Below, piece by piece: positions 1 to 64,000 of a DNA stretch of 64,000 nucleotides. The notes under the pieces were generated by a model that saw nothing but the letters and a program-made list of their open reading frames with translations, did no database searches and was not told the DNA's origin. Numbering within the stretch: the stretch's first letter is position 1; every line of letters begins with the position of its first letter. The position numbers and the translations under genes were made by a program. This DNA is from Nitrospira sp. (GTDB lineage Bacteria; Nitrospirota; Nitrospiria; Nitrospirales; Nitrospiraceae), in the NCBI GenBank assembly GCA_018242725.1, contig JAFEBI010000004.1:186001-250000 (forward strand). The letters are read 5' to 3'.

Positions 1-674
1 TCTGGCTGATCAGCTGGAGCACCGCCTTTGTCTGTGAATTTTCGTCGACCAGAACCGGCATCCCCTTCGGTTGGTACTTCTATAATGGTTCGACGATCGG
101 ACAGGAGCTCTATTTTTTCGACGTGCCGTTCATGGATTCCATCTCATTCAGCTTTCTCCTCTTTGCCTCCTACTGTGTGGCACTTGGGCTCCTGCTCCCG
201 TTTGATGTTACGTTGAAGAACGACCGGTCTTCTCTCAAACCGTTGCGCTTTGATGTCACTGCCCGCACAAGTTGGGCGGTCTATGGACTGACTGCCTTGC
301 TGTTTGCCTTCATCGATATGGTCATTGACCCGGTGGCCTTGCGCGGCGACCGTTGGTTCTTGGGAAAAATCTATTACTACCCCGATCCCGGATGGCACTT
401 CGGGGTCCCCTTTGCAAACTATGTAGGTTGGGCAGTAGTCGGACTGATTTCGCTGGCGCTGTATATTCCATTGGACCGACGCCTCACTTCATTCATACCA
501 CCCCCACCTGTGGCCCAGCGCCTCCTACTCGGAATCGGGCTATATTACGGCGTCTTAGCCTTTAACCTCGGCATGACATTTTGGATTGGTGAAACGTTCA
601 TGGGTATCAGCGGTTTGCTGATGCATCTCCCGATCGTCATGATCTTGACCTCTCGCCTTGTTATCCGCCAATAG
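1..674 (+). CDS. Carotenoid biosynthesis protein, CruF-like hydratase (5' partial)
   Basis: The frame is already open at the left edge (first full codon at base 3), so the start lies outside the window; 223 codons are visible. The protein is a multi-pass membrane protein with the family block EFSSTRTGIPFGWYFY near the visible start, then hydrophobic segments separated by short polar loops. This matches the DUF422/CruF family, which hydrates the end of acyclic carotenoids in the inner membrane. Near the middle, a run of small and aromatic residues with WHFGVPFANYVGW is also typical of the family. It is followed by an unrelated small exported protein, and no other carotenoid gene is visible. 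The exact carotenoid substrate cannot be inferred. Confidence 0.8.
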   Translation, partial: WLISWSTAFVCEFSSTRTGIPFGWYFYNGSTIGQELYFFDVPFMDSISFSFLLFASYCVALGLLLPFDVTLKNDRSSLKPLRFDVTARTSWAVYGLTALLFAFIDMVIDPVALRGDRWFLGKIYYYPDPGWHFGVPFANYVGWAVVGLISLALYIPLDRRLTSFIPPPPVAQRLLLGIGLYYGVLAFNLGMTFWIGETFMGISGLLMHLPIVMILTSRLVIRQ

Positions 675-759
675 ATGCACCTCGCCGCACAGTGGGGTGA
701 CATTCAGGCCAAAGAATTTGTATAGTCAGATGAGCGTCATGCCAAGGGAAGTCATCGCA

Positions 760-1182
760 ATGGACAGGCAGATGTACTCAGACCCCATTGATCAAGAACA
801 CCCACGACACAGTCGTACTGTGTTCGGTCAGGCAGTGAGATCAAGCCGCAATCGATCTGCCACAGGCGGTATCCTGCTCCTCACAGGCTTGTCGTTTTGC
901 CTGATGGCGTTAGCCCCCGTACCGGAACTCCTGCACGTGCTGGGCATCGTGACGTCCATTGATGAGAAGCATATTGACGTGAAAACTGCGAAAGGACAGG
1001 TCGTATCGGTCCTGCTGACCAAGCAGGTCAAATACAAGAACAAAAACAACCCGAAATCACTCGACCCGCCCGCCGTCGGCGACCGCGTCATCATCGAAGC
1101 GTCACGAGACGAGAAAAACAAGAAAGTCACCGCGACGGTCGTGCACTATTCACCAGGCAGCATTCCTCCACCTCCACAATAA
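760..1182 (+). CDS. Exported hypothetical protein with OB-like beta domain
   Basis: A protein of about 140 aa with a polar N-terminus, one hydrophobic segment (about residues 37-58) and a C-terminal beta-rich domain with alternating short hydrophobic strands and KNKNNPK and RDEKNKK loops, ending in a proline-rich tail. The C-terminal part resembles small DUF5666-like or OB-fold periplasmic domains, but I do not recognise a family firmly. Start chosen at base 760 because AAGGGAAG lies a suitable distance upstream; in-frame ATGs at 730 and 739 are alternatives. It ends 3 nt before the next gene, so the two are probably co-transcribed. Function unknown. Confidence 0.6.
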   Translation: MDRQMYSDPIDQEHPRHSRTVFGQAVRSSRNRSATGGILLLTGLSFCLMALAPVPELLHVLGIVTSIDEKHIDVKTAKGQVVSVLLTKQVKYKNKNNPKSLDPPAVGDRVIIEASRDEKNKKVTATVVHYSPGSIPPPPQ

Positions 1183-1185
1183 ACC

Positions 1186-1644
1186 ATGCCGACCCTTCGC
1201 TTCGCACGAGCCGTCCATGAGTCGCCCTTTCACGGAGGGTTGCGCCAGGCCTTTCTGCGGGTGTTCATCACCGGCATCGCCGTCTTCCTGGCTATCGCCG
1301 TTGTTCCTGGGTTGGAGGCCAACAGTTTCGGTGCCGGTGTGGCCGCCGTACTGGTCTTGACCTTCTTGAACCTCATCCTTCGCCCCATTTTGTTTCTGCT
1401 CACGTTGCCGCTGATCGTCTTTACGCTTGGACTCTTTCTGGTGGTGCTGAACGCACTGCTGCTTGAACTGACCGCGTTTTTCGTGAAGGGGTTCACGGTC
1501 TCAGGGTTCTGGGCTTCAGTCGGGGGTGCGTTGGTCATCAGCCTGGTCACAACAGTCCTCAACGGCTGGACAATTGACCGCCGCTTCCCTCCTGATCTTC
1601 AAGAGGAGCCTCGTCGGCCACCCAAGATCATCAATCCGAATTGA
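1186..1644 (+). CDS. Phage holin family / DUF360 (YvlD-like) membrane protein
   Basis: A 152-aa protein with four predicted membrane segments (roughly residues 22-42, 48-65, 68-92 and 108-128), separated by very short loops, and a charged proline-rich C-terminus. The block TFLNLILRPILFLLTLPL, in which a helix turns at NxxxRPI, is the hallmark of the DUF360/YvlD group, annotated as phage holin family although most members are chromosomal and not lytic. The starting ATG is 3 nt after the preceding stop, so the pair looks like one transcript. Role unknown; members are often linked to envelope stress. Confidence 0.75.
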   Translation: MPTLRFARAVHESPFHGGLRQAFLRVFITGIAVFLAIAVVPGLEANSFGAGVAAVLVLTFLNLILRPILFLLTLPLIVFTLGLFLVVLNALLLELTAFFVKGFTVSGFWASVGGALVISLVTTVLNGWTIDRRFPPDLQEEPRRPPKIINPN

Positions 1645-1664
1645 GCCCACGCGATGATAAAAAG

Positions 1665-1725
1665 GGCTACCGGTAGCCGGTAGGGAATCACAATGGCCCG
1701 CCGAGGTACGTCATCAATGGGCCAT
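1665..1725 (+). terminator. Two hairpins after the holin-family gene, possible weak terminator
   Basis: GGCTACCGGTAGCC (1665-1678) is a perfect 14-bp palindrome. It is followed by arms ATGGCCC (1693-1699) and GGGCCAT (1719-1725), with GTCTTTTGAAAAAG after the second arm. The position 20 nt after a stop codon fits transcription termination, but the U-run is short and the loop long. Confidence 0.35.
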
Positions 1726-1783
1726 GTCTTTTGAAAAAGAACCAGTAATCACTTCGCGTCCACTCTCTCGCCGATCGGCACCG

Positions 1784-1930
1784 TTATTCGTCTCGATGCT
1801 CATATGCGACAGGCTTTTGCTGGTTTCCCGTCTGTCCTGACCGACCGATGTCATACATGAACAGCGCAAGCATCATGATTACCATATTGATTGAGGCCAA
1901 GATCGCTATCATCACAATATCCCCAAACAT
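1784..1930 (-). CDS. Small single-pass membrane protein, 48 aa
   Basis: A short frame beginning MFGDIVMIAILASINMVIMM, with one clear hydrophobic helix (about residues 5-26) and a polar tail ending YEHRDE. A purine-rich GGGAAAGGGGCGG lies just before the ATG at 1930, a strong ribosome-binding site. The composition is far from random: an N-terminal helix with Met, Ile and Leu, then a hydrophilic tail. It resembles small membrane subunits or regulators, but I cannot name a family. It lies alone, convergent with the holin-family gene. Confidence 0.5.
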   Translation of the reverse strand: MFGDIVMIAILASINMVIMMLALFMYDIGRSGQTGNQQKPVAYEHRDE

Positions 1931-2519
1931 ACCGCCCCTTTCCCTTCTGCCTTGTTATGAGAATTGTTTCTATAGCTAGAATTCTGAGGCACTTTCGATT
2001 CTCATGCCTTTTGCTTCTGTTCATCGAGCCACATGCATACCAACGGCCCTCTCGCCGGTTATTATTGTTCACCCATCCATACGTGATGAACACTCCTGAA
2101 TGCCGGTGATCTGGAACATGCCGGGGGCCTTCGTCACCCAGTGAGTATCGCACGAGGTGGATCTGGTTGAGACCGTCCCCTGTCACTGACGATTCTTCGG
2201 TGACCAGCCCTCTCATGGACACGTCTTGAAGGTTCGGAACATCCCCCGAGGCCTGATGTGATGAATTACTTACCTTCCAAGGACGAGCCGACCAACCTAC
2301 ACTTGCGTTTCTACGCATGGCACAGCCTTCACTTTGTACACTTTGCGCAAAAGCTTTCTGCTCCGTTCTCCAGCAAATACTGCGTGCACCAACGTTGAAC
2401 ACATCTGATATTGCATAACGCATGAGCTCGAGACCATTGAGCATGAGTCGTCGCACAAGGCGGCATGCGCTTTGCTTTGGAATACTCTCATTGACTCACT
2501 TACACACATGGGAGGTTAC
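1931..2519. other. Long intergenic region without a supported gene
   Basis: About 590 bp between the small minus-strand gene and the protease. A 201-codon minus-strand frame crosses it, but its translation is compositionally random and overlaps the better-supported 48-aa gene in another frame. It probably holds divergent promoters; no clear consensus site or hairpin was found. Confidence 0.4.
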
Positions 2520-4103
2520 ATGAAGCCGATTCTGTCATTGTATCGATCACCGGGAGATCATCGACCGCATCGCGGTTCCTTTGGGTCTCCACTCACGATG
2601 ATCTTCTGTCTCTGCGCCGCGACCCTTTGCATTGCTACAACTGGTCTCTGCGCCGCGACAGGATCGCCCATCCCGCTTTTTGCTGAAACCCCAAGCGATA
2701 TCCCTCCTGCGATCGATCAGGCATTTCCGTCGCCTCAGATCTCGAAGCAATGGGTGCGTCGACACCGCACGATGGGACTCAATCCCGATGCATTAGCGGC
2801 TATGAAAGTCGCTCGCAAAGAGTCGAAACAGGATCTCTCTGTGGACCTCTTTGATGCCGGCACACGGACACTCGAACTCGATGAGCCAGAAATCCATGGT
2901 AATAAGGCGAAGGTATGGCGCGGACGAGTGCGAGGTGACCAGGACAGCGATGTCACCTTGGCCGTGCGCGGCAAGAAAATGGTTGGGACCATCGTCTCCG
3001 GCCAGCGGCTCTACAAAATCGAGCCGACCGAGGATCACCGTCACCGCCTCGTCGAAGTGGACGAAAACGCCATGCGGCTGGATCACCATCCGCTCGTAGT
3101 GCCGGACGATGGGACTCCTGCGGATCCTCCTGCTCCAGAACCCGAACTCCAACAGCCCAGTACAGCGGCTTCGACCGATACCGTGACCACGGCAGCCGCG
3201 ACGACAAACACGATCGTCGATTTACTTGTCGTGTACACCTCGACGGCACGAGCAAAACAGGGCGGACTGTCCGCCATGAATGCACTGATTGCGATGGGTG
3301 TCGATCTGGCCAATCAAGCCTATACGAACAGCCGCATTGCGATGCAGCTCCGACTCGCCCATGCCGCCGAGGTCGCCTATGCTGAAACAGGCGACATCTC
3401 TACCGATCTGGTCCGTCTCCGTAGCACGAACGATGGCTACATGGATCAAGTTCACAAATTGCGCGATCAATACAAGGCCGATATGGTGGCGTTGATCGTA
3501 GATAACGGCGGGAGCTACTGTGGTATCGCCTATGTCATGGCAAACGGCCCACGCGCGAGTTTTGCCTCTTACGCCTTTAGCGTAACAGACCGCGACTGTG
3601 TCTCGAACAATACCCTGACCCATGAACTGGGACACAATATGGGTGATGCCCACGATCGGGAGTCCGGGGGCACAGGCGTTTACCCCTACTCCTATGGCTA
3701 TAGAGACCCAATCGGAAAATTTCGGACGATTATGGCCTACCCCTGCCCGACCGTGTCATGCCCGCGGGTCAAGTATTTTTCCAACCCGAAGATCTTGATC
3801 AACGGCCGACCAGCCGGAATCGATTACGCAGTCAATCCTTCCAAGTCCGCAGATAATTCACGTTCCATGAACGAGGTTCGGAACGTCATTGCCGCATGGA
3901 GGACGGGAACTACCACGTCCGCCGCTACGGCCTCTGACGGGTCGAAACCTTCCCGTGCCAACTCGCCGACAAACTCCGGCGGTGATCTGAACGACGATCC
4001 GGACGATAGCTCAGATGATGACGATGATGACGATTCTTCTGATAAACCTCGAAACAATTCTCCTGAAAAACCTCGCGGAAAGGCTCGTGTGCCAACTCAC
4101 TAG
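2520..4103 (+). CDS. Secreted zinc metalloprotease, metzincin (reprolysin-like M12)
   Basis: A 527-aa exported endopeptidase. The start at 2520 is preceded by GGGAGG at 4-nt spacing. After a signal region (to about residue 50) comes a propeptide-like domain (about residues 115-185, with the block MVGTIVSGQRLYKI), an Ala/Thr-rich linker, and a catalytic domain starting around NTIVDLLVVYT. The zinc site is HELGHNMGDAHD (His368, Glu369, His372, His378), the HExxHxxGxxHD signature of metzincins, with a Met-turn in TIMAYPCP. The C-terminus is a low-complexity Asp/Ser tail (about residues 490-520), possibly calcium binding or a surface spacer. The next gene encodes a separate homologue of the propeptide. 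Substrate unknown. Confidence 0.88.
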   Translation: MKPILSLYRSPGDHRPHRGSFGSPLTMIFCLCAATLCIATTGLCAATGSPIPLFAETPSDIPPAIDQAFPSPQISKQWVRRHRTMGLNPDALAAMKVARKESKQDLSVDLFDAGTRTLELDEPEIHGNKAKVWRGRVRGDQDSDVTLAVRGKKMVGTIVSGQRLYKIEPTEDHRHRLVEVDENAMRLDHHPLVVPDDGTPADPPAPEPELQQPSTAASTDTVTTAAATTNTIVDLLVVYTSTARAKQGGLSAMNALIAMGVDLANQAYTNSRIAMQLRLAHAAEVAYAETGDISTDLVRLRSTNDGYMDQVHKLRDQYKADMVALIVDNGGSYCGIAYVMANGPRASFASYAFSVTDRDCVSNNTLTHELGHNMGDAHDRESGGTGVYPYSYGYRDPIGKFRTIMAYPCPTVSCPRVKYFSNPKILINGRPAGIDYAVNPSKSADNSRSMNEVRNVIAAWRTGTTTSAATASDGSKPSRANSPTNSGGDLNDDPDDSSDDDDDDDSSDKPRNNSPEKPRGKARVPTH

Positions 4104-4117
4104 CTGGTAGGATATCA

Positions 4118-4142
4118 GGGAGGGTCGACACTCGACCCTCCC
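4118..4142 (+). terminator. 11-bp perfect hairpin after the protease gene
   Basis: GGGAGGGTCGA pairs perfectly with TCGACCCTCCC around a 3-nt loop, 15 nt after the protease stop codon. No U-tract follows, so it may be a weak terminator or an mRNA-stabilising hairpin that reduces read-through into the propeptide-like gene. Confidence 0.55.
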
Positions 4143-4267
4143 CTTCACGATGAGACGAGACATTATTTCAAAATCATCCGTTCGTGCTATGCCTGTCGGG
4201 GCACAGCAAACGAGTTTTTCCGCAGTCGGCTGGACAGCATGAGTTGATACCGAGATGAAGAAACGCG

Positions 4268-4783
4268 ATGGTTGACCCAATGAAACGATCGACGGTTCAC
4301 CGATTCAAACCTCTTCTCCTTGCTCTGCTGTTGGGGAGTGTATCCGGCCAAACGGCGCAGGCCGACGAGTTATCCGGACCAAAAAACCTATGGCACACCG
4401 TTCTGAATCCTCCGCCGATTACCCAACCTCAAACACCGAAGAAGCCATGGATGCTCCGCGATCGAGAAATCGAGTTGGACCTTTCGCTCCTTACAGTTCT
4501 CAAGGATGCCGGAGCCAGGCCCCTCCCCCGAATTACCATTGAGCTCTTCGACAATACCAATCCGGAACTCGACATCTCCTCCACGATCTCTCGAATCAAC
4601 AACACCGCTGTCATCCGTGGAACGTTCAAGCCGCCCGTACAAGGCGATTTTACATTTGCGATCACCGGCAATCTTCTGGTCGGAACCATCCAGATCGGCC
4701 CTCGCATGTATAAGACCGACCATATCGGTAATGGCCGCCTGCGATTGGTCGAGCTCGATCCCGACAAAATGCCGGGAGATTGA
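4268..4783 (+). CDS. Exported protein homologous to the protease propeptide
   Basis: A 171-aa secreted protein with a signal peptide ending near QTAQA. Residues about 95-168 align with the propeptide-like domain of the metalloprotease just upstream: LVGTIQIGPRMYKT here against MVGTIVSGQRLYKI there, followed in both by a turn, R-L-R-LVELD/R-LVEVD and a Met (DKM/NAM). No catalytic domain follows, so this is a free-standing propeptide homologue. Protease propeptides act as intramolecular chaperones and inhibitors (established for several families); acting in trans on the neighbouring enzyme is inference. Both genes lie on one strand 165 bp apart with a hairpin between. The start could also be the ATG at 4280. 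Confidence 0.7.
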   Translation: MVDPMKRSTVHRFKPLLLALLLGSVSGQTAQADELSGPKNLWHTVLNPPPITQPQTPKKPWMLRDREIELDLSLLTVLKDAGARPLPRITIELFDNTNPELDISSTISRINNTAVIRGTFKPPVQGDFTFAITGNLLVGTIQIGPRMYKTDHIGNGRLRLVELDPDKMPGD

Positions 4784-4939
4784 CGATCATCGTTCCTTTG
4801 TCCCAATCAATCTCAACCGTTGTCCGGAACAGTACCCCGCTGAGGCAGTCATCCTGTCACAGGTGAAAGTTGATCGAACGGGTCTCATGACGTTATGACT
4901 CTCGATAGAGAGTAGCTATTCGCTACCGATCCGGCTACA

Positions 4940-6787
4940 ATGCCCTCTCTTGCATTGGAACGTATGACCACGGCGACTCCTCAAACGAAACCGGCTCCGG
5001 AAACACTTCTTCAACGGACGTTGAACGCCGCGCTGAATGAGATCGGCACGGATTCAGTGCTGGCAGCAATCTTCCATCAAGAAAACGGCCCGCTCGTCGA
5101 GCATGCCTCCCGTGGATTTACACCTCGAGATGTTCAAGCGATTCTCCGTACCCTTTCGACACAAGGCGCTGCGGCCCTGACCCCGAACCCAGCCGACCCC
5201 GACAGTGGACGCACCGTTCGTTTGCGGTTGATTACTCCCGGCGCCAAGTCCTTGCTTGTCGTTCCACTGCGTCATCTCAATCGAGTGTACGGATGTCTGG
5301 TGATCGGCAGGAAAGAAGGCGCGGCCTTTTCCAAAAAGGACCGATCGCAACTGGACCAGATGTGCGAGGGGATGACCAAGGTGTTGGATCGCGAGGGCTT
5401 GTTCAACACCGCTGCGGTGCTCAGCCGTCCTTACGTGACACAGGAAGCAGCTCCCCCCCAACAGGCCGGGGGCGACTTGTTTCCACCCATGATCAAGCAC
5501 TTCTCGCCAGAGCTACAAACGAAGGTTGAGGCAATCCTCGCGGAAGCCAACCAATCTGTGGCCTACGACCGAGCCTGGGCCTGTTACTACGATCCGCTGG
5601 CGGGAAATGTGGAGGTCTTGGGAGTCGCCGGTGATGCCAAGGGTGATCAACGGGACGCGAAGAAGGACTTGAAGCCGGGCCAGCGTCTCACGCTGGACAG
5701 CTCTGCGGCCGGATGGGCCGTGCGCCATCGCAAACCGCGCGTGGATCATGATCTGGCCTCCACTCAAGGCCGCTTTCTCGATCACAAACAACTCTTTAAG
5801 GACCGATTTCAGTCATCCCTCGTGATCCCATTTTTCGTCAAAGGACAAGTCGGCGGCACGGTGACACTGGGAGCAAAAGATCCGGAGCGCTATCAAACGA
5901 CTGATGCCCGCACGCTGGAACCCACGATCGTTAAACTGGCCGATCTCTTGCAAACACCGGTGCCTCAAGCGCCTGTCCCCGCTCCGCCCACTGAGCTTGG
6001 ATCACCAAGTCCTCAGGCCGCTTCGTCGATACCCTCCGAGCCGAGCATCAGAAAGCAAGAACGCCAATCGGCAATCGGGGAGTTCAGCGCATTCTTGGCG
6101 ACGGAGGTCCGTGAACCCTTGGCCTCTATTCGATCGCAATTAGAAGAAGTGACCGGCGAAGGGATTCTTGATTTTGATCCTCAGACACGGGTCGAAAACG
6201 CGATGCGCGACTTGATCCGGATCGAAGCGATCCTCAACGAAATCCTCGATTTCGCCAAGCCGCTCGAGCTGAATCGGCACCTTTGCCGAATTCCGGAAGT
6301 GCTTGAGAGTGCATTGGTGGTGGTCGGGACCGATCTTGAAGCGACCCGTATTCAAGTCACGAAAGACTATGCCAATGTCATCGCTCCGGTACGTGGTGAC
6401 GAAGCAAAGCTCCAGCAAGCCTTCTTGAGTATTTTCCGGAACGCCTGCGAGGCCATGTCTCTCGGCGGTCATCTCGCTATCGCCGTCACACAACATCGCG
6501 CCGGGCGAGGATTCGAGGTGCAGATTCTGATCAAGAATAACGGGGTACCGATCCCGGTTGAAATCGTCGATAAAGTCTTCGAGCCGTTTTTCACGACGAA
6601 GCGGTCCGGCATCGGGTTAGGACTGCCCAGCGTCAAGAAGATCATCGAAGAACACCATGGGACGATTGCGATCGGGAGCGCCACGGATGAAGGCACCACC
6701 GTGACCATCCGTCTCCCTGGCGTCAGTCGAGGACCAGCGTACCGACACCGTGGACGAAGTCGGCGACCTCCCCGCCGTCCGGGTTGA
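4940..6787 (+). CDS. GAF-domain histidine kinase-like protein lacking the phospho-acceptor His
   Basis: A 615-aa soluble protein with two GAF-like domains (about residues 20-150 and 180-335), a proline-rich linker, a dimerisation helix region and a HATPase_c domain (about 475-595). In the H-box, where NtrB-type kinases read AHEIRNPLASIR, this one reads ATEVREPLASIR, so Thr388 replaces the phospho-accepting His. The N-box (FRNACEAM), F-box (VFEPFFTTK) and G2 (GIGLGL) are intact, but the G1 box is degenerate (NNGVPIP for DNGxGIP). No response regulator is adjacent. It may be a pseudokinase that binds ATP and partners without autophosphorylating. ATG 4964 is an alternative start. Confidence 0.8.
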   Translation: MPSLALERMTTATPQTKPAPETLLQRTLNAALNEIGTDSVLAAIFHQENGPLVEHASRGFTPRDVQAILRTLSTQGAAALTPNPADPDSGRTVRLRLITPGAKSLLVVPLRHLNRVYGCLVIGRKEGAAFSKKDRSQLDQMCEGMTKVLDREGLFNTAAVLSRPYVTQEAAPPQQAGGDLFPPMIKHFSPELQTKVEAILAEANQSVAYDRAWACYYDPLAGNVEVLGVAGDAKGDQRDAKKDLKPGQRLTLDSSAAGWAVRHRKPRVDHDLASTQGRFLDHKQLFKDRFQSSLVIPFFVKGQVGGTVTLGAKDPERYQTTDARTLEPTIVKLADLLQTPVPQAPVPAPPTELGSPSPQAASSIPSEPSIRKQERQSAIGEFSAFLATEVREPLASIRSQLEEVTGEGILDFDPQTRVENAMRDLIRIEAILNEILDFAKPLELNRHLCRIPEVLESALVVVGTDLEATRIQVTKDYANVIAPVRGDEAKLQQAFLSIFRNACEAMSLGGHLAIAVTQHRAGRGFEVQILIKNNGVPIPVEIVDKVFEPFFTTKRSGIGLGLPSVKKIIEEHHGTIAIGSATDEGTTVTIRLPGVSRGPAYRHRGRSRRPPRRPG

Positions 6788-6954
6788 TCCGAGTCTATTC
6801 ATCTCGATCACTCTCGGATGGCTCCGAAAGACTTTGCGTGTTTGACAGAAACGGCTACCGATCGCTATGATTTGATCGATGCCTTTTGTGTAACGAAAAT
6901 ACTCCGTCGTGTTGTGATCCTCATTCACTCTTCTATCTCAAAGGGAGAACGGGT

Positions 6955-7320
6955 ATGAAACTTATTACTGCTGTAGTTGCCACGGCCTCCGCAGTTCTGT
7001 TCGGTCTTTCCATGGCTTCAGCCAACCCAGCACTGCTACCCAAGCATGAAGGCTATCCGATGAAGAATAGCGGCAGTCCGGTCAACGGCCAACCGACGGC
7101 GAATGACCCAGGCCAGCCGGATGCGCATGGAACCTCCACGCTGCTGAAGTCGGCAGATTCGATCAAGAACGCCGAGCAGAAACTGATGAAGACGGACAAT
7201 GCACGCATCACCGAAGGACAAGGAGCCGGACGGCTTCCTCAGGTAGAGGGTCCTCAGATCACGATTGCTCCACCCGTGACCTCCGCGACCAAGATCACCG
7301 GCGACCGCAAAATTGATTAA
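6955..7320 (+). CDS. Small secreted hypothetical protein
   Basis: A protein of about 121 aa with a clear signal peptide (MKLITAVVATASAVLFGLSMASA), then a hydrophilic Pro/Gly/Asn-rich mature part without Cys and without predicted membrane helices. The start at 6955 follows GGAGAACGGGT; a longer in-frame ATG at 6886 adds an unlikely cysteine-rich extension. A strong intrinsic terminator follows. The last four bases overlap the end of the convergent glycosylase gene. Family not recognised. Confidence 0.7.
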   Translation: MKLITAVVATASAVLFGLSMASANPALLPKHEGYPMKNSGSPVNGQPTANDPGQPDAHGTSTLLKSADSIKNAEQKLMKTDNARITEGQGAGRLPQVEGPQITIAPPVTSATKITGDRKID

Positions 7321-7952
7321 TCCGGTTTTGGAGTGACGGATATCGCAAGGGGAAGCCCTCTAGGAGGGCTTCCCCTTCTTTTTCCCTTTATCTGTCTAGG
7401 GGAACGGTTTGCTGAACCGTCGCCCCCGATTAATCGGAACCGCCAAGGCTTTTTCGCCCACTCTCCCGCGTAGTCCACACCAATTCGTGGAAACATCCCG
7501 ATCTGGCGTTCGATGATTCTTTCGCCTCGATCTTCAAACCAGAGAGATCGTCCCTCTGTCATGTCGACCTGATGCAATGACCGGTCAATACTCAGCTCGC
7601 GACAGAGCTTTCCTGGACCGTCTATCAATACGCCCTCCACTTCAATGGCTCGGATTAACACGGCGGCTGGAAATTCGATCCGCTCCGTCACGACATTCAG
7701 CATGTGGTACATACCGTAGATCAAATAGACATACGACATCCCCGGGGGACCAAACAGGACTTCTGTTCTTGGCGTCCTCCCCTTCGATGCATGACAAGCC
7801 TTGTCTTCTGTGCCGATATACGCTTCCACTTCGATGATTTTCCCGACGATGGTTTCCTGCCCGCTCTCACGCATCAGATACTTCCCAATGAGAGAACGTG
7901 CGACGGTCAAGGTTGAGCGATTGAAGTAGGCTTGCGTCAGAATCCGAGGCAT
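7317..7952 (-). CDS. 3-methyladenine DNA glycosylase (AAG/MPG family)
   Basis: A 211-aa base-excision repair enzyme that removes alkylated purines from DNA. Family features are visible: LTVARSLIGKYL near the start, the catalytic stretch IIEVEAYIGTEDKACHASKGRTPR (catalytic Glu in EVEAY), the nucleotide-flipping loop MSYVYLIYGMYHMLNVV, and RAIEV with GPGKLCREL. The C-terminal about 20 residues are Arg/Pro-rich and are encoded across the hairpin that terminates the convergent gene, so they may be a recent extension. It ends inside the last codons of that gene (4-bp overlap). It stands alone on the minus strand. Confidence 0.92.
   Translation of the reverse strand: MPRILTQAYFNRSTLTVARSLIGKYLMRESGQETIVGKIIEVEAYIGTEDKACHASKGRTPRTEVLFGPPGMSYVYLIYGMYHMLNVVTERIEFPAAVLIRAIEVEGVLIDGPGKLCRELSIDRSLHQVDMTEGRSLWFEDRGERIIERQIGMFPRIGVDYAGEWAKKPWRFRLIGGDGSANRSPRQIKGKRRGSPPRGLPLAISVTPKPD
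7349..7385 (+). terminator. Rho-independent terminator
   Basis: A 12-bp perfect stem (7349-7360 with 7364-7375), 3-nt loop, followed by TTCTTTTTCCC. It lies 28 nt after the stop of the small secreted protein. The minus-strand glycosylase gene reads through it. Confidence 0.85.
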
Positions 7953-8041
7953 AGTGAGGAAATCTGAATGCTACGTTCAATGGGACAGATCTTTCAATGA
8001 TCAATTCATCCCACTCTTTATTTACCAGTCCGACGGAACAA

Positions 8042-10087
8042 CTAAAAATGCCAGGCCACGCCCCCCATGAATGTGCGCGGATTTCCTGGAACGAAATGAA
8101 TACCATTGACCGGAGCCGGTTCGGTCCTCAACCTCGACTCAAATGCAAATATCGCTTGCTCCCAGTCCGTATTGAACAGATTCTGAATAAAGTAAAATGC
8201 TTCCAGGCGGCCATGGGGCAACTTGATCGGCAATTGATACCGCTGAGACCAGTCAAAGACGATCCACGAAGGAGACTTGATGCTCCGATCTTCAATGAGC
8301 GGCCGCACGCCCAAATACGTCGCCTGCAATTGAGAGGTCAGCCCTTCCGGCCACTTCAAGATGGCCGCACCATAAGCCGTGAATTCCGGGGCCAGTGGGA
8401 TGGCATCGCCGTTTCTGAATTTGGCCTGAGTCCACGTGAAGCTGCCGTTCACATATAGTGGTCCCCAGAGCTGGCCGCGTGCCGCCACTTCAAATCCCTG
8501 CCGCCGGCTCGGGCCTCGAATCTCCGTCGTTCCTTCATCACCCACAAATACCAGCTCCGACTGAAGATCAATGCGCCAGGCCGTGACGGTAAACTCGACA
8601 CCCTCGATACCCCAAGGCCTGGATCGGATACCTACTTCATAGTTTCTTGACCGGGCAAGAGAGGCACCGCCGATCTGCACGGCAGACCGGGCATCATTGC
8701 TGTGGAAGCCTTCTCCGTAGTTGACGAAAAATTCCGTTTTGGCCCAAGGCCCCAGGATCATGCTCATCTTGGGCAGGAGAATACCCGAACTGGTGCGCCC
8801 AGCCGGTTGTAAGGCACAGGTTGTGCAGAGATTGCGCACATCGAAGGTAAAGGTTTCCCAGCGTAAGCCGCCCACGAATCGCATCCATGATAGAGGCTGT
8901 ATCTCGCCCTTGATGAACGGCGCATAGGATGCAGAAAGCACGTCGGTGTACGTCGTCGTACCGGTCCCTGCCCGCTTTGTTTGCGTCCCCAGCCTTGGGT
9001 GGATATCATCCACTCTCGCTTGCACACCAGCCGTCCCACTGACCGGGATTCCCCATAAGTCCCAACGTTGCTTATATCCGATATCACCGCCATACATGAC
9101 CCGCCGATCGGATTGCTGAATGCCGTCGCCGTTCACCGGATCATTCAAGGCAAACGTGAAATTTGTAAACAGATCCAGTCGGTAATACTGACCATAGGCA
9201 TTGGCAAAGAACTGACCATTGGTGGTCGTATCGTAGTGATAGTTCATCACTCCGGTAGCCCGGAGCGTCGATCCGCCCTCCGTTGGATCGATTGCCCCAA
9301 AACGATCGAGCATGCCGGTATCCACTGCTCTCAATGGAATCTCACCCGATGCATTCCATTTGGATTTTTGAAACGTTCCCTTGATACTAAACTCATCCCT
9401 CCCTGTAAAACTGGTTGTCAGCTTCCCGAGCACATTGGTGCGCAGATACCGATTGTCGTTTTCAAACGGCCCATTGGTGTAGTAGTTTTCGACGGCAAAT
9501 AAGGTTTTGACCTTGTCCTTTGTGGGCGAGAACATGAGCAGGTAGCGCTGCGTGTCGAATTGGGCTCCGGTTGCCTGGGCAATCCCTTCCTGCACCATTT
9601 GTCTGGTCTTGAAATTGATCGCTCCTGCCGTCGCAAAATCGCCGATCTCCGGCAAATAGGCCCCTTTGGAAACATCGACACCTTCGATCGTCTCTGGAAT
9701 GATGAAGTTGAGATCGGCATACCCCTGTCCATGCGCATGCGTCCTGAGATTGATCGGCATGCCATCGGCAAAGAACGCCACATCCGTGCCATGATCGGCA
9801 TCGAAGCCACGCAGGAAATATTGATCGGCTTTTCCCGCCCCGCCGGAATGCTCCACTGCTATCATGCCGGGAATCAAACGAAGGACTTGCGCTGGACGAC
9901 CCTGAGGTTGGAGTACGATTTCCTTGTCCGGGATAAACTGCTGAGAAGAGGCTGCGACAGGTTTTTCACCAACGACCGCAATTTCAGGCACTTCCAACTC
10001 AGCTTCGTCCGGATCATGAGCCTTGGCGTGTTCCCACGAACTGAGAGCGACTGTGAAAGCAAACACGAAGATCAGGACGCGCGTCAT
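8042..10087 (-). CDS. TonB-dependent outer-membrane receptor, probable nickel uptake
   Basis: A 681-aa outer-membrane receptor. A signal peptide ends near WEHAKA; then comes a TonB-box-like stretch (VPEIAVVGEKP), a plug domain (about residues 50-165, with LIPGMIAVEHSGG and YFLRGFDADHGTDV), and a 22-strand-type barrel ending in the C-terminal aromatic WHF. The start at 10087 is favoured because AAGGAG lies 8 nt upstream; ATG 10093 would be too close. It follows nikR and the DUF3842 gene on the same strand, 124 bp downstream. NikR-linked TonB receptors carry nickel in Helicobacter, so nickel is the likely cargo (inference). No metal-specific residue can be assigned. Confidence 0.85.
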   Translation of the reverse strand: MTRVLIFVFAFTVALSSWEHAKAHDPDEAELEVPEIAVVGEKPVAASSQQFIPDKEIVLQPQGRPAQVLRLIPGMIAVEHSGGAGKADQYFLRGFDADHGTDVAFFADGMPINLRTHAHGQGYADLNFIIPETIEGVDVSKGAYLPEIGDFATAGAINFKTRQMVQEGIAQATGAQFDTQRYLLMFSPTKDKVKTLFAVENYYTNGPFENDNRYLRTNVLGKLTTSFTGRDEFSIKGTFQKSKWNASGEIPLRAVDTGMLDRFGAIDPTEGGSTLRATGVMNYHYDTTTNGQFFANAYGQYYRLDLFTNFTFALNDPVNGDGIQQSDRRVMYGGDIGYKQRWDLWGIPVSGTAGVQARVDDIHPRLGTQTKRAGTGTTTYTDVLSASYAPFIKGEIQPLSWMRFVGGLRWETFTFDVRNLCTTCALQPAGRTSSGILLPKMSMILGPWAKTEFFVNYGEGFHSNDARSAVQIGGASLARSRNYEVGIRSRPWGIEGVEFTVTAWRIDLQSELVFVGDEGTTEIRGPSRRQGFEVAARGQLWGPLYVNGSFTWTQAKFRNGDAIPLAPEFTAYGAAILKWPEGLTSQLQATYLGVRPLIEDRSIKSPSWIVFDWSQRYQLPIKLPHGRLEAFYFIQNLFNTDWEQAIFAFESRLRTEPAPVNGIHFVPGNPRTFMGGVAWHF

Positions 10088-10211
10088 GTCCATAACTCCT
10101 TGTCATGCATGCGGTGGACGGATGAGGCGCCCACGATAGTCCCTACACAGTCGACTCATCGACCGGCGTAGACCCTCGTGGTCTCGCAACTCAGAACAGA
10201 AGACAATGCCG

Positions 10212-10637
10212 TTAGGCTCTGCAGGGTGTTGTGACGGCAATACGAACTCGTGAGAGGCATTCATCAATCAGCGTCTCCATCGTGCGGCGTTCAGTCCCCA
10301 CGATTTCGACGCGAACACGATTCAGCGGCAGTAGTACCTTCTTGGCCTTTGCCTCAAGAATCGTCCTGACGATCTCAGGGGTGACTTCACCCGACATGGC
10401 TCCAGGCAATACCAGATTTAATGAGGCCACGATGATATCCACCGTCGGCACCGTCTTAGAAATGGCCTCGCTCCCGGATGCGACTTGTTCAGCCCCGGCG
10501 TCCCGCATCGCCTCTGCCGCCGCAAGATTGGTTCCCAGCCCCAGAATTTGGCAATTGAGATCCGGAGTGTCCCGCAATCTCGACACTAACCGAGAACCCA
10601 GCCCGCCACCTCGACCATCGATTACGCACACCCGCAC
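10212..10637 (-). CDS. DUF3842 family protein
   Basis: A 141-aa protein beginning VRVCVIDGRGGGLGSRLV, a Rossmann-like glycine-rich loop (GxGGGxG) typical of DUF3842, and continuing as an alpha/beta protein with VDIIVASLNLVLPGAM. It starts at a GTG 3 nt after the nikR stop, with AAAGGGG upstream, so it is translationally linked to nikR. DUF3842 has no established biochemical role; a nucleotide- or NAD-binding role is inferred from the loop. Its place between nikR and a TonB receptor suggests a link to nickel. Confidence 0.8.
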   Translation of the reverse strand: MRVCVIDGRGGGLGSRLVSRLRDTPDLNCQILGLGTNLAAAEAMRDAGAEQVASGSEAISKTVPTVDIIVASLNLVLPGAMSGEVTPEIVRTILEAKAKKVLLPLNRVRVEIVGTERRTMETLIDECLSRVRIAVTTPCRA

Positions 10638-10640
10638 AGT

Positions 10641-11057
10641 CTAATCCAACCCCTTTCCGGTCGTCGTCATGGTCAACTTTCCGTGCTTCACTCCCTTCAC
10701 ACTCACCAAGGCATCCGCCACTTTCCGAATGTCCGAGCCTTTGCCTTTGACTACCAGCACTTCAAGGCAATGATCATGGTCGAGGTGTACATGCATTCCC
10801 GAGAGAATTTGACCATGGTAGTCATGCTGAATGTCCGTCAACTTACTCGTCAGGTCTCGTACGTGATGGTCATAGACAAACGTGATCGTCCCCACAGTTT
10901 CTTTATTTTCGTCCCACTCCTGACCGACAAGGTTGTCGCGAATCAGATCGCGTAAGGCTTCCGAGCGGTTCGTGTACTTGCGCCGCTCAATATGTTTGTC
11001 GAAGGCGTGCAACAAGTGGTGATCGAGTGAGACACCAAAACGCACCAATTTTTTCAC
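10641..11057 (-). CDS. nikR: Nickel-responsive transcriptional regulator NikR
   Basis: A 138-aa protein with an N-terminal ribbon-helix-helix DNA-binding domain ([19 protein letters not shown] to [10 protein letters not shown]) and a C-terminal ACT-like nickel-binding domain. The metal site is visible as VYDHH, the [16 protein letters not shown] block and the conserved Cys after DHDH. The start is the GTG at 11057 with a perfect AAGGAGG 6 nt upstream; the longer frame from 11201 would add about 48 residues not found in the family and run through the operator. An inverted repeat of NikR type lies 24-55 nt upstream, implying autoregulation. It heads the operon with DUF3842 and a TonB receptor. 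Confidence 0.93.
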
Positions 11058-11080
11058 GGACTGCCTCCTTCTTGAAGGTA

Positions 11081-11112
11081 GCACGATAATTAATTTAATA
11101 GCACTATCGTGC
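11081..11112 (-). promoter_or_regulatory. Probable NikR operator
   Basis: GCACGATA and its reverse complement TATCGTGC are separated by exactly 16 nt. E. coli NikR binds a palindrome of the same architecture (arms with 16-nt spacer), though the arm sequence differs. The site lies just upstream of the nikR GTG and contains an AT-rich TATTAAAT that could be the -10 element. Confidence 0.75.
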
Positions 11113-11208
11113 CATAGAATCAACTTCTGCCTTTCCTTCTGCACATAATACGTAAACCGGACGTGATCGGATTTCTGACTCAGGAGAGACGCCGCCCTCA
11201 TCCGAGGG

Positions 11209-12096
11209 CTATTTCAACATCTCATTCTGCGGAGAGGAGAGCACAAGAAGGAGACAACCATCGTCGGTCGACGTGTCATGATGCACCGTCCCAGCCTCGG
11301 CACGGTGATAATCACCGACCGTCATCTCACGCCCGGCGACGGAGCATCCCCCTTCGAGGACATACAGCTCTTCGACGGCGGCATGGTGATGCGGAGCGTA
11401 CCTGGTACCGGGAGCGAAACGAAGAATGGCGGTGGTCCGTCTTGAGCTCGGATCAAAAGAGAGCAATTTAGCCTTCACCCCCGGCCCAATATCCCGCCAG
11501 ACTCCCTCCGACGCCCTCACGAAAGTAAGTCCCTGCGCAGATGGGCGAGGAATTATGGAACGAATCAGAAGAATCCGCAGAAAATTCGACACGGCTGTCC
11601 AGCAAGAATACAACCACGTGGACAGAGAGGCCGCACCTTGCGGAACGCCTATCCGCCTTTCACTCACCCGTTCGTCGCCTGCCCGGCTCGCGATATCTCT
11701 GAAAACGGGTAAGGAATCCTTGCCCGCAAGTCGGACAGCCGCATGCGCTTGGATTCGAGAAAGGAGCCGCTCCCGTACTGAATTCTCAGGCTTGACCGGA
11801 GTCGATCCCAAAGCCACGGTGTTGGCGGACAGCTCGAACTGTTCGGCTTCTCCGGCAGCTTCTTTCGCAACCTGCTGAACCAGCCGATCTCGAAGGGTAA
11901 CGGGAGGTGTCACAGGAGCCGCAAGCGCACCGAGGGCATAAATGGTCGCTTGATAGGCTGCTGCCGTTTGCCGTAGGAGAGCTGATTCACCTTGGAGTCT
12001 TTGCTCAAATGCCAGACGATCCCCTGGATCCATGACCCCAAGAGCATACTGCATCGCCTGTTCTTTCAGTTCTTCCGGCAACTTCGTCTCAGTCAT
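11209..12096 (-). CDS. ChrR-like anti-sigma factor with C-terminal cupin
   Basis: A 295-aa protein. The N-terminus ([20 protein letters not shown]) is an anti-sigma domain of the RskA/ChrR type that binds the sigma factor. The C-terminal 100 residues are a ChrR-like cupin ([19 protein letters not shown], then GTVHHDT) with His residues arranged for a metal. The middle is variable with a hydrophobic stretch (about residues 160-185). Its ATG overlaps the sigma stop by 4 bp (ATGA), showing translational coupling. In ChrR the cupin senses singlet oxygen or organic hydroperoxides through its metal; the signal here is unknown. Confidence 0.88.
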
Positions 12097-12695
12097 GGCT
12101 GTAAACCTGATTCGTAGGGTGCCAGGGCCTCCCGCAATTTGATCATGCCCGATCTCATCCGTGTCTTCACGGTACCGAGAGGCACTTGTAACTTCTCGGC
12201 GATCTCGCTCTGGCTCAATCCGTAAAAATAGGCCAAGGCAATAGCTTGTCGCTGCTCAGCCGTCAGCCCCGCCAACGCTTCTTGGACATAACGGCGGCGC
12301 TCTTGACCCTCCACGTTCTGTTCCGGCGTCTCATCGTGACTGGCAAACAACTCAACAGCATCCAATGATTCGGTGCGCCAATATTCGGTGGCTCCGGCGC
12401 GCAACCGATCAATGGCTCTTGTTCGGGCGACCGTCATCAACCATGCACCGGGCGCGCCTCTGGTTTGATCATAGGTATGAGCCTGTCGCCATATCTGCGT
12501 GTAGACATCCAAGGTGACTTCTTCCGCAGCCTCTCGATTGTTGAGGATTTTGCAGATAAAGCCGAATACCTGCGGACTTGTTCGGTCATAGAATGTGGCA
12601 AGCGCAGCCTGATCGCCCTGGGCCGTGAGCGCAATAAGTTGGGCCCACTCACGGTCTTGATCAAGTTTGGCCGGTTCTATAGTCATCGTCGACAT
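12093..12695 (-). CDS. ECF-type RNA polymerase sigma factor
   Basis: A 200-aa ECF sigma factor. Region 2 is AALATFYDRTSPQVFGF to EEVTLDVYTQIWRQA and the DNA-melting/-10 reading part TRGAPGAWLMTVARTRAIDRLR; region 4 is LTAEQRQAIALAYFYGLSQSEIAEKL with the helix-turn-helix PLGTVKTRMRSGM. The start at 12695 follows GAGGAAG. It is cotranscribed with a ChrR-like anti-sigma factor. A promoter with ATCC-N17-CGTA lies just upstream and a matching site precedes the divergent operon, so the sigma probably activates both. A degraded homologue lies at 19.2 kb. Confidence 0.93.
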   Translation of the reverse strand: MSTMTIEPAKLDQDREWAQLIALTAQGDQAALATFYDRTSPQVFGFICKILNNREAAEEVTLDVYTQIWRQAHTYDQTRGAPGAWLMTVARTRAIDRLRAGATEYWRTESLDAVELFASHDETPEQNVEGQERRRYVQEALAGLTAEQRQAIALAYFYGLSQSEIAEKLQVPLGTVKTRMRSGMIKLREALAPYESGLQP

Positions 12696-12715
12696 ACGAT
12701 CTTCCTCTGAAGCTA

Positions 12716-12740
12716 TACGAGCCGACAGGGAAGATTGGAT
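12716..12740 (-). promoter_or_regulatory. Putative ECF promoter of the sigma/anti-sigma operon
   Basis: On the minus strand ATCCAATCT, 10 nt, CTCGTA: a -35-like ATCC separated by 17 nt from a -10-like CGTA, 21 nt before the sigma start. The same words occur on the divergent side. Confidence 0.6.
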
Positions 12741-12826
12741 TGCGGGTCGGATTTATTTTTTTGCGGCGATGGGCGGACTATAGCACCGCCCCCATACCCC
12801 GACAAGGCAGCCGCCCGGGCGCATAC

Positions 12827-12850
12827 ATCCAATCTCGAAATCCTCTCGTA
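12827..12850 (+). promoter_or_regulatory. Putative ECF promoter of the lipoprotein-DUF4331-TPR-HupE operon
   Basis: ATCCAATCT, 9 nt, CTCGTA on the plus strand; ATCC and CGTA are 16 nt apart, the usual ECF spacing. Sequence and geometry match the minus-strand site at 12716-12740. Confidence 0.6.
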
Positions 12851-12931
12851 GTGGGAAACAGACCACCGGCAGGTGCTTAGGACAAACGTAGACGACAGTA
12901 GCATTTCACCAGGAAGAGAGGGAGCAGAAAC

Positions 12932-13153
12932 ATGAAACGACCCATGTTATGGCCGTTAGGCGTCGTCTGTGTCGTCGGACTGTTGTCCGGCTGCAGTGGG
13001 AACGACAACGTGCCGGTCATTACGCCCAGCGGACCCACTGCAGCCGTAGAAGAGCAGCGCATGGCCCAATCAGATGCTCTGACTGCTGAGGAGGCTTCGC
13101 TGATCAGCCAAGCAGAGTCTGAACCGGATCCAGCTTCCTTGCCGGACTTCTAA
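12932..13153 (+). CDS. Small lipoprotein
   Basis: A 73-aa protein with a short hydrophobic signal and the lipobox LLSGC, so it should be lipid-anchored, followed by an acidic, Ala/Ser/Glu-rich tail without a recognisable domain. A GAGGGAG ribosome-binding site precedes the ATG. It is the first gene downstream of the plus-strand ECF promoter and is followed 42 bp later by DUF4331. Family not recognised. Confidence 0.75.
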   Translation: MKRPMLWPLGVVCVVGLLSGCSGNDNVPVITPSGPTAAVEEQRMAQSDALTAEEASLISQAESEPDPASLPDF

Positions 13154-13195
13154 CAACCAACCGAGAGACAGATGTATTTCCAGAAGGAGGGTTCT

Positions 13196-14686
13196 ATGTT
13201 CGATCGACTTCGACCACTATGTGCACTCGTACTCGCACTACTCACGGCCACACCGGTCCTGGCGGCGAGTCATCGTGAAGCTCCGTTGATTACGAACGAT
13301 CCGGCGGCGGATATCACGGACTTCTATTTTTTCCGAAGCTGGCAGCATCCCGACAACGCCGTACTCGTCATGAACGTCATCCCGAGTCAGGAGCCAGGGT
13401 CCGGACCCAATTACTTCAATTTCGCCGATGATGTGCTGTATGAAATCCACATCGACAACAATAAAAACAACATCGCCTCGAACATCGTCTACCAGATCAG
13501 ATTTAAAACAGAGATCCGCCAGCCCGGCAATGTCTTTCCCTTGTCGTATGTTGCATTACCTCCGATTACCGCCCTTACGGGGGGTGGATCCGAAGGACTC
13601 CTCTTGCGTCAGAGCTATACCGTTACAGAGGTCCGCTATGGACAACGCCCGCGAGACCTTGGGACTGGTGTCATGTATGCCGTCCCGTCAAATGTGGGCT
13701 CCCGCACGATGCCGAACTACGAAGATCTCGCCGAGAAGGGCATCTACCCCTTAAAAAACGGAGGGAGAGTCTTCGCCGGGCAGCGAGATGAGACCTTCTA
13801 CATCGATCTTGGGGGTACGTTCGACACGTTGAACCTCCACATCTCGCCGATTCTGTCGAATGCCGATGATGCGAATGATGCAACCATTGTCGGAGCAGTC
13901 GGCCTCGGTACAGCCGATACGTTCAGTGGCTTTAACGTCAATACCATCGCGTTGGAGGTTCCGATCAGTGAACTGGTCGGACCGAACGGCAACAAAATAC
14001 TCGGCGCTTATGCCAGCACGAGCCGGCCGAAAGTCACGGTCATCAAGAAAAACGGTGACCGCGGCAGCAGCACCCGCTTTGTTCAAGTGGCACGTATGGG
14101 GAATCCCCTCGTCAACGAGTTGATCATCGCGACGAACATGAAGGACAAGTGGAATGCGACGGATGCAGAGGACGAAAATGAGTTCATCCCGTTCTACTGC
14201 AACTCGGCACTGGCCACGGCACTCAATGCCGTGTTCGGCACCGGCTTCCCAACGACGAACCGAGAAGATCTGGTGAATGCGTTGCTTCGCTATGCACCGG
14301 GATCGGCAGTCTGCGGATCCGGCAAAACGAACGAAGCGCTTGCCGACCTCTTGCGAGTCGATCTAGATATCACACCCACTCCAGCCGGCGGGCAGCGGCG
14401 ACTGGGCCTCCTCGCTCATGATGCGAGCGGCAATGCGATGCCGGATAAAGCCGGTTGGCCGAACGGACGAAGACCGAACGACGATGTCACCGATGTGGCG
14501 CTCCGCATCGTGGCCGGCATCCTGACGAACCCCGCCGTGCCGAATCTGGGAGACGGCGTGAATTTCAATGTCGGTTCGGTCGGCAGCAACAAGACCGCCA
14601 ACGGGATCGCGATGGAATTTCCCTTCCTTCCGACACCACATGATGGCCGAGACCGTCGGCATATTGATCCGAAGGAAGCATTCTAA
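13196..14686 (+). CDS. DUF4331 family secreted protein
   Basis: A 496-aa exported protein. The start at 13196 follows AAGGAGGG at close spacing; the signal peptide ends at VLAA, and the mature protein begins SHREAPLITNDPAADITDFY, the diagnostic DUF4331 start. The rest is a large beta-rich domain with RDETFYIDLGG and LEVPISELVG. DUF4331 proteins are periplasmic or extracellular; their biochemical role is not established. A strong hairpin follows the stop codon. The operon neighbours are a lipoprotein, a TPR protein and a HupE-type membrane protein, which suggests a metal-related or envelope-stress role (inference). Confidence 0.9.
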   Translation: MFDRLRPLCALVLALLTATPVLAASHREAPLITNDPAADITDFYFFRSWQHPDNAVLVMNVIPSQEPGSGPNYFNFADDVLYEIHIDNNKNNIASNIVYQIRFKTEIRQPGNVFPLSYVALPPITALTGGGSEGLLLRQSYTVTEVRYGQRPRDLGTGVMYAVPSNVGSRTMPNYEDLAEKGIYPLKNGGRVFAGQRDETFYIDLGGTFDTLNLHISPILSNADDANDATIVGAVGLGTADTFSGFNVNTIALEVPISELVGPNGNKILGAYASTSRPKVTVIKKNGDRGSSTRFVQVARMGNPLVNELIIATNMKDKWNATDAEDENEFIPFYCNSALATALNAVFGTGFPTTNREDLVNALLRYAPGSAVCGSGKTNEALADLLRVDLDITPTPAGGQRRLGLLAHDASGNAMPDKAGWPNGRRPNDDVTDVALRIVAGILTNPAVPNLGDGVNFNVGSVGSNKTANGIAMEFPFLPTPHDGRDRRHIDPKEAF

Positions 14687-14695
14687 TCATCACCA

Positions 14696-14727
14696 AGCGG
14701 GTGTCGCGCTGATTCGCGGCACCCGCT
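14696..14727 (+). terminator. 13-bp hairpin between DUF4331 and TPR genes
   Basis: AGCGGGTG-T-CGCG pairs with CGCG-G-CACCCGCT around a 6-nt loop, only 9 nt after the DUF4331 stop. There is no U-tract, so it may act as an attenuator or 3'-end stabiliser giving more DUF4331 than downstream product. Confidence 0.5.
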
Positions 14728-14873
14728 ATTCCACAGGCATGGTCATGACGTCAGAAACAGCAACACCAGGATTGAGAATACAGCTTCGAACCGGATGGCT
14801 CGGCTCGATCGCACATTGGGCCGACAGCAGATGGTCATGCACATCCCTATTACCTATTCACAAGAGTAGCCTG

Positions 14874-16067
14874 ATGACGTGGTTTCCATCTTGCACTATG
14901 TTCACAACGCTCGTCTGGTTCCTGTTCATCCTAGCTCCTGTCGTCTCCTCCGAACCCTATCGACCCATGGACGATACACAGGTCCTTGAGCGACTCAGTT
15001 TCAAAGGAACTGATCCGGTCACACGGGAACTCGCCGCGTTGCGTACCGCTCTTCGAAACAATCCTCACAATCTTGACACAGCCGTACGTTTGGCTACCGG
15101 CTATATCGAACAGGCTCGATCCCAAGGCGATCCCCGTTTTCTCGGCCAAGCACAAGCGGTTCTCAGTCCTTGGTGGAACGAGCCGACTGCCCCAGCAACA
15201 GCCCTCCTCTTACGTGCCACGATCAGACAGAACGCCCATGAGTTCGACCAAGCCTTGGCAGATCTCGATCAAGTGTTGGCCGTACACCCGACCAACGCCC
15301 GAGCCTGGCTGACCAAAGCGGCAATCCTCCAAGTCCAGGCTCATTACGAAGATGCTCGTCGAGCCTGTCAACGACTTGCCCGATTGGCAGCAACTCATGT
15401 GCTGCTCGGATGTTTGAGTGACATCGCAAGTGTCACAGGCCGGTCGGCAAAAACACGAGAGCTGCTGCAACCGGTGCTTTCGGATCAAAGGCTCATCGGT
15501 CGCGAGCGGATCTGGATTGCGACAATCCTAGCGGAGACAAGCGCACGCATTGGTGCAATACGAGACGCTGAGCAGTATTTCGCCGAAGCCCTCAAGATCG
15601 GCATCAAGGATCAGTATTTGCTGGGCGCCTATGCGGACTTTCTGCTGGATCAAGGCCGTCATGAAGATGTCGTCTCACTGCTCCGCTCAGAGGCAAAAGC
15701 CGATGGATTACTCCTACGCCTCGCGATTGCGGAACAAGCATTGGACATACCCTCATCCGATCACCATATCGCTGAGCTTGCCGCCCGTTTTGCCGCCGGT
15801 CGGGAACGGGGCACTTCGGTCCATGTCCGAGAAGAAGCGCGTTTCACGTTGGCGTTGCAACAGGATGCCAAACAAGCGCTGCCGCTGGCCCAAGCCAATT
15901 GGAACGTGCAGCGAGAACCAGCCGACGCCAGGATCCTCCTCGAATGTGCATTAGCCGACAGAAATCGATCAGCGGCCCAGCCTGTACTTGATTGGTTAAA
16001 GACCAACCCCGTGGAAGACTTTCGGTTGCAACAACTCGCAAAGCAGATTCAGGAGGCACCATTCTAA
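14874..16067 (+). CDS. TPR-repeat secreted protein
   Basis: A protein of about 397 aa with a signal peptide (FTTLVWFLFILAPVVSS) and tandem helical repeats of TPR type: residues such as LAALRTALRNNPHNLDTAVRLATGY, ADLDQVLAVHPTNARAWLTKAAIL and AEQYFAEALKIG carry the Gly/Ala/Pro spacing of the motif. The start at 14874 gives a normal signal peptide; the frame is open further upstream, so 14739, 14745 and 14898 are also possible. It ends in TAATG, sharing a base with the hupE start. Likely a periplasmic scaffold for DUF4331 or HupE (inference). Confidence 0.75.
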   Translation: MTWFPSCTMFTTLVWFLFILAPVVSSEPYRPMDDTQVLERLSFKGTDPVTRELAALRTALRNNPHNLDTAVRLATGYIEQARSQGDPRFLGQAQAVLSPWWNEPTAPATALLLRATIRQNAHEFDQALADLDQVLAVHPTNARAWLTKAAILQVQAHYEDARRACQRLARLAATHVLLGCLSDIASVTGRSAKTRELLQPVLSDQRLIGRERIWIATILAETSARIGAIRDAEQYFAEALKIGIKDQYLLGAYADFLLDQGRHEDVVSLLRSEAKADGLLLRLAIAEQALDIPSSDHHIAELAARFAAGRERGTSVHVREEARFTLALQQDAKQALPLAQANWNVQREPADARILLECALADRNRSAAQPVLDWLKTNPVEDFRLQQLAKQIQEAPF

Positions 16068-17188
16068 TGCCTGTCTTGATGATCATGGTCTTACTGTTAT
16101 TGACTGTTCCTGCCTGGGCCCATAAGCCCAGCGACAGCTATCTTTCGCTGGCTGTTCAGAACGATCACGTTGAGGGGCAATGGGACATCGCCTTACGTGA
16201 TCTGGATAGTGCCATCGGATTGGATGGTGACGGTAACGGTCAGATCACCTGGGGAGAGGTCCGAAACAAACACAAAGAGATCAGCGTCTATGCACTGTCT
16301 CGTCTCACTCTGTCCGCCGATACCGAAACATGCTCGGCTGAGGTACTAGATCAACTAATTGATGATCACACAGACGGAACCTATTCCGTCCTTCATTTTC
16401 GTGCCGATTGCGGCCAGGCGATCCAACGGCTCCATGCGGATTACCAACTGCTCTTTGATATAGACGCACAACATAAGGGACTCCTACGACTAACACAGGG
16501 CGAACACACCAGCACCGCCATTTTCAGCCGAGAAACTCGACTCCACGCATTCTCGATCGCCGAACAGTCACGCTGGGACGAGAGCCGCCAATTCATTCAT
16601 GAAGGCATCTGGCATATCTGGTTGGGATTCGACCATGTCCTGTTTTTGCTCGCCCTGTTGCTGCCCGCAGTCTTGGCCCGTAAGGAAGGTCACTGGCAAG
16701 CAGCCGGCGATTTTTCGTCGGTTTTGTGGAACGTTGTCAGGATCGTCACAGCCTTTACCGTAGCCCATTCCCTCACGCTCAGTTTGGCTGCTCTCGATGT
16801 TGTCCACCTCCCATCCCGGTTAGTGGAATCGACTATCGCCGCATCCGTAGTACTGGCCGGGCTTGGAAATCTTTATCCAATGATGACAAGTCGGCGCTGG
16901 ATGGTGGCCTTCGGGTTCGGCCTAATTCATGGATTCGGTTTTGCTGCCGTGCTCACTGACCTCGGACTTCCCCACGATTCACTATTATTGAGCCTGGTCA
17001 GTTTCAACGTGGGCGTGGAGCTCGGCCAACTCGCTATCGTCGCCGTCTTCCTCCCACTGACCTATCTGCTCCGCCACACCTGGTCCTATCCCCGCTTGGT
17101 CCTCACCGGCGGATCGCTAACGGTGATTGTCATCGCACTCGTCTGGTTCACCGAACGAGCCTTCGACCTTCGGCTGTTTCCGCTCTAA
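16067..17188 (+). CDS. HupE/UreJ family membrane protein with EF-hand-bearing exported domain
   Basis: A 373-aa protein. After a signal peptide (VLMIMVLLLLTVPAWA) comes an exported domain of about 170 residues containing an EF-hand loop (DGDGNGQITWGE), then six to seven membrane helices. The HupE-type metal motif is FIHEGIWHIWLGFDHVLF, with the family's HxxxxH-GxDH residues; a second, GFGLIHGFGFA, follows. HupE/UreJ proteins transport nickel or cobalt in several bacteria; the cargo here is not known. Translation is coupled to the TPR gene by TAATG and a GGAGG at 10 nt. A copy of its last 33 codons occurs at 20775-20876. Confidence 0.85.
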   Translation: MPVLMIMVLLLLTVPAWAHKPSDSYLSLAVQNDHVEGQWDIALRDLDSAIGLDGDGNGQITWGEVRNKHKEISVYALSRLTLSADTETCSAEVLDQLIDDHTDGTYSVLHFRADCGQAIQRLHADYQLLFDIDAQHKGLLRLTQGEHTSTAIFSRETRLHAFSIAEQSRWDESRQFIHEGIWHIWLGFDHVLFLLALLLPAVLARKEGHWQAAGDFSSVLWNVVRIVTAFTVAHSLTLSLAALDVVHLPSRLVESTIAASVVLAGLGNLYPMMTSRRWMVAFGFGLIHGFGFAAVLTDLGLPHDSLLLSLVSFNVGVELGQLAIVAVFLPLTYLLRHTWSYPRLVLTGGSLTVIVIALVWFTERAFDLRLFPL

Positions 17189-17349
17189 CAGAATGCTCTC
17201 GAGATCGTGCAATCAGCGGATAGCTGTAACCCTTACGAGGCTACAAACATACAGCCCCCTTCAGGAGGGTCCCCTGAGAGGATCCGATTCCCACTCTCAT
17301 ACGAGGAAGAGTTGCCCTTCCCCGCTTATTTTCCGTCGGCCTTGTCGGT

Positions 17350-18105
17350 TCAACGCGTGGTGTACCCGCCATTGGCAAAGATCGTTTGCCCCGTGATCCA
17401 CCAGCCATCGGTAGCCAAGAATTTGACGATCGGAACAATGTCTTCGATCTTTGTCAATTCACCATTCAACGCTTGTGACTTATGGAACGCCACCCGCTCC
17501 GGCGTTTCTTGCCCATAGAAAAATGGAGTATCCATCGGGCCTGGGCCAACCGCTGTGACTGAAATGCCGCGCGGCCCGAATTCCTTAGCGGCTGAACGAG
17601 TGAAATGTTCTACCGGTGCTTTTGCGCCAGCGTAGGTGGAGTATCCATCAGTGAAGGCGGCTAACAGCGAGGTCACCACGGTGATAATCTTGCCGTTATT
17701 ATTGAGGTGCTTGCTGGCTTCTTTGATAAAGAAGTAGGCGGCTTTGGCATTAATGGCGAACATGGAATCGAACTCTTCTTCTGTCGTATCTACGATCGGT
17801 TTACGAAGCACCTTGCCCACGGTATTCACGGCAATATCGATACCGCCAAACCGCTTCTTGGCTTCTTCGAACAGCGCTGCCACGTGAGCCGGTTTGGTCA
17901 GATCACCTTGGGTCGCATAGGCTTCACCACCCATGGATTGGATGGCCTTCACCGTAGATTCCGCATCCGGCTTTGTAGAACTACTGTTGTAGTGCACCAC
18001 GATCTTGGCTCCTCCTTTTGCGAACTCTCGACTGATAAGTCCACCAAGGTTCTTGGCCCCTGCCCCTACTACGACCACTTTCCCTTGCAATGATTGCGCT
18101 GCCAT
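17350..18105 (-). CDS. Short-chain dehydrogenase/reductase
   Basis: A 251-aa NAD(P)-dependent oxidoreductase of the classical SDR family. The cofactor loop is VVVGAGAKNLGG, variant of TGxxxGxG; NTVGKV replaces the usual NNAG; the catalytic motif is Ser (TSLL) and YAGAK (YxxxK); and VGPGPMDTPFF is the usual PG motif after strand 6. The start at 18105 follows AGGAGG. It is divergent from nothing close and stands alone, convergent with hupE. The substrate cannot be named; the asparagine loop and C-terminus resemble enoyl/3-oxoacyl reductase-like SDRs. Confidence 0.88.
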   Translation of the reverse strand: MAAQSLQGKVVVVGAGAKNLGGLISREFAKGGAKIVVHYNSSSTKPDAESTVKAIQSMGGEAYATQGDLTKPAHVAALFEEAKKRFGGIDIAVNTVGKVLRKPIVDTTEEEFDSMFAINAKAAYFFIKEASKHLNNNGKIITVVTSLLAAFTDGYSTYAGAKAPVEHFTRSAAKEFGPRGISVTAVGPGPMDTPFFYGQETPERVAFHKSQALNGELTKIEDIVPIVKFLATDGWWITGQTIFANGGYTTR

Positions 18106-18231
18106 AACGTCCTCCTACAAAAACCGACGCCCCATCCCCATGACAGGGCAATGTGGCCAATTATATGAATGCTTGGAGGAAAGATCTTGAACGAAACACC
18201 TGCGGTTTGAATATTTCCCAGGCTGGTCGGC

Positions 18232-19140
18232 TCACATACTTCGTAAGCGGCGTGGCGTCAACCCCGTATATCGTCTCATCATTCGTGTGAGATGGCTTTG
18301 ATCGGCAAATCCAGTTTGAACGGCAATATCAGCGATGGATAGTCGAGTCTCGATCAATAATGTCCTTGCCCGCTCGATCCGTCTGCCGATCAGGTATTGA
18401 TGAGGTGCGAGTCCGGTAGCCCTTTTAAACAGGCTCAGGAAATGTGATGGACTCATGCCGGTGACATCTGCAATCTCCCTCAGACTCAGGTCGTCACTCA
18501 GATGAGCGTCGATAAACTCGACCACCCGCGAGAGACTCCTGTGTGGCAGGCCATGTCGAGACAGCTGCAGGCGCGCACGCGTCTTGGAATATTTCTTGAT
18601 GAGATGAACAATGAGCGTATGGGCAAGTGAGTCGGCATACACGCGATCAGGCAGCTCCGGTTGCTCGAACTCCGTCACCAACGCTTGCACGAGCTGTTCC
18701 AGCAACGCATCGCGAAAGTGAAATCGTGGCATTAATTCGACGGGCTTCTTTGTGCCCATCTCTCTGGCGATGCGATTCATGACGCGAGGTTGGATCGCCA
18801 TCAACAGCAATTCGACGGCCGAGCTCCAACGAGGTGCAACAAACAACCCGGCGGGATTGATGATGGCCTCACCTCCAGAAAAGAATGCCTGGTGGAATCG
18901 ACCGTCAAATCGCCATGTGAGCGTTGCCGGTTCACCAGAGTGAAGAACCACGATATGCCAGGGGGGTTGCTTACCTGGACGATAGATCCCTGAATTCGGC
19001 TGCTCAACATCTCGCTCGACAATGATGCCGTCAAGTAACGTGCCGCTTCCAGATAGATTTCTAAGATGCGGCTTAATGAGTGAACTGGCCGAGTGTGTGG
19101 ATTTCAACGACTTTGCTCCACTCGTCAGACGGAGAATCAT
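18232..19140 (-). CDS. AraC-family transcriptional regulator
   Basis: A 302-aa protein with an N-terminal cupin-like sensor domain (about residues 60-115, WHIVVLHSGEPATLTW) and a C-terminal AraC-type DNA-binding domain with two helix-turn-helix motifs: DLSLREIADVTGMSPSHFLSLFKRATG and LSIADIAVQTGFADQSHLTRMMRRYTGLTP. Upstream of it the plus strand holds sigma-factor remains. It may control the adjacent SDR gene, which lies 127 bp downstream on the same strand, but no operator is visible. Confidence 0.9.
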   Translation of the reverse strand: MILRLTSGAKSLKSTHSASSLIKPHLRNLSGSGTLLDGIIVERDVEQPNSGIYRPGKQPPWHIVVLHSGEPATLTWRFDGRFHQAFFSGGEAIINPAGLFVAPRWSSAVELLLMAIQPRVMNRIAREMGTKKPVELMPRFHFRDALLEQLVQALVTEFEQPELPDRVYADSLAHTLIVHLIKKYSKTRARLQLSRHGLPHRSLSRVVEFIDAHLSDDLSLREIADVTGMSPSHFLSLFKRATGLAPHQYLIGRRIERARTLLIETRLSIADIAVQTGFADQSHLTRMMRRYTGLTPRRLRSM

Positions 19141-19220
19141 TGCGTTCTCGCCACATGGCGGAGAAGCACGGGCATTCTACATTTCTAGACTTGAGTGGTC
19201 CACGGTGAGAGGACGAATAT

Positions 19221-19346
19221 CCCTTATGGGGTCTCATCTTCAAGAGCCTCGATCATCGTGAAGCAGCGGAAGAAGTGCCGTTGGACGTCTACACGCAGAT
19301 GCAGTGGCAAGCCCATGCCTTCGACGAGACGAGAGGCACACCGAGC
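19221..19346 (+). pseudogene. Fragment of an ECF sigma factor
   Basis: In one frame this stretch reads GLIFKSLDH-REAAEEVPLDVYTQMQW-QAHAFDETRGTP, which aligns with GFICKILNN-REAAEEVTLDVYTQIWR-QAHTYDQTRGAP of the intact sigma factor at 12093-12695. A stop codon at 19206-19208 closes the frame upstream, and homology ends after TRGTP, so only region 2 remains. Confidence 0.82.
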
Positions 19347-19348
19347 GA

Positions 19349-19425
19349 GTCGACGACTGCCATCGAGCCGAAGACACCGGCTGTCCACTGCTCATCATCT
19401 CCTCTCTGCGAAGCGAGATTCTGAG
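19349..19425 (+). pseudogene. Fragment of the ChrR-like anti-sigma C-terminus
   Basis: One frame reads HRAEDTGCPLLIISSLRSEIL, aligning with [22 protein letters not shown] at the end of the intact anti-sigma factor (11209-12096). It follows the sigma fragment directly in the same order as the intact pair, consistent with one internal deletion. Confidence 0.6.
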
Positions 19426-19462
19426 CCGAAGGCTGCCCCGTTGTCACAACAGGGGATAGGTT

Positions 19463-20086
19463 TTAGGAGCGTTTCGGCAGACAGCTCTGAAGGAATTCTG
19501 TCAAAGAAGAAAAGTCCCCTTCGTCCGCAGTCCGCATGGCGGCAATGTACCGTTCCCGGATCTGATGCCCCTCTGACATCAGATGAGTTTGAGGCCATTC
19601 CGGCAAGGGGTGCTGGCGGGAGTACAAGAATATATCGGTGATCAATCGTGCGTGTCGCCCATTCCCATTCCTGAAGGGATGAATTTTCGTCAATCTGTTC
19701 TGAAGGCGTGCGGCCATCTCTAGAATCGGCATTGTCGATGTTGGAGAATCCCAATGGAGAAAGTCGTCGCATAGCAAGTAAACTTGTTCTGGAACGTGGC
19801 GCCAGTCCATGCCGATATTGAGGTTTTCCGTCCGATATTTTCCAGCCCAATCCCATATTGATCCCAACATATCTTGATGGACTGTGCGGATATACGCATC
19901 GGTAAGCCATTGTACACCCCGTTTCCTCCTGCGGGCTTCAAAGATGTATTTGTCATAGGCCAAACTAATGGCCTGTGCTTCAGCTACATTTCGTTCCCCT
20001 CTTGTCGTGAGCTGAGTAAGAATGAGCCCTGAGGTGTCATCACCCGAAGTCTCCCCATCGGGTTGAGTTTCGTCTGCGATGGTCAT
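19463..20086 (-). CDS. Fic-domain protein, mobile mystery protein B type
   Basis: A 207-aa Fic protein. The active-site motif is HPFRNGNGRHAR (His136 and Arg144 are the key residues); Asn stands where most Fic enzymes have Asp or Glu, a change common in this subfamily. Fic enzymes transfer AMP or other nucleotide groups onto target proteins. Its ATG overlaps the stop of the upstream HTH gene by 4 bp. This gene order (HTH protein, then Fic) is the 'mobile mystery A/B' pair, found in mobile regions and thought to be toxin-antitoxin-like. It lies in an AT-rich patch between pseudogenes. Confidence 0.85.
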   Translation of the reverse strand: MTIADETQPDGETSGDDTSGLILTQLTTRGERNVAEAQAISLAYDKYIFEARRRKRGVQWLTDAYIRTVHQDMLGSIWDWAGKYRTENLNIGMDWRHVPEQVYLLCDDFLHWDSPTSTMPILEMAARLQNRLTKIHPFRNGNGRHARLITDIFLYSRQHPLPEWPQTHLMSEGHQIRERYIAAMRTADEGDFSSLTEFLQSCLPKRS

Positions 20087-20541
20087 TGAGTGGGTAGTCG
20101 TTTACGAGGACTACGAAGAAGATCGTCGGTACGTTTTTCAAGGAGCTGCCTGAATGTGTTCTGGTCAAGAGCTTGGTCTTCAAGTGCCATGGTTCCCATC
20201 GTTTGTTTCAGTCGCTTGAGGGCCACAGCTCGGGCACGATCTCTGACGAGTTCTTCCAGAGGTTTTTTAAGTAGCGGTTCGAGATTGAGTTCACAGCCTA
20301 AGCCTTCATAAATTCGTCGGAGTGTCCCGACTTGAGGATCCACTTTCCCAGACTCAATCGCGGCGAGGTTCGGCTGCGTAATATGGGCGCGGCGAGCGAG
20401 TTCAGCCTGCGTCATTCTAAGCCGATTCCTGAGCAAACGTATCCAGTCCCCCATAGTGAGTTTGCTCTTGTCTGTAGATGACCGCACCATCATCCTGGAT
20501 AGAACTATGTCATCAAGGACGGTTATGAATTTTTGTCTCAT
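20083..20541 (-). CDS. HTH protein, mobile mystery protein A type
   Basis: A protein of about 152 aa. A Cro/C1-type helix-turn-helix lies at residues about 43-75 (MTQAELARRAHITQPNLAAIESGKVDP), followed by a helical C-terminus with LKQTMGTMALEDQALDQNTF, typical of mobile mystery protein A. The start at 20541 was chosen because the longer frame runs through the operator-like repeat. It probably represses its own promoter and may restrain the Fic partner (inference). Alternative start at 20493. Confidence 0.82.
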   Translation of the reverse strand: MRQKFITVLDDIVLSRMMVRSSTDKSKLTMGDWIRLLRNRLRMTQAELARRAHITQPNLAAIESGKVDPQVGTLRRIYEGLGCELNLEPLLKKPLEELVRDRARAVALKRLKQTMGTMALEDQALDQNTFRQLLEKRTDDLLRSPRKRLPTQ

Positions 20542-20557
20542 GGAAATTATTATACTA

Positions 20558-20593
20558 TTTACAATATCAATATAAACATAAATATACTGTAAA
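20558..20593 (-). promoter_or_regulatory. AT-rich inverted repeat before the mobile mystery pair
   Basis: TTTACAATAT (20558-20567) and ATACTGTAAA (20584-20593) are near-perfect inverted arms (9 of 10) with a 16-nt spacer, 17 nt upstream of the HTH gene. Its position and the very high AT content fit an autoregulatory operator over a promoter. Confidence 0.55.
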
Positions 20594-20774
20594 CAATGTG
20601 AAAGTGTAATTTTTATTACTGTACTCAATATTAAATATTTCAACTATATGATTTTATTTAACAGTAATGGTTACCCTGAGCTCGGTAGAGGCTATCGAGA
20701 GGTAACGTCGGGCCAGAATAGAATAGCCCGATTAAAGGCATAAATCATAACAACCAACTGTCCGCTCTAGCTCG

Positions 20775-20876
20775 TACCTAAGATTAGTCCTCACCGGCGG
20801 CTCACTGGCGGTGATCGCCATTGCACTCGCGTGGTTCACCGAACGAGCCTTTGAGCTTGCGTTGTTTCCGCTCTAG
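20775..20876 (+). pseudogene. 3' fragment of a second hupE gene
   Basis: Thirty-three codons plus stop read YLRLVLTGGSLAVIAIALAW then FTERAFELALFPL, aligning with the last 33 residues of the intact HupE (about 26 identical). No start codon and no upstream homology remain. Confidence 0.85.
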
Positions 20877-21062
20877 TTAGGGAATGTTGAAGAGGGAGAT
20901 ACTGCCACACTTGTGCCACAGGCTATGTAATTCTCACACTTAAACAAGCAGTTAGATGCTGGCTGTGAATCTGCAATACGCTGATTGTATTCCCAAACAA
21001 AATCTTCTAACCTGCCACGAATCATTAGCGACGAGCAGCCCCCAACTAGCTTTGAGTGAATC

Positions 21063-21785
21063 ATGCTGCCATTCGATATGTCCGGATACGTTTTCCCGAT
21101 CGTGTCTTGCACTCCACAGGTCAATCCCGAGCGGCCGCAAGATAGAATCTTCAAGGTGGACCGTTTTCTTGGTTCCGGTTTTTGGGTAGACGACCAAGGT
21201 CACTTCCTCACCTGTAAGCATGTGCTTCAGGAACTGACTCCCGGCCAATGCCCCGCGATTGGCCAACCCTTCGGTGATGCACGAGATCACTACATTCGGG
21301 TCATTGAATCCAAAATGCATCCCTCATTGGATATCGCTATGGGCACTGCACAACCAACTTCTCCGTCTCAATTTCTACCGCCACGCCTTTTGGACATATT
21401 TCCCGGCCTCGATACCACCGCTTTTGGATTTACCGAATGGGGCAAATCTGATGGCTCGCTTAACGTTGAGGTCCGTTACTTAAAAGGTCATGTAACCAGA
21501 ACCTCAACCGAGCCATCTGGCCTGCCAACTCCATATGTCGTCGAAGTGTCGTTTGGATGCCCGAGTGGTTTTAGCGGTGCACCTCTCTTGGCAGATTTTC
21601 AAGTAGTTGGGATGTTATACGGAAATGTCGAGACGAAGATCCAAGGTTACTCGCTGAGTGAGGTCCAGGACGGTAATAAGCAGTACCGTGAAACCGCTTA
21701 TCGCATTTATGAGTATGGGTTATGCCACCGCGTTTCTGATCTTGTGAAGTTTCTTGCTTCATGTGGAATAAAACCATTCACATAA
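21063..21785 (+). CDS. Trypsin-like serine protease, no signal peptide
   Basis: A 240-aa protein of the chymotrypsin/HtrA fold. The triad is visible: His in FLTCKHVL, Asp in HPSLDIAMG and Ser in CPSGFSGAPLL. There is no signal peptide or PDZ domain, so it is probably cytoplasmic. It differs from HtrA by its short length and lone protease domain. It lies on the plus strand between the hupE fragment and htrA. Such lone proteases occur near mobile elements, but a defence role is speculation. An upstream start is possible. Confidence 0.75.
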   Translation: MLPFDMSGYVFPIVSCTPQVNPERPQDRIFKVDRFLGSGFWVDDQGHFLTCKHVLQELTPGQCPAIGQPFGDARDHYIRVIESKMHPSLDIAMGTAQPTSPSQFLPPRLLDIFPGLDTTAFGFTEWGKSDGSLNVEVRYLKGHVTRTSTEPSGLPTPYVVEVSFGCPSGFSGAPLLADFQVVGMLYGNVETKIQGYSLSEVQDGNKQYRETAYRIYEYGLCHRVSDLVKFLASCGIKPFT

Positions 21786-21800
21786 AAGGAGCTGCTTCAG

Positions 21801-21893
21801 ATGCCCCAATATTCGCCTCTCACTGTGGCAGAACTATCGTGTCCGATGTGGTTTTATCGGTTCCTCACCTGCCTCCTGATCCTCTGTAAGTGA
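21801..21893 (+). CDS. Possible 30-aa small protein after the protease
   Basis: ATG at 21801 has a good ribosome-binding site (AAAAGGAG, 9 nt before). The product has a hydrophobic C-terminal half (about residues 17-29) with three Cys and ends at TGA 21891-21893. It follows the protease stop by 15 nt. No homologue is recognised, and chance cannot be excluded. Confidence 0.3.
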   Translation: MPQYSPLTVAELSCPMWFYRFLTCLLILCK

Positions 21894-21999
21894 TGGAAAA
21901 CTAACCGATAGAAGCAGGTTGAGGTCTATAGTCTCTGGGTCTGTGGAGGATTCAAATCTCGCAACCCCCTGGCTTTCTACCAACCAGCCGATTCTTTCT

Positions 22000-23415
22000 C
22001 TATTCTCCCTGAATCGGAACGTACATGACGTTCCCCTGGCGGTTCACGAGCAAGAGGGCGAGATCCGTGGGTTTGATAGGCTCAGCGAGCCGTTGCAGAT
22101 TCGAAAAACTGTGTATGTGTTGTCGGTTCAGCTCAAGCACCACATCACCCGGTTGCAAACCGGAGGCTTCGGCCAGACTGCCTTCTTCAATGTCCGTCAC
22201 GACAACGCCGTTATTCACCGGCAAATCCATCTGGCGTGCCAAGGGAGGTGTGACGTCATCGAAGACCACCCCCGCAAGAGGGTGTACGGTCGAGGCTGTT
22301 GAGGACGCCGCCTGACTTTTCTTCGGCCGTTCGCGTGGCGCTTCCTGAATGACCAGATCGGCCTGGTATTGCTTGCCGTCTCGAATGAGATCCAGCCGAT
22401 GCTTGCTCCCGATCGACGCTTGCGCCACCAAGTTGCGTAACTGGCCGCTGTCCATAATCTCCCGCCCATCGAAACGCACCACGACATCGCCGCGTTTCAA
22501 GCCGGCTCGTTCAGCAGATCCCTTGGCATGCACATCCGTTACGATTGCGCCCTTGACGTCCGGAAGACGAAAGATCTTTCCCAACGGAGAGCTGACATCC
22601 TGTGTCGAGGCGCCCAGAAAGCCTCGCACCACGCGGCCCGTCTTGATCAGACTCTGCATGGCGGCACGGGCCATATTACTGGGAATCGCAAATCCGACAC
22701 CGACACTGCCGCCGGTGGGACTCGCAATCGCCGTGTTGATCCCGACCAGCTCACCATTGGTATTGACCAAGGCTCCGCCTGAATTGCCCGGATTGATCGG
22801 CGCGTCCGTCTGGATGAAGTCTTCGAAATCCGCCACGCCGACATCGGCCCGCCCGACCGCACTCACAATACCGAACGTGACGGTACGGCTCAATCCCAAG
22901 GGGTTCCCGATCGCCAGCACAAAGTCGCCGACAGCCAGTTGGCTCGAATCCCCCCAGGCCGCAGTTGGAAGATTCGACGCATGGATCTTCACCACCGCCA
23001 CATCGGTCTTCGGGTCCGTCGCGACCACTTTCCCCTTATATTGGCGACGATCGGCTAAAATCACTTCAACATCGACGGCGTCGGCCACGACATGGTTGTT
23101 CGTCACGATGTAGCCATCCGGCGTCACGATCACGCCCGACCCTTGCCCGTACTGCCGACGGGCAGGCGGCTCTTTAAACAGACCGAACGGCAACGCCTCG
23201 TCGCTGAACGACTGATCACGCACCATAACGGTGGACGCAATGCTGACCACTGCGGGGATCACTTTATTGGCGGTCGCCTTGACCTGCCCCTGTAAATCAT
23301 GGCCGATCGTTGCCGGTATCTGCTGCGTCCCAGCCAATCCTAAACCAGGAACCATCAGACCGATAAAGATTCCCCAGGCCACACCCTGCACGGCACTTCC
23401 TAGGCTTCTTTGCAC
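22000..23415 (-). CDS. Do/DegQ-type periplasmic serine protease (HtrA family)
   Basis: A 471-aa periplasmic protease-chaperone that degrades misfolded envelope proteins. Signal segment (residues 12-30); protease domain with His (VTNNHVVA), Asp (DPKTDVAVV) and Ser (NPGNSGGAL); then two PDZ domains (about 265-350 and 380-470, with GLKRGDVVVRF and GLQPGDVVLEL). The start is GTG 23415 with AGAAGG nearby. It stands alone with a 318-bp region upstream. Length and layout are those of DegP/DegQ proteins. Confidence 0.95.
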   Translation of the reverse strand: MQRSLGSAVQGVAWGIFIGLMVPGLGLAGTQQIPATIGHDLQGQVKATANKVIPAVVSIASTVMVRDQSFSDEALPFGLFKEPPARRQYGQGSGVIVTPDGYIVTNNHVVADAVDVEVILADRRQYKGKVVATDPKTDVAVVKIHASNLPTAAWGDSSQLAVGDFVLAIGNPLGLSRTVTFGIVSAVGRADVGVADFEDFIQTDAPINPGNSGGALVNTNGELVGINTAIASPTGGSVGVGFAIPSNMARAAMQSLIKTGRVVRGFLGASTQDVSSPLGKIFRLPDVKGAIVTDVHAKGSAERAGLKRGDVVVRFDGREIMDSGQLRNLVAQASIGSKHRLDLIRDGKQYQADLVIQEAPRERPKKSQAASSTASTVHPLAGVVFDDVTPPLARQMDLPVNNGVVVTDIEEGSLAEASGLQPGDVVLELNRQHIHSFSNLQRLAEPIKPTDLALLLVNRQGNVMYVPIQGE

Positions 23416-23733
23416 GGATACGCCTTCTATCTGACCTACTATTCTGAAATCAGCGAAATATCGTGCGCCAGCTTATCACGCACAATGAGCACAAGCATTC
23501 ACAATTCGCTATGACGTCATTGAATTCCTGCGATGAGACCTTCTGTTGACCCCTTGTGCGGCTCATGACCACGATAGTACCCACCGTCACAAGGCCTGTA
23601 AATACCGTGTGAGCCTGAATGCCACCAACAGAGCGTACTGTAAGGCAGTCGCATCCCTGTGTTACAACAATCAATCGAGGCTTCACTTTCTGTGATTCAG
23701 CTGATGAATGTGGTTATCGTCAGGGGAGGCACC
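23416..23733. other. Intergenic region between divergent htrA and a secreted protein
   Basis: About 318 bp with no supported gene; a 78-codon minus-strand frame lacks signs of coding. It presumably holds divergent promoters. A CACGATAGT word at 23570-23578 also occurs in the NikR operator, but no partner arm is seen. Confidence 0.4.
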
Positions 23734-24471
23734 ATGACACGTCTCGCGAACGTTCTGGCACTTATTCTGCTTATGACTGGTTCAGAAATTCTTGCCGCTT
23801 CAGGACAAGCCGAAGAGAGCAAATTTGGAACCCCCAAGAGAGATGAAGGCACCAGGACTTTTAAGGCCACTGAACATCCTTACTATTCAGGCGAGTTTCG
23901 CCTCAAGGGGGATCGGGCGACTCTCATCGGCAGCATGAGCGATAGCCCCCCCTGGGACCACCTCGACTACCAAGGCAAACATCTGACGCCTGTGAAAGGG
24001 ACCATTGACATCGAGGTGAACGAACTGACCAACGCTGGGCGAGTGGTAGCCGAATTCGTCGAAGGTTCTACTCGGTATCGAATCGTATTTGATCGATTTG
24101 CTGCGAAAGCTCCGTTCCAGGACGGCGGCATCGCCACCAGAATCTACGAGCATGGGGATTCCAACAACGGCGACCCCCTCTATCCGAAAACCTGGTTATA
24201 CCTGGGCGGCTGGGGTACTGCCACGATGTATCGGGATGACCAAGTGCTCTACAAAGACTACGACGCGCACTTCATGGTGATGGAGCGCTCACGCGATCCC
24301 AAGACCCATGAGGTCCGCTACCCAACTAAACGCACCCTGCCCGGCGGCGAAACCGATCCGGCCGGTATGGAAATCGATCTGTGGGTGCGGTCGAAAGAAC
24401 AAAACGCCGACAACTTTCCCCCCTTTGAGACCTTTGTCCATCTCTGTTGGGAAGAAGTCACCTGGCGCTAA
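23734..24471 (+). CDS. Secreted hypothetical protein
   Basis: A 245-aa protein with a signal peptide (LANVLALILLMTGSEILAA) and a beta-rich mature part with FRLKGDRATLIGSMSDSPPWDHLDY and VVAEFVEGSTRYRIVFDRF. The start at 23734 follows GGGGAGG. No family is recognised. It is followed after 3 nt by another secreted protein, so both are probably one operon. Confidence 0.7.
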   Translation: MTRLANVLALILLMTGSEILAASGQAEESKFGTPKRDEGTRTFKATEHPYYSGEFRLKGDRATLIGSMSDSPPWDHLDYQGKHLTPVKGTIDIEVNELTNAGRVVAEFVEGSTRYRIVFDRFAAKAPFQDGGIATRIYEHGDSNNGDPLYPKTWLYLGGWGTATMYRDDQVLYKDYDAHFMVMERSRDPKTHEVRYPTKRTLPGGETDPAGMEIDLWVRSKEQNADNFPPFETFVHLCWEEVTWR

Positions 24472-24474
24472 GTT

Positions 24475-25140
24475 ATGAGCTTCTCTCTCCAACAACTTCT
24501 CCTGTTCAGCATGCTGGTGATCGCCGTGCCGGCGAGCGGAGCCTCCAGAGAGAACACACCCCACGTGTGGACCTTCGACAATGATCCCACGGATACACTT
24601 CCCGCTGAGTTTCAAGTGGGCACCTTGTTTGATGGGCGACCTGCCGGGAAGTGGAAGGTAATTCAGACGGATCAGGCCAATAGCCCTCCGCACGTGCTGG
24701 CTCAGCTCCTGGGAAAGGGAGCCGAACATGCGTATAAAACGGTGCTCATTAATGGGACCACAGCATCGGACCTCGAACTTCACGTCTCACTCTTGCCGAT
24801 CGATGGCAAAGCCGACATGGGAGGCGGCCTCATCTGGCGTGCCACGGACGACCGCAACTACTACCTGACGAGAGCCAATCCGCTGGAGCAGAATATTCGC
24901 ATCTACCGAGTCGTGAAAGGCGTCCGGCGGATGCTGAAGAACTTCGATCAGATCATTGATGTCCGCCAGTGGCATAGCCTTCGCGTGATCACGAATGGAT
25001 GCCAGGTTCGAGTCTTTTTTGACGGGAAGCAGGTGTTTGATCTCTGCGATCAGACCTTCACGACCGGCCAGATTGGACTCTGGACCAAATCAGATGCCGT
25101 CACGTTTTTTGATGACCTGAAACTTCAGATCCAACGCTGA
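24475..25140 (+). CDS. Secreted concanavalin-like (DUF1080/GH16-like) domain protein
   Basis: A 221-aa protein with a signal peptide (LLLFSMLVIAVPASGA) and a lectin-like jelly-roll domain: WTFDNDPTDTLPAEFQVG at the start, GGGLIWRATDDRNYYLTRANPLEQN in the middle and RVFFDGKQVFDLCDQTF-TTGQIGLWTKSDAVTFFDDL at the end. Annotated relatives are called DUF1080 or family 16 glycoside hydrolase, but no catalytic Glu motif (ExDxE) is visible, so it may only bind a sugar. Three nt follow the previous stop. Confidence 0.75.
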   Translation: MSFSLQQLLLFSMLVIAVPASGASRENTPHVWTFDNDPTDTLPAEFQVGTLFDGRPAGKWKVIQTDQANSPPHVLAQLLGKGAEHAYKTVLINGTTASDLELHVSLLPIDGKADMGGGLIWRATDDRNYYLTRANPLEQNIRIYRVVKGVRRMLKNFDQIIDVRQWHSLRVITNGCQVRVFFDGKQVFDLCDQTFTTGQIGLWTKSDAVTFFDDLKLQIQR

Positions 25141-25235
25141 GCAAGGCTCTTACGGTCTTTCGTTTATGCCAACTGCGTTACCATTCGACTAGAGCCCACG
25201 GGCTCGCGCATCCGTTCCACCCGCTTTCCCATCCG

Positions 25236-25565
25236 TCATGTCCTAGGAGCATATATCATGACGATCATGCCGCCTAAACAGATCAGAGCACCCATGGCAT
25301 CATAGCGATCCGGCCGAACTCCGTCGATGCCCCATCCCCAGAGTAAGGACAGCACGATAAACATGCCACCGTATGCCGCATAAACACGTCCGAAATGAGC
25401 AGGTTGTAAAGTTGGAATAATGCCATACAGAATGAGGATGGCAGCGCCTGCTACCCCGTAGCCCCAATGCCTACCCTCTCTGATCGCCAGCCACACCAAG
25501 TATCCGCCGCCGATTTCACACAAACCGGCGAGCACAAACAGTCCGAACGAGCCAGCCACGGACAT
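25236..25565 (-). CDS. YnfA/UPF0060 family small membrane protein
   Basis: A 109-aa protein, the length of E. coli YnfA (108 aa), with four membrane helices and the family blocks [20 protein letters not shown] and [13 protein letters not shown]. It belongs to the small multidrug-like superfamily; efflux of metals or drugs has been proposed. The start at 25565 follows AAGGAG (spacing 6), so the earlier ATG at 25580 is unlikely. It is the last gene of the metal-resistance run, 50 nt after cusA. Confidence 0.85.
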
Positions 25566-25615
25566 AGATTTCTCCTTCATGACGTACTACGAATAGCGGC
25601 CAGCGGTCTGCCTGG

Positions 25616-28600
25616 TTAGGCCTCACTGATTCGCCGTTCTGCCCGCTGTTCGATCCATCGATACAACACCGGCAACACGATCAACGTCAACAGGGTCGAT
25701 GATATCAATCCACCGATCACAACGGTCGCCAGCGGCCGTTGAATTTCTGAACCAGGCCCGTTCGCAAGAAGCAGTGGTGTCAGCCCGAGCGCAGCCACAA
25801 GTGCTGTCATCAAAATCGGACGAAGTCGCAGGACCATACCGGTCAGCACAGCCTCATCCAACGGCATACCATGTTGCCGCAGCTGGTTGATGTAGGCGAT
25901 CTTCACGACACCGTTCAACACCGCGACGCCAAAGAGAGCGATGAACCCCACGGACGCCGGAACCGACAGATAGAGTCCTCCGATGAGGAGCGCAACGAGG
26001 CCGCCGACCATCGAAAAGGGAATCGCCAGGAGAATAAGCCCTGTCTGTCTGAGATTTCCGAATGTGAGAAACAAGAGCAAACCAATCAGACCGATGACCA
26101 CCGGAACTACAATTGCGAGTCGAGCCATTGCCCGTTGCTGATTTTCAAATTGTCCTCCCCAGGTCACATAGTAACCAGGCGGCAATTGCACCCGACCGGC
26201 CACGGCTCCCTGAGCTTCCTCCACAGCCCCGACCAGGTCTCTCCCAACCACGTTCGCCTCGATCACCACTCGTCGGCTGGCCTGTTCACGGCTGATTTGA
26301 GCCGGCCCCTCCACGATTTGAATATCAGCCAACTCCCGTAAAGGGATCCGAGCGCCGTCCTGTGCCGTCACCCAGAGAGCCTTGATCGATTCAATATCGC
26401 TCCGTCGGTCATCGGGAAATCGCACGAGAATTGGAAATCGCCGTTGCCCTTCAAAGACATCTCCGGCACGAATCCCGGCACCGACGGCTTCGATCACTTC
26501 CGTGATGTTGGCCACATTGATTCCATGACGCGCCACCTTGGATCGGTCGACGGCGAGCTTCAAATAGTAGAGTCCCGAGACTTGTTCGACACGAAGGTCG
26601 GAGATGCCCTTCACTTGTCGAAGCACACGAGCGATCTCATCCGCCTTCGCCCGCAAGATATCGAGGTCGTCTCCGAAGAGCTTGACTGCCACCTGCGAAC
26701 GAACACCGGACACCAGTTCATCCACACGCATCGCGATCGGCTGAGATAACCCAAACGCAATGCCGGGCACCTGTCCCAGTTGCTGACGTATCAGTTGCTC
26801 AATCTCATGTTTGCTGCGGGCCTTCCACTCGGATTCCGGCTTGAGCAAGACATACATGTCGCTGAGCTCCATTCCCATCGGATCCGTCCCTAATTCATTT
26901 GCTCCGGTGCGGGTCACCACCGAACGCACATCCTGAAGCTCCAGCAACAATCGCTCGACCTGCCCAGAAATCTTCAGTGATTCGGTGAGACCGATGCTCG
27001 GCAACCGCACCAAATTCACCACAATCGATCCTTCGTCCATGATCGGCACGAACTCCCGTCCGATATAGGGTATGAGCGCGACACCTCCCACCAGCACCAT
27101 GGCGGCTCCCGTCACAATCACGGACGTCCGACGAATGGCCATCTCCAACAGTTGCCGATACAGCCTCCGAACGGTTGCCAAGACCGCTCCCGCCTCCCCT
27201 ACGGATCGTGGCCGCATGAGTACGACCGCCAACACCGGTACGACCGTCATCGAGAGCGCTAGGGAACTGAGGATGACGATCACTACCGTCATGGCCAGCG
27301 GAATAAACATCTTGCCTTCAATCCCTTGGAGCGTGAGCAAGGGAACGAAGGTGAGCGCGATGATCAATTCTCCAAACAGGCTCGGCCGTCTCACCTCCAG
27401 CACCGCACGAAGGACCAAGGGAAGCCGTTCCGATACGGTGGCGAAGGAGGTTTGCGCATTAGAACGTTCGCTCAAATGCCGTTCGACATTTTCCACCTGC
27501 ACAATCGCAGCGTCGACGATCATCCCCAGTGAAATGGCCAATCCGCCCAACGACATCAGATTCGCCGAGAGTCCGATCCGTTGCATAATCAAGAACGTGG
27601 TCAGCGTGGCAAGCGGTAAGGTCAGGGCGACGACCAGCGCGCCGCGAAGATTTCGCAGAAACAGATAGAGCACGAGCACCACAACAACGGCACCCTCCAG
27701 CAAAGCCCGCTCGACTGTTTCGAGTGCCCGAGTCACGAGTTCAAGGCGGTCATAGAACGACGTGATGGTGACACCATCCGGCAACAACCGATTAATCACT
27801 CCCACCTTCTCCTTCACCGCCAAAACGATTTCTCGACTATTCCCTCCACGCAGCATCACGGCGATGCCTTCCATCACTTCGCCGGTTCCGTCTCGTGTGA
27901 CCCCTCCCAGTCGAACAGCCGATCCTTGACGAACCTCCGCCACATCCCGCAGATAGATCGGTGTTCCCTGTCGAGCCGTCACGACAATGCGTTCCAAATC
28001 TTCAGCCGAGCGTGCCAGACCCTGGCCATAGACCACCAACTTATCGCCGCCTCGCTCGATGTAACTGCCGCCCGCATTTTGATTGTTCTCAGTCACTGCG
28101 GATTGAACTTGCCGCAAGGTCAGGCCCAGGCTGGTCAATCTGTTGGGGTCCACGAGCACGTGGTACTGCTTCGATAGTCCACCCAGGGTATCGACATCCG
28201 CCAGCCCTGGCACAGCCCGCAACATCGGACGAATCACCCAATCATGGAGCGTCCGTAATTCCTGAAGGCTCTGTGATGACCCCTCCACAAGGTACATGAA
28301 GACTTCGCTGAGCCCGGTACTCACAGGCCCGAGGACGGGCTCAGCCCCCGGCGGCAACTGTGCACGGATCTGAACCAGCCGCTCCAAAACCAGCTGCCTG
28401 GCAAAATAGCTGTCGACCGACTCCTCAAACACCACCGTGATCACTGAAATCCCGAACCGTGAAACCGATCGGAGGTCCGTTTTCCGAGGTAAGTTAATCA
28501 ATTCAATCTCAAGCGGAAACGTCACGAGACGCTCGATTTCTGGTGGCGCCAGAGACGGGGCGCGGGTAATGACTTGGACTTGGACCGGCGTCACATCAGG

Positions 28601-28717
28601 AAACGCATCGATCGGCAGATGACGGAACGCAACCACTCCGCCGATACTCACGACGACCGCCGCCAACAGCACGATGACCCACTGTTCCAGCGAAGTACGG
28701 ATCAGCCGCTCGATCAC
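25616..28717 (-). CDS. cusA: CusA-like heavy-metal RND efflux pump (Cu/Ag type)
   Basis: A 1033-aa inner-membrane RND transporter that exports metal ions from the periplasm or cytoplasm through the envelope. It has the twelve-helix RND layout with two large periplasmic loops. Its helix-4 motif reads AISLGMIVDAAIVQVEN, close to CusA (AIAIGAMVDAAIVMIEN), unlike CzcA, which has Asp in place of the Ser. This points to monovalent Cu(I)/Ag(I). Translation starts at GTG 28717, overlapping the cusB stop by 4 bp. No CusC outer-membrane factor is present in the operon. Confidence 0.9.
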   Translation of the reverse strand: MIERLIRTSLEQWVIVLLAAVVVSIGGVVAFRHLPIDAFPDVTPVQVQVITRAPSLAPPEIERLVTFPLEIELINLPRKTDLRSVSRFGISVITVVFEESVDSYFARQLVLERLVQIRAQLPPGAEPVLGPVSTGLSEVFMYLVEGSSQSLQELRTLHDWVIRPMLRAVPGLADVDTLGGLSKQYHVLVDPNRLTSLGLTLRQVQSAVTENNQNAGGSYIERGGDKLVVYGQGLARSAEDLERIVVTARQGTPIYLRDVAEVRQGSAVRLGGVTRDGTGEVMEGIAVMLRGGNSREIVLAVKEKVGVINRLLPDGVTITSFYDRLELVTRALETVERALLEGAVVVVLVLYLFLRNLRGALVVALTLPLATLTTFLIMQRIGLSANLMSLGGLAISLGMIVDAAIVQVENVERHLSERSNAQTSFATVSERLPLVLRAVLEVRRPSLFGELIIALTFVPLLTLQGIEGKMFIPLAMTVVIVILSSLALSMTVVPVLAVVLMRPRSVGEAGAVLATVRRLYRQLLEMAIRRTSVIVTGAAMVLVGGVALIPYIGREFVPIMDEGSIVVNLVRLPSIGLTESLKISGQVERLLLELQDVRSVVTRTGANELGTDPMGMELSDMYVLLKPESEWKARSKHEIEQLIRQQLGQVPGIAFGLSQPIAMRVDELVSGVRSQVAVKLFGDDLDILRAKADEIARVLRQVKGISDLRVEQVSGLYYLKLAVDRSKVARHGINVANITEVIEAVGAGIRAGDVFEGQRRFPILVRFPDDRRSDIESIKALWVTAQDGARIPLRELADIQIVEGPAQISREQASRRVVIEANVVGRDLVGAVEEAQGAVAGRVQLPPGYYVTWGGQFENQQRAMARLAIVVPVVIGLIGLLLFLTFGNLRQTGLILLAIPFSMVGGLVALLIGGLYLSVPASVGFIALFGVAVLNGVVKIAYINQLRQHGMPLDEAVLTGMVLRLRPILMTALVAALGLTPLLLANGPGSEIQRPLATVVIGGLISSTLLTLIVLPVLYRWIEQRAERRISEA

Positions 28718-29940
28718 AGCGGACCTCCCATAGACATCTGCCCGCGAAGCGCTTCGGACTTCAGCGCGTAACTGCCTTCCGTCACGACCTCATCGCCTTC
28801 CTTCAGTCCGACTTTGATCTCGACGTATTCCTCCGACGACTCACCGAGTGTTACTTCGAGCCATTCAAACCGGCGTGGGCCTCGTGTGACAAATACCATG
28901 GTACGGGTCCCGACTTGCTGCAACGCGACACGCGGTATGGCCAGGACCGATTGTTCTTGCGTGCGCACCGTTACCTCGGCGAACATTTCCGGACGTAACC
29001 GTCGGTCTGAGTTAGGAATCTGCAAACGTGCCGTAACCGTCCTCGTGGCCGGATCGATCATGGCGCCGATATAGGTAATGGCGCCCTGAAAGATTGTCTC
29101 CGGGTAGGCCGCGACCCGAATTTCAACGGCAAGGCCGGCTTTCAGTTTCCCGATCTGCTGTTCAGGGAAGTCCGCCCGAACCCATACGGTGGAAAGATCC
29201 GCTACGGTGAAGAGGGTTTTACTCAAATCGACCACCTCTCCGACCGTTGCATTCCGCTCGATGATTTCACCGGAGAAGGGAGCCCGCAGAAACACCTGGG
29301 CCACCTCGGCATGGGGCAACTGTTCGGCCGACAGACGCTGGATTTCCCTTTCCGCCATCCCCAGCAAGTGAAGTTTCTCTTCTGCTTCGTAGAGCTCGGC
29401 CCTGGCGTTTTCATGCTCAGCCTCACGCCGCTGATATTCGCTGATTCCGATCGCACCTTCGCTCGAGAGTGCTTTGGCCCGTTCAAAGGCCTTCTCCGCC
29501 ACCCTCATTGCCGTCCGCCTCTTGCGATATTCCAACTGAGCCTCGCCAAACGCCGGACTATCGAGCAATAGTAACCGCTGACCGGATTCCACCCGATCTC
29601 CAAGATTGGAATAGACGGCCACGATGCGCCCCGGCACTCGCGGGCCCAGATGGGCCAGCCTGTTTTCATTAGGCAGAATCTTTCCTCCCTGCGCCTTCAG
29701 CGACATTCGCATGGAACGATGCCCCACCCGCTCAGTATGAATCTGTGAGAGCATTGACGTCCCCTCCGGCAGTTCGATCACACCGGCTTGAGTTATGGGC
29801 GCTGTCACTTGAGCCGGCTGTTTCTGTGCCTCATCTTGAGGTGGTTGACACGATACAGAGGAGATGAAGACAACAAGTGGTGCGACGAGCCGTACTACAT
29901 ATCCTGGCGTGAAAGGCTTCCAGGAATAGATCATGACCAT
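28714..29940 (-). CDS. cusB: CusB-like periplasmic adaptor (membrane fusion protein)
   Basis: A 408-aa adaptor that links the RND pump to an outer-membrane channel. An N-terminal lipobox (FISSVSC) indicates a lipid anchor. The hairpin coiled-coil (about residues 135-205, with AFERAKALSSEGAIG) and beta-barrel domains are typical; it ends LKSEALRGQMSMG. The start could be 29940 or 29934. It is upstream of and overlaps cusA. Metal-binding Met residues cannot be pinned down by eye. Confidence 0.88.
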   Translation of the reverse strand: MVMIYSWKPFTPGYVVRLVAPLVVFISSVSCQPPQDEAQKQPAQVTAPITQAGVIELPEGTSMLSQIHTERVGHRSMRMSLKAQGGKILPNENRLAHLGPRVPGRIVAVYSNLGDRVESGQRLLLLDSPAFGEAQLEYRKRRTAMRVAEKAFERAKALSSEGAIGISEYQRREAEHENARAELYEAEEKLHLLGMAEREIQRLSAEQLPHAEVAQVFLRAPFSGEIIERNATVGEVVDLSKTLFTVADLSTVWVRADFPEQQIGKLKAGLAVEIRVAAYPETIFQGAITYIGAMIDPATRTVTARLQIPNSDRRLRPEMFAEVTVRTQEQSVLAIPRVALQQVGTRTMVFVTRGPRRFEWLEVTLGESSEEYVEIKVGLKEGDEVVTEGSYALKSEALRGQMSMGGPL

Positions 29941-30012
29941 TCTCCTGTCGCCCGGGACTAATCGTCCAAGGCGGTTGAGGTTGTTCTCGTATAGTGCGGA
30001 GGGACAAGCGTG

Positions 30013-30474
30013 CTACGCGAGAAGAGCGGGTGGGCCACGGAAGGGCAAATCGTGTATCAAGCGTGCAAGGGAAAAGAGCGCAACGGCTAGCGGTTCTTGC
30101 GAAATACTTGACTCAAGATTCAATGTCAGTACAGGCACAAGAGCCTGGGCCTGGCTCAAGAAGAAATTAAACGCCTTGCGATCTGAATCAGTCAGTAGTG
30201 AGACCTCTATCTCGAGATGCCGATGTCCCAATCCGGACACAGTGATGCTCACATCATGTGAATCGGGTTTAAGTGACGGATGACTCTCTACCTCACACTC
30301 GAGATCGGGCGACATGACCGTATGAACAGTCCCACCATGGACATGCCCGACTTCTCCATGATGATGGTCCGCTTCAGGATGGACATGAAACAAGGGAACC
30401 GCGAGCATCCATACGGACGTCCACACAACGACTACCGCCCGAGTCCATGAGGGGCTTCGATGTTTTAGTTGCAT
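30013..30474 (-). CDS. His-rich periplasmic protein with RGPP C-terminus
   Basis: A 153-aa protein with an N-terminal hydrophobic segment and a His cluster (HVHPEADHHHGEVGHVHGG, residues about 30-48), likely metal-binding. The C-terminus is RGPPALLA. The RGPP end also occurs in three small His/Cys proteins at 42-46 kb. It sits between copB and cusB in the copper-resistance run; relatives in other bacteria resemble CopL/DUF2946-type proteins. Role inferred as copper binding or sensing. Confidence 0.7.
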   Translation of the reverse strand: MQLKHRSPSWTRAVVVVWTSVWMLAVPLFHVHPEADHHHGEVGHVHGGTVHTVMSPDLECEVESHPSLKPDSHDVSITVSGLGHRHLEIEVSLLTDSDRKAFNFFLSQAQALVPVLTLNLESSISQEPLAVALFSLARLIHDLPFRGPPALLA

Positions 30475-30603
30475 TTCAGTTTAAGCCTAGCATGTTTCCC
30501 CAAGACCATCAATCGTACCGCCGCTCTTCATGCCGAGCTCATTCCCACACATCATACTACCTCTCTTTGTCCCAACTGATGCCTGTGCGACAGCGTGCGG
30601 CAG

Positions 30604-31488
30604 CTAAAACCACATTCTCACACCGACCACGAATCGCACCTGGCTCGGATCTCCTCCCTGCCGGCGCACCAGCGTGGCTGTCTCTCCGACACTACGTTCG
30701 AAGGAAGCACCGATGTAAGGAGCAAACTTCCGACGAATCTCATAACGCAGGCGACCGCCGAATTCCAGATTATTCAGGCCCGATCCGGTCGTAAACTCTT
30801 CCACACGTTGAATCGCCAGATTGGTCTGAAAGCGACCTTGGAAGATCAGTCGTTGTGTGAGCAAGAAATCCTTCGTGTAGGACAGGCGAGCCGAGACCGC
30901 GCCATTCTGGGCGATAAACAATGCCGACTCGAACTCGTAATTGTACGGCACGATACCTTGAAAACCGATGACTCCCAAGCCGCGCGTCACATTACTTCCG
31001 CGAAACGATTGTGCTTCCATTCGCCCGCCGACCTGAATGTCGTAATACTTCCAGAGAAACCGGCCATAGAGCAGTTGAAAGTCGGCATCGTAATCCGCCT
31101 TGAACGCGGTATCCTGCTGGCCCTCACTCTTGAACCAGAGCCGGTTGTAATCTCCGCCGTACCAACCCTCGACATCCCAGCGGTAGTCCTCTCTCCTCTT
31201 GCCTCCTCCTGATCCGGGGCGATATTCCAGCACATCGACTAATGTGAATAGACGTTGTTTCTCGTCATGAACCGGAGGGGGCCACTGTTCTGGCACCGCC
31301 TCAGTCTCCCGCGCGCGACTTCCCGGCTGCAGCGGCCCGATTTGATCAATGGGTCCTGAGTCTAGCTCCATATGTTCATGTTTGGATTCAGCCCACGCGC
31401 TCGTGAGGGAAAACCCAACATGCAGCACGAAGACTGCAAGCGCCACACGACAGTTCCGATAGGCTACGTTCACCGACGCATGTCTCAT
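30604..31488 (-). CDS. copB: Copper resistance outer-membrane protein CopB
   Basis: A 294-aa exported beta-barrel protein. The start at 31488 (MRHASVNVAY) overlaps the multicopper oxidase stop by 4 bp (ATGA) and gives a signal peptide ending SAWA. After a short His/Met segment the domain reads VLEYRPGSGGGKRRED-YRWDVEGWYGGDYNRLWFKSEG and ends in VRMWF, with an aromatic last residue typical of outer-membrane proteins. CopB binds or channels copper in Pseudomonas (established). The Met-rich N-terminal repeats of plasmid CopB are missing. Confidence 0.92.
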   Translation of the reverse strand: MRHASVNVAYRNCRVALAVFVLHVGFSLTSAWAESKHEHMELDSGPIDQIGPLQPGSRARETEAVPEQWPPPVHDEKQRLFTLVDVLEYRPGSGGGKRREDYRWDVEGWYGGDYNRLWFKSEGQQDTAFKADYDADFQLLYGRFLWKYYDIQVGGRMEAQSFRGSNVTRGLGVIGFQGIVPYNYEFESALFIAQNGAVSARLSYTKDFLLTQRLIFQGRFQTNLAIQRVEEFTTGSGLNNLEFGGRLRYEIRRKFAPYIGASFERSVGETATLVRRQGGDPSQVRFVVGVRMWF

Positions 31489-33317
31489 TCGTTGGTAGAG
31501 ACTTCGACGACACGAAACATACCTGCTTCCATATGCAAAAGGAGATGACAGTGAAAGGCCCATGGTCCTGAAGCATCCGCCGTGACGACCACAGAGAGGC
31601 GTTCAGCCGGCTTCACCACTACCGTATGTTTCCGTGGAAGGTGTGCGCCTGAACCGTTTTCCAGATACATCCACATCCCATGCAAGTGGAGCGGATGTTC
31701 CATCATTGTATCATTGACGAAAGTGAGTCGAAGACGTTCGCCGTACTGCGCGCGAATCGGCTCCGGCGTATCCGAATACTTCTTGCCATCAAACGACCAC
31801 ATGTAGCGCTGCATATGCCCGGTCAGATGCAACTCGATCTCTCGCTCCGGCGCTCGTTGGTCGTGATCAGAAGTTAGGCTTTTTAGGTCGGCGTAGACCA
31901 GCACACGCCTGGTACTGTGCTCGAATCCACGCCCAGGATCATGCATCCGGCTTTGTGAATACTCGGCCACCGTTTGGTTGCCGGTACCGTGATGATCGAA
32001 GGCATGCCTGATCGGTATAATTCCAGGAATAGGTGAATGGCTAGAACCATGGTTATCCTGCCGGATCATCTCATGCGAGGATTCGTCATGATCCATATTA
32101 TGATTAGAGTCGTGGTCATGGGATGGTTGCGTAACTACTTTCTCCACGGCATGCGCGGAATGACTGCCGCGATGATCCTTCATCCCCATATCTTCCATGG
32201 TTCGAAGAGGACGAACACGGCGTTCTGGAATCTTCCCTTCCATGCCCGTCCGCGGGGCAAGCGTTCCACGAACATACCCGCTCCGGTCCAGAGTTTCGGC
32301 AAAGATGGTATACCCTCGATCCTCAGTTGGTTGGACGATGACATCGTAGCTTTCGGCAGGACCGACGCGAAACTCCTCCACAGCAACCGGCTGAACATTT
32401 TGCCCGTCCGCTTGTACCACCGTCATCGTCAACCCCGGAATGCGGATATCATAAAATGTCATTGAAGCGGCGTTGATGAAGCGCAGCCGCACTCGCTCGC
32501 CCAGTCGAAAGAGCCCAGTCCAATTGCCGGCCGGCGGCAAACCGTTCATGAGAAACGTAAAGATCGAGCCGGTCACATCTGCAAAGTCTGTAGGGTCCAT
32601 CCGCATCTCGTCCCACATCACGTAGTCCCGTAACGTCGACCACAATCCCAAGCGCGCGGCGTCCGCGACAAACTCTCGCGCGTCCCGCTTCTGAAAATTG
32701 TAGTAGCCTGAGGATTTCTTGAGATGATCCATCATGACTTCAGACGACTCGAAGCTCCACTCTGAGAGCATCACGACATACTCCCGTTCATACTGGAACG
32801 GATCCGGTTCGATCGGGTCCAGAATGATCGGCGCATACATGCCCCGTAATTCCTGACCGCCGGAATGACTGTGATACCAATAGGTCCCGCTTTGCTTGAT
32901 GGGGAAACGGTAGCTGTAGGTCTCTCCCGGCTGAATGCCCCTGAAGCTCACACCTGGAACTCCATCCATGTGCGAGGGCAAAAGTATTCCGTGCCAGTGA
33001 ATGGACGATTCTTCCATCAACTGATTCGTCACACGGATCGTGACGTCCTGACCTTCTTGTAAGCGGATAAGCGGGCCAGGAATGGTCCCGTTGATAGTTG
33101 CAGCGATGCCGGCCCTCCCGTCCACCATAAAAGCCGTTTCACCAATAAGGAGGTCAATGACCTCGCCGCTGAGCGTCGAAGCGTGCAGGCCTGTCTGAGT
33201 GGTCGGAAGCAGAGACGTCGCGGTGCAAGCAGAAAGGAACCGTTGTGTGGAGGCGAGTAATCCCAACGCTGCTGCTCGTTTCAGCAAAAGGCGTCTGGAT
33301 ATCACCTGGTCATCCAT
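31485..33317 (-). CDS. Multicopper oxidase, CopA type
   Basis: A 610-aa Tat-exported cuprous oxidase. The start at 33317 gives a twin-arginine signal (SRRLLLKRAAALGLL). Copper sites: IHWHGILLP and YWYHSHSG (domain 1), HPLHLHGMW and AFHCHLLLHMEAGMF (domain 3), with HCHxxxHxxxGM for T1 and T3. A His/Asp/Ser-rich insertion (about residues 375-450, with HDHDSNHNMDHDESSHE) may collect copper. It oxidises Cu(I) to Cu(II) in the periplasm (family). Part of the copB operon by overlap. Confidence 0.94.
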   Translation of the reverse strand: MDDQVISRRLLLKRAAALGLLASTQRFLSACTATSLLPTTQTGLHASTLSGEVIDLLIGETAFMVDGRAGIAATINGTIPGPLIRLQEGQDVTIRVTNQLMEESSIHWHGILLPSHMDGVPGVSFRGIQPGETYSYRFPIKQSGTYWYHSHSGGQELRGMYAPIILDPIEPDPFQYEREYVVMLSEWSFESSEVMMDHLKKSSGYYNFQKRDAREFVADAARLGLWSTLRDYVMWDEMRMDPTDFADVTGSIFTFLMNGLPPAGNWTGLFRLGERVRLRFINAASMTFYDIRIPGLTMTVVQADGQNVQPVAVEEFRVGPAESYDVIVQPTEDRGYTIFAETLDRSGYVRGTLAPRTGMEGKIPERRVRPLRTMEDMGMKDHRGSHSAHAVEKVVTQPSHDHDSNHNMDHDESSHEMIRQDNHGSSHSPIPGIIPIRHAFDHHGTGNQTVAEYSQSRMHDPGRGFEHSTRRVLVYADLKSLTSDHDQRAPEREIELHLTGHMQRYMWSFDGKKYSDTPEPIRAQYGERLRLTFVNDTMMEHPLHLHGMWMYLENGSGAHLPRKHTVVVKPAERLSVVVTADASGPWAFHCHLLLHMEAGMFRVVEVSTNE

Positions 33318-33345
33318 CTTCGTTGAGCGGGACACCCAAGAATGA

Positions 33346-36201
33346 CTAGAGCGCCAGTTTACGTAAACGAAGTGCGTTGGAGATCACAGAGACAGAGCTG
33401 AACGTCATCGCGGCACTGGCGATCATTGGGCTCAGAAGCAAGCCAAAGAACGGATACAATACTCCGGCCGCCACCGGCACACCCACGAGGTTATAGACGA
33501 AGGCAAAGAAGAGATTCTGCCGTATATTTTGCATCGTCGCTTTGCTCAACCGTCTGGCCCGAACCAACGCACGAAGATCGCCCTTGACCAGTGTCATCCC
33601 CGCGCTTTCAATTGCGACATCGGCACCGGTTCCCATCGCAATGCCGACATCGGCGAGCGCCAGAGCCGGCGCATCGTTGACTCCGTCCCCTGCCATCGCC
33701 ACGACTCGACCCTCTGCTTTCAATCGGGCGACAACCTCACCTTTCTGGTTGGGCAACACTCCGGCTCTGACATCGTCGAGGCCTAGCTGTCTACCCACGG
33801 CATCGGCCGTCTGCTGATGGTCCCCGGTCAACATCACCAGCCGAAGCCCGTCATCCTTCAGCATCCGGACCGCGTCCTCGGTCGAGGCCTTAATCGGATC
33901 CGCCACGCCCAGCAACCCTCCTGCCTTTCCATCGATTGCCACAAAGACAACGGTCTGTCCTTCTTGCCTGAGTCGATCTGCCTCTGCCTCAAGTGTGGCC
34001 AGCTCACCGCCCGTCACACCGATCGTCTCTCTCAAAAATGAGGCCGTTCCGATGGCAACAGAATTGTTCTCAACAAGACCGGAGACTCCTTTGCCGGTGG
34101 TTGATTGGAACTGTCCAGGCGCAACCGCAGGAATCTTGCGGCTTCGTGCGCCGGCCACGATAGCCTCTGCCAGCGGATGCTCGCTTCCCTGCTCAAGACT
34201 CGCCGCCTGACGAAGCACCTCCTGTTCAATCCATGGAGGAGCGGTACGGATTGTCATCAAGGCCGGCTTCCCCTCGGTTAATGTTCCGGTTTTGTCAAAC
34301 ACGATCGTATCCACCTTGCCCAAGACTTCAAGCGCTTCGGCCTTTTTTACCAACACACCAGCCATCGCACCTCGACCTGTCCCGACCATGATCGACATGG
34401 GTGTCGCCAACCCCAAGGCGCACGGACAGGCAATGATCAGTACCGCCACGGCATTCACAAGCGCATAGGCCAGCTTAGGCTCAGGCCCCCAGAGAGCCCA
34501 GGCAATAGCCGTCAGAACTGCCGCCGACACGACAAACGGTACAAAGTATCCCGCTGCAACGTCGGCCACCCGTTGAATCGGAGCACGGCTCCGCTGCGCG
34601 TCGCTGACCATTTGAACGATCCTTGCCAGCAACGTCTCGCGACCAACCCGTTGCGCCTGCATGAGCATGCTCCCGGTGCCATTCATCGTGCCACCGGTCA
34701 CGGACACTCCGATCTCCTTCGCGATGGGAATCGATTCCCCCGTGATCATCGACTCATCAACCGAGGTACTCCCTTCCACCACTACCCCATCGACCGGCAT
34801 TCGTTCACCCGGCCGCACGCGCAACTGGTCTCCCACACGCACCTGATCCAATGGGACATCTTCCTCGCTCCCATCCGGACGGACCAATCGAGCTGTCGCC
34901 GGAGCCAGTCGCAAGAGACTTTTGATCGCGGAACTCGTCTGACTCCTCGCCCGCAATTCCAACACCTGTCCGAGCAACACCAGCACCGTGATCATGGCGG
35001 CTGCTTCAAAATAGACAGCAACGGTTCCGTCGGATTGATGAAAGGATGCAGGCAGGAGCGTCGGCAACAGCGTCGCCAGAACACTGTACCCAAAGGCGGC
35101 CCCGGTTCCGATGGCGATCAACGTGAACATGTTCGGCGCGCTGTTCACGATAGAGGCCCATCCTCGTTGAAAGAACGGAGCGCCGCCCCAAAGCACTACC
35201 GGCATGGCCAACAGCAGCTGCACCCAGTTCAACACCTCCCCTCCGAACCGATGGTGAAGCGGCATGCCAGGGATCATGTCGGACATGGCGATGAACATTA
35301 CCAACACCGCCGGTCCCAGACAGATCCGGAATCTCCGGCTCATGTCCTCCAGTTCCGGATTGCCGACGTCTTCAGCCGAAACTACTTTGGGCTCAAGCGC
35401 CATTCCACAAATCCGGCAGGCGCCTGGTTGAGTCTCCAGCACCTCCGGATCCATCGGACAGACATACTCGACGACGCCACCGGTGGGAACCGTAACAGGC
35501 TTGGGGACTCGCTGGTCAGGTGGGATGAGGTAATACTCAGGATCGTCACGAAATTTTTCGAGGCACCGCGTGGCACAGAAGTAATACCGGTCCCCCCGAT
35601 ATTCGTATGACCCGACGGCTGTGGTAGGTTGCACCGTCATCCCGCAGACCGGATCGATCTTGCCCTGCTTGATCGGCTGCATCATCGGCAAGGGCTTCCC
35701 AGAAGTGGGCATGGCGACCATATTCAACGGCTTCTTTTTGTTGAGCATCTCTTCTGGATTTGCACGGAATCGTTCTAGACAGGACACCGCGCAGAAATAA
35801 TAGGTCTTCCCTTGATACTCGTATCGGCCCGCTGCCGTGGCTGGATCAACCGTCATCCCGCACACGGGATCAATCTCAGCTTGCTCAATCGGTTGCATCA
35901 TGGGAAGAAGCTTGCGCGGAGAAGGCATGGTGACGAGATTGACCGGCTTCTTGCTCAGTGCACGCTCGGGATCCGCGCGAAATCGTTCCAAACACGACAC
36001 CCCGCAGAAATAGTAGGTTGCACCTTTATAGGCATACTGACCCGCTGCGCTCGTTGGATCGACACTCATTCCGCAGATGGGATCGATCTCCGTCTTAACG
36101 TGAGCACGAGAAGCATCATGGGTGTTTTGAATATTTTCGCTCATGTGATCATGTCCCCCATGTGGTCTCCCGCAACATCCGCTCGATGATTCATTCACCA
36201 T
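33346..36201 (-). CDS. Copper P1B-type ATPase with three tandem YHS domains
   Basis: A 951-aa copper-exporting ATPase. The start at 36201 has AAAGGAG 8 nt upstream. The N-terminus holds three YHS domains (about 39-83, 110-153, 182-225, each starting [11 protein letters not shown] or IDPVCGMTV) with repeated linkers [14 protein letters not shown] and [14 protein letters not shown], so the repeat unit is about 72 residues. A heavy-metal binding domain (about 246-271, [10 protein letters not shown] and CRICGM) follows; HMA domains are absent. Core motifs: [24 protein letters not shown] and [11 protein letters not shown]. The CPC site transports Cu(I)/Ag(I). No dedicated chaperone is adjacent. 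Confidence 0.94.
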
Positions 36202-36370
36202 GTGTCCAACTCCTTTCATTGTATCCGGTATGGCAACTTATTGTCGCCTTGACCATTACAGACGGAGCAGATCGGCAGATATTACAGAAGACTAAGAAAC
36301 ACACATGACAGGGCGAAAACATGGAGGCAACTACCGAAGCCGATACGAGTCGTATGAGCAGGGCAACCAG

Positions 36371-36928
36371 TTATCCACAGACGCAGTTGAGACATCCATG
36401 TTTACTGCAGACCCCACAGGCGTCTTCAAGAGAGGCCCGCAAGGATCGGCGAGCTCGGTGCAAGCGAACCGTTAGATTGTTCCGGGATATCTTTAGTTCT
36501 CTTGCAACCTGTTCCGGCGATTCGCCACCAAGATCAATGCGCTTGATGAGGTCCGCATAGTGTCCACGGAGGCTTGGAATGAGATCGTGAAGGCAGGCAC
36601 ATGCGGCAGCCTGCACCTCATCCAAAGATGGTTCCTGGAGGATGCCGGAAATGGTCGACTCCTCCAGGAATGCTTGATTGCGGCGAGCCTCAGCTCCCTG
36701 TGCACGATAGTAATCGGCTATCGCATGCCGGAGGATGCGGTAGAACCAGGCAAATACACTTTCCTCATTATGCAAGGAGTGAGCGGAGGCGACTGCTCGG
36801 GCGAAGCTTTGCTGAAGAATATCATCCACGAGGGCTTCTTCTCCGACCCGACGGCGGACAAACTTCCTGAGCGCTGATTCATCCTCCAGAAGGCGTTGAA
36901 TGATGCCGTGTGTCTTAGCCTCCGCCAT
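36371..36928 (-). CDS. ECF sigma factor with Cys-rich C-terminal tail
   Basis: A 185-aa ECF sigma factor. Region 2 is ALRKFVRRRVGEEALVDDILQQSFARAVA to EESVFAWFYRILRHAIADYYR; region 4 is PSLRGHYADLIKRIDLGGESPEQVARELKISRNNLTVRLHRA. The C-terminus ends CGVCSKHGCLNCVCG, a CxxCx4CxxCxC cluster like the metal-sensing tail of CorE-type sigma factors. No anti-sigma gene is adjacent. It lies just upstream of the copper ATPase on the same strand, so copper or another thiophilic metal is the probable signal (inference). Start ATG 36928; GTG 36931 is just upstream. Confidence 0.88.
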   Translation of the reverse strand: MAEAKTHGIIQRLLEDESALRKFVRRRVGEEALVDDILQQSFARAVASAHSLHNEESVFAWFYRILRHAIADYYRAQGAEARRNQAFLEESTISGILQEPSLDEVQAAACACLHDLIPSLRGHYADLIKRIDLGGESPEQVARELKISRNNLTVRLHRARRSLRASLEDACGVCSKHGCLNCVCG

Positions 36929-36946
36929 CACAAATCGTCACCCCCC

Positions 36947-37603
36947 TTACTTCTTCACATCCGCCTCGAGAATACTTCGGATGATGGTGAGTACGTTCTC
37001 CGGCGTCATGTTAACCCCATCGACCTTAATGTTCCCGTCGATCAGAATCGAGGGAGTGGAAGACACCTTGACCCGTTCACCCCAACGGCGGCCCTCTTCG
37101 AACAGCTTGGCCGGTTTTCCACTTTCCATCCCCGCCTCAAAGGCCGCCACATCCAAGCCGACCTCCTTGATCAGCAATGAGCGAATCGAGCGATCCAACA
37201 CCCCATCGAGTTTTTCCTTGTGGATGGTACGAAACAAAACGGCCTTCATCTGATCGCCTTTTCCCATCATCTTGGCCTGCTCGTACATATCAAAGGGAGT
37301 CGGCAGCTTCCCATGGATGACCGGAAACCCGACCATCGTAATTTCAACTCGATTTCCGAACTCTTTCGCCAGCAGAGGAACCCCCGTCTCTTCGAAGTGA
37401 TGACAATGCGGACAATAGAAATCCGCAAACTCGACGACTTTGACTTTCCCCGATTGATGGGTGGACGTTTCATCCTTGAGAATCTCGAATTTCCCCTTCA
37501 GCTCAGGCTTGGTTGCCTGTGCCACGACTGGAGCAAGCAGCAATCCCACCACCCCCATCGCCCAGACCGCTGCCGTCCACCTCGACCTCGACTGATTCTT
37601 CAT
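36947..37603 (-). CDS. DsbA-like thiol-disulfide protein
   Basis: A 218-aa exported protein with a signal peptide (VGLLLAPVVAQA) and a DsbA-type thioredoxin fold. The active site is FADFYCPHCHHFEE (CPHC, as in DsbA), and a cis-Pro loop STPSILIDG follows. It transfers disulfides to exported proteins or reduces/oxidises Cu-binding Cys residues (inference). The start at 37603 follows AAAGGAG. It is 18 nt upstream of the ECF sigma gene on the same strand and divergent from the Slp-like gene. Confidence 0.9.
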   Translation of the reverse strand: MKNQSRSRWTAAVWAMGVVGLLLAPVVAQATKPELKGKFEILKDETSTHQSGKVKVVEFADFYCPHCHHFEETGVPLLAKEFGNRVEITMVGFPVIHGKLPTPFDMYEQAKMMGKGDQMKAVLFRTIHKEKLDGVLDRSIRSLLIKEVGLDVAAFEAGMESGKPAKLFEEGRRWGERVKVSSTPSILIDGNIKVDGVNMTPENVLTIIRSILEADVKK

Positions 37604-37673
37604 ATCCGACTCCTTTCTCAGATTAACTGGGCGAGGACTATTATAACGGATGGAGAGCCCATGTGCGCTTTGT

Positions 37674-37679
37674 TATAAT
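37674..37679 (+). promoter_or_regulatory. TATAAT -10 element just before the slp start
   Basis: TATAAT ends 7 nt before the ATG at 37687. If used, transcription would start at or near the ATG, giving a leaderless mRNA; no ribosome-binding site is visible. No clear -35 box is seen. Confidence 0.4.
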
Positions 37680-37686
37680 TGCTTTT

Positions 37687-38229
37687 ATGCGCTGGCTCAT
37701 CACTGCAAGTCTCTCCTCTGCAATCATGATCTCCGGCTGTGCCTTAACCGGGAATCAAACTGAGACGCACTCGTCGGATGCGCCTCCATTGACCTTTGTG
37801 CAAGTGAAAGCCGCCCCTGAGTCCTACAACGGACAGCCCGTGACATTCGGCGGCAAAGTGCTGGGAGCGCGCCGACTTAAAGAAGGAACCAGAATTGAAA
37901 TCCTCCAGTTGCCTTTGGCCGGCTCCCTTCAACCGACCACGGATCTGAGCACCTCCCAAGGCCGGTTTGTGGCATTGAGGAAGGAATTCCTTGACCCTGC
38001 AACCATCCCCGCTGGTACATTCCTTACCGTGACGGGTGAAATGGCTGGTTCCATCACCCTGCCGCTCGATGAAACGGAGTACAGCTATCCGCTCATGTCT
38101 GTGACCAGTCTGCGTGTATGGAGCGAACAGGATGAGGAGGCTCCGCGCATCCGCCGACCTCTCGGCCCAGGCCCATCTTGGGGCCCCTACTGGTCTCCCT
38201 ATTGGAACCCCTGGCCGTATTATTGGTAA
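37687..38229 (+). CDS. Slp-family outer-membrane lipoprotein
   Basis: A 180-aa lipoprotein: signal (SLSSAIMISGC, lipobox ISGC) and a Slp-type beta domain with VTFGGKVLGARRLKEGTRIEILQLPL and FLTVTGEMAGSITLPLDETEYSYPLM. The C-terminus is aromatic and Pro/Trp-rich. Slp proteins are starvation-inducible lipoproteins in E. coli. The start at 37687 keeps a normal lipobox; the longer frame from 37663 runs through the TATAAT. Divergent from the DsbA-like gene. Confidence 0.85.
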   Translation: MRWLITASLSSAIMISGCALTGNQTETHSSDAPPLTFVQVKAAPESYNGQPVTFGGKVLGARRLKEGTRIEILQLPLAGSLQPTTDLSTSQGRFVALRKEFLDPATIPAGTFLTVTGEMAGSITLPLDETEYSYPLMSVTSLRVWSEQDEEAPRIRRPLGPGPSWGPYWSPYWNPWPYYW

Positions 38230-38320
38230 ACCTAAGAGAGAAGGTCGGACCGCCGTGATGGAGTCACCCATCACCATCTACTTATCGCAATGAGAAGGAC
38301 GGTACACAACGCCAGTCTAC

Positions 38321-38349
38321 AAATGGAGACACTCGAAATGGAGACACTC
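38321..38349 (+). repeat. 15-bp tandem duplication in the GntR leader
   Basis: AAATGGAGACACTC occurs twice (38321-38334, 38336-38349). It duplicates the GGAG ribosome-binding word just before the GntR start. Confidence 0.6.
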
Positions 38350-38351
38350 AC

Positions 38352-39080
38352 ATGAAGAAGATGGTCCGCCGGAAGGACACACATGAGAAACCCGCCTCTT
38401 CAAACCTCAGCTCGTCGGTCGTGGCGACACTGAAAGAAGAGATCGTCCACTGGCACTACCCGCCGGAACATCGGTTGACTGAAGATGGATTGTGCAAGCG
38501 ATTTGGGATGAGCCGCAGTCCGATTCGTGAGGCCTTACGCGTCTTGACCTCATATGGCTTCATCAGAAAACTGCCCAACCGAAGCTATGTCGTCAAGCAG
38601 TACACCACCGAGGAAATCGAGGAGCTCTACGAAGTGCGCCAGGCTCTGGAACTCCATACCGTCGAACGTTTGGCCGCTCACGCTACCCTCTCGCAACACC
38701 AAGCCGAGCTTGATGACCTTCAGCGCACGTGGGCTGAACTTCTGAAAGAACCGTTGAAGAAATCAGAAGAATTCGCGATCCTCGACACCCTTTTTCACGA
38801 CACCCTCGCCCGCGTTCTAGGAAACACCTTCCTGCTTCGCAGCCTTCGAACCATCAATGAGCGCTTGACGCTGTTTCGGTTGCTGGATTTTGAAAATCCG
38901 GAACGCGCCGAGAGAACATGCCGTCAACATCTGGAGATTTTGAATCGGATCATGATGAAGGATGCTCCAGGTGCGCGCGAAGCGATGAGGGAGAACATCG
39001 AAGCGGGGCGGAATCACATCCGAAACACGATCAAGGATGCGCTGGCTAGAGCCTATCTCTCGAAAACTCCCTCCACCTGA
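38352..39080 (+). CDS. GntR/FadR-family transcriptional regulator
   Basis: A 242-aa regulator: N-terminal winged helix (VVATLKEEIVHWHYPPEHRLTEDGLCKRFGMSRSPIREALRVL, about 23-70) and a C-terminal all-helical FCD domain (about 95-225, LYEVRQALELHTVERLA, with FHDTLARVLGN and HLEILNRIM). FCD domains usually bind organic acids, often through a metal held by conserved Asp and His. Duplicated leader sequence upstream. Target unknown; it does not sit beside a matching catabolic operon. Confidence 0.9.
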   Translation: MKKMVRRKDTHEKPASSNLSSSVVATLKEEIVHWHYPPEHRLTEDGLCKRFGMSRSPIREALRVLTSYGFIRKLPNRSYVVKQYTTEEIEELYEVRQALELHTVERLAAHATLSQHQAELDDLQRTWAELLKEPLKKSEEFAILDTLFHDTLARVLGNTFLLRSLRTINERLTLFRLLDFENPERAERTCRQHLEILNRIMMKDAPGAREAMRENIEAGRNHIRNTIKDALARAYLSKTPST

Positions 39081-39125
39081 GTATCTTCCTGACCGATCAC
39101 ATCACCCTTCTTTTCAGAATAAAGG

Positions 39126-39194
39126 GCGGAGCGAAGGAGGAGGCAGCAACCTTCGCCCCGCGCTTGGTCCGAGCCGGAGGGTCACCTGCTCGGA
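39126..39194 (-). ncRNA. Two-hairpin RNA-like element, copy A (3' end of tonB-HTH)
   Basis: On the minus strand: hairpin 1 (TCCGAGC with GCTCGGA, 39168-39174 / 39188-39194), a 6-nt spacer, then hairpin 2, 12 bp (39126-39137 with 39150-39161, one G-U pair only on this strand), followed by CCCTTTATT. It can act as terminator of the tonB-HTH genes. Copy B upstream of tonB has the same layout with compensated stems. A wider 12-bp inverted repeat (39207-39218, 39331-39342) lies nearby. The remaining stretch 39081-39418 has no supported gene. Confidence 0.55.
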
Positions 39195-39418
39195 ATGAGC
39201 AAACACACAGCCTGTGCTCATCTCCAAAAGCACCGCGTAGAACAACGCACACCCGACGATCAAAGCCTGACGGATTGATCTGCTCGCAGAGTTGAGGGGC
39301 TTCATCATCACGCTCATCTATACGTGACCCAGCACAGGCTGTCTACCGACGCCTGCTCACCGATGCTACACAAATTGTGACGTGCGCCGATCTATTTTCA
39401 CTGCCATGAATACTCAGA

Positions 39419-39655
39419 TCATGAAAACGTTTCGGACGGATCACTCTCATTGCGCTCAATTAAGGCGACGATGGACTCACGAAAGATTCGTAAACTCCCC
39501 TTCCCAATCTTCGTCCCGCGCAGTCGTCCTTCTTCGACCCACCGATAAATCGTCCACCGGCTAACTGAAAGTAATTCAGCTGCTTCTCCGACACGGAGCA
39601 ATGTCTTCTCCAAAACGCCCGTTAACGTTCCGTCTGCTGCATTCGTCAAAGGCAT
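39419..39655 (-). CDS. Small excisionase-type helix-turn-helix protein
   Basis: A 78-aa DNA-binding protein of the excisionase/MerR-like family: LLRVGEAAELLSVSRWTIYRWVEEGRLRGTKIGKGSLRIFRESI. The start at 39655 has AAAGGAGG 6-7 nt upstream. It follows tonB by 21 nt on the same strand and precedes RNA element A. It may regulate tonB or the adjacent cluster; no target site is seen. Confidence 0.85.
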   Translation of the reverse strand: MPLTNAADGTLTGVLEKTLLRVGEAAELLSVSRWTIYRWVEEGRLRGTKIGKGSLRIFRESIVALIERNESDPSETFS

Positions 39656-39676
39656 TGGGCACCTCCTTTCGACGTA

Positions 39677-40573
39677 CTAATTCGCCAAGCTATAGACAAT
39701 CGGAAGACTCACGACAATTTGAGGCTTCCCAATGGCATGCTTCATATGGAGCGGGCAGGCAAGCTTCACGGCTTCGATCGCTGCCTCATCGAGCGCACTG
39801 TACCCGGAACTCTTTTGAACAAACACATCAGCCAGTTGCCCATCCGCTCGAATGATGGCTTTGAGGATAACTTTCCCTTCCTGCCCATTCATGCGGGCAA
39901 TGTTCGGATAGCGCTTGAGCTCCGCCACTCGCCGCCAGAGCGACTCCGCCAACCATCGGTTATCTGTTCTGGCTTCCGTCCCGGTCGCCGCAACAGCATC
40001 CATCGGCTTCTCTTGTGAGATCGGAACTTCGGAAGACATGGCAGAAGCTGATGCAATTGTCGCTGGTTCCGGCTGGATTGGTTGAGACTCAGCCGGTTCT
40101 GATGCGGCGGCAACCGCGACGGGCTCGGATGTCTTTGTTTCTACAACCGGCTCAGTTTTGGGGACCTCGGCTTCAACGACTCGTTGCTCGGTTGGCTCTT
40201 CACGGACCTGAGGGACTTCCATCTGCCGCTCAATGGGTGGAGGCGATGCGACTTGTGGCTCCGGCGGTGGGACCACCTGGGATACCTCCGTCACTCGTTT
40301 AGAGCGTGATTGCGGCACAACCTTTGGTATCGGTTGCGCCGTCGTCACGACGGATTCGACCGGTTCAGGTAGAGGCTGGGATTTCGCCGCTTCAACGAAC
40401 GCGACGTCCCACTGAAACAGGTCCTCCTGCAAGATTGGTTTGACTTGCGCGGCAAAGGCAAACGCCACACCTATGATGACTCCATGCAGAGTCAATGAAA
40501 TAGCCCAAGCGGGAAGAAAAAACTGATTGGTGTTTATGGATGTGACTTCGTCTACTGACAAGCTGCTCTCCAC
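39677..40573 (-). CDS. tonB: TonB energy transducer
   Basis: A protein of about 298 aa: one N-terminal membrane helix (AWAISLTLHGVIIGVAFAFAA), a Pro/Glu/Val-rich periplasmic linker (about residues 60-190), and a C-terminal TonB domain (about 215-298, LWRRVAELKRYPNIARMNGQEGKVILKAII and SGYSALDEAAIEAVKLACPL). TonB delivers energy to outer-membrane receptors. The start is probably GTG 40573 (AGGTG nearby) or TTG 40561 (GGAGAG before it); the ORF to 40729 passes through RNA element B. ExbB/ExbD genes are not in the window. Confidence 0.88.
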   Translation of the reverse strand: MESSLSVDEVTSINTNQFFLPAWAISLTLHGVIIGVAFAFAAQVKPILQEDLFQWDVAFVEAAKSQPLPEPVESVVTTAQPIPKVVPQSRSKRVTEVSQVVPPPEPQVASPPPIERQMEVPQVREEPTEQRVVEAEVPKTEPVVETKTSEPVAVAAASEPAESQPIQPEPATIASASAMSSEVPISQEKPMDAVAATGTEARTDNRWLAESLWRRVAELKRYPNIARMNGQEGKVILKAIIRADGQLADVFVQKSSGYSALDEAAIEAVKLACPLHMKHAIGKPQIVVSLPIVYSLAN

Positions 40574-40594
40574 ATCACCTGCAAGAATTGAAGT

Positions 40595-40662
40595 GCGGGG
40601 CAGAGGCAAGGGACGTCTCCTCTCGCCCCGCGCTGATCCGAGCCGGAGGCAGCCGACTCGGA
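40595..40662 (-). ncRNA. Two-hairpin RNA-like element, copy B (upstream of tonB)
   Basis: Minus strand: hairpin 1 (TCCGAG with CTCGGA, 40637-40642 / 40657-40662), 5-nt spacer, hairpin 2 (40595-40606 with 40619-40631: GCGGGGC with GCCCCGC plus AGAGG with CCTCT, one bulge). It lies between the end of the upstream lipoprotein gene (40780) and the tonB start, so it can serve as terminator or leader regulator. It shares the layout of copy A with changed stem bases that keep pairing. Confidence 0.55.
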
Positions 40663-40779
40663 CAAAACACAATGCTCGGATGGCCCGAAACCTTGTGTAC
40701 CAGTCGATGGGGCACCCATCGGAATGCATGCAAACTTCGATGGATTTCCCAATCCACGACTGAACTAATTGCTCACGTG

Positions 40780-42366
40780 CTAGGAAGTCGCTTGATTATT
40801 CGCAGCCGCTATACCGTCGTAATAAAACATGATGGCACCAGGGTTAACCCCGACCACGAGACTATTGCCAGACATCTGGTTATTAGCATTAAAGAGGGTC
40901 ACCGATCCAGTCACTCCGGCCCCTCCGTTCGATACCAACACCGCACTTGCTTGACCGGATCCCTGTACTAATACATCGAAGTTATGCGCAGCCGCAGGGG
41001 ACAAACCAATTTCGGCTACCAACTGAGGTGCGGCAGGGAAGGTTGATGGGTTGAACACAAAGAGGCGATCCTTCTTCTGCGCAGCCGTTTGAGCATCATT
41101 CCCCGTAGCAGCGTTTGAGACAAGCAGGTACATACGCTGCCCATCCGGCGTAAATTTGAACGTTGAAGGCACGACATCTACAAGATCAGGAAGATTGACA
41201 ATAGTCAGTGGACCTGAGGCTTTGAGATCGATCACCCCAAGTTTGCCGATGATGTGCTGGGCATCGGTAATAAGATCGATTCCACGGAGGAATAGAAACC
41301 GGCCGTTTGGCGTGATGCCATATGCTGTATAGGGAGTACCAAGCAGGCTGAGCCTCCTGGTTATTGCGGCCTTGTTATCGCCTGGCCCCTGCACGATGAG
41401 TTTAGGATCAACCTCAATAATCTCCCCATATCCCGTCTCCTCCCCAGTCTCCTCTACCTCTCGAGCTTGGCTGCTGTAAATCTTTCCGGTCTCCTGCGAC
41501 CAACGAATCCCGTGTGGGTTAGAACCATTGGATGTGAACGGATCGGTGAGAGCTTTGGAGCTTTCGTCATTGCAGGCTGCTCCTGCAGGTTTGAGCCCAT
41601 TCTGGCCAACAGCTGTGCACAGATCAAGCCTGGCAACCATTTGCCGATACGTCGACGACAACTTATTGTTATCGAGAAATGCCATCTGGCCACCCTTTGC
41701 ATTCGTTATCACCGCATACGTTGGAATAGCGGAATCGGTTGCAGTAGGGCCGGAGAACGCCGTAACACCATGCCCAGCTGCAAGCGTGCACGTGGTACCG
41801 GCCACCTTGGGAGGATTTCCACCTGAACCCAGATGAGAATTGTGTAGGACCGTGACAGACCCGCCGACAGCACAACCGCTATCGTTTCCGTTCGTCGCAT
41901 CACCATCGTTCATCGACCAGATGACTTCTCCGTCTGTTCGATCTCGATAAATATGCACGGGACGAGTCCTTGTCGGAAGATTGGCTTCATGAATTGGCGC
42001 GGCTCCGCTCAGGGGATCGATCGTGGCTACTTCCCCCCCCGCTGTGAGATTCATAAAGACCCAACCACCACTGGACACCTGCATATCTCCCAGTGCATTG
42101 TTCTCGAATTCGCCAGCGGATCCCATTGTCGAAATTAGTTTTAGATTGCCTTGCGTGTCAGCACCAACAATGGACAATGTATTTTGGCTACCAACACCAC
42201 TGTTTTTGACAAAAGCAATCGGCCCCTGCAGCACCGCGCTGCCACCTGAAGTCGGCGACGCATTCGTGGAATCTCCTTGGCTACAGGCTGCAAGCCCGAT
42301 CAGTGCAAGTCCTAACGCGCCTGTTGTGACATACGAAAAACACTTTCGCTTCTTCATCGTTTCCAT
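40780..42366 (-). CDS. Large lipoprotein with beta-propeller-like repeats
   Basis: A protein of about 528 aa with a lipobox (GLALIGLAAC) and a Gly/Asn/Ser-rich body in which strand-like blocks recur: GDMQVSSGGWVFMNLTAGGEVATIDPLSG, THGIRWSQETGKIYSSQ-like NPHGIRW, ITPNGRFLFLRGIDLIT, FTPDGQRMYLLVSN. This is the spacing of a secreted beta-propeller (YVTN-like). Six cysteines may form disulfides. The start at 42366 follows GAGGAAGGA. No family is assigned. It follows the small His/Cys peptide by 79 nt. Confidence 0.7.
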   Translation of the reverse strand: METMKKRKCFSYVTTGALGLALIGLAACSQGDSTNASPTSGGSAVLQGPIAFVKNSGVGSQNTLSIVGADTQGNLKLISTMGSAGEFENNALGDMQVSSGGWVFMNLTAGGEVATIDPLSGAAPIHEANLPTRTRPVHIYRDRTDGEVIWSMNDGDATNGNDSGCAVGGSVTVLHNSHLGSGGNPPKVAGTTCTLAAGHGVTAFSGPTATDSAIPTYAVITNAKGGQMAFLDNNKLSSTYRQMVARLDLCTAVGQNGLKPAGAACNDESSKALTDPFTSNGSNPHGIRWSQETGKIYSSQAREVEETGEETGYGEIIEVDPKLIVQGPGDNKAAITRRLSLLGTPYTAYGITPNGRFLFLRGIDLITDAQHIIGKLGVIDLKASGPLTIVNLPDLVDVVPSTFKFTPDGQRMYLLVSNAATGNDAQTAAQKKDRLFVFNPSTFPAAPQLVAEIGLSPAAAHNFDVLVQGSGQASAVLVSNGGAGVTGSVTLFNANNQMSGNSLVVGVNPGAIMFYYDGIAAANNQATS

Positions 42367-42412
42367 GGAACAGTCCTTCCTCAATTAACGATCGTCTTCT
42401 AAGGTTATTGAC

Positions 42413-42431
42413 GGGAGCGCAGCCGGCTCCC
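42413..42431 (-). terminator. Short hairpin before the large lipoprotein
   Basis: GGGAGC pairs with GCTCCC around a 7-nt loop, between the small peptide stop (42446) and the lipoprotein start. No U-tract; possibly a processing or attenuation hairpin. Confidence 0.35.
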
Positions 42432-42445
42432 TGCATGAATGTATG

Positions 42446-42790
42446 CTATGCAATTTCAAGAACAGACTGCGGCGGCCCACGGGGTAAAAAATCACTGTCA
42501 ACCGCTGCATCCAGGTATGGACTGTCACCCAGGTTCCAAACCAGACTCACCTGTGTGTCGGTGGAAACTTCTCCCTGTCCATTGCCGCTCTGAACATCGA
42601 GGCCGCCGCAGTGCCAGGCACAATGATTGTGGCTTTGCTGACTGTGCTGTGCTTGTCCCTGTGGACAGTGAGGCATGTTCCATTGCGGCAACAGACTCCC
42701 TTGTGCGATCGACAGAGACCCCGTCAGCCAGAGCACGACCCAGCAGCCGGTCAATGCCCGAGCGATGTATTGTCGTGCCTTCGTCAACAT
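42446..42790 (-). CDS. Small secreted His/Cys peptide, RGPP C-terminus (third copy)
   Basis: A 114-aa exported peptide: signal segment (ALTGCWVVLWLTGSLSIAQG), then HCPQGQAQHSQQSHNHCAWHCGG, with a CAWHC motif (CxWxC) preceded by His residues, and a C-terminus FLPRGPPQSVLEIA. It resembles the peptides at 43992 and 46166 (CxWxC, RGPP). It lies 32 nt after the second barrel gene. The likely role is metal or redox binding in the periplasm (inference). A longer in-frame frame is not used. Confidence 0.7.
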   Translation of the reverse strand: MLTKARQYIARALTGCWVVLWLTGSLSIAQGSLLPQWNMPHCPQGQAQHSQQSHNHCAWHCGGLDVQSGNGQGEVSTDTQVSLVWNLGDSPYLDAAVDSDFLPRGPPQSVLEIA

Positions 42791-42822
42791 GATCGATTCG
42801 ATCGTGCTTTCCCAACCCGCAC

Positions 42823-43893
42823 CTAAGAGGCCCCGCCGAATAATTGAAACGATTTGGTCATGCCGAAGATGTAACTGATCTGTTGTTCTAAGTTTCCGTT
42901 GAAGTCTCGATAGATGGGGATCTGCGCAATGAAATAGAATGAGGCGAAGTTCATAACATTGAACATGACCCCCGGCGAATAGGCGACATACGTTGAGCCG
43001 GTTGTCGGGATGGCTCGAAATTTGATCGCTGGATCGAGCAGGATGGGCGGCCCTCCCGGATTGAACTGAAACAGCGACGCGTCCATCGCATCGTTCTGCA
43101 TATATCGAAAATTGAACTGCTGCGTCAGCACCAGCCAAGGGGTCTGTTCGAGCGGGATCACATTGAGCCCTAAGCTTGCGTTCACATCATCGCCGAACTT
43201 GTATCCATCGCTGTTCTTAAACGTGTGCCGATAACTGACCGACGCGAATTGATTCACCCGATGGGGAATCAGTTCATAGGTCTGATACATCATCGGAACG
43301 ATACCGAAATTACCCCGACCGATTTGCAGAGTTGACTCCGCCAACGTAGTTCCCTGGGCAAACCGGCCATAGCTGCCGGTAGGGAAATCCGCCCCGACTC
43401 CCAGTACGAGCATGCTACGGAGTGTCGGCAAGACGTTGTATTTGAGAGAGGCGCGGATATCGCCGAGCCCCCCCTCACCGTACGGGACAGGAACAAGCCC
43501 TCCGATTTGAGCGTTGGACTCGACATGTTTGTAAGGAATCGACACCTGGATGCCGAGACGGTCGGTCAGTCCATAGTTCAGATCCAATGTCGCAGTACGT
43601 GTCGTCGTCTCGATACGGTTCACATTCAAGTTAGCCAAGGTGAGCGTTCTGGCTCCCTGATTGGCGAATGGAATCCGCCCTCCGTCGCCAGAAGGCGCCT
43701 CCATCGGGGTCCAGTTATAAATCGCATTGACGGTCAGCAAGCCCTTCATCGGCACCTGTTGTTGTGAACCGATGACGACAAAGCAACTCACGGAGCCGCA
43801 GGAGGCTTCAGCCGGCTGCGGAGTGAAAATCGACACCATCAGTCCGACTCCACTCAAGACAGCAAGAACATAGGACCAAATCGTCCGTACCAT
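42823..43893 (-). CDS. Outer-membrane barrel protein, CGSVxC family, copy 2
   Basis: A protein of about 356 aa. The signal peptide ends PAEA, and the mature protein starts SCGSVSCFVVIGSQQQV, then KGLLTVNAIYNW and alternating beta strands ending in GASF-like aromatic residues. Conserved blocks TLDLNYGLTDRLGIQVSIPYK, YELIPHRVNQFASVSYRHTF and YRDFNGNLEQQ are nearly shared with the copy at 44895. The barrel is of the phenol-degradation transporter type (PF13557-like). The two close Cys residues at the N-terminus may form a disulfide or bind metal. The start at 43893 is chosen for the signal peptide. Confidence 0.78.
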   Translation of the reverse strand: MVRTIWSYVLAVLSGVGLMVSIFTPQPAEASCGSVSCFVVIGSQQQVPMKGLLTVNAIYNWTPMEAPSGDGGRIPFANQGARTLTLANLNVNRIETTTRTATLDLNYGLTDRLGIQVSIPYKHVESNAQIGGLVPVPYGEGGLGDIRASLKYNVLPTLRSMLVLGVGADFPTGSYGRFAQGTTLAESTLQIGRGNFGIVPMMYQTYELIPHRVNQFASVSYRHTFKNSDGYKFGDDVNASLGLNVIPLEQTPWLVLTQQFNFRYMQNDAMDASLFQFNPGGPPILLDPAIKFRAIPTTGSTYVAYSPGVMFNVMNFASFYFIAQIPIYRDFNGNLEQQISYIFGMTKSFQLFGGAS

Positions 43894-43991
43894 AAGACCA
43901 AACTCTTTCTGTGTTGTGACACGACGAACTCCGGCCACCGGAATCCATCGCGAAACAGGGTTGTTAAGAAACCACCTGCCTACGGCAGGCG

Positions 43992-44300
43992 CTATGCGAG
44001 AGGAAGAGGAGGCCCGCGGAAGAGGTAGTGGAAAGAAACTTGGATGCGAATTGGGACATTAGGAGCAATGACCACTTGCTCGAACAGCTGAAGCGTAGAC
44101 TCCAACGACACCGAGGTGGATTCAACCCCCTGTCCTGCCGCACAGAGCCAGGCACAGATCCCGGTCGAATGCGTCCCCGCTTGGTGGTCTGCATGGTGCT
44201 GGGCATGGCTCACACTTGGCGCAGCCATAAACGCGTTCACCAGCACGAGACACACCAATAGCAGCCAGACAAACCAGGATTGTTTCAATCGTGCCAACAT
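43992..44300 (-). CDS. Small secreted His/Cys peptide, RGPP C-terminus (second copy)
   Basis: A 102-aa peptide with a signal segment (WLLLVCLVLVNAFMAAPSVSHA), a His-rich start to the mature part (QHHADHQAGTHSTGICAWLCAAGQ, CxWxC) and a C-terminus LFRGPPLPLA. It starts 10 nt after the thioredoxin-like gene stops. It is closest to the 46166 peptide. Function unknown, probable metal handling. Confidence 0.75.
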   Translation of the reverse strand: MLARLKQSWFVWLLLVCLVLVNAFMAAPSVSHAQHHADHQAGTHSTGICAWLCAAGQGVESTSVSLESTLQLFEQVVIAPNVPIRIQVSFHYLFRGPPLPLA

Positions 44301-44310
44301 GCTTCTTCGA

Positions 44311-44853
44311 CTACTTGAGTAATGCCGCCTTCATCGGTTCCGGTTTCTGGATCCGTGCCACCGTGTCAAGAATCACCCGCTCGGTCAGCAGCCCGCCCTT
44401 GATGTATTCTTGCACGACTCCTTTTTCATCAATGAACACGCTGACCGGCAATCCGAAAACGCCGAACTGGTTCGCCACCTTGTTGTCCCGATCCATCAAC
44501 ACTGGGAATGTATGGCCATGCTGTTGGATGTGTTCACGCACCTTGACTTCGTCTTCTAGCTCGTTGACCGCCAGTACTACGAATCCCTTGTCCCGCAGCT
44601 TGTCGTACATCGCTTGCATGGCGGGCATCTCCGTCGTACAGGGCTTGCACCAGGTGGCCCAGAAATTCACAAGGACAACCTTGCCGCGATATTGGCCGAG
44701 GCTCTGCGGCTTGCCTTCCAAATCGACCAAGTGAAAATCCTCGGCAGTCGTCCCGACCGCCGGCACACGTGAGCCCATGCCCAAGCCATTGATCGGTAAG
44801 AGTCCGACGGCCGCAATAAGAAGACCCATCCGGAGAAAAGACGGATATTTCAT
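44311..44853 (-). CDS. TlpA/ResA-like thioredoxin
   Basis: A 180-aa exported thioredoxin: signal segment, GTTAEDFHLVDLEGKPQSLGQYRGKVVLVNFWATWCKPCTTEM (active site WCKPC) and VFGLPVSVFIDEKG with the cis-Pro loop. TlpA/ResA proteins reduce or form disulfides and prepare copper sites (established for relatives). The start at 44853 follows AAGGAGGG. Between the barrel copy 1 and the small peptide copy 2. It probably serves the Cys residues of the neighbouring proteins (inference). Confidence 0.9.
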   Translation of the reverse strand: MKYPSFLRMGLLIAAVGLLPINGLGMGSRVPAVGTTAEDFHLVDLEGKPQSLGQYRGKVVLVNFWATWCKPCTTEMPAMQAMYDKLRDKGFVVLAVNELEDEVKVREHIQQHGHTFPVLMDRDNKVANQFGVFGLPVSVFIDEKGVVQEYIKGGLLTERVILDTVARIQKPEPMKAALLK

Positions 44854-44894
44854 GGCACTCTCCCTCCTTACATGTATTCGACGTCTACGGACGT

Positions 44895-46040
44895 CTACGA
44901 CGGATTCAAAACTTGAAAAACTTTCGTCATGCCGAAGACGTAGCTCACGCCCTGCGCCAGATTTCCATTGAAATCCCGATAGACCGGGACTTGCGCATAA
45001 AAGTAGAGCGATATGTTGTCGATGAGCGGGGTCTTGACGTTCAATATGGTATGCGCAAAGTCTCCGAGATTGACCTGAAAACCTGGCGTATAGGCAAAAT
45101 ATGTCGAGCCGGTCGTCGGAACTGATCGATTCCTGATGGTGTCATCCAGAACAATCACCTCGTCCGGGAACGTGGGATCACTCGGTGTCTGCGAGCGAGC
45201 AAGTGACCCCCGATAATGATCGCGCGCCATATAGCGAAAATTGAACTGATTGGTCAGGACAAGCCAGGGGACCGTCACCAGATTGGCTCCGAGCGAAAAA
45301 TCAAATTGATCCCCGAATTGGTACCCAAAGTTGTTACGAAACGTATGGCGATAGCTGCCGGACGCGAACTGATTCAACCGATGGGGGATGAGCTCATAGG
45401 CCTGATAGAACGATGCCTGCACACCGACTTGACCACGCCCGATCTGAGCCGTCGGCTCCATCGTTTCAGCCCCCTCAAGCCCAGCGGTCGTTTGATTATG
45501 ATCTCCGGTAGGAACATAGACACCGAAGCCCGTCACCAAGAGACTCCTCAGCGACGGCAAGACGTTGTATTTCGCATTGATAAAGACATCACCGAAGCCG
45601 TTATCGGAAAACCGAGTCTCCTCACCGGCTCCTCCGTTCACTTCGCCTAATCCATCAAAGTGACGGTGCTTGATCTTCTTATAGGGGACGGCGACTTCAA
45701 TGCCGAACCGGTCCGTCACTCCATAGTTGAGATCAAGCGTATACATTTGAGTAATGGTGCGGATCTCTTTGTGGTGTCCCAAAATGAGTTGTCGGTTATC
45801 GAGGTCGACGGCGGGAATCACCCCGTTGGTCCCGCTGAGCAGCGTCCCTTGCGGCGTGTAGTTATAAAAGGCGTTCACCGTGAGCAGGCCTTTCGGTGAC
45901 ACCTGCTGCTGAGATCCGATCACCACAAAGCATGTCACGGACCCACAAGACCCCTCTGCCGTTCTCGTGTTGAGAACCATGGCGAGGAGCATGACGGCAA
46001 GAACGACGAATCGGTTGAATCGGGATGATATCCGGCCCAT
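44895..46040 (-). CDS. Outer-membrane barrel protein, CGSVxC family, copy 1
   Basis: A protein of about 381 aa with a signal peptide ending NTRTAEG, mature start SCGSVTCFVVIGSQQQV, and KGLLTVNAFYNYTPQG. Long stretches match the copy at 42823 (YGVTDRFGIEVAVPYKK, YELIPHRLNQFASGSYRHTF, VPTTGSTYFAYTPG, YRDFNGNLAQGVSYVFGMTK). The start at 46040 is preferred (GAGGGG upstream); 46082 would add a non-signal N-terminus. Barrel of outer-membrane transporter type; substrate unknown. Confidence 0.78.
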   Translation of the reverse strand: MGRISSRFNRFVVLAVMLLAMVLNTRTAEGSCGSVTCFVVIGSQQQVSPKGLLTVNAFYNYTPQGTLLSGTNGVIPAVDLDNRQLILGHHKEIRTITQMYTLDLNYGVTDRFGIEVAVPYKKIKHRHFDGLGEVNGGAGEETRFSDNGFGDVFINAKYNVLPSLRSLLVTGFGVYVPTGDHNQTTAGLEGAETMEPTAQIGRGQVGVQASFYQAYELIPHRLNQFASGSYRHTFRNNFGYQFGDQFDFSLGANLVTVPWLVLTNQFNFRYMARDHYRGSLARSQTPSDPTFPDEVIVLDDTIRNRSVPTTGSTYFAYTPGFQVNLGDFAHTILNVKTPLIDNISLYFYAQVPVYRDFNGNLAQGVSYVFGMTKVFQVLNPS

Positions 46041-46165
46041 AAATCGAAAAACCCCTCTCTCTCCACACAGTCTTTTGCTCACCAGATCAAGAGCCCCTCG
46101 TGGGGGATGACCAGCTGAACAAAATCACGCACTATATTTTGGTCGAAGTTATTGAATGATCGAGG

Positions 46166-46471
46166 CTACAGAAAGAGAGAGGGAGGACCGCGGCTGGCGT
46201 AGATGCGAGAGAATTGAGAGATTGTATCCGCAGAATCAAAAATCTGGAGAATCGCAATAGGGCTATGTTCTGCCTGGAACAATACCACCTGGCTATCAAG
46301 CACTGTGCCAGCGGCGCACATCCAAGAACAAAGGAGTGTCCCGTGTGTGGCTGCCTGATGCTGTGCATGATGCCCGGCATGTTCAGCAGCCTGCGCCTGA
46401 GCCAAACCACCGATCGCGAGAACACACAGCACAAGCGTTATAGAAATGATTTTTTTGAACGTCTGGCTCAT
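46166..46471 (-). CDS. Small secreted His/Cys peptide, RGPP C-terminus (first copy)
   Basis: A 101-aa peptide: signal (SITLVLCVLAIGGLAQAQA), then AEHAGHHAQHQAATHGTLLCSWMCAAG (His cluster and CxWxC) and a C-terminus ASRGPPSLFL. It precedes barrel copy 1. Together with the two other peptides it makes a paralogous family within 4 kb. A metal-binding or CuI-chelating role is inferred from the His and Cys residues. Confidence 0.75.
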   Translation of the reverse strand: MSQTFKKIISITLVLCVLAIGGLAQAQAAEHAGHHAQHQAATHGTLLCSWMCAAGTVLDSQVVLFQAEHSPIAILQIFDSADTISQFSRIYASRGPPSLFL

Positions 46472-46683
46472 GCTCGGATGCGCTTCCCGATAGGGCTATC
46501 TTGACCTGTGCAACACCTAACCATCTGGTACAGATGTAATACCAGTTGCATACTAGTGACCGAAACTACACCTGTCAAGCCTCCGCAGATGCTGCCTGAG
46601 GATCATGTAGGATTCACCGAAAAGATGCTGTATACTCCACGATCTATTTTTAATCATCATCTGTCATTCACCACGACATTTTT

Positions 46684-49407
46684 ATGGTTACACAAGTACT
46701 CAATCTTATTTTTGGCAGTAAAAACGATCGCGAAATCAAGACCCTGCGGCCGATCGTGGAGCAGATCAACGGATTGGAAGCTGGGCTGACTCCCCTCTCG
46801 GATCAGGCTCTTGCCGACAAGACCCAGGACTTCAAGAAGCGGCTTGAAGCAGGCCAGACGCTCGACGACATTTTGCCCGAAGCGTTTGCCGTGTGCCGGG
46901 AAATGTCGCGACGCAAGCTCAACATGCGCCATTTCGATGTGCAGCTCATCGGCGGCATGATCCTCCATCGCGGACGCATCGCCGAGATGAAGACCGGCGA
47001 AGGAAAGACCCTTGTTGCCACGTTGCCTGTCTACCTCAATGCCTTGGAGGGGAGAGGCGTCCATCTCGTGACGGTCAACGATTACCTGGCAAAGCGTGAC
47101 GCCCAGTGGATGGCGCAGCTCTACCATGCGCTGGGGCTCTCCACGGGCATCATCCAACACGATGCCTCATTTATGTACGACCCGACCTATGAGGCGTCCG
47201 ACAAACGGTTGCAGCACCTGCGTCCCTGCACGAGACCCGAAGCCTATCGCGCCGACATTACCTATGGAACGAACAACGAATATGGATTCGACTACCTTCG
47301 CGATAATCTGGTCGTTACGGCGTTGAACCAGTGCGTACAGCGCGAACTCAACTTCGCGATCGTGGACGAAGTCGACAGCATTTTGATCGACGAGGCCCGT
47401 ACACCGTTGATCATTTCCGGTCAAACCGATCAGACCACAGACCTGTATTACCGGATTAATGCGATCATCCCCCAGCTGAAGGCTGAAACAGACTACACCA
47501 TCGAAGAAAAAACCAAGACCGCAGCCTTGACCGAAGACGGCAATGCCCGGGTCGAAAAACTGCTGGGCGTGGACAATCTCTACGATCCGGCCAACATGGA
47601 CATGGTCCATCACGTGGTCAAGGCTCTGCAAGCCTACACGCTCTACAAACGGGACGTGGACTATGTGGTGAAGGACGGCGAAGTCATTATTGTGGATGAG
47701 TTCACGGGACGGTTGATGCCGGGTCGGCGCTGGAGCGACGGTCTGCACCAAGCCGTCGAGGCCAAAGAAGGGGTCAAGATCGCCAACGAGAATCAAACTC
47801 TCGCTTCCGTTACGTTCCAGAACTATTTCAGGATGTACAACAAACTGAGCGGCATGACCGGTACCGCCGATACTGAAGCCGCCGAGTTCGCCAAAATCTA
47901 CAACCTTGATGTCAACGTCGTGCCGACCAATCGTCAAATGGTCCGCCAGGATTACGCCGACGTCGTGTATCGCACCGAGAAAGAAAAGTTTTTGGCGATC
48001 GTCGAGGAAATCAAAGAATGTCATGAACGAGGACAACCGGTGCTGGTCGGCACCATTTCGATCGAAAAATCCGAGAAGCTCGCCGGGCTGCTGAATCGCA
48101 ACGGCGTAAAACACAACGTCCTCAACGCCAAACAGCACGAACGGGAAGCCGAAATCGTCGCGCAGGCGGGACGCAAAGGAGCCGTCACCATCGCCACCAA
48201 CATGGCGGGCCGCGGAACCGACATCTTATTGGGCGGCAATCCGGACTTCATGTACAAGCAGGTGCTCTACCGCGAGGAGAACATTTCCGAGAGCCGCAAG
48301 CTTGAAGTCTATGAGGATATTCGATCCGACTGCGAAAAGAACAAGCAGGAAGTCATCGGGGTGGGAGGACTGCACATTCTCGGGACGGAACGCCATGAGA
48401 GCCGCCGCATCGACAACCAGCTTCGTGGACGAGCCGGTCGCCAAGGAGATCCCGGTACGTCACGGTTCTACCTCTCACTGGAGGACGACCTGATGCGGAT
48501 CTTCGCGTCCGAACGGGTGTCTCAGTTGATGCTCAAGCTCGGCATGGAGGAAGGTGTTCCGATCGAACATGGCATGGTCACCAGGGCGATTGCAAACGCA
48601 CAAAAGAAGGTTGAAGCCCATAACTTCGAGATCCGGAAACAGTTGCTTGAATACGACGACGTCATGAATAAGCAACGCGAAGTGATCTACCGGCACCGCC
48701 GCGCCGTGCTGAGCGGAGACAACCTGACCGCCGATCTCCACGACATGATGGCCGGATCGATAGAGTCGTCTCTGAATGTCTATTGCCCTTCGGATCAATA
48801 CCCTGAGGATTGGGATGTCAAAGGGTTGACCGAGGTTATGCATGCACAGTTCGGTTTAGACATCACCCAGGGTAAGCACGATGGTGGAGACTCGCTGCGC
48901 GATGTGGGACGCGATGCGCTACTGGAAGATCTCAAAACTCACGTACGGGAAGCCTACGCGAAAAAAGAAGCGGAGCTAGGACCGGAATTGATGCGGTTTC
49001 TTGAGAAGACCTTCATGCTCCAAGTCATCGATCACCACTGGAAGGACCATCTGTTAGGGATGGACCATCTGCGAGACGGGATCGGTCTCCGCGGCTACGG
49101 TCAGAAGGACCCCTTAATTGAATACAAACGAGAAGGGTTTGATCTGTTCGCCGGGATGATGGAACGGGTCAAATCCGACACGCTTGAACGACTGTTCCAT
49201 GTCCAGGCCGTTCGCCATGAAGGGGAACAACCTACGACTCCACCTGACCCGATTCCTCAACGCCCACAGCCAAAGCTGACCCTGAACCGTGGTGATGAAC
49301 CGGTCACGGCACCTGCTCCAGCCCAACGGGCTGAAAATAAGGTCGGTCGCAACGACCCTTGTCCCTGCGGCAGCGGCAAGAAATACAAGAAGTGCCACGG
49401 AACGTGA
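46684..49407 (+). CDS. secA: SecA preprotein translocase ATPase
   Basis: A 907-aa cytoplasmic ATPase that drives Sec-dependent export. Walker A ([12 protein letters not shown]), [19 protein letters not shown] (Walker B), motif HERE and the helicase motifs ([24 protein letters not shown]) are present. The C-terminus ends with the zinc SEC-C motif [14 protein letters not shown] that binds SecB. The length fits the family. It precedes the methyltransferase-nuo block by about 290 bp; no ribosome-binding site is obvious. Confidence 0.97.
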
Positions 49408-49694
49408 GGGAGAGGCTGCGGCAGTCACACTGACCTCGTCCTCACCTCGCGAAGCGATCCTTAGAGCTCAGGCTGGAAAGACCGTAAATATAGCAGCTCT
49501 CCCGGGTCACAGATTGTATACAAATACGACTTGATTGTTTGCCGGTAACCGCCAATTCTCCCTGATCTCACCTTGACTTAACGCAGTTCAAGAGGCTACC
49601 CTATCCCCCTTTCAATACCAGGAGATGGGTACATATGGCCCATGCCCTAGGGGTGTCATTTTTTCCATAAGTGACTGCAAATCGGGAGAGCTTC

Positions 49695-50873
49695 GTGAGC
49701 GCTGGGCATCCGGAACTCATTGCTGCCATTGCATCGGAAGTGACCGCCTCCGGTCCGATTCCGTTTGCGCGGTTCATGGAGTTAGCCTTGTATCATCCAC
49801 AGTTCGGCTACTACATGCGGTCGTCGAAACCGGCAGCTGAGCGTATCGGCAAGAACGGTGATTTTTACACAAGCTCGGATGTCCATCCGATTCTGGGGCA
49901 AGCTCTTGCCAAACAAGCCGAGCAAATGGACCGACTACTCGGGCAACCCAGTCCGTTCACCATCGCGGAGATGGGACCAGGCAAAGGGCTCTTAGCACGG
50001 CATATCTTGGCAACTGCTCAGCGCGACTATCCTTCATTGTTTCATCGCCTCCGCTATGTCCTGATTGAACGAAGCCCGGCCATGCGTGAAGCGCAATGCC
50101 ACAATCTGGCCCCCTGGCTTGACCAACCTGATTTCATCACCTGGATCGACGATCTTGCTCATATTCCCTCGAATAGTCTGACCGGTCTGTTCTTTAGCAA
50201 TGAACTCGTGGACTCGTTTCCCGTTCACCGTATCCAGATGACGGCACAGGGCCTTGAGGAACGTTGCGTGGATTATCAGAATGGACGGTTCAGTGAGTGT
50301 CTCAAACCGCTGTCATCGGAGCGACTCGCGGCTCATCTTCGCCGTATCGTCGGTTCGGATTGGGCGGAAGGGTACCGCACTGAGATCAATCTCCATGCGC
50401 TGGACTGGATGGCTCACGTGGCCCAACGTCTCGCTCGTGGTTTTGTACTCACCATTGATTACGGCCACACGGCACAGGACCTGTATGGCCCTGACCGGAA
50501 ACGCGGGACATTCCTCTGCTACAGGCAACATGCAGTTCATGAGGATCCGTTCCTGCACGTGGGCGAACAGGACATGACCACCCATGTAGACTTTTCGAGC
50601 TTGGCGACTGCCGGTGAGGATCAGGGACTTCAAACGACGGGCTTCACCAACCAGATGAGTTTTCTCATGGGACTCGGTGTAGAACAGATGCTCGCAGGGA
50701 TGGCTCAGAACAGCCCGGAGTCTTCAGCGGCAATTCAGTTGCTGAGACCGAACGGGATGGGCACAACGTTCAAAGTTCTCATTCAGCATAAAGCCGTGCC
50801 GAATCCGACACTCGATGGATTGCACTATCAGCCGTTCTTTCGTTCGGCACTCTCAGCACAGTCAGCGGCGTAA
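49695..50873 (+). CDS. MidA/NDUFAF7-family methyltransferase
   Basis: A protein of about 392 aa with class I SAM-methyltransferase features: AEMGPGKGLLARHIL (SAM-binding glycine motif), LFFSNELVDSFPVHR, LTIDYGHTAQDLYGP and QDMTTHVDFSSL. It belongs to COG1565 (MidA/NDUFAF7), which methylates an Arg of the complex I subunit NDUFS2, homologue of NuoD, in eukaryotes. The start at 49695 (GTG) follows GGGAG; 49671 is a longer option. It lies directly upstream of the nuo genes, supporting a role in complex I assembly (inference). Confidence 0.88.
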   Translation: MSAGHPELIAAIASEVTASGPIPFARFMELALYHPQFGYYMRSSKPAAERIGKNGDFYTSSDVHPILGQALAKQAEQMDRLLGQPSPFTIAEMGPGKGLLARHILATAQRDYPSLFHRLRYVLIERSPAMREAQCHNLAPWLDQPDFITWIDDLAHIPSNSLTGLFFSNELVDSFPVHRIQMTAQGLEERCVDYQNGRFSECLKPLSSERLAAHLRRIVGSDWAEGYRTEINLHALDWMAHVAQRLARGFVLTIDYGHTAQDLYGPDRKRGTFLCYRQHAVHEDPFLHVGEQDMTTHVDFSSLATAGEDQGLQTTGFTNQMSFLMGLGVEQMLAGMAQNSPESSAAIQLLRPNGMGTTFKVLIQHKAVPNPTLDGLHYQPFFRSALSAQSAA

Positions 50874-50947
50874 GGGCTGAATCATGATGATCTCTTGGAC
50901 ATTCGGTGATACATCACATTGTACCCTTCACATTTCCAGGTGCTGTC

Positions 50948-51319
50948 GTGGGTAACGCTTCCGTTCCTGAAAATTATTTACCCATCCTCATTTTTATTGC
51001 CGTGGGGATTGTCCTTGGGACGTTGACGCTCTTTCTTGGGAAGTTTGTTCGCCCCAACCAGCCCTATCGCGCCAAGTTGGCGCCATACGAAAGCGGAAGT
51101 CCGCTCTTTCAGGACGCCCGCGTGCAATTTCCGATGCGGTATTACGTCATTGCGATGCTGTTCGTCATTTTCGATATTGAAATCGTCTTTATGTTTCCCT
51201 GGGCCGTTGCCTTTACCAGTCTCGGCCTGGTGGGATTAGTAGAAATGATCGTCTTCATCGCCATTTTGGTCGTGGGGTTTTGGTACGCCTGGAAAAAGGG
51301 CGCATTGGAGTGGGACTAG
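50948..51319 (+). CDS. nuoA: NADH-quinone oxidoreductase subunit A
   Basis: A 123-aa membrane subunit with three helices and YESGSPLFQDARVQFPMRYYVIAMLFVIFDIEIVF, the family's conserved loop. It begins the complex I operon. The start at 50948 (GTG after AGGTG) gives the usual length; the frame is open to 50906. Complex I oxidises NADH, reduces quinone and pumps protons. Confidence 0.95.
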   Translation: MGNASVPENYLPILIFIAVGIVLGTLTLFLGKFVRPNQPYRAKLAPYESGSPLFQDARVQFPMRYYVIAMLFVIFDIEIVFMFPWAVAFTSLGLVGLVEMIVFIAILVVGFWYAWKKGALEWD

Positions 51320-51415
51320 CATGCCGGAAGGTACGCAATCGTCACTTTTGAATTGTGAGCGTTGGTTGGTAATTGCGAGCTGGTAACTCAATACGTAAAA
51401 CTGGAGCGCCACGAC

Positions 51416-51895
51416 GTGAGCCTATTAGAGCGACAATTTGACGCCAACATTGTCACGACCAACCTGGACGCGGTCGTCAATTGGGCAAGAAAGTCCGCGC
51501 TCTGGCCCATGACGTTCGGGCTGGCCTGCTGTGCCATTGAGATGATCGCCAGCGTCTCCTCTCGTTATGATCTGGATCGCTTCGGTGCCGGAGTCTTTCG
51601 GGCCTCGCCTAGACAATCCGATCTGATGATCGTCGCGGGAACGGTCTCGCGCAAGATGGCGCCGGTGATTCGCCGGATCTACGATCAAATGCCTGAACCG
51701 CGCTATGTCATTTGTATGGGCTCCTGTGCGACGTCCGGCAATCACTACAACAGCTATGCGGTCGTACAGGGAGTGGACCAGATCGTGCCGGTTGACGTCT
51801 ATGTGCCCGGATGCCCGCCGAGGCCGGAAGCCTTGCTGGACGGACTGTTGAAGTTACAGGAAAAGATCCAGCGGGAAAGAGTGTTCGTGAAATAG
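51416..51895 (+). CDS. nuoB: NADH-quinone oxidoreductase subunit B
   Basis: A 159-aa subunit carrying the N2 iron-sulfur cluster: CC in GLACCAIEM, then CMGSC and PGCPPRPE. The start is GTG 51416, with GGAG 9 nt upstream; the frame from 51362 runs through intergenic sequence. It transfers electrons to quinone. Confidence 0.96.
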
Positions 51896-51915
51896 CGCGC
51901 GAGAATCGCATGGCA

Positions 51916-51936
51916 TGCGCGACTCGCTTTCGCGCA
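51916..51936 (+). repeat. 7-bp hairpin between nuoB and nuoCD
   Basis: TGCGCGA pairs with TCGCGCA around a 7-nt loop, 20 nt after the nuoB stop. Possible mRNA-stability element. Confidence 0.4.
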
Positions 51937-51970
51937 CGTCCGGCAAAAGCCGTGATCATCGTACTGTGAG

Positions 51971-53725
51971 ATGATGCAGACACTGATCGAGACATTGCTC
52001 AACACGTTCCCTGAGGCCGTGCTCTCCGTCGACGTCGACACAGCGCGCTCGGAGACCACCGTACATGTCGCAGCGCCTCGGATCCTGGAAGTCATGCGTT
52101 TCCTCCATGATGCCCCGGAAGCCTGCTTTGATCACATTACGGATATCTGCTCCGCCGATTATCCGTCCGACCAACAGCGGTTCGAGGTCATCTATCAGTT
52201 ACTCTCGCTCCCACATGGGAAACGGGTTCGCCTCAAAACCAGAGTCACGGAAGACAATCCCATGCTCGATTCCGTCACGAGCATCTGGCGTGGCGCGGAC
52301 TTTCTGGAGCGTGAAGTCTACGACATGATGGGAATTCGGTTTGCAGGACATCCGGATCTCCGTCGCATTCTCCTCCCGGAAGACTACGCCGAAGGCTATC
52401 CCTTGCGAAAAGATTTTCCCACCGAGGGACGCGGCTGGCGCAGTCAGTTCGACTTTATTCCACGACTTGATGAGCCGCCGGTGGAGCAGGTCGACAGCGA
52501 AGTGCCTGAGGCCGAAAAGAAGTTGTTCCTGGCGAATCCCGATGCCTCGCCGTCCAATCGGCGGGAAGAACTCTTGCTGAACATGGGGCCGCAACATCCA
52601 AGTACCCATGGTGTGGTGCGGGTCGTCCTCGAACTGGATGGTGAACGGATCGTCAAGGCTACGCCGGATCTCGGCTATCTCCATCGGGGAGTAGAAAAGT
52701 TGGCCGAAGGCCTGGCGTACATGCAGATCATTCCCCACACCGACCGGCTGGATTATGTCTGTGCCATGGCGAACAACTACGCCTATGTCAGAGCAGTAGA
52801 AAAACTCCTCGGAATTACCGTGCCTGAGCGCGCGGAATATATCCGCACCATCGTCGCGGAGATGCAGCGTATTCTCGGACATCTCTTCTGGCTAGGCGCC
52901 CAAGCCTTGGACATCGGCGCGATGACGGTATTTTTCTGGACGTTCCGCGAACGCGAAATTCTACTCGACATGTTCGAGCAACTCTGCGGAGCCAGACTGA
53001 CTCTCAATTATTATCGAATCGGTGGTGTCGACAGCGACTTCACTCCGGAACTGGTGACCCGCCTGAAAACCTTCCTGGAAACGTTCCCCCAGAAGGTCGA
53101 TGAGTATGATTCACTCCTTGCCGGCAACCGAATTTGGTTGGGACGAACGAAACATGTCGCGGTGATCTCCGGGAAAGACGCCATCAATTTCGGCATGACG
53201 GGTCCAGCCTTGCGGGGATCCGGCGTGGCCTACGATGTCCGCAAGCTTGAGCCCTACGGGGTCTATCACAAAGTGGATTGGGAAGTTCCCGTCGGAAAGA
53301 ACGGCGACACCTATGATCGGTATTGGATTCGCGTGGAAGAAATGCGGCAAAGCGCGCGAATCATCTCGCAATGTCTCGACCAGATGCCGCCCGGACCGAT
53401 CATTGCCGAGATGCCCCAATACATTCCGCCGCCGAAGCAGCTCGTGATGCGGGACATGGAGAGCTTGATTCACCACTTCATCATCTTTACGCAAGGGTTC
53501 AAACCGCCCAAAGGCGAAACCTATTGCCCGACTGAAGCCCCCAAGGGGGAACTCGGTTTCTTCATCATCAGTGATGGAAGTCCTCGCCCCTATCGCTTGA
53601 AGATTCGTTCGCCCTCCTTTATTCACATGGGCGCATTCGATCACATGGCACGGGGCTATTTGATTTCCGACATCATCACGATTTTTGGAACGTACGACGT
53701 GGTCATGGGGGAGTGCGATAGATGA
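51971..53725 (+). CDS. nuoCD: Fused NADH-quinone oxidoreductase subunits C/D
   Basis: A 584-aa fusion of NuoC (about residues 1-185, YDMMGIRFAGHPDLRRILLPEDYAEGYPLRKDFP) and NuoD (about 195-584, LNMGPQHPSTHGVVRVVLELDGE, ending DVVMGECDR). Fusion length is close to the E. coli NuoCD (596 aa). Both contribute to the peripheral arm and quinone site. Unfused genes occur in many other bacteria. Confidence 0.97.
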   Translation: MMQTLIETLLNTFPEAVLSVDVDTARSETTVHVAAPRILEVMRFLHDAPEACFDHITDICSADYPSDQQRFEVIYQLLSLPHGKRVRLKTRVTEDNPMLDSVTSIWRGADFLEREVYDMMGIRFAGHPDLRRILLPEDYAEGYPLRKDFPTEGRGWRSQFDFIPRLDEPPVEQVDSEVPEAEKKLFLANPDASPSNRREELLLNMGPQHPSTHGVVRVVLELDGERIVKATPDLGYLHRGVEKLAEGLAYMQIIPHTDRLDYVCAMANNYAYVRAVEKLLGITVPERAEYIRTIVAEMQRILGHLFWLGAQALDIGAMTVFFWTFREREILLDMFEQLCGARLTLNYYRIGGVDSDFTPELVTRLKTFLETFPQKVDEYDSLLAGNRIWLGRTKHVAVISGKDAINFGMTGPALRGSGVAYDVRKLEPYGVYHKVDWEVPVGKNGDTYDRYWIRVEEMRQSARIISQCLDQMPPGPIIAEMPQYIPPPKQLVMRDMESLIHHFIIFTQGFKPPKGETYCPTEAPKGELGFFIISDGSPRPYRLKIRSPSFIHMGAFDHMARGYLISDIITIFGTYDVVMGECDR

Positions 53726-53783
53726 CTGATGATCGGCTGACACCTAGGACCTGCCTACTTGTCAGACCAGGAACGCTGACAGC

Positions 53784-54323
53784 ATGACTTTTTTAGACAA
53801 GCACAAGAACGACATCGCCGAGATTTTATCGCGCTATCCGGTCAAACGCTCGGCATTGATTCCGTTGCTCTATATCGCTCAGCGTGATCAGGGCTATGTG
53901 AGCGAGACGGCCATGAAAGAAATCGCGCGGTTGCTTGGGCTGACACCGCCGCAGGTCTACGAAACCGTCACGTTTTATACGATGTTCAACCTGAAGCCGG
54001 TGGGCAAGTTCCACATTCAGGTCTGTAAGTCGCTCATGTGCGCCCTGGTCGGCTCAGATACGATGATCGGATGGATTAAGACCAAACTTGGAATTGCACC
54101 GGGTGAATCGACAACAGACGGCCTGTTTACCCTCAGTGCGGTGGAATGTTTGGCGGCTTGTGGGACCGGTCCTATGATGCAGATCAACGAAGACTATTAT
54201 GAGCGCGTGACCGAGGACAAACTCGACCGCATTTTGGCTGATCTACGATCGACGGGAACCAGCGCCTTGAAGAGCGGACCCTTTATGTGGCCGGAACCAG
54301 CGCCGTCAGAGCAGGGCGCATGA
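53784..54323 (+). CDS. nuoE: NADH-quinone oxidoreductase subunit E
   Basis: A 179-aa thioredoxin-like 2Fe-2S subunit with CKSLMC (CX4C) and CLAAC (CX3C) ligands for cluster N1a. It forms the NADH-dehydrogenase tip with NuoF and NuoG. Helix TPPQVYETVTFYTMF is typical. Confidence 0.96.
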   Translation: MTFLDKHKNDIAEILSRYPVKRSALIPLLYIAQRDQGYVSETAMKEIARLLGLTPPQVYETVTFYTMFNLKPVGKFHIQVCKSLMCALVGSDTMIGWIKTKLGIAPGESTTDGLFTLSAVECLAACGTGPMMQINEDYYERVTEDKLDRILADLRSTGTSALKSGPFMWPEPAPSEQGA

Positions 54324-54374
54324 TGCATATCTCATCGTCAGACAAGAGACCGGCTGACTTGTCATTGGATTCAC

Positions 54375-54389
54375 GCTTCACGAACGACG
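54375..54389 (+). repeat. 15-bp intergenic repeat GCTTCACGAACGACG (copy 1)
   Basis: Identical to bases 61143-61157. Here TTCACG occurs three times (54370, 54377, 54391), in the nuoE-nuoF gap. Confidence 0.6.
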
Positions 54390-54405
54390 CTTCACGAGAT
54401 TAAAG

Positions 54406-55710
54406 ATGCCTCAGCACGAACTGATCTTACTGAAAAACATGATGCAGCCCGGCTATACCGGATCGTTGCCGGACTACGAGAAGACGGGAGGCTATCAAGC
54501 TGTCCGCAACACACTGGGAAAGATCGCTCCGGCTGACGTGACCGCGATAGTCCGAAAATCAGGCCTCCGCGGACGTGGTGGCGCCGGCTTCCCGACGGGT
54601 GTGAAATGGGGTTTCCTCCCCAAGGATTACCAAGGTCCCCGATATCTCTGTTGCAACGCCGACGAGAGCGAACCCGGCACGTTCAAAGACCGACAGCTGA
54701 TGGAACGCGATCCTCACCAAGTCTTGGAAGGCATCCTATTGGCTTGCTATGCCATTGGAGCAGAATCGGCTTACATCTATATCCGTGGAGAAATGGTCCT
54801 GGGATCCAGGATTTTGGAACATGCGATCGATGAGGCGAGAGCAGCCGGCTACATCGGAAAGAATATTCTCGGTACGGGTATCCATGCCGACGTGTGGGTG
54901 CATCGAGGCGCCGGCGCTTATATCTGTGGCGAAGAAACAGCCTTACTGGAATCCCTCGAGGGCAAACGCGGACTCCCACGCATTAAACCGCCGTTTCCGG
55001 CTACGCACGGCCTCTACAATAAGCCGACGGTTGTCAATAACGTTGAAACTTTGGCAAACCTTCCACATATCATGAACCGCGGACCCGAATGGTTCGCGGC
55101 GATCGGGTCCCCACCTAAGAGCACCGGGACCCGCGTGTTTTGTGTAAGCGGACATGTCAAGCGGCCGGGTAACTATGAAGTTCCAATGGGCGTGACCGTT
55201 CGAGAACTGGTGTACGAACATGCTGGCGGGATGCGGTCGGATAAGCCGATGAAGGCTTTTATCCCCGGTGGAGCCTCAGCTCCCTTTCTGACGCCGGCGC
55301 ATCTCGATGTGAAATTGGATTTTGAGCATGTGGCGACGGCAGGGTCGATGCTGGGATCCGGTGGTGTCACCATCATGGAAGAAGGCACCAGTATGGTCTG
55401 GGCGGCACTCCGGCTGATGGAATTTTTCTACCATGAGTCTTGCGGGAAGTGCAGTCCCTGTCGAGAGGGCAGCTCGTGGCTGGTCCAGACATTGCGCAGG
55501 ATTTTGGCAAAACGTGGCCGAATGGAAGACCTTGAAACCTTGTTGGATCTATGCAAGAACATCGCAGGCCGAACGGTCTGCGCGTTCGGCGATGCGGAAG
55601 TCGCGCCGATTCAAAGCACCCTGAAGCACTGGCGGCAGGAGTATGTGGACCTCATCCACGAGGCAGAAGCCGCTAATTTGATCAAACCTGAGCCTGTGGG
55701 ACGGCACTGA
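54406..55710 (+). CDS. nuoF: NADH-quinone oxidoreductase subunit F
   Basis: A 434-aa flavoprotein that binds NADH and FMN: GRGGAGFPTGVKWGF and ADESEPGTFKDRQLM. The cluster N3 ligands are ESCGKCSPCREGS and a later Cys (GRTVCAFGD). It sits at the tip of the peripheral arm. The stop codon lies inside a perfect hairpin. Confidence 0.97.
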   Translation: MPQHELILLKNMMQPGYTGSLPDYEKTGGYQAVRNTLGKIAPADVTAIVRKSGLRGRGGAGFPTGVKWGFLPKDYQGPRYLCCNADESEPGTFKDRQLMERDPHQVLEGILLACYAIGAESAYIYIRGEMVLGSRILEHAIDEARAAGYIGKNILGTGIHADVWVHRGAGAYICGEETALLESLEGKRGLPRIKPPFPATHGLYNKPTVVNNVETLANLPHIMNRGPEWFAAIGSPPKSTGTRVFCVSGHVKRPGNYEVPMGVTVRELVYEHAGGMRSDKPMKAFIPGGASAPFLTPAHLDVKLDFEHVATAGSMLGSGGVTIMEEGTSMVWAALRLMEFFYHESCGKCSPCREGSSWLVQTLRRILAKRGRMEDLETLLDLCKNIAGRTVCAFGDAEVAPIQSTLKHWRQEYVDLIHEAEAANLIKPEPVGRH

Positions 55711-55730
55711 GCGCCAGCCGGCGCTCAGTG
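55705..55730 (+). repeat. 11-bp hairpin over the nuoF stop codon
   Basis: CACTGAGCGCC pairs with GGCGCTCAGTG around the tetraloop AGCC; the TGA stop (55708-55710) is inside the 5' arm. No U-run follows, so RNA processing or stability control is more likely than termination. Confidence 0.6.
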
Positions 55731-55750
55731 GCATTTGGTAGCGTTGAACC

Positions 55751-58417
55751 ATGTCTGACACGATAGCCCCAATGATCCGCATGACGATTGATGGGATGAC
55801 CGTCAAGGTCCCGAAAGGTACCTTGGTGATCGAAGCAGCCAGACGCGTCGGCGTCATGATTCCACACTTTTGCTACCACCCAAAGCTCAAACCTGACGCC
55901 AACTGCCGCATGTGCCTGGTTGAAGTGGAAAAGATGCCGAAACTTCAAACCGCCTGCAGCACCCCTGTCGACGAAGGTATGAGTGTGCGTACCGCTACGA
56001 CCGTGGTCAACGATGCTCATCGATCGGTGCTCGAGTTTATCCTCGCCAATCATCCGCTTGATTGCCCGGTCTGCGATCAAGGCGGAAAATGTGACCTTCA
56101 AGACTTTTCCCATCAGTACACGGCCACCAGCCGGTTCGTTGAAACCAAGCGCGTGTTTCAGAAGGAATATTTCAGCCCGCTGATCGAAACCCAGATGAAT
56201 CGCTGCGTGCAATGTCTCCGCTGCGTCCGATACTGCGATGAAGTGATGGACGTCAAGGCATTGGCGCCGGTCGGGCGCGGCACCATGACGGAAATCAAGT
56301 ACTTCGGCCCACACCCGTTGGACTGCGAGTTCTGCGGCGGCTGCGTGCAGATCTGCCCGGTCGGGGCCATTACCAGTCGGCTGTCCATGTATGAATACCG
56401 GCCCTGGATGCTGAAGCGAGCCGACACTATCTGCGGGTACTGTGGAGACGGATGCCAGATGACGGTTCACACGAAGGGAAAAGAGTTGATCGAGGTCAAC
56501 TCAGCCTATGGAGCCGGTCGTAACAACGGAGACCTCTGTGCGCGCGGTTTTTTTGGGTTCCATACGGCCAGCCACCCGGAACGTCTGACTCATCCGCTGA
56601 TTCGTCGCAATGGTGCGTTGGTCCAGGCCACATGGGAAGAGGCCTTGGAATATGTCGCCGATCGCATCAACACGATCAAGACCACGCACGGGGGACCGAG
56701 CTTCGGCGGATTGATCTCAGGCCGGTGTACGAATGAAGAACTATACCTCTTCCAAAAGTTTCTGCGCGTCGCCGTCGGCACCAACCACATCGACAGCAGC
56801 GCCCGCTATGGCCACGTGAACGGCCTCCACGCCATGCGACTCGTCCAGGGCACTCATCGGTGGACCGTAACCTTCGAGGACATCCTGGATGCCGACGTGT
56901 TGCTTCTCGTCGGGACAAACATTACCGAAACCAACCCGGTCACCGGCCTCAAGGTCAAAGAAGCGGTCAAGAAGCGTCGGGCGACCTTGATCACGATTGA
57001 GTCCTTGGAACCGGTGATTGGAACGATCAGCAACATCGCGACTCTTTCGCATCATCATTTTCGCACCTTGCCGAGCGACATACCCAGCACCCTTTTTGGC
57101 TTACTGAAGGCCATCATCGAACAGAATCTGCTACAGCCGAACCTGACACAACTGTACCCAGCCTATGTCGGCGCGGTCACGAGCGCATTGCAGAAAACAT
57201 CCTGGCAGGAGCTTCAGGCGATAACGGGAACGGAACCCGAGGCTTTCGCACGGGCTGCCAAGATCCTCGCGTCTGGAAAGCGAGTGGTCGTACTCGCCGG
57301 ACAACTGCTTCTGCGAAGCGAACGAGGATATGACGGAGCCCTGACCCTCCTCGATCTGCTGCTGCTGACCGGAAAGCTGGATCAACCAGGCTGTGGATTC
57401 GCCCCGCTAGCAGAAGAGAATAATGACCAAGGGGCCATAGAGATGGGCGCCGCGGCAGAATTTCTTCCCGGCGCCTGCTCCGTAACCAGCCGTACCGACC
57501 ACGATCGCATCATGAAGCAGTGGAACGCGGACGTTTCCTGCGACGTCGGAGCGTCTCTCATCGACATGCTGAATCGTGCCCAAACAGGATCGCTCAAGGG
57601 CATGCTCATCGTCGGAGAAAATCCGGTCGGGAGCCTTCCGGCATCACTACGCCCCGAGGAAGCCTTGCGCAAGCTCGATCTGCTGGTCTGTCAGGAACTC
57701 TTTTTAACTGAAACCGCAGCGCTCGCTCACGTCGTATTACCCGCCGCATCATCCCTGGAGAAAAGCGGTACGTTTACGAATACTGAAGGGCATGTCCAAT
57801 CCGTTCGCCCCTCGATCGACCCGCTCGGAGAAAGCCGTCCGGACTGGGAAGTCTTTTCAGCTCTCTCCATTTTATTAGGCTCGCCCATGGAGTACGCTGA
57901 GAGCAAAGAGATTCTCAAGGAGATTCGGAGCCTCATTCCGGGCTATGGATCGCTTGGACCTACCCCGCTGCCTCCGAAAGTCGATCGCGCGACGATGGAG
58001 CGGTATCTCACCGATGGTTATCAACGTGACCTGGCGACACGCTATCGGCTCGTCGCACCGAAATCCCGTCCGGAAGGAACGTTGCGGCTCGACTTCGTAC
58101 AGAGCCTGTTTCACTCGGGAAAGTTTTCGACCCGTTCCAAGGGCTTGTTACAAGTCGAGGACAGAGGACGGCTTCGGATCAATCCGGTTGATGCAGCCCG
58201 CTTTGCCTTGGTGGACGGTGACCGAGTTCGCCTCTCCAGCACATTCGGAGAAATGACCACGGAGGTGACGCTCGTGGAACGGGTTCCACAAGGGACGGCC
58301 TGGTTCCCGGATCACTTCGGCCAAGCTGCCGTCCTATTATTTGATTGTGCCGTTGATCCCATCACGCATGCGCCATCCCTCCGAACGGCAACCGTGTCCA
58401 TGATGAGGGTAGCCTGA
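55751..58417 (+). CDS. nuoG: NADH-quinone oxidoreductase subunit G
   Basis: An 888-aa iron-sulfur and molybdopterin-fold subunit. N1b: HFCYHPKLKPDANCRMCLVEV and CSTPV; N5: HPLDCPVCDQGGKCDLQ; N4/ferredoxin: CVQCLRCVRYC and CEFCGGCVQICPVGAI; the extra N7 ligands CGYCGDGC and NGDLC are present, as in E. coli. The rest is a molybdopterin-oxidoreductase-like domain without a known metal-cofactor role. Confidence 0.97.
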   Translation: MSDTIAPMIRMTIDGMTVKVPKGTLVIEAARRVGVMIPHFCYHPKLKPDANCRMCLVEVEKMPKLQTACSTPVDEGMSVRTATTVVNDAHRSVLEFILANHPLDCPVCDQGGKCDLQDFSHQYTATSRFVETKRVFQKEYFSPLIETQMNRCVQCLRCVRYCDEVMDVKALAPVGRGTMTEIKYFGPHPLDCEFCGGCVQICPVGAITSRLSMYEYRPWMLKRADTICGYCGDGCQMTVHTKGKELIEVNSAYGAGRNNGDLCARGFFGFHTASHPERLTHPLIRRNGALVQATWEEALEYVADRINTIKTTHGGPSFGGLISGRCTNEELYLFQKFLRVAVGTNHIDSSARYGHVNGLHAMRLVQGTHRWTVTFEDILDADVLLLVGTNITETNPVTGLKVKEAVKKRRATLITIESLEPVIGTISNIATLSHHHFRTLPSDIPSTLFGLLKAIIEQNLLQPNLTQLYPAYVGAVTSALQKTSWQELQAITGTEPEAFARAAKILASGKRVVVLAGQLLLRSERGYDGALTLLDLLLLTGKLDQPGCGFAPLAEENNDQGAIEMGAAAEFLPGACSVTSRTDHDRIMKQWNADVSCDVGASLIDMLNRAQTGSLKGMLIVGENPVGSLPASLRPEEALRKLDLLVCQELFLTETAALAHVVLPAASSLEKSGTFTNTEGHVQSVRPSIDPLGESRPDWEVFSALSILLGSPMEYAESKEILKEIRSLIPGYGSLGPTPLPPKVDRATMERYLTDGYQRDLATRYRLVAPKSRPEGTLRLDFVQSLFHSGKFSTRSKGLLQVEDRGRLRINPVDAARFALVDGDRVRLSSTFGEMTTEVTLVERVPQGTAWFPDHFGQAAVLLFDCAVDPITHAPSLRTATVSMMRVA

Positions 58418-58458
58418 AGATCTGTTGAGCACTGCGACTATGCGAATCGAGGAGTTCC

Positions 58459-59538
58459 ATGGTGACTGAATTCGGATTACGTCTTGCTATTTCCCTGACA
58501 CAAATCGGTGCGGTCATGTGCATCGTGGTCGTAACGGTGCTCATCCTCACCTTGGCGGAACGGAAAGTCTTAGGATGGATGCAGGATCGCATGGGGCCGA
58601 TGGAAGTCGGACCCTACGGCATTCTTCAGCCGTTTGCGGATGCCATCAAACTGTTTTTCAAGGAAGACATCGTACCCGCCGGGGCGAACAAGCTCATCTT
58701 TACCATGGCACCGATCCTCTGCTTGATTCCGACGTTTATCGGATTCGCCGTCATTCCCTGGGGACCCAACTGGACGTTTGAGATCAATGGCATCTCGGTA
58801 AAACCGTTCGTCATCAGCGACATCAATATCGGGATCCTCTACGTCTTAGCCTTCGCTTCACTCGCTGCCTACGGCATCATTCTCGGAGGATGGGCATCCA
58901 ACAGCAAATACTCCTTGTTGGGAGGTCTCCGATCGGCCGCGCAGGTGATCAGCTATGAGCTCAACGTGGGACTGGCGATTGTCGGTGTATTAATTTTATC
59001 CGGCTCGCTCAGTCTCGTAACAATTACTGATGCCCAGGCCGGCTGGATTTGGAATTGGCACATCTTCGCACTGCCGGCCCCGCAAATCTTTGCATTCGTT
59101 GTCTACGTGATTTCAGTCGTCGCTGAAACGAACCGAGTACCATTCGACTTGCCTGAGGCAGAGAGCGAGCTTGTTGCAGGGTTTTTCACCGAGTACAGCG
59201 GGCTGCGGTTTGCCTTCTTTTTCCTTGCCGAATACGCCAACATGGTGCTCGTGTCCTGCGTGGCTTCCGCACTGTTTCTCGGCGGCTGGCACGCACCCTA
59301 TCCAGGAACCTTGATGGAACTTGTCGGCTTGTCATCCTGGTCATGGATCGAAAGCACCATGTGGTTCGCGGTAAAAACCTACTCGCTCTTGTTCCTGTTC
59401 TTCTGGCTCAGAGCGACGTTGCCGAGGCTACGCTACGACCAACTGATGCGATTCGGCTGGAAGGTGATGCTACCCATTGCGCTGGCCAACATCGTAATGA
59501 CTGCCATCGCCGTGTTTATCTCTCAACAGATCAACTAG
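58459..59538 (+). CDS. nuoH: NADH-quinone oxidoreductase subunit H
   Basis: A 359-aa eight-helix membrane subunit at the quinone junction: AERKVLGWMQDRMGPMEVGPYG, and ETNRVPFDLPEAESELVAGFFTEYSG, the conserved loop with acidic residues. The ribosome-binding site GAGG precedes the ATG. Confidence 0.96.
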   Translation: MVTEFGLRLAISLTQIGAVMCIVVVTVLILTLAERKVLGWMQDRMGPMEVGPYGILQPFADAIKLFFKEDIVPAGANKLIFTMAPILCLIPTFIGFAVIPWGPNWTFEINGISVKPFVISDINIGILYVLAFASLAAYGIILGGWASNSKYSLLGGLRSAAQVISYELNVGLAIVGVLILSGSLSLVTITDAQAGWIWNWHIFALPAPQIFAFVVYVISVVAETNRVPFDLPEAESELVAGFFTEYSGLRFAFFFLAEYANMVLVSCVASALFLGGWHAPYPGTLMELVGLSSWSWIESTMWFAVKTYSLLFLFFWLRATLPRLRYDQLMRFGWKVMLPIALANIVMTAIAVFISQQIN

Positions 59539-59552
59539 GGTACGAAACCGCG

Positions 59553-60119
59553 ATGAGATCCACGTCCTCGACCAAACGTCTGAGCCTGTCCGAATGGTTC
59601 AAGACGATTACGTTTTATGAAATCCTTGTCGGTATGAAAGCGACGCTGTCACACCTACTCAATTACCGTCCGGTAACATTGCAATATCCCCACGAGAAAC
59701 GCACGTTACCAGACAACTATCGAGGTATGCTCGCCCTGCTCCGTTACGATGACGGAACAGAGAAATGTGTGGGGTGCGATCTCTGTGAGGCAGCGTGTCC
59801 GTCCCGTGTCATCCGAGTGGTCAGCGCGGAAGTGCCGGACGAGCCTACGAAGCGCTATTCAAAAGAATATTACATGGACATGACCCGGTGCTTGTTCTGC
59901 GGGATGTGTGTGGATGCCTGTCCCGTCGATGCATTGGGAATGACACGGGAATTTGAATGGGCGGTGTACGATAAGCGGCAACTTCATCTGAACAAACAGC
60001 AGTTGCTTGCAATCGGGGATCGTTCGTTTCCAGTTCGAGAGAAACGCTTGGAACTGCAGCATCCAAACGTGGCATTCTTTAACGTGGCGTTCAACCACGT
60101 ACCGCCAAAGCCGAACTGA
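59553..60119 (+). CDS. nuoI: NADH-quinone oxidoreductase subunit I
   Basis: A 188-aa ferredoxin-like subunit with two 4Fe-4S motifs, CVGCDLCEAACPSRVI and CLFCGMCVDACPVDALG. It starts at 59553, 15 nt after the nuoH stop; the longer frame (59343) overlaps nuoH and is not used. Confidence 0.96.
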   Translation: MRSTSSTKRLSLSEWFKTITFYEILVGMKATLSHLLNYRPVTLQYPHEKRTLPDNYRGMLALLRYDDGTEKCVGCDLCEAACPSRVIRVVSAEVPDEPTKRYSKEYYMDMTRCLFCGMCVDACPVDALGMTREFEWAVYDKRQLHLNKQQLLAIGDRSFPVREKRLELQHPNVAFFNVAFNHVPPKPN

Positions 60120-60206
60120 ATCAAAGGATGACAAGTCAACAGACCGTTGGCTGCAGCATGCGTGTGCGAGTCCGGTCTGATCGACCTCGAATACAGGAAC
60201 CATCAG

Positions 60207-60764
60207 ATGTCGCTTTTCTTCTTTGGATACTTTGCCGCGATGATTGTCGCGACTTCCATTCTTGTTGTCGCGTTGAGAAATCCCGTCTACAGCGCACTCT
60301 CCCTTCTTGTGATGTTTTTCCACGTCGCAGGGCTGTTCGTCACGCTTCATGCCGAATTCTTGGCCGCCGTGCAAATTATCGTCTATGCCGGAGCGATTCT
60401 TGTGCTGTATTTGTTCGTCGTCATGATCTTGAACGTCAAACAAGACGACCGTTACCACAGTCAATGGCGGATCGCAGGGTTCGTCTGCGTTCCCTTGCTC
60501 ATCGAAACCATGATCCTCCTAGCCGGTGGTACAGGGGCACGCACGACCGGCACTCAGACTGGTCTCGCCCCAGCAGCGGAGACGATTGCTCCGGATAATA
60601 CGTTGGCCATCGGGCAAACGCTGTTTTCAACCTATCTCTTCCCGTTCGAGGTTGCCTCCTTGGTGCTCTTAGTCGCCATGATCGGCGCCATCGTCCTTGC
60701 AAAGCGAGAGATCGGCGAACAGGACAATCCCGGCCCCCTGGTTCAAACGAAGGTAGCCGAATGA
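60207..60764 (+). CDS. nuoJ: NADH-quinone oxidoreductase subunit J
   Basis: A 185-aa five-helix membrane subunit with [45 protein letters not shown], the family signature with the conserved pi-bulge helix. The start at 60207 follows AGGA; the frame is open upstream to 60147. Confidence 0.94.
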
Positions 60765-61066
60765 CCATCCCCATCTCCTACTATCTTATTTTGAGCGGGG
60801 TCGTGTTCCTGACGGGGGTCGTCGGCGTACTCATCCGTCGCAATATCATCGCGATCTTGCTCTCGGTTGAACTGATGCTGAATGCGACGAATATCAACTT
60901 CGTCGCATTCTCCGACTATTTTCGAGACTTGGGGGGACAGGTGTTCGTCTTCTTTGCCCTAACCGTCGCCGCTGCGGAGGTAGCCGTGGGGTTGGCAATC
61001 ATTATCGCCCTCCATCGCTCGCGGTCCACCATCAATATTGAAGAATTCAATTTACTGAAATGGTAA
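60761..61066 (+). CDS. nuoK: NADH-quinone oxidoreductase subunit K
   Basis: A 101-aa three-helix subunit with [23 protein letters not shown] (conserved Glu in SVELML) and [14 protein letters not shown]. It overlaps the nuoJ stop by 4 bp. Confidence 0.96.
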
Positions 61067-61142
61067 AGGGATCGTTACTCATGAGGCATGATTCGTCTTT
61101 CGCAAGGAACCGTAGAATCGTACAACCCTTCGTTTCCATCAT

Positions 61143-61157
61143 GCTTCACGAACGACG
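61143..61157 (+). repeat. 15-bp intergenic repeat GCTTCACGAACGACG (copy 2)
   Basis: Identical to bases 54375-54389, 21 nt before the nuoL start. Confidence 0.6.
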
Positions 61158-61178
61158 AACAACGAGAACCCGACGCTG

Positions 61179-63074
61179 ATGCTGTACGCACTGATTCCAT
61201 TCCTTCCCCTCGCCGCATTCCTGATCCTTGGACTGGCCGGGTCACGGTTTAAAGAGAACGCCCATGTGATTGCGGTTCCGGCGGTGCTGTTGTCGCTCGT
61301 GCTGGCGCTGGCAGCCTTTGTCCAAGTCGCATCTGGTTCAGTCATTTCTATCCCTCTCTATACCTGGCTGACCTCAGGCCAACTTGACATCCATATCGGC
61401 CTCTACATCGACAGGCTGACCGCTGTCATGCTGCTCCTGGTCACCGGTGTCAGTTCCCTGGTGCACATCTACACCATCGGGTACATGCATGGGGAGCCCG
61501 GCTATGCTCGCTTCTTCAGCTACATCGCACTATTTACCTTCTCAATGCTCATGCTGGTGTTAGCAGACAACCTCTTGCAGTTATTTGTCTTTTGGGAAGC
61601 CGTCGGCCTCTGCTCCTACCTCTTGATCGGTCATTGGTATGAACGCGCGTCTGCTTGCGCAGCGGCGACCAAAGCGTTTCTGGTGAATCGTATCGGAGAT
61701 TTCGGATTCCTGCTCGGCTTGCTCCTCGTCTGGTATCAATTCGGTTCGCTGAACTACTTGGACATCTTTCCAGTGCTTCATGAGGCACATGGCCAGACGC
61801 TCAATTTGCTCAGTGCTATTGGCGGCACATGGGATGTTTCCCTGTTCACACTGATCGCACTCTTGCTGTTCACTGGAGCGGTAGGAAAATCGGCTCAAGT
61901 GCCTCTTCACGTCTGGCTACCCGATGCCATGGAAGGCCCGACCCCGATCTCAGCTCTCATTCATGCTGCGACCATGGTCACGGCCGGGGTGTTCATGGTG
62001 GCTCGTCTGGCACCGATCTATAACCTCTCTCCGACCGCCATGAGCGTCGTCGCCGTTACCGGAGGGGTCACCATGCTCCTCGGTGCAACCATCGCGTTGA
62101 CACAAACAGATATCAAGCGTGTCGTCGCCTACTCGACAGTCAGTCAGCTTGGGTACATGATCATGGCCTGCGGGCTCGGGGCCTACACCTCGGGCATGTA
62201 TCATCTTCTCACACACGGTGCGTTTAAGGCCTTGTTGTTCCTCGGCTGTGGGTCGGTCATTATCGCGCTCCACCACGAGCAGGACATCCGCCATATGGGC
62301 GGCCTTAAAAATCAGTTGCCGACGACCTATTGGACGTTTGTAGTCGGGTCACTGGCACTCGCAGGATTTCCCCTCACGGCTGGGTTCTTCAGCAAGGACG
62401 AGCTCTTGGTCTCTGCATGGTTCTCCGGTAGTCTTGGGCAGGGACTGGCCATTGCCGGCCTGCTGACAGCTCTCCTGACCGCGTTCTACAGTTTCAGACT
62501 GGTGTTTGTGACCTTCTGGGGGGAGTCTCATGTCAACCCCCATCACGCGGACCATGTCCATGAACCTTCTAAAACGATGACGACCCCGCTTCTGATTCTG
62601 GCATTTTTTAGTATCATCACCGGTTACCTTGGTATTCCATCGTTTCTCGAACCGGTCTTCGCCACTGGCCAACCGCCGGTGGCGCACCATGGGGAAGCCG
62701 GGATCGTCATTATGATCACCGCCACGGTGCTCGGATTGATCGGCATTGCCGCGGCCTACTACGCCTATGTGCTCAAACCGGATCTCCCGACGCGCCTGGC
62801 TCAGCAGTGGAACAGTTTGTACCAAGCTTCGTTGAACAAGTGGTATGTCGATGAAGCCTACGATCGCCTGTTCGTACGGCCCACATGCATCGCAGCTTCG
62901 GCACTCTGGAAACGGGTCGATGTCGCCGTCATCGACGGTGCGGTCAACGGAGTCGCGCAAACGATCCGGTGGGGCGGATGGATCTTGCGGTTGATCCAGA
63001 GCGGACAAACCCAACATTATGCATTGGCGATGGCGATGGGCATCGTGATCATCACAGCCTATCTGCTGCTCTGA
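61179..63074 (+). CDS. nuoL: NADH-quinone oxidoreductase subunit L
   Basis: A 631-aa antiporter-like proton-pumping subunit: HIYTIGYMHGEPGYARFF, FWEAVGLCSYLLIGHWY, VPLHVWLPDAMEGPTPISALIHAATMV and the long amphipathic helix near the end (WNSLYQASLNKWYVDEAYDRLF). Length is typical. Confidence 0.96.
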   Translation: MLYALIPFLPLAAFLILGLAGSRFKENAHVIAVPAVLLSLVLALAAFVQVASGSVISIPLYTWLTSGQLDIHIGLYIDRLTAVMLLLVTGVSSLVHIYTIGYMHGEPGYARFFSYIALFTFSMLMLVLADNLLQLFVFWEAVGLCSYLLIGHWYERASACAAATKAFLVNRIGDFGFLLGLLLVWYQFGSLNYLDIFPVLHEAHGQTLNLLSAIGGTWDVSLFTLIALLLFTGAVGKSAQVPLHVWLPDAMEGPTPISALIHAATMVTAGVFMVARLAPIYNLSPTAMSVVAVTGGVTMLLGATIALTQTDIKRVVAYSTVSQLGYMIMACGLGAYTSGMYHLLTHGAFKALLFLGCGSVIIALHHEQDIRHMGGLKNQLPTTYWTFVVGSLALAGFPLTAGFFSKDELLVSAWFSGSLGQGLAIAGLLTALLTAFYSFRLVFVTFWGESHVNPHHADHVHEPSKTMTTPLLILAFFSIITGYLGIPSFLEPVFATGQPPVAHHGEAGIVIMITATVLGLIGIAAAYYAYVLKPDLPTRLAQQWNSLYQASLNKWYVDEAYDRLFVRPTCIAASALWKRVDVAVIDGAVNGVAQTIRWGGWILRLIQSGQTQHYALAMAMGIVIITAYLLL

Positions 63075-63137
63075 AGCGCACGAGTGAAGATGTATGTTTG
63101 ACACACAGTACTCGACATGTGATGGATTGAAACCTTG

Positions 63138-64000
63138 ATGACTGGCTTTCCTTGGTTAACCGCATTGATCATCCTTCCCTTGCTGGGAGCGGTGGCTGTC
63201 TTTGTCGTAAAAGATGCCTCTGTCCGGCTTACCGCGCTCTCCGTGACCATTGCCGATCTCCTGATCTCGCTTCCGCTGTGGTGGCTCTTCGACGCCACTT
63301 CCGGTGAGATGCAATTCCTAGAATCAGCAGCATGGATCCCATCACTGTCGATCAACTATCGACTCGGTTTGGATGGAATCAGCCTACCGCTGGTTCTCAT
63401 GACGACCATCCTCATGCCCCTCTGCGTCCTGATTTCATGGCATGCCATCGAAACTAGGCTCCGGAGTTTCATGGCGGTGTTGCTCATCATGGAAGGCGCC
63501 ATGGTCGGCGTGTTCACGGCACTCGATTTCGTCTTGTTCTACGTGTTTTGGGAGGCGATGCTGATCCCCATGTACCTCCTGATCGGAGTGTGGGGTGGAC
63601 CGAATCGCCTGTATGCCGCGATCAAATTCTTTCTCTATACGTTTGCCGGAAGCGTGTTGCTGTTGGTCGCGATCTTGGTGCTGTATTTCCAGGGTGGCCA
63701 TACGTTCGATATTCTTGCGCTGAGCCGGCAGACTTATGCTCTCTCTCTTCAAACATGGTTGTTTTTTGCCTTCTTTGCCGCGTTTGCCGTGAAGGTCCCG
63801 ATGTTCCCATTCCACACCTGGCTGCCCGACGCACACGTGGAGGCCCCCACTGCCGGCAGTGTGATCCTCGCCAGTGTGCTGCTCAAGATGGGCACCTATG
63901 GCTTTGTGCGCTTTAGCTTGCCGATGCTCCCGGATGCCTCACGTCTCTTCACCCCCCTGATGGCCGCCCTGTCGATTGTGGCGATCATCTACGGGGCCTA
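63138..64000 (+). CDS. nuoM: NADH-quinone oxidoreductase subunit M (3' partial)
   Basis: The gene starts at ATG 63138 and is cut by the window end (at least 287 codons). Family blocks: LGLDGISLPLVLMTTILMPL, FYVFWEAMLIPMYLLIGVWGGPNRLYAAIKFFLYT and VPMFPFHTWLPDAHVEAPTAGSVILASVLLKMGTYG (conserved Glu and Lys residues of the proton path). Follows nuoL by 63 nt. Confidence 0.96.
   Translation, partial: MTGFPWLTALIILPLLGAVAVFVVKDASVRLTALSVTIADLLISLPLWWLFDATSGEMQFLESAAWIPSLSINYRLGLDGISLPLVLMTTILMPLCVLISWHAIETRLRSFMAVLLIMEGAMVGVFTALDFVLFYVFWEAMLIPMYLLIGVWGGPNRLYAAIKFFLYTFAGSVLLLVAILVLYFQGGHTFDILALSRQTYALSLQTWLFFAFFAAFAVKVPMFPFHTWLPDAHVEAPTAGSVILASVLLKMGTYGFVRFSLPMLPDASRLFTPLMAALSIVAIIYGA

Follow-up and report, generated by a model that had tools for sequence, protein, structure and literature searches.

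A covarying two-hairpin RNA family with anti-Shine-Dalgarno loop motifs at copper loci of Nitrospiraceae

The window analysed here, a stretch of 64,000 nt from a Nitrospira sp. genome (assembly GCA_018242725.1, contig JAFEBI010000004.1, positions 186,001 to 250,000), carries on its minus strand a propeller-like protein gene (40780-42384), tonB (39677-40563) and an excisionase-type HTH gene (39419-39655). The HTH product matched HTH_17 (E 6e-13) and NCBIfam excise, and the tonB product matched TonB_C (E 6e-16); the probable TTG start of tonB, near 40563, was deduced from the leader sequence. The propeller-like protein matched no Pfam family, and the gene order was kept in most of the related loci. 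Two copies of a structured element were found on the same strand. Copy 1 (39118-39196) was located 223 nt downstream of the HTH stop codon, and copy 2 (40587-40664) between the propeller gene and the probable tonB start. The initial annotation had placed them after the HTH gene and in the tonB leader, and in this it was correct.

Each copy contained a hairpin 1 with the stem TCCGAG...CTCGGA, joined by a short spacer to a longer hairpin 2 rich in GC, as originally described. In copy 1 the hairpins spanned 39168-39194 and 39126-39161, followed by a U-rich tail (39118-39125). In copy 2 they spanned 40637-40662 and 40595-40631, and the tail, CTTCAAT, was without a proper U-run. The folding energies, -41.2 kcal/mol for copy 1 and -43.8 kcal/mol for copy 2, were far better than expected by chance (z -4.4 and -3.9), and none of 200 dinucleotide shuffles folded as well in either case. 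The differences in the stems between the copies were compensated, and the G-U pair valid only on the minus strand was found in hairpin 2 of copy 1, being A-C on the plus strand. The plus strand gave energies of -41.5 (copy 1) and -43.5 (copy 2), so that energy alone leaves the strand of the element undecided. A simple terminator and promoter scan of the window called no terminator at either copy and no canonical promoter close to them.

BLAST and exact patterns recovered just these two copies in the window genome and underestimated the size of the family, and covariance models were therefore needed. Copies in further genomes of the window's genus were recovered with a degenerate pattern. Model R1, built from 20 copies, scored copy 1 at 89.1 bits (E 1e-13) and copy 2 at 70.7 bits (E 2.3e-10). 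The covariance model search of the window genome gave these two clear copies and a doubtful third (G000:C11:387944-388022, locus L251; 31 bits, E 0.03), which was degenerate and had no recognisable adjoining small ORF. R1 matched in 49 of the 79 genomes of the genus, and in a phylum-wide sample of 295 genomes its matches were confined to the window's family, Nitrospiraceae. Model R2, built from 105 copies, matched in 70 of 175 Nitrospiraceae genomes, some of them fragmented, and in 11 of 22 genera. The matching records carry the title Nitrospira sp. One locus titled uncultured Nitrosospira (L137, CAADGK010000074.1) had the same element positions as a contig of the window's genus (G097:C74), and is probably mislabelled. 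A pattern scan of GTDB contigs produced many chance matches in other phyla, none of which scored with the covariance model.

The Rfam 15 covariance models gave no relevant match in the window or in eight further loci. The structured RNA family of which the two window copies are members is not represented in Rfam 15. A search of the open-licence literature found no description of such an RNA in Nitrospira, which is weak evidence, as open-licence papers alone were covered.

Compensatory changes were counted in an alignment of 91 distinct copies. Standard pairs made up 95.9% of the pair cells, 18 of the 23 pairs changed on both sides, and there were 108 double-change cells against a shuffled mean of 27. 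This alignment was fitted to the covariance model; hence an independent check was made with a MAFFT alignment of the 24 orthologous copies behind the propeller gene. Here, 15 of 37 predicted pairs showed double changes (36 cells, compared with 12.5 when shuffled), and slid structures scored far below the real structure. The MAFFT alignment also revealed a third conserved hairpin 5' of copy 2. This hairpin 0, a long stem just behind the stop codon of the propeller gene (about 40707-40751, minus strand), has 15 pairs, 8 of them with double-sided changes in the 24 orthologues. The initial annotation had called for a covariation search across genomes and held that a lack of further covarying homologues would speak against the element; such homologues were found in dozens of genomes.

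Across the family, 124 wobble cells were G-U or U-G and 25 were A-C or C-A, and the RNA was assigned to the minus strand on this ground. The excess of pairs valid on the minus strand only showed that selection acts on an RNA with the orientation of the tonB genes, and not on a DNA palindrome. The element is palindromic, multi-copy and sometimes tandem, and in the window a small ORF (described below) is cut off exactly at its boundary, as might be expected of mobile or repeat DNA that had spread at the locus, such as hairpins of REP-like, attC-like or transposon-end type. We regard such an origin as very improbable, as the one-strand G-U excess reflects selection on RNA, the position behind the propeller gene is orthologous in 25 loci with compensatory changes, and the orientation relative to the upstream gene is single (104 of 104). 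The genome-wide dispersed repeat that the initial annotation had offered as one of three readings was likewise not borne out, with only two clear copies in the window genome and the copies of the family clustered at copper loci.

These loci encode TonB, a TonB-dependent receptor, TlpA, a barrel protein, a propeller protein and an excisionase-type HTH protein, and they often adjoin genes for CopA, DsbA, an ECF sigma factor and SmbP. They also contain small ORFs resembling the copper-responsive uORFs CutF (CxxxC) and CruR (RAPP). A set of 121 small ORFs was selected by a CxWxC motif and a C-terminal R-x-PP motif. The spacing between the two motifs, which was not itself selected for, was 41 or 42 residues in all 121. 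Pfam DUF2946, applied to a single ORF of the window, scored 14.8 bits, below its curated cut-off of 23.7. Besides the remnant described below, the window has three CutF/CruR-like small ORFs on the minus strand (43992-44300, about 42446-42801 and 46166-46471), with CAWLC, CAWHC or CSWMC followed by RGPP; in related loci, RGPP small ORFs head the barrel and propeller genes. The region upstream of the element had been considered as a part of the RNA, and was dropped on being recognised as the coding end of the small ORF.

The small ORF in front of copy 1 is a 5' remnant (39197-39317, minus strand). Over 42 aa it shares 50% identity with an intact small ORF (E 5e-12, small database), and it breaks off after about 40 codons exactly at the start of copy 1, into which it runs, a deletion end that may be due to chance or to recombination. 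Its CxWxC and RAPP parts are missing. The promoter-like region was kept in spite of this truncation. A 30-bp promoter- or operator-like motif, TGTAGCATCGGTGAGCAGGCGTCGGTAGAC, at 39341-39370 (minus strand) matched exactly the motif found 5' of uORF-RNA units in many genomes. The end of the motif plus one base forms a -35-like box, TAGACA (39340-39345, minus strand), and a -10-like box, TATAGA (39317-39322, minus strand), follows 18 nt after the motif. The upstream part of the motif, beside the -35 box, is operator-like.

The conserved form of this 30-bp motif, TGTAGCATCCGTGAGCANNNGTCGGTAGAC, precedes small-ORF/RNA units and some other genes (for example L101:3848-3877, L102:4016-4045 and L257:3210-3239), and occurs once in the window genome when up to 3 mismatches are allowed. 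In most motif copies a TATA-like box lies 18 nt from the motif end, and at least 4 of 6 matches to TATAAT were found in 31 of 41 motif copies, compared with 8 in a control window. In loci L101, L103 and L118 the motif precedes the RNA by 77-80 nt and no small ORF intervenes, and in two more loci with weaker motifs the distance to the RNA is 73 nt. The retention of the RNA where the small ORF was lost favours a function of the RNA itself.

The upstream neighbour of the element was co-oriented in each of the 104 cases. The downstream neighbour was opposed in 17 of 102, and many of the others were further elements or the next small ORF. The element is accordingly part of the unit upstream of it or independent, rather than a leader of the gene that follows. 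Where a uORF was the nearest upstream feature, 34 of 44 elements started 73-100 nt after its stop (median 87 nt); behind the propeller gene, 25 of 28 started 91-116 nt after the stop (median 102 nt), some of these distances being approximate since the gene calls are mechanical ORFs. Several copies behind the propeller gene had no tonB downstream. The role as a tonB leader implied by the initial annotation was weakened by these copies, and that reading was dropped.

Tandem copies without genes between them were also found, four each in L107 and L111, and two each in L108, L109 and L114. The arrays of L107, L111, L108 and L109 lie behind a small ORF.

CCUCC is the core of the anti-Shine-Dalgarno sequence of 16S rRNA. 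This motif was present in the hairpin-2 loop of 72 of the 91 distinct copies (shuffled mean 5, maximum 12), and in the inner part of hairpin 1 in 61 (shuffled mean 4); one subtype of the element has a hairpin 1 without it. The tally was restricted to the loops, and not every CCTCC was counted as unpaired: in single-sequence folds CCTCC was mostly unpaired in 60 of 183 occurrences, and many were within stems. In the minimum-energy folds, many CCUCC copies were partly paired, chiefly in hairpin 1. The exposed anti-Shine-Dalgarno site is therefore mainly the loop of hairpin 2. Among 25 orthologous copies the loops had mean pairwise identities of 0.83 and 0.71, compared with 0.42 for the linker before the element and 0.36 for the stretch behind it. 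In the window, strong GGAGG sites are present at the HTH and TlpA genes.

A U-rich 3' end (at least 5 T in 8 nt) was found in 59 of the 91 distinct copies, leaving about a third without it. With the invariable co-oriented gene upstream, the near-constant distances from it and the location of some copies between convergent genes, this might point to a composite intrinsic terminator and 3'-end stabiliser of copper transcription units, in which hairpin 2 and the U-run would terminate the transcript, hairpins 0 and 1 would protect its 3' end, and there would be no role in trans. We consider this rather unlikely. Termination does not need conserved loops or a conserved hairpin 1, nor does it account for up to four gene-free tandem copies. 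The structure was also kept in copies without a U-run, including copy 2 of the window, and the terminator scan had reported neither window copy. The terminator reading of the initial annotation therefore held in part, for the U-rich end, and left the loops, hairpin 1 and the arrays unexplained.

The protein genes found co-oriented and close downstream of about half of the copies also allow a role in cis. The hairpins might be the expression platform of the CutF/CruR-like uORF, controlling upon copper the read-through to or translation of the next gene, such as those for the HTH protein, metal-binding proteins, the TonB-dependent receptor or TonB. The narrow range of distances after the uORF stop agrees with this, as do three dispersed copies in another genus. 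These start 97-103 nt past a small ORF of this type, and in two cases a small-protein ORF begins 17-28 nt beyond the element. There are precedents in cutF-cutO, in which the genes are separated by a stem-loop with an anti-Shine-Dalgarno sequence (PMC9973294), and in CruR, which is followed by a structured spacer of 162 bp with termination by Rho (PMC9426467). A cis platform is nonetheless unlikely in our estimate, given the opposed downstream neighbours (17 of 102) and the many others that are further RNAs or a new uORF unit. In addition, the gene upstream of the propeller-type element is an ordinary one, the copies showed no conserved alternative pairing, and the RNA was kept where the uORF was lost (the window, L101, L103 and L118).

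The best explanation, which we hold to be on balance probable, is that the element is an anti-Shine-Dalgarno regulatory RNA family of Nitrospiraceae copper loci, roughly 80-130 nt long and ended by a terminator in most copies. It is favoured by the covariation, the strand-specific G-U excess, the CCUCC in the loops, the conservation of the loops, the gene-free arrays, the promoter-like motif found without a uORF, the retention of the RNA beside the truncated small ORF and the U-rich 3' ends. Points against it are the partial pairing of many CCUCC copies, the subtype lacking CCUCC in hairpin 1, the copies that have no U-rich end, the propeller-type's want of a promoter and the co-oriented genes close behind about half of the copies. 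Of the three readings offered by the initial annotation, which were partly supported as a whole, the regulatory RNA was thus the best supported.

Under this explanation, the uORF-type RNA (copy 1) would be transcribed from the conserved promoter, either together with the copper-sensing CutF/CruR-like small ORF or directly without one, and hairpin 2 with the U-rich sequence would terminate the transcript in most copies. The propeller-type (copy 2), whose poorly conserved linker (identity 0.42) contains no separate promoter, would lie within the propeller gene's 3' UTR and either be processed out of it or act where it stands. The CCUCC loops would then pair with the Shine-Dalgarno sequences of target mRNAs, in the first place those of the same copper locus, and block their translation. 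A more tentative extension, to which we give a low probability, is that a copper-sensing nascent peptide heads units that yield the anti-Shine-Dalgarno sRNA in place of a protein, so that ribosome stalling sets the amount of the RNA, and the RNA tunes the translation of copper-uptake genes at the same locus.

Precedents for anti-Shine-Dalgarno loops and for operons of small proteins with sRNAs are known (PMC10746234, PMC10253847). The cuckoo RNAs, or CcsR1-4, of Rhodobacter and alpha-r14, or NfeR1, of Sinorhizobium have an anti-Shine-Dalgarno loop motif of the CCUCC type, variable stems and a 3' terminator, and CcsR1-4 are tandem homologous copies linked to the small-protein gene ccaF1 (PMC10253847, PMC10746234). 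The Nitrospira hairpins resemble them in variable stems and in tandem copies next to a small-protein gene, the last being found in L107, L111, L108 and L109. The CCUCC of their loops, counted here without requiring the full nonamer and partly paired in many folds, may be a further likeness. On the other hand, the Nitrospira element occurs in Nitrospirota and theirs in Alphaproteobacteria; its core is CCUCC and theirs a strict nonamer, CCUCCUCCC; it consists of two hairpins of other sequence; and its partner is a copper-type uORF in place of DUF1127. No Rfam match to the described cuckoo, CcsR or alpha-r14 members was obtained in the window and the eight further loci. The element would most likely work like the cuckoo, CcsR1-4 and NfeR1 RNAs, yet it has no relative in Rfam and the tests made did not place it among them.

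CutF of Rhodobacter capsulatus, which is small and exported, carries CxxxC and has a C-terminus rich in proline, and an anti-Shine-Dalgarno stem-loop lies before cutO (PMC9973294). The Nitrospira element likewise has a similar small ORF upstream and an anti-Shine-Dalgarno stem-loop downstream. It differs in having two hairpins with the anti-Shine-Dalgarno sequence in the loops, and in occurring also in arrays, after an ordinary gene and where no gene follows. The CruR (DUF2946) uORF of Bordetella, with a Cys motif and a C-terminal RAPP at fixed spacing, heads copper operons with TonB-dependent receptors; its regulation involves Rho, and no such RNA element was described there (PMC9426467). The Nitrospira small ORFs share the Cys motif and the C-terminal RAPP or RGPP at fixed spacing. 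They differ in having CxWxC instead of CXXC, a spacing of 41-42 residues as counted here, and a DUF2946 score below threshold. Like intrinsic terminators, about two thirds of the copies have a GC-rich hairpin followed by a U-rich sequence; unlike them, the element adds a conserved hairpin 1, conserved loops, a conserved spacer and tandem copies.

A covarying RNA family confined to Nitrospira copper loci and tied to putative copper-sensing small ORFs offers a concrete way into copper regulation in these bacteria that can be put to the test. Nitrospira rank among the major oxidisers of nitrite and ammonia, and to our knowledge regulatory RNAs have been little described in Nitrospirota. If the proposed function is true, this would be a second, apparently independent lineage with the anti-Shine-Dalgarno hairpin-loop design of the alphaproteobacterial cuckoo RNAs.

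Two further observations concern the neighbours of the element. The window encodes an ECF sigma factor (36371-36931, minus strand) whose C-terminal tail, CSKHGCLNCVCG, is rich in Cys, which suggests a likeness to the copper-responsive CorE-type sigma factors. SmbP-like small metal-binding proteins are encoded directly downstream of some elements (L087:16355-16858 and L255:4091-4384), that of L087 matching PF16785 above the cut-off, and provide a further link to copper.
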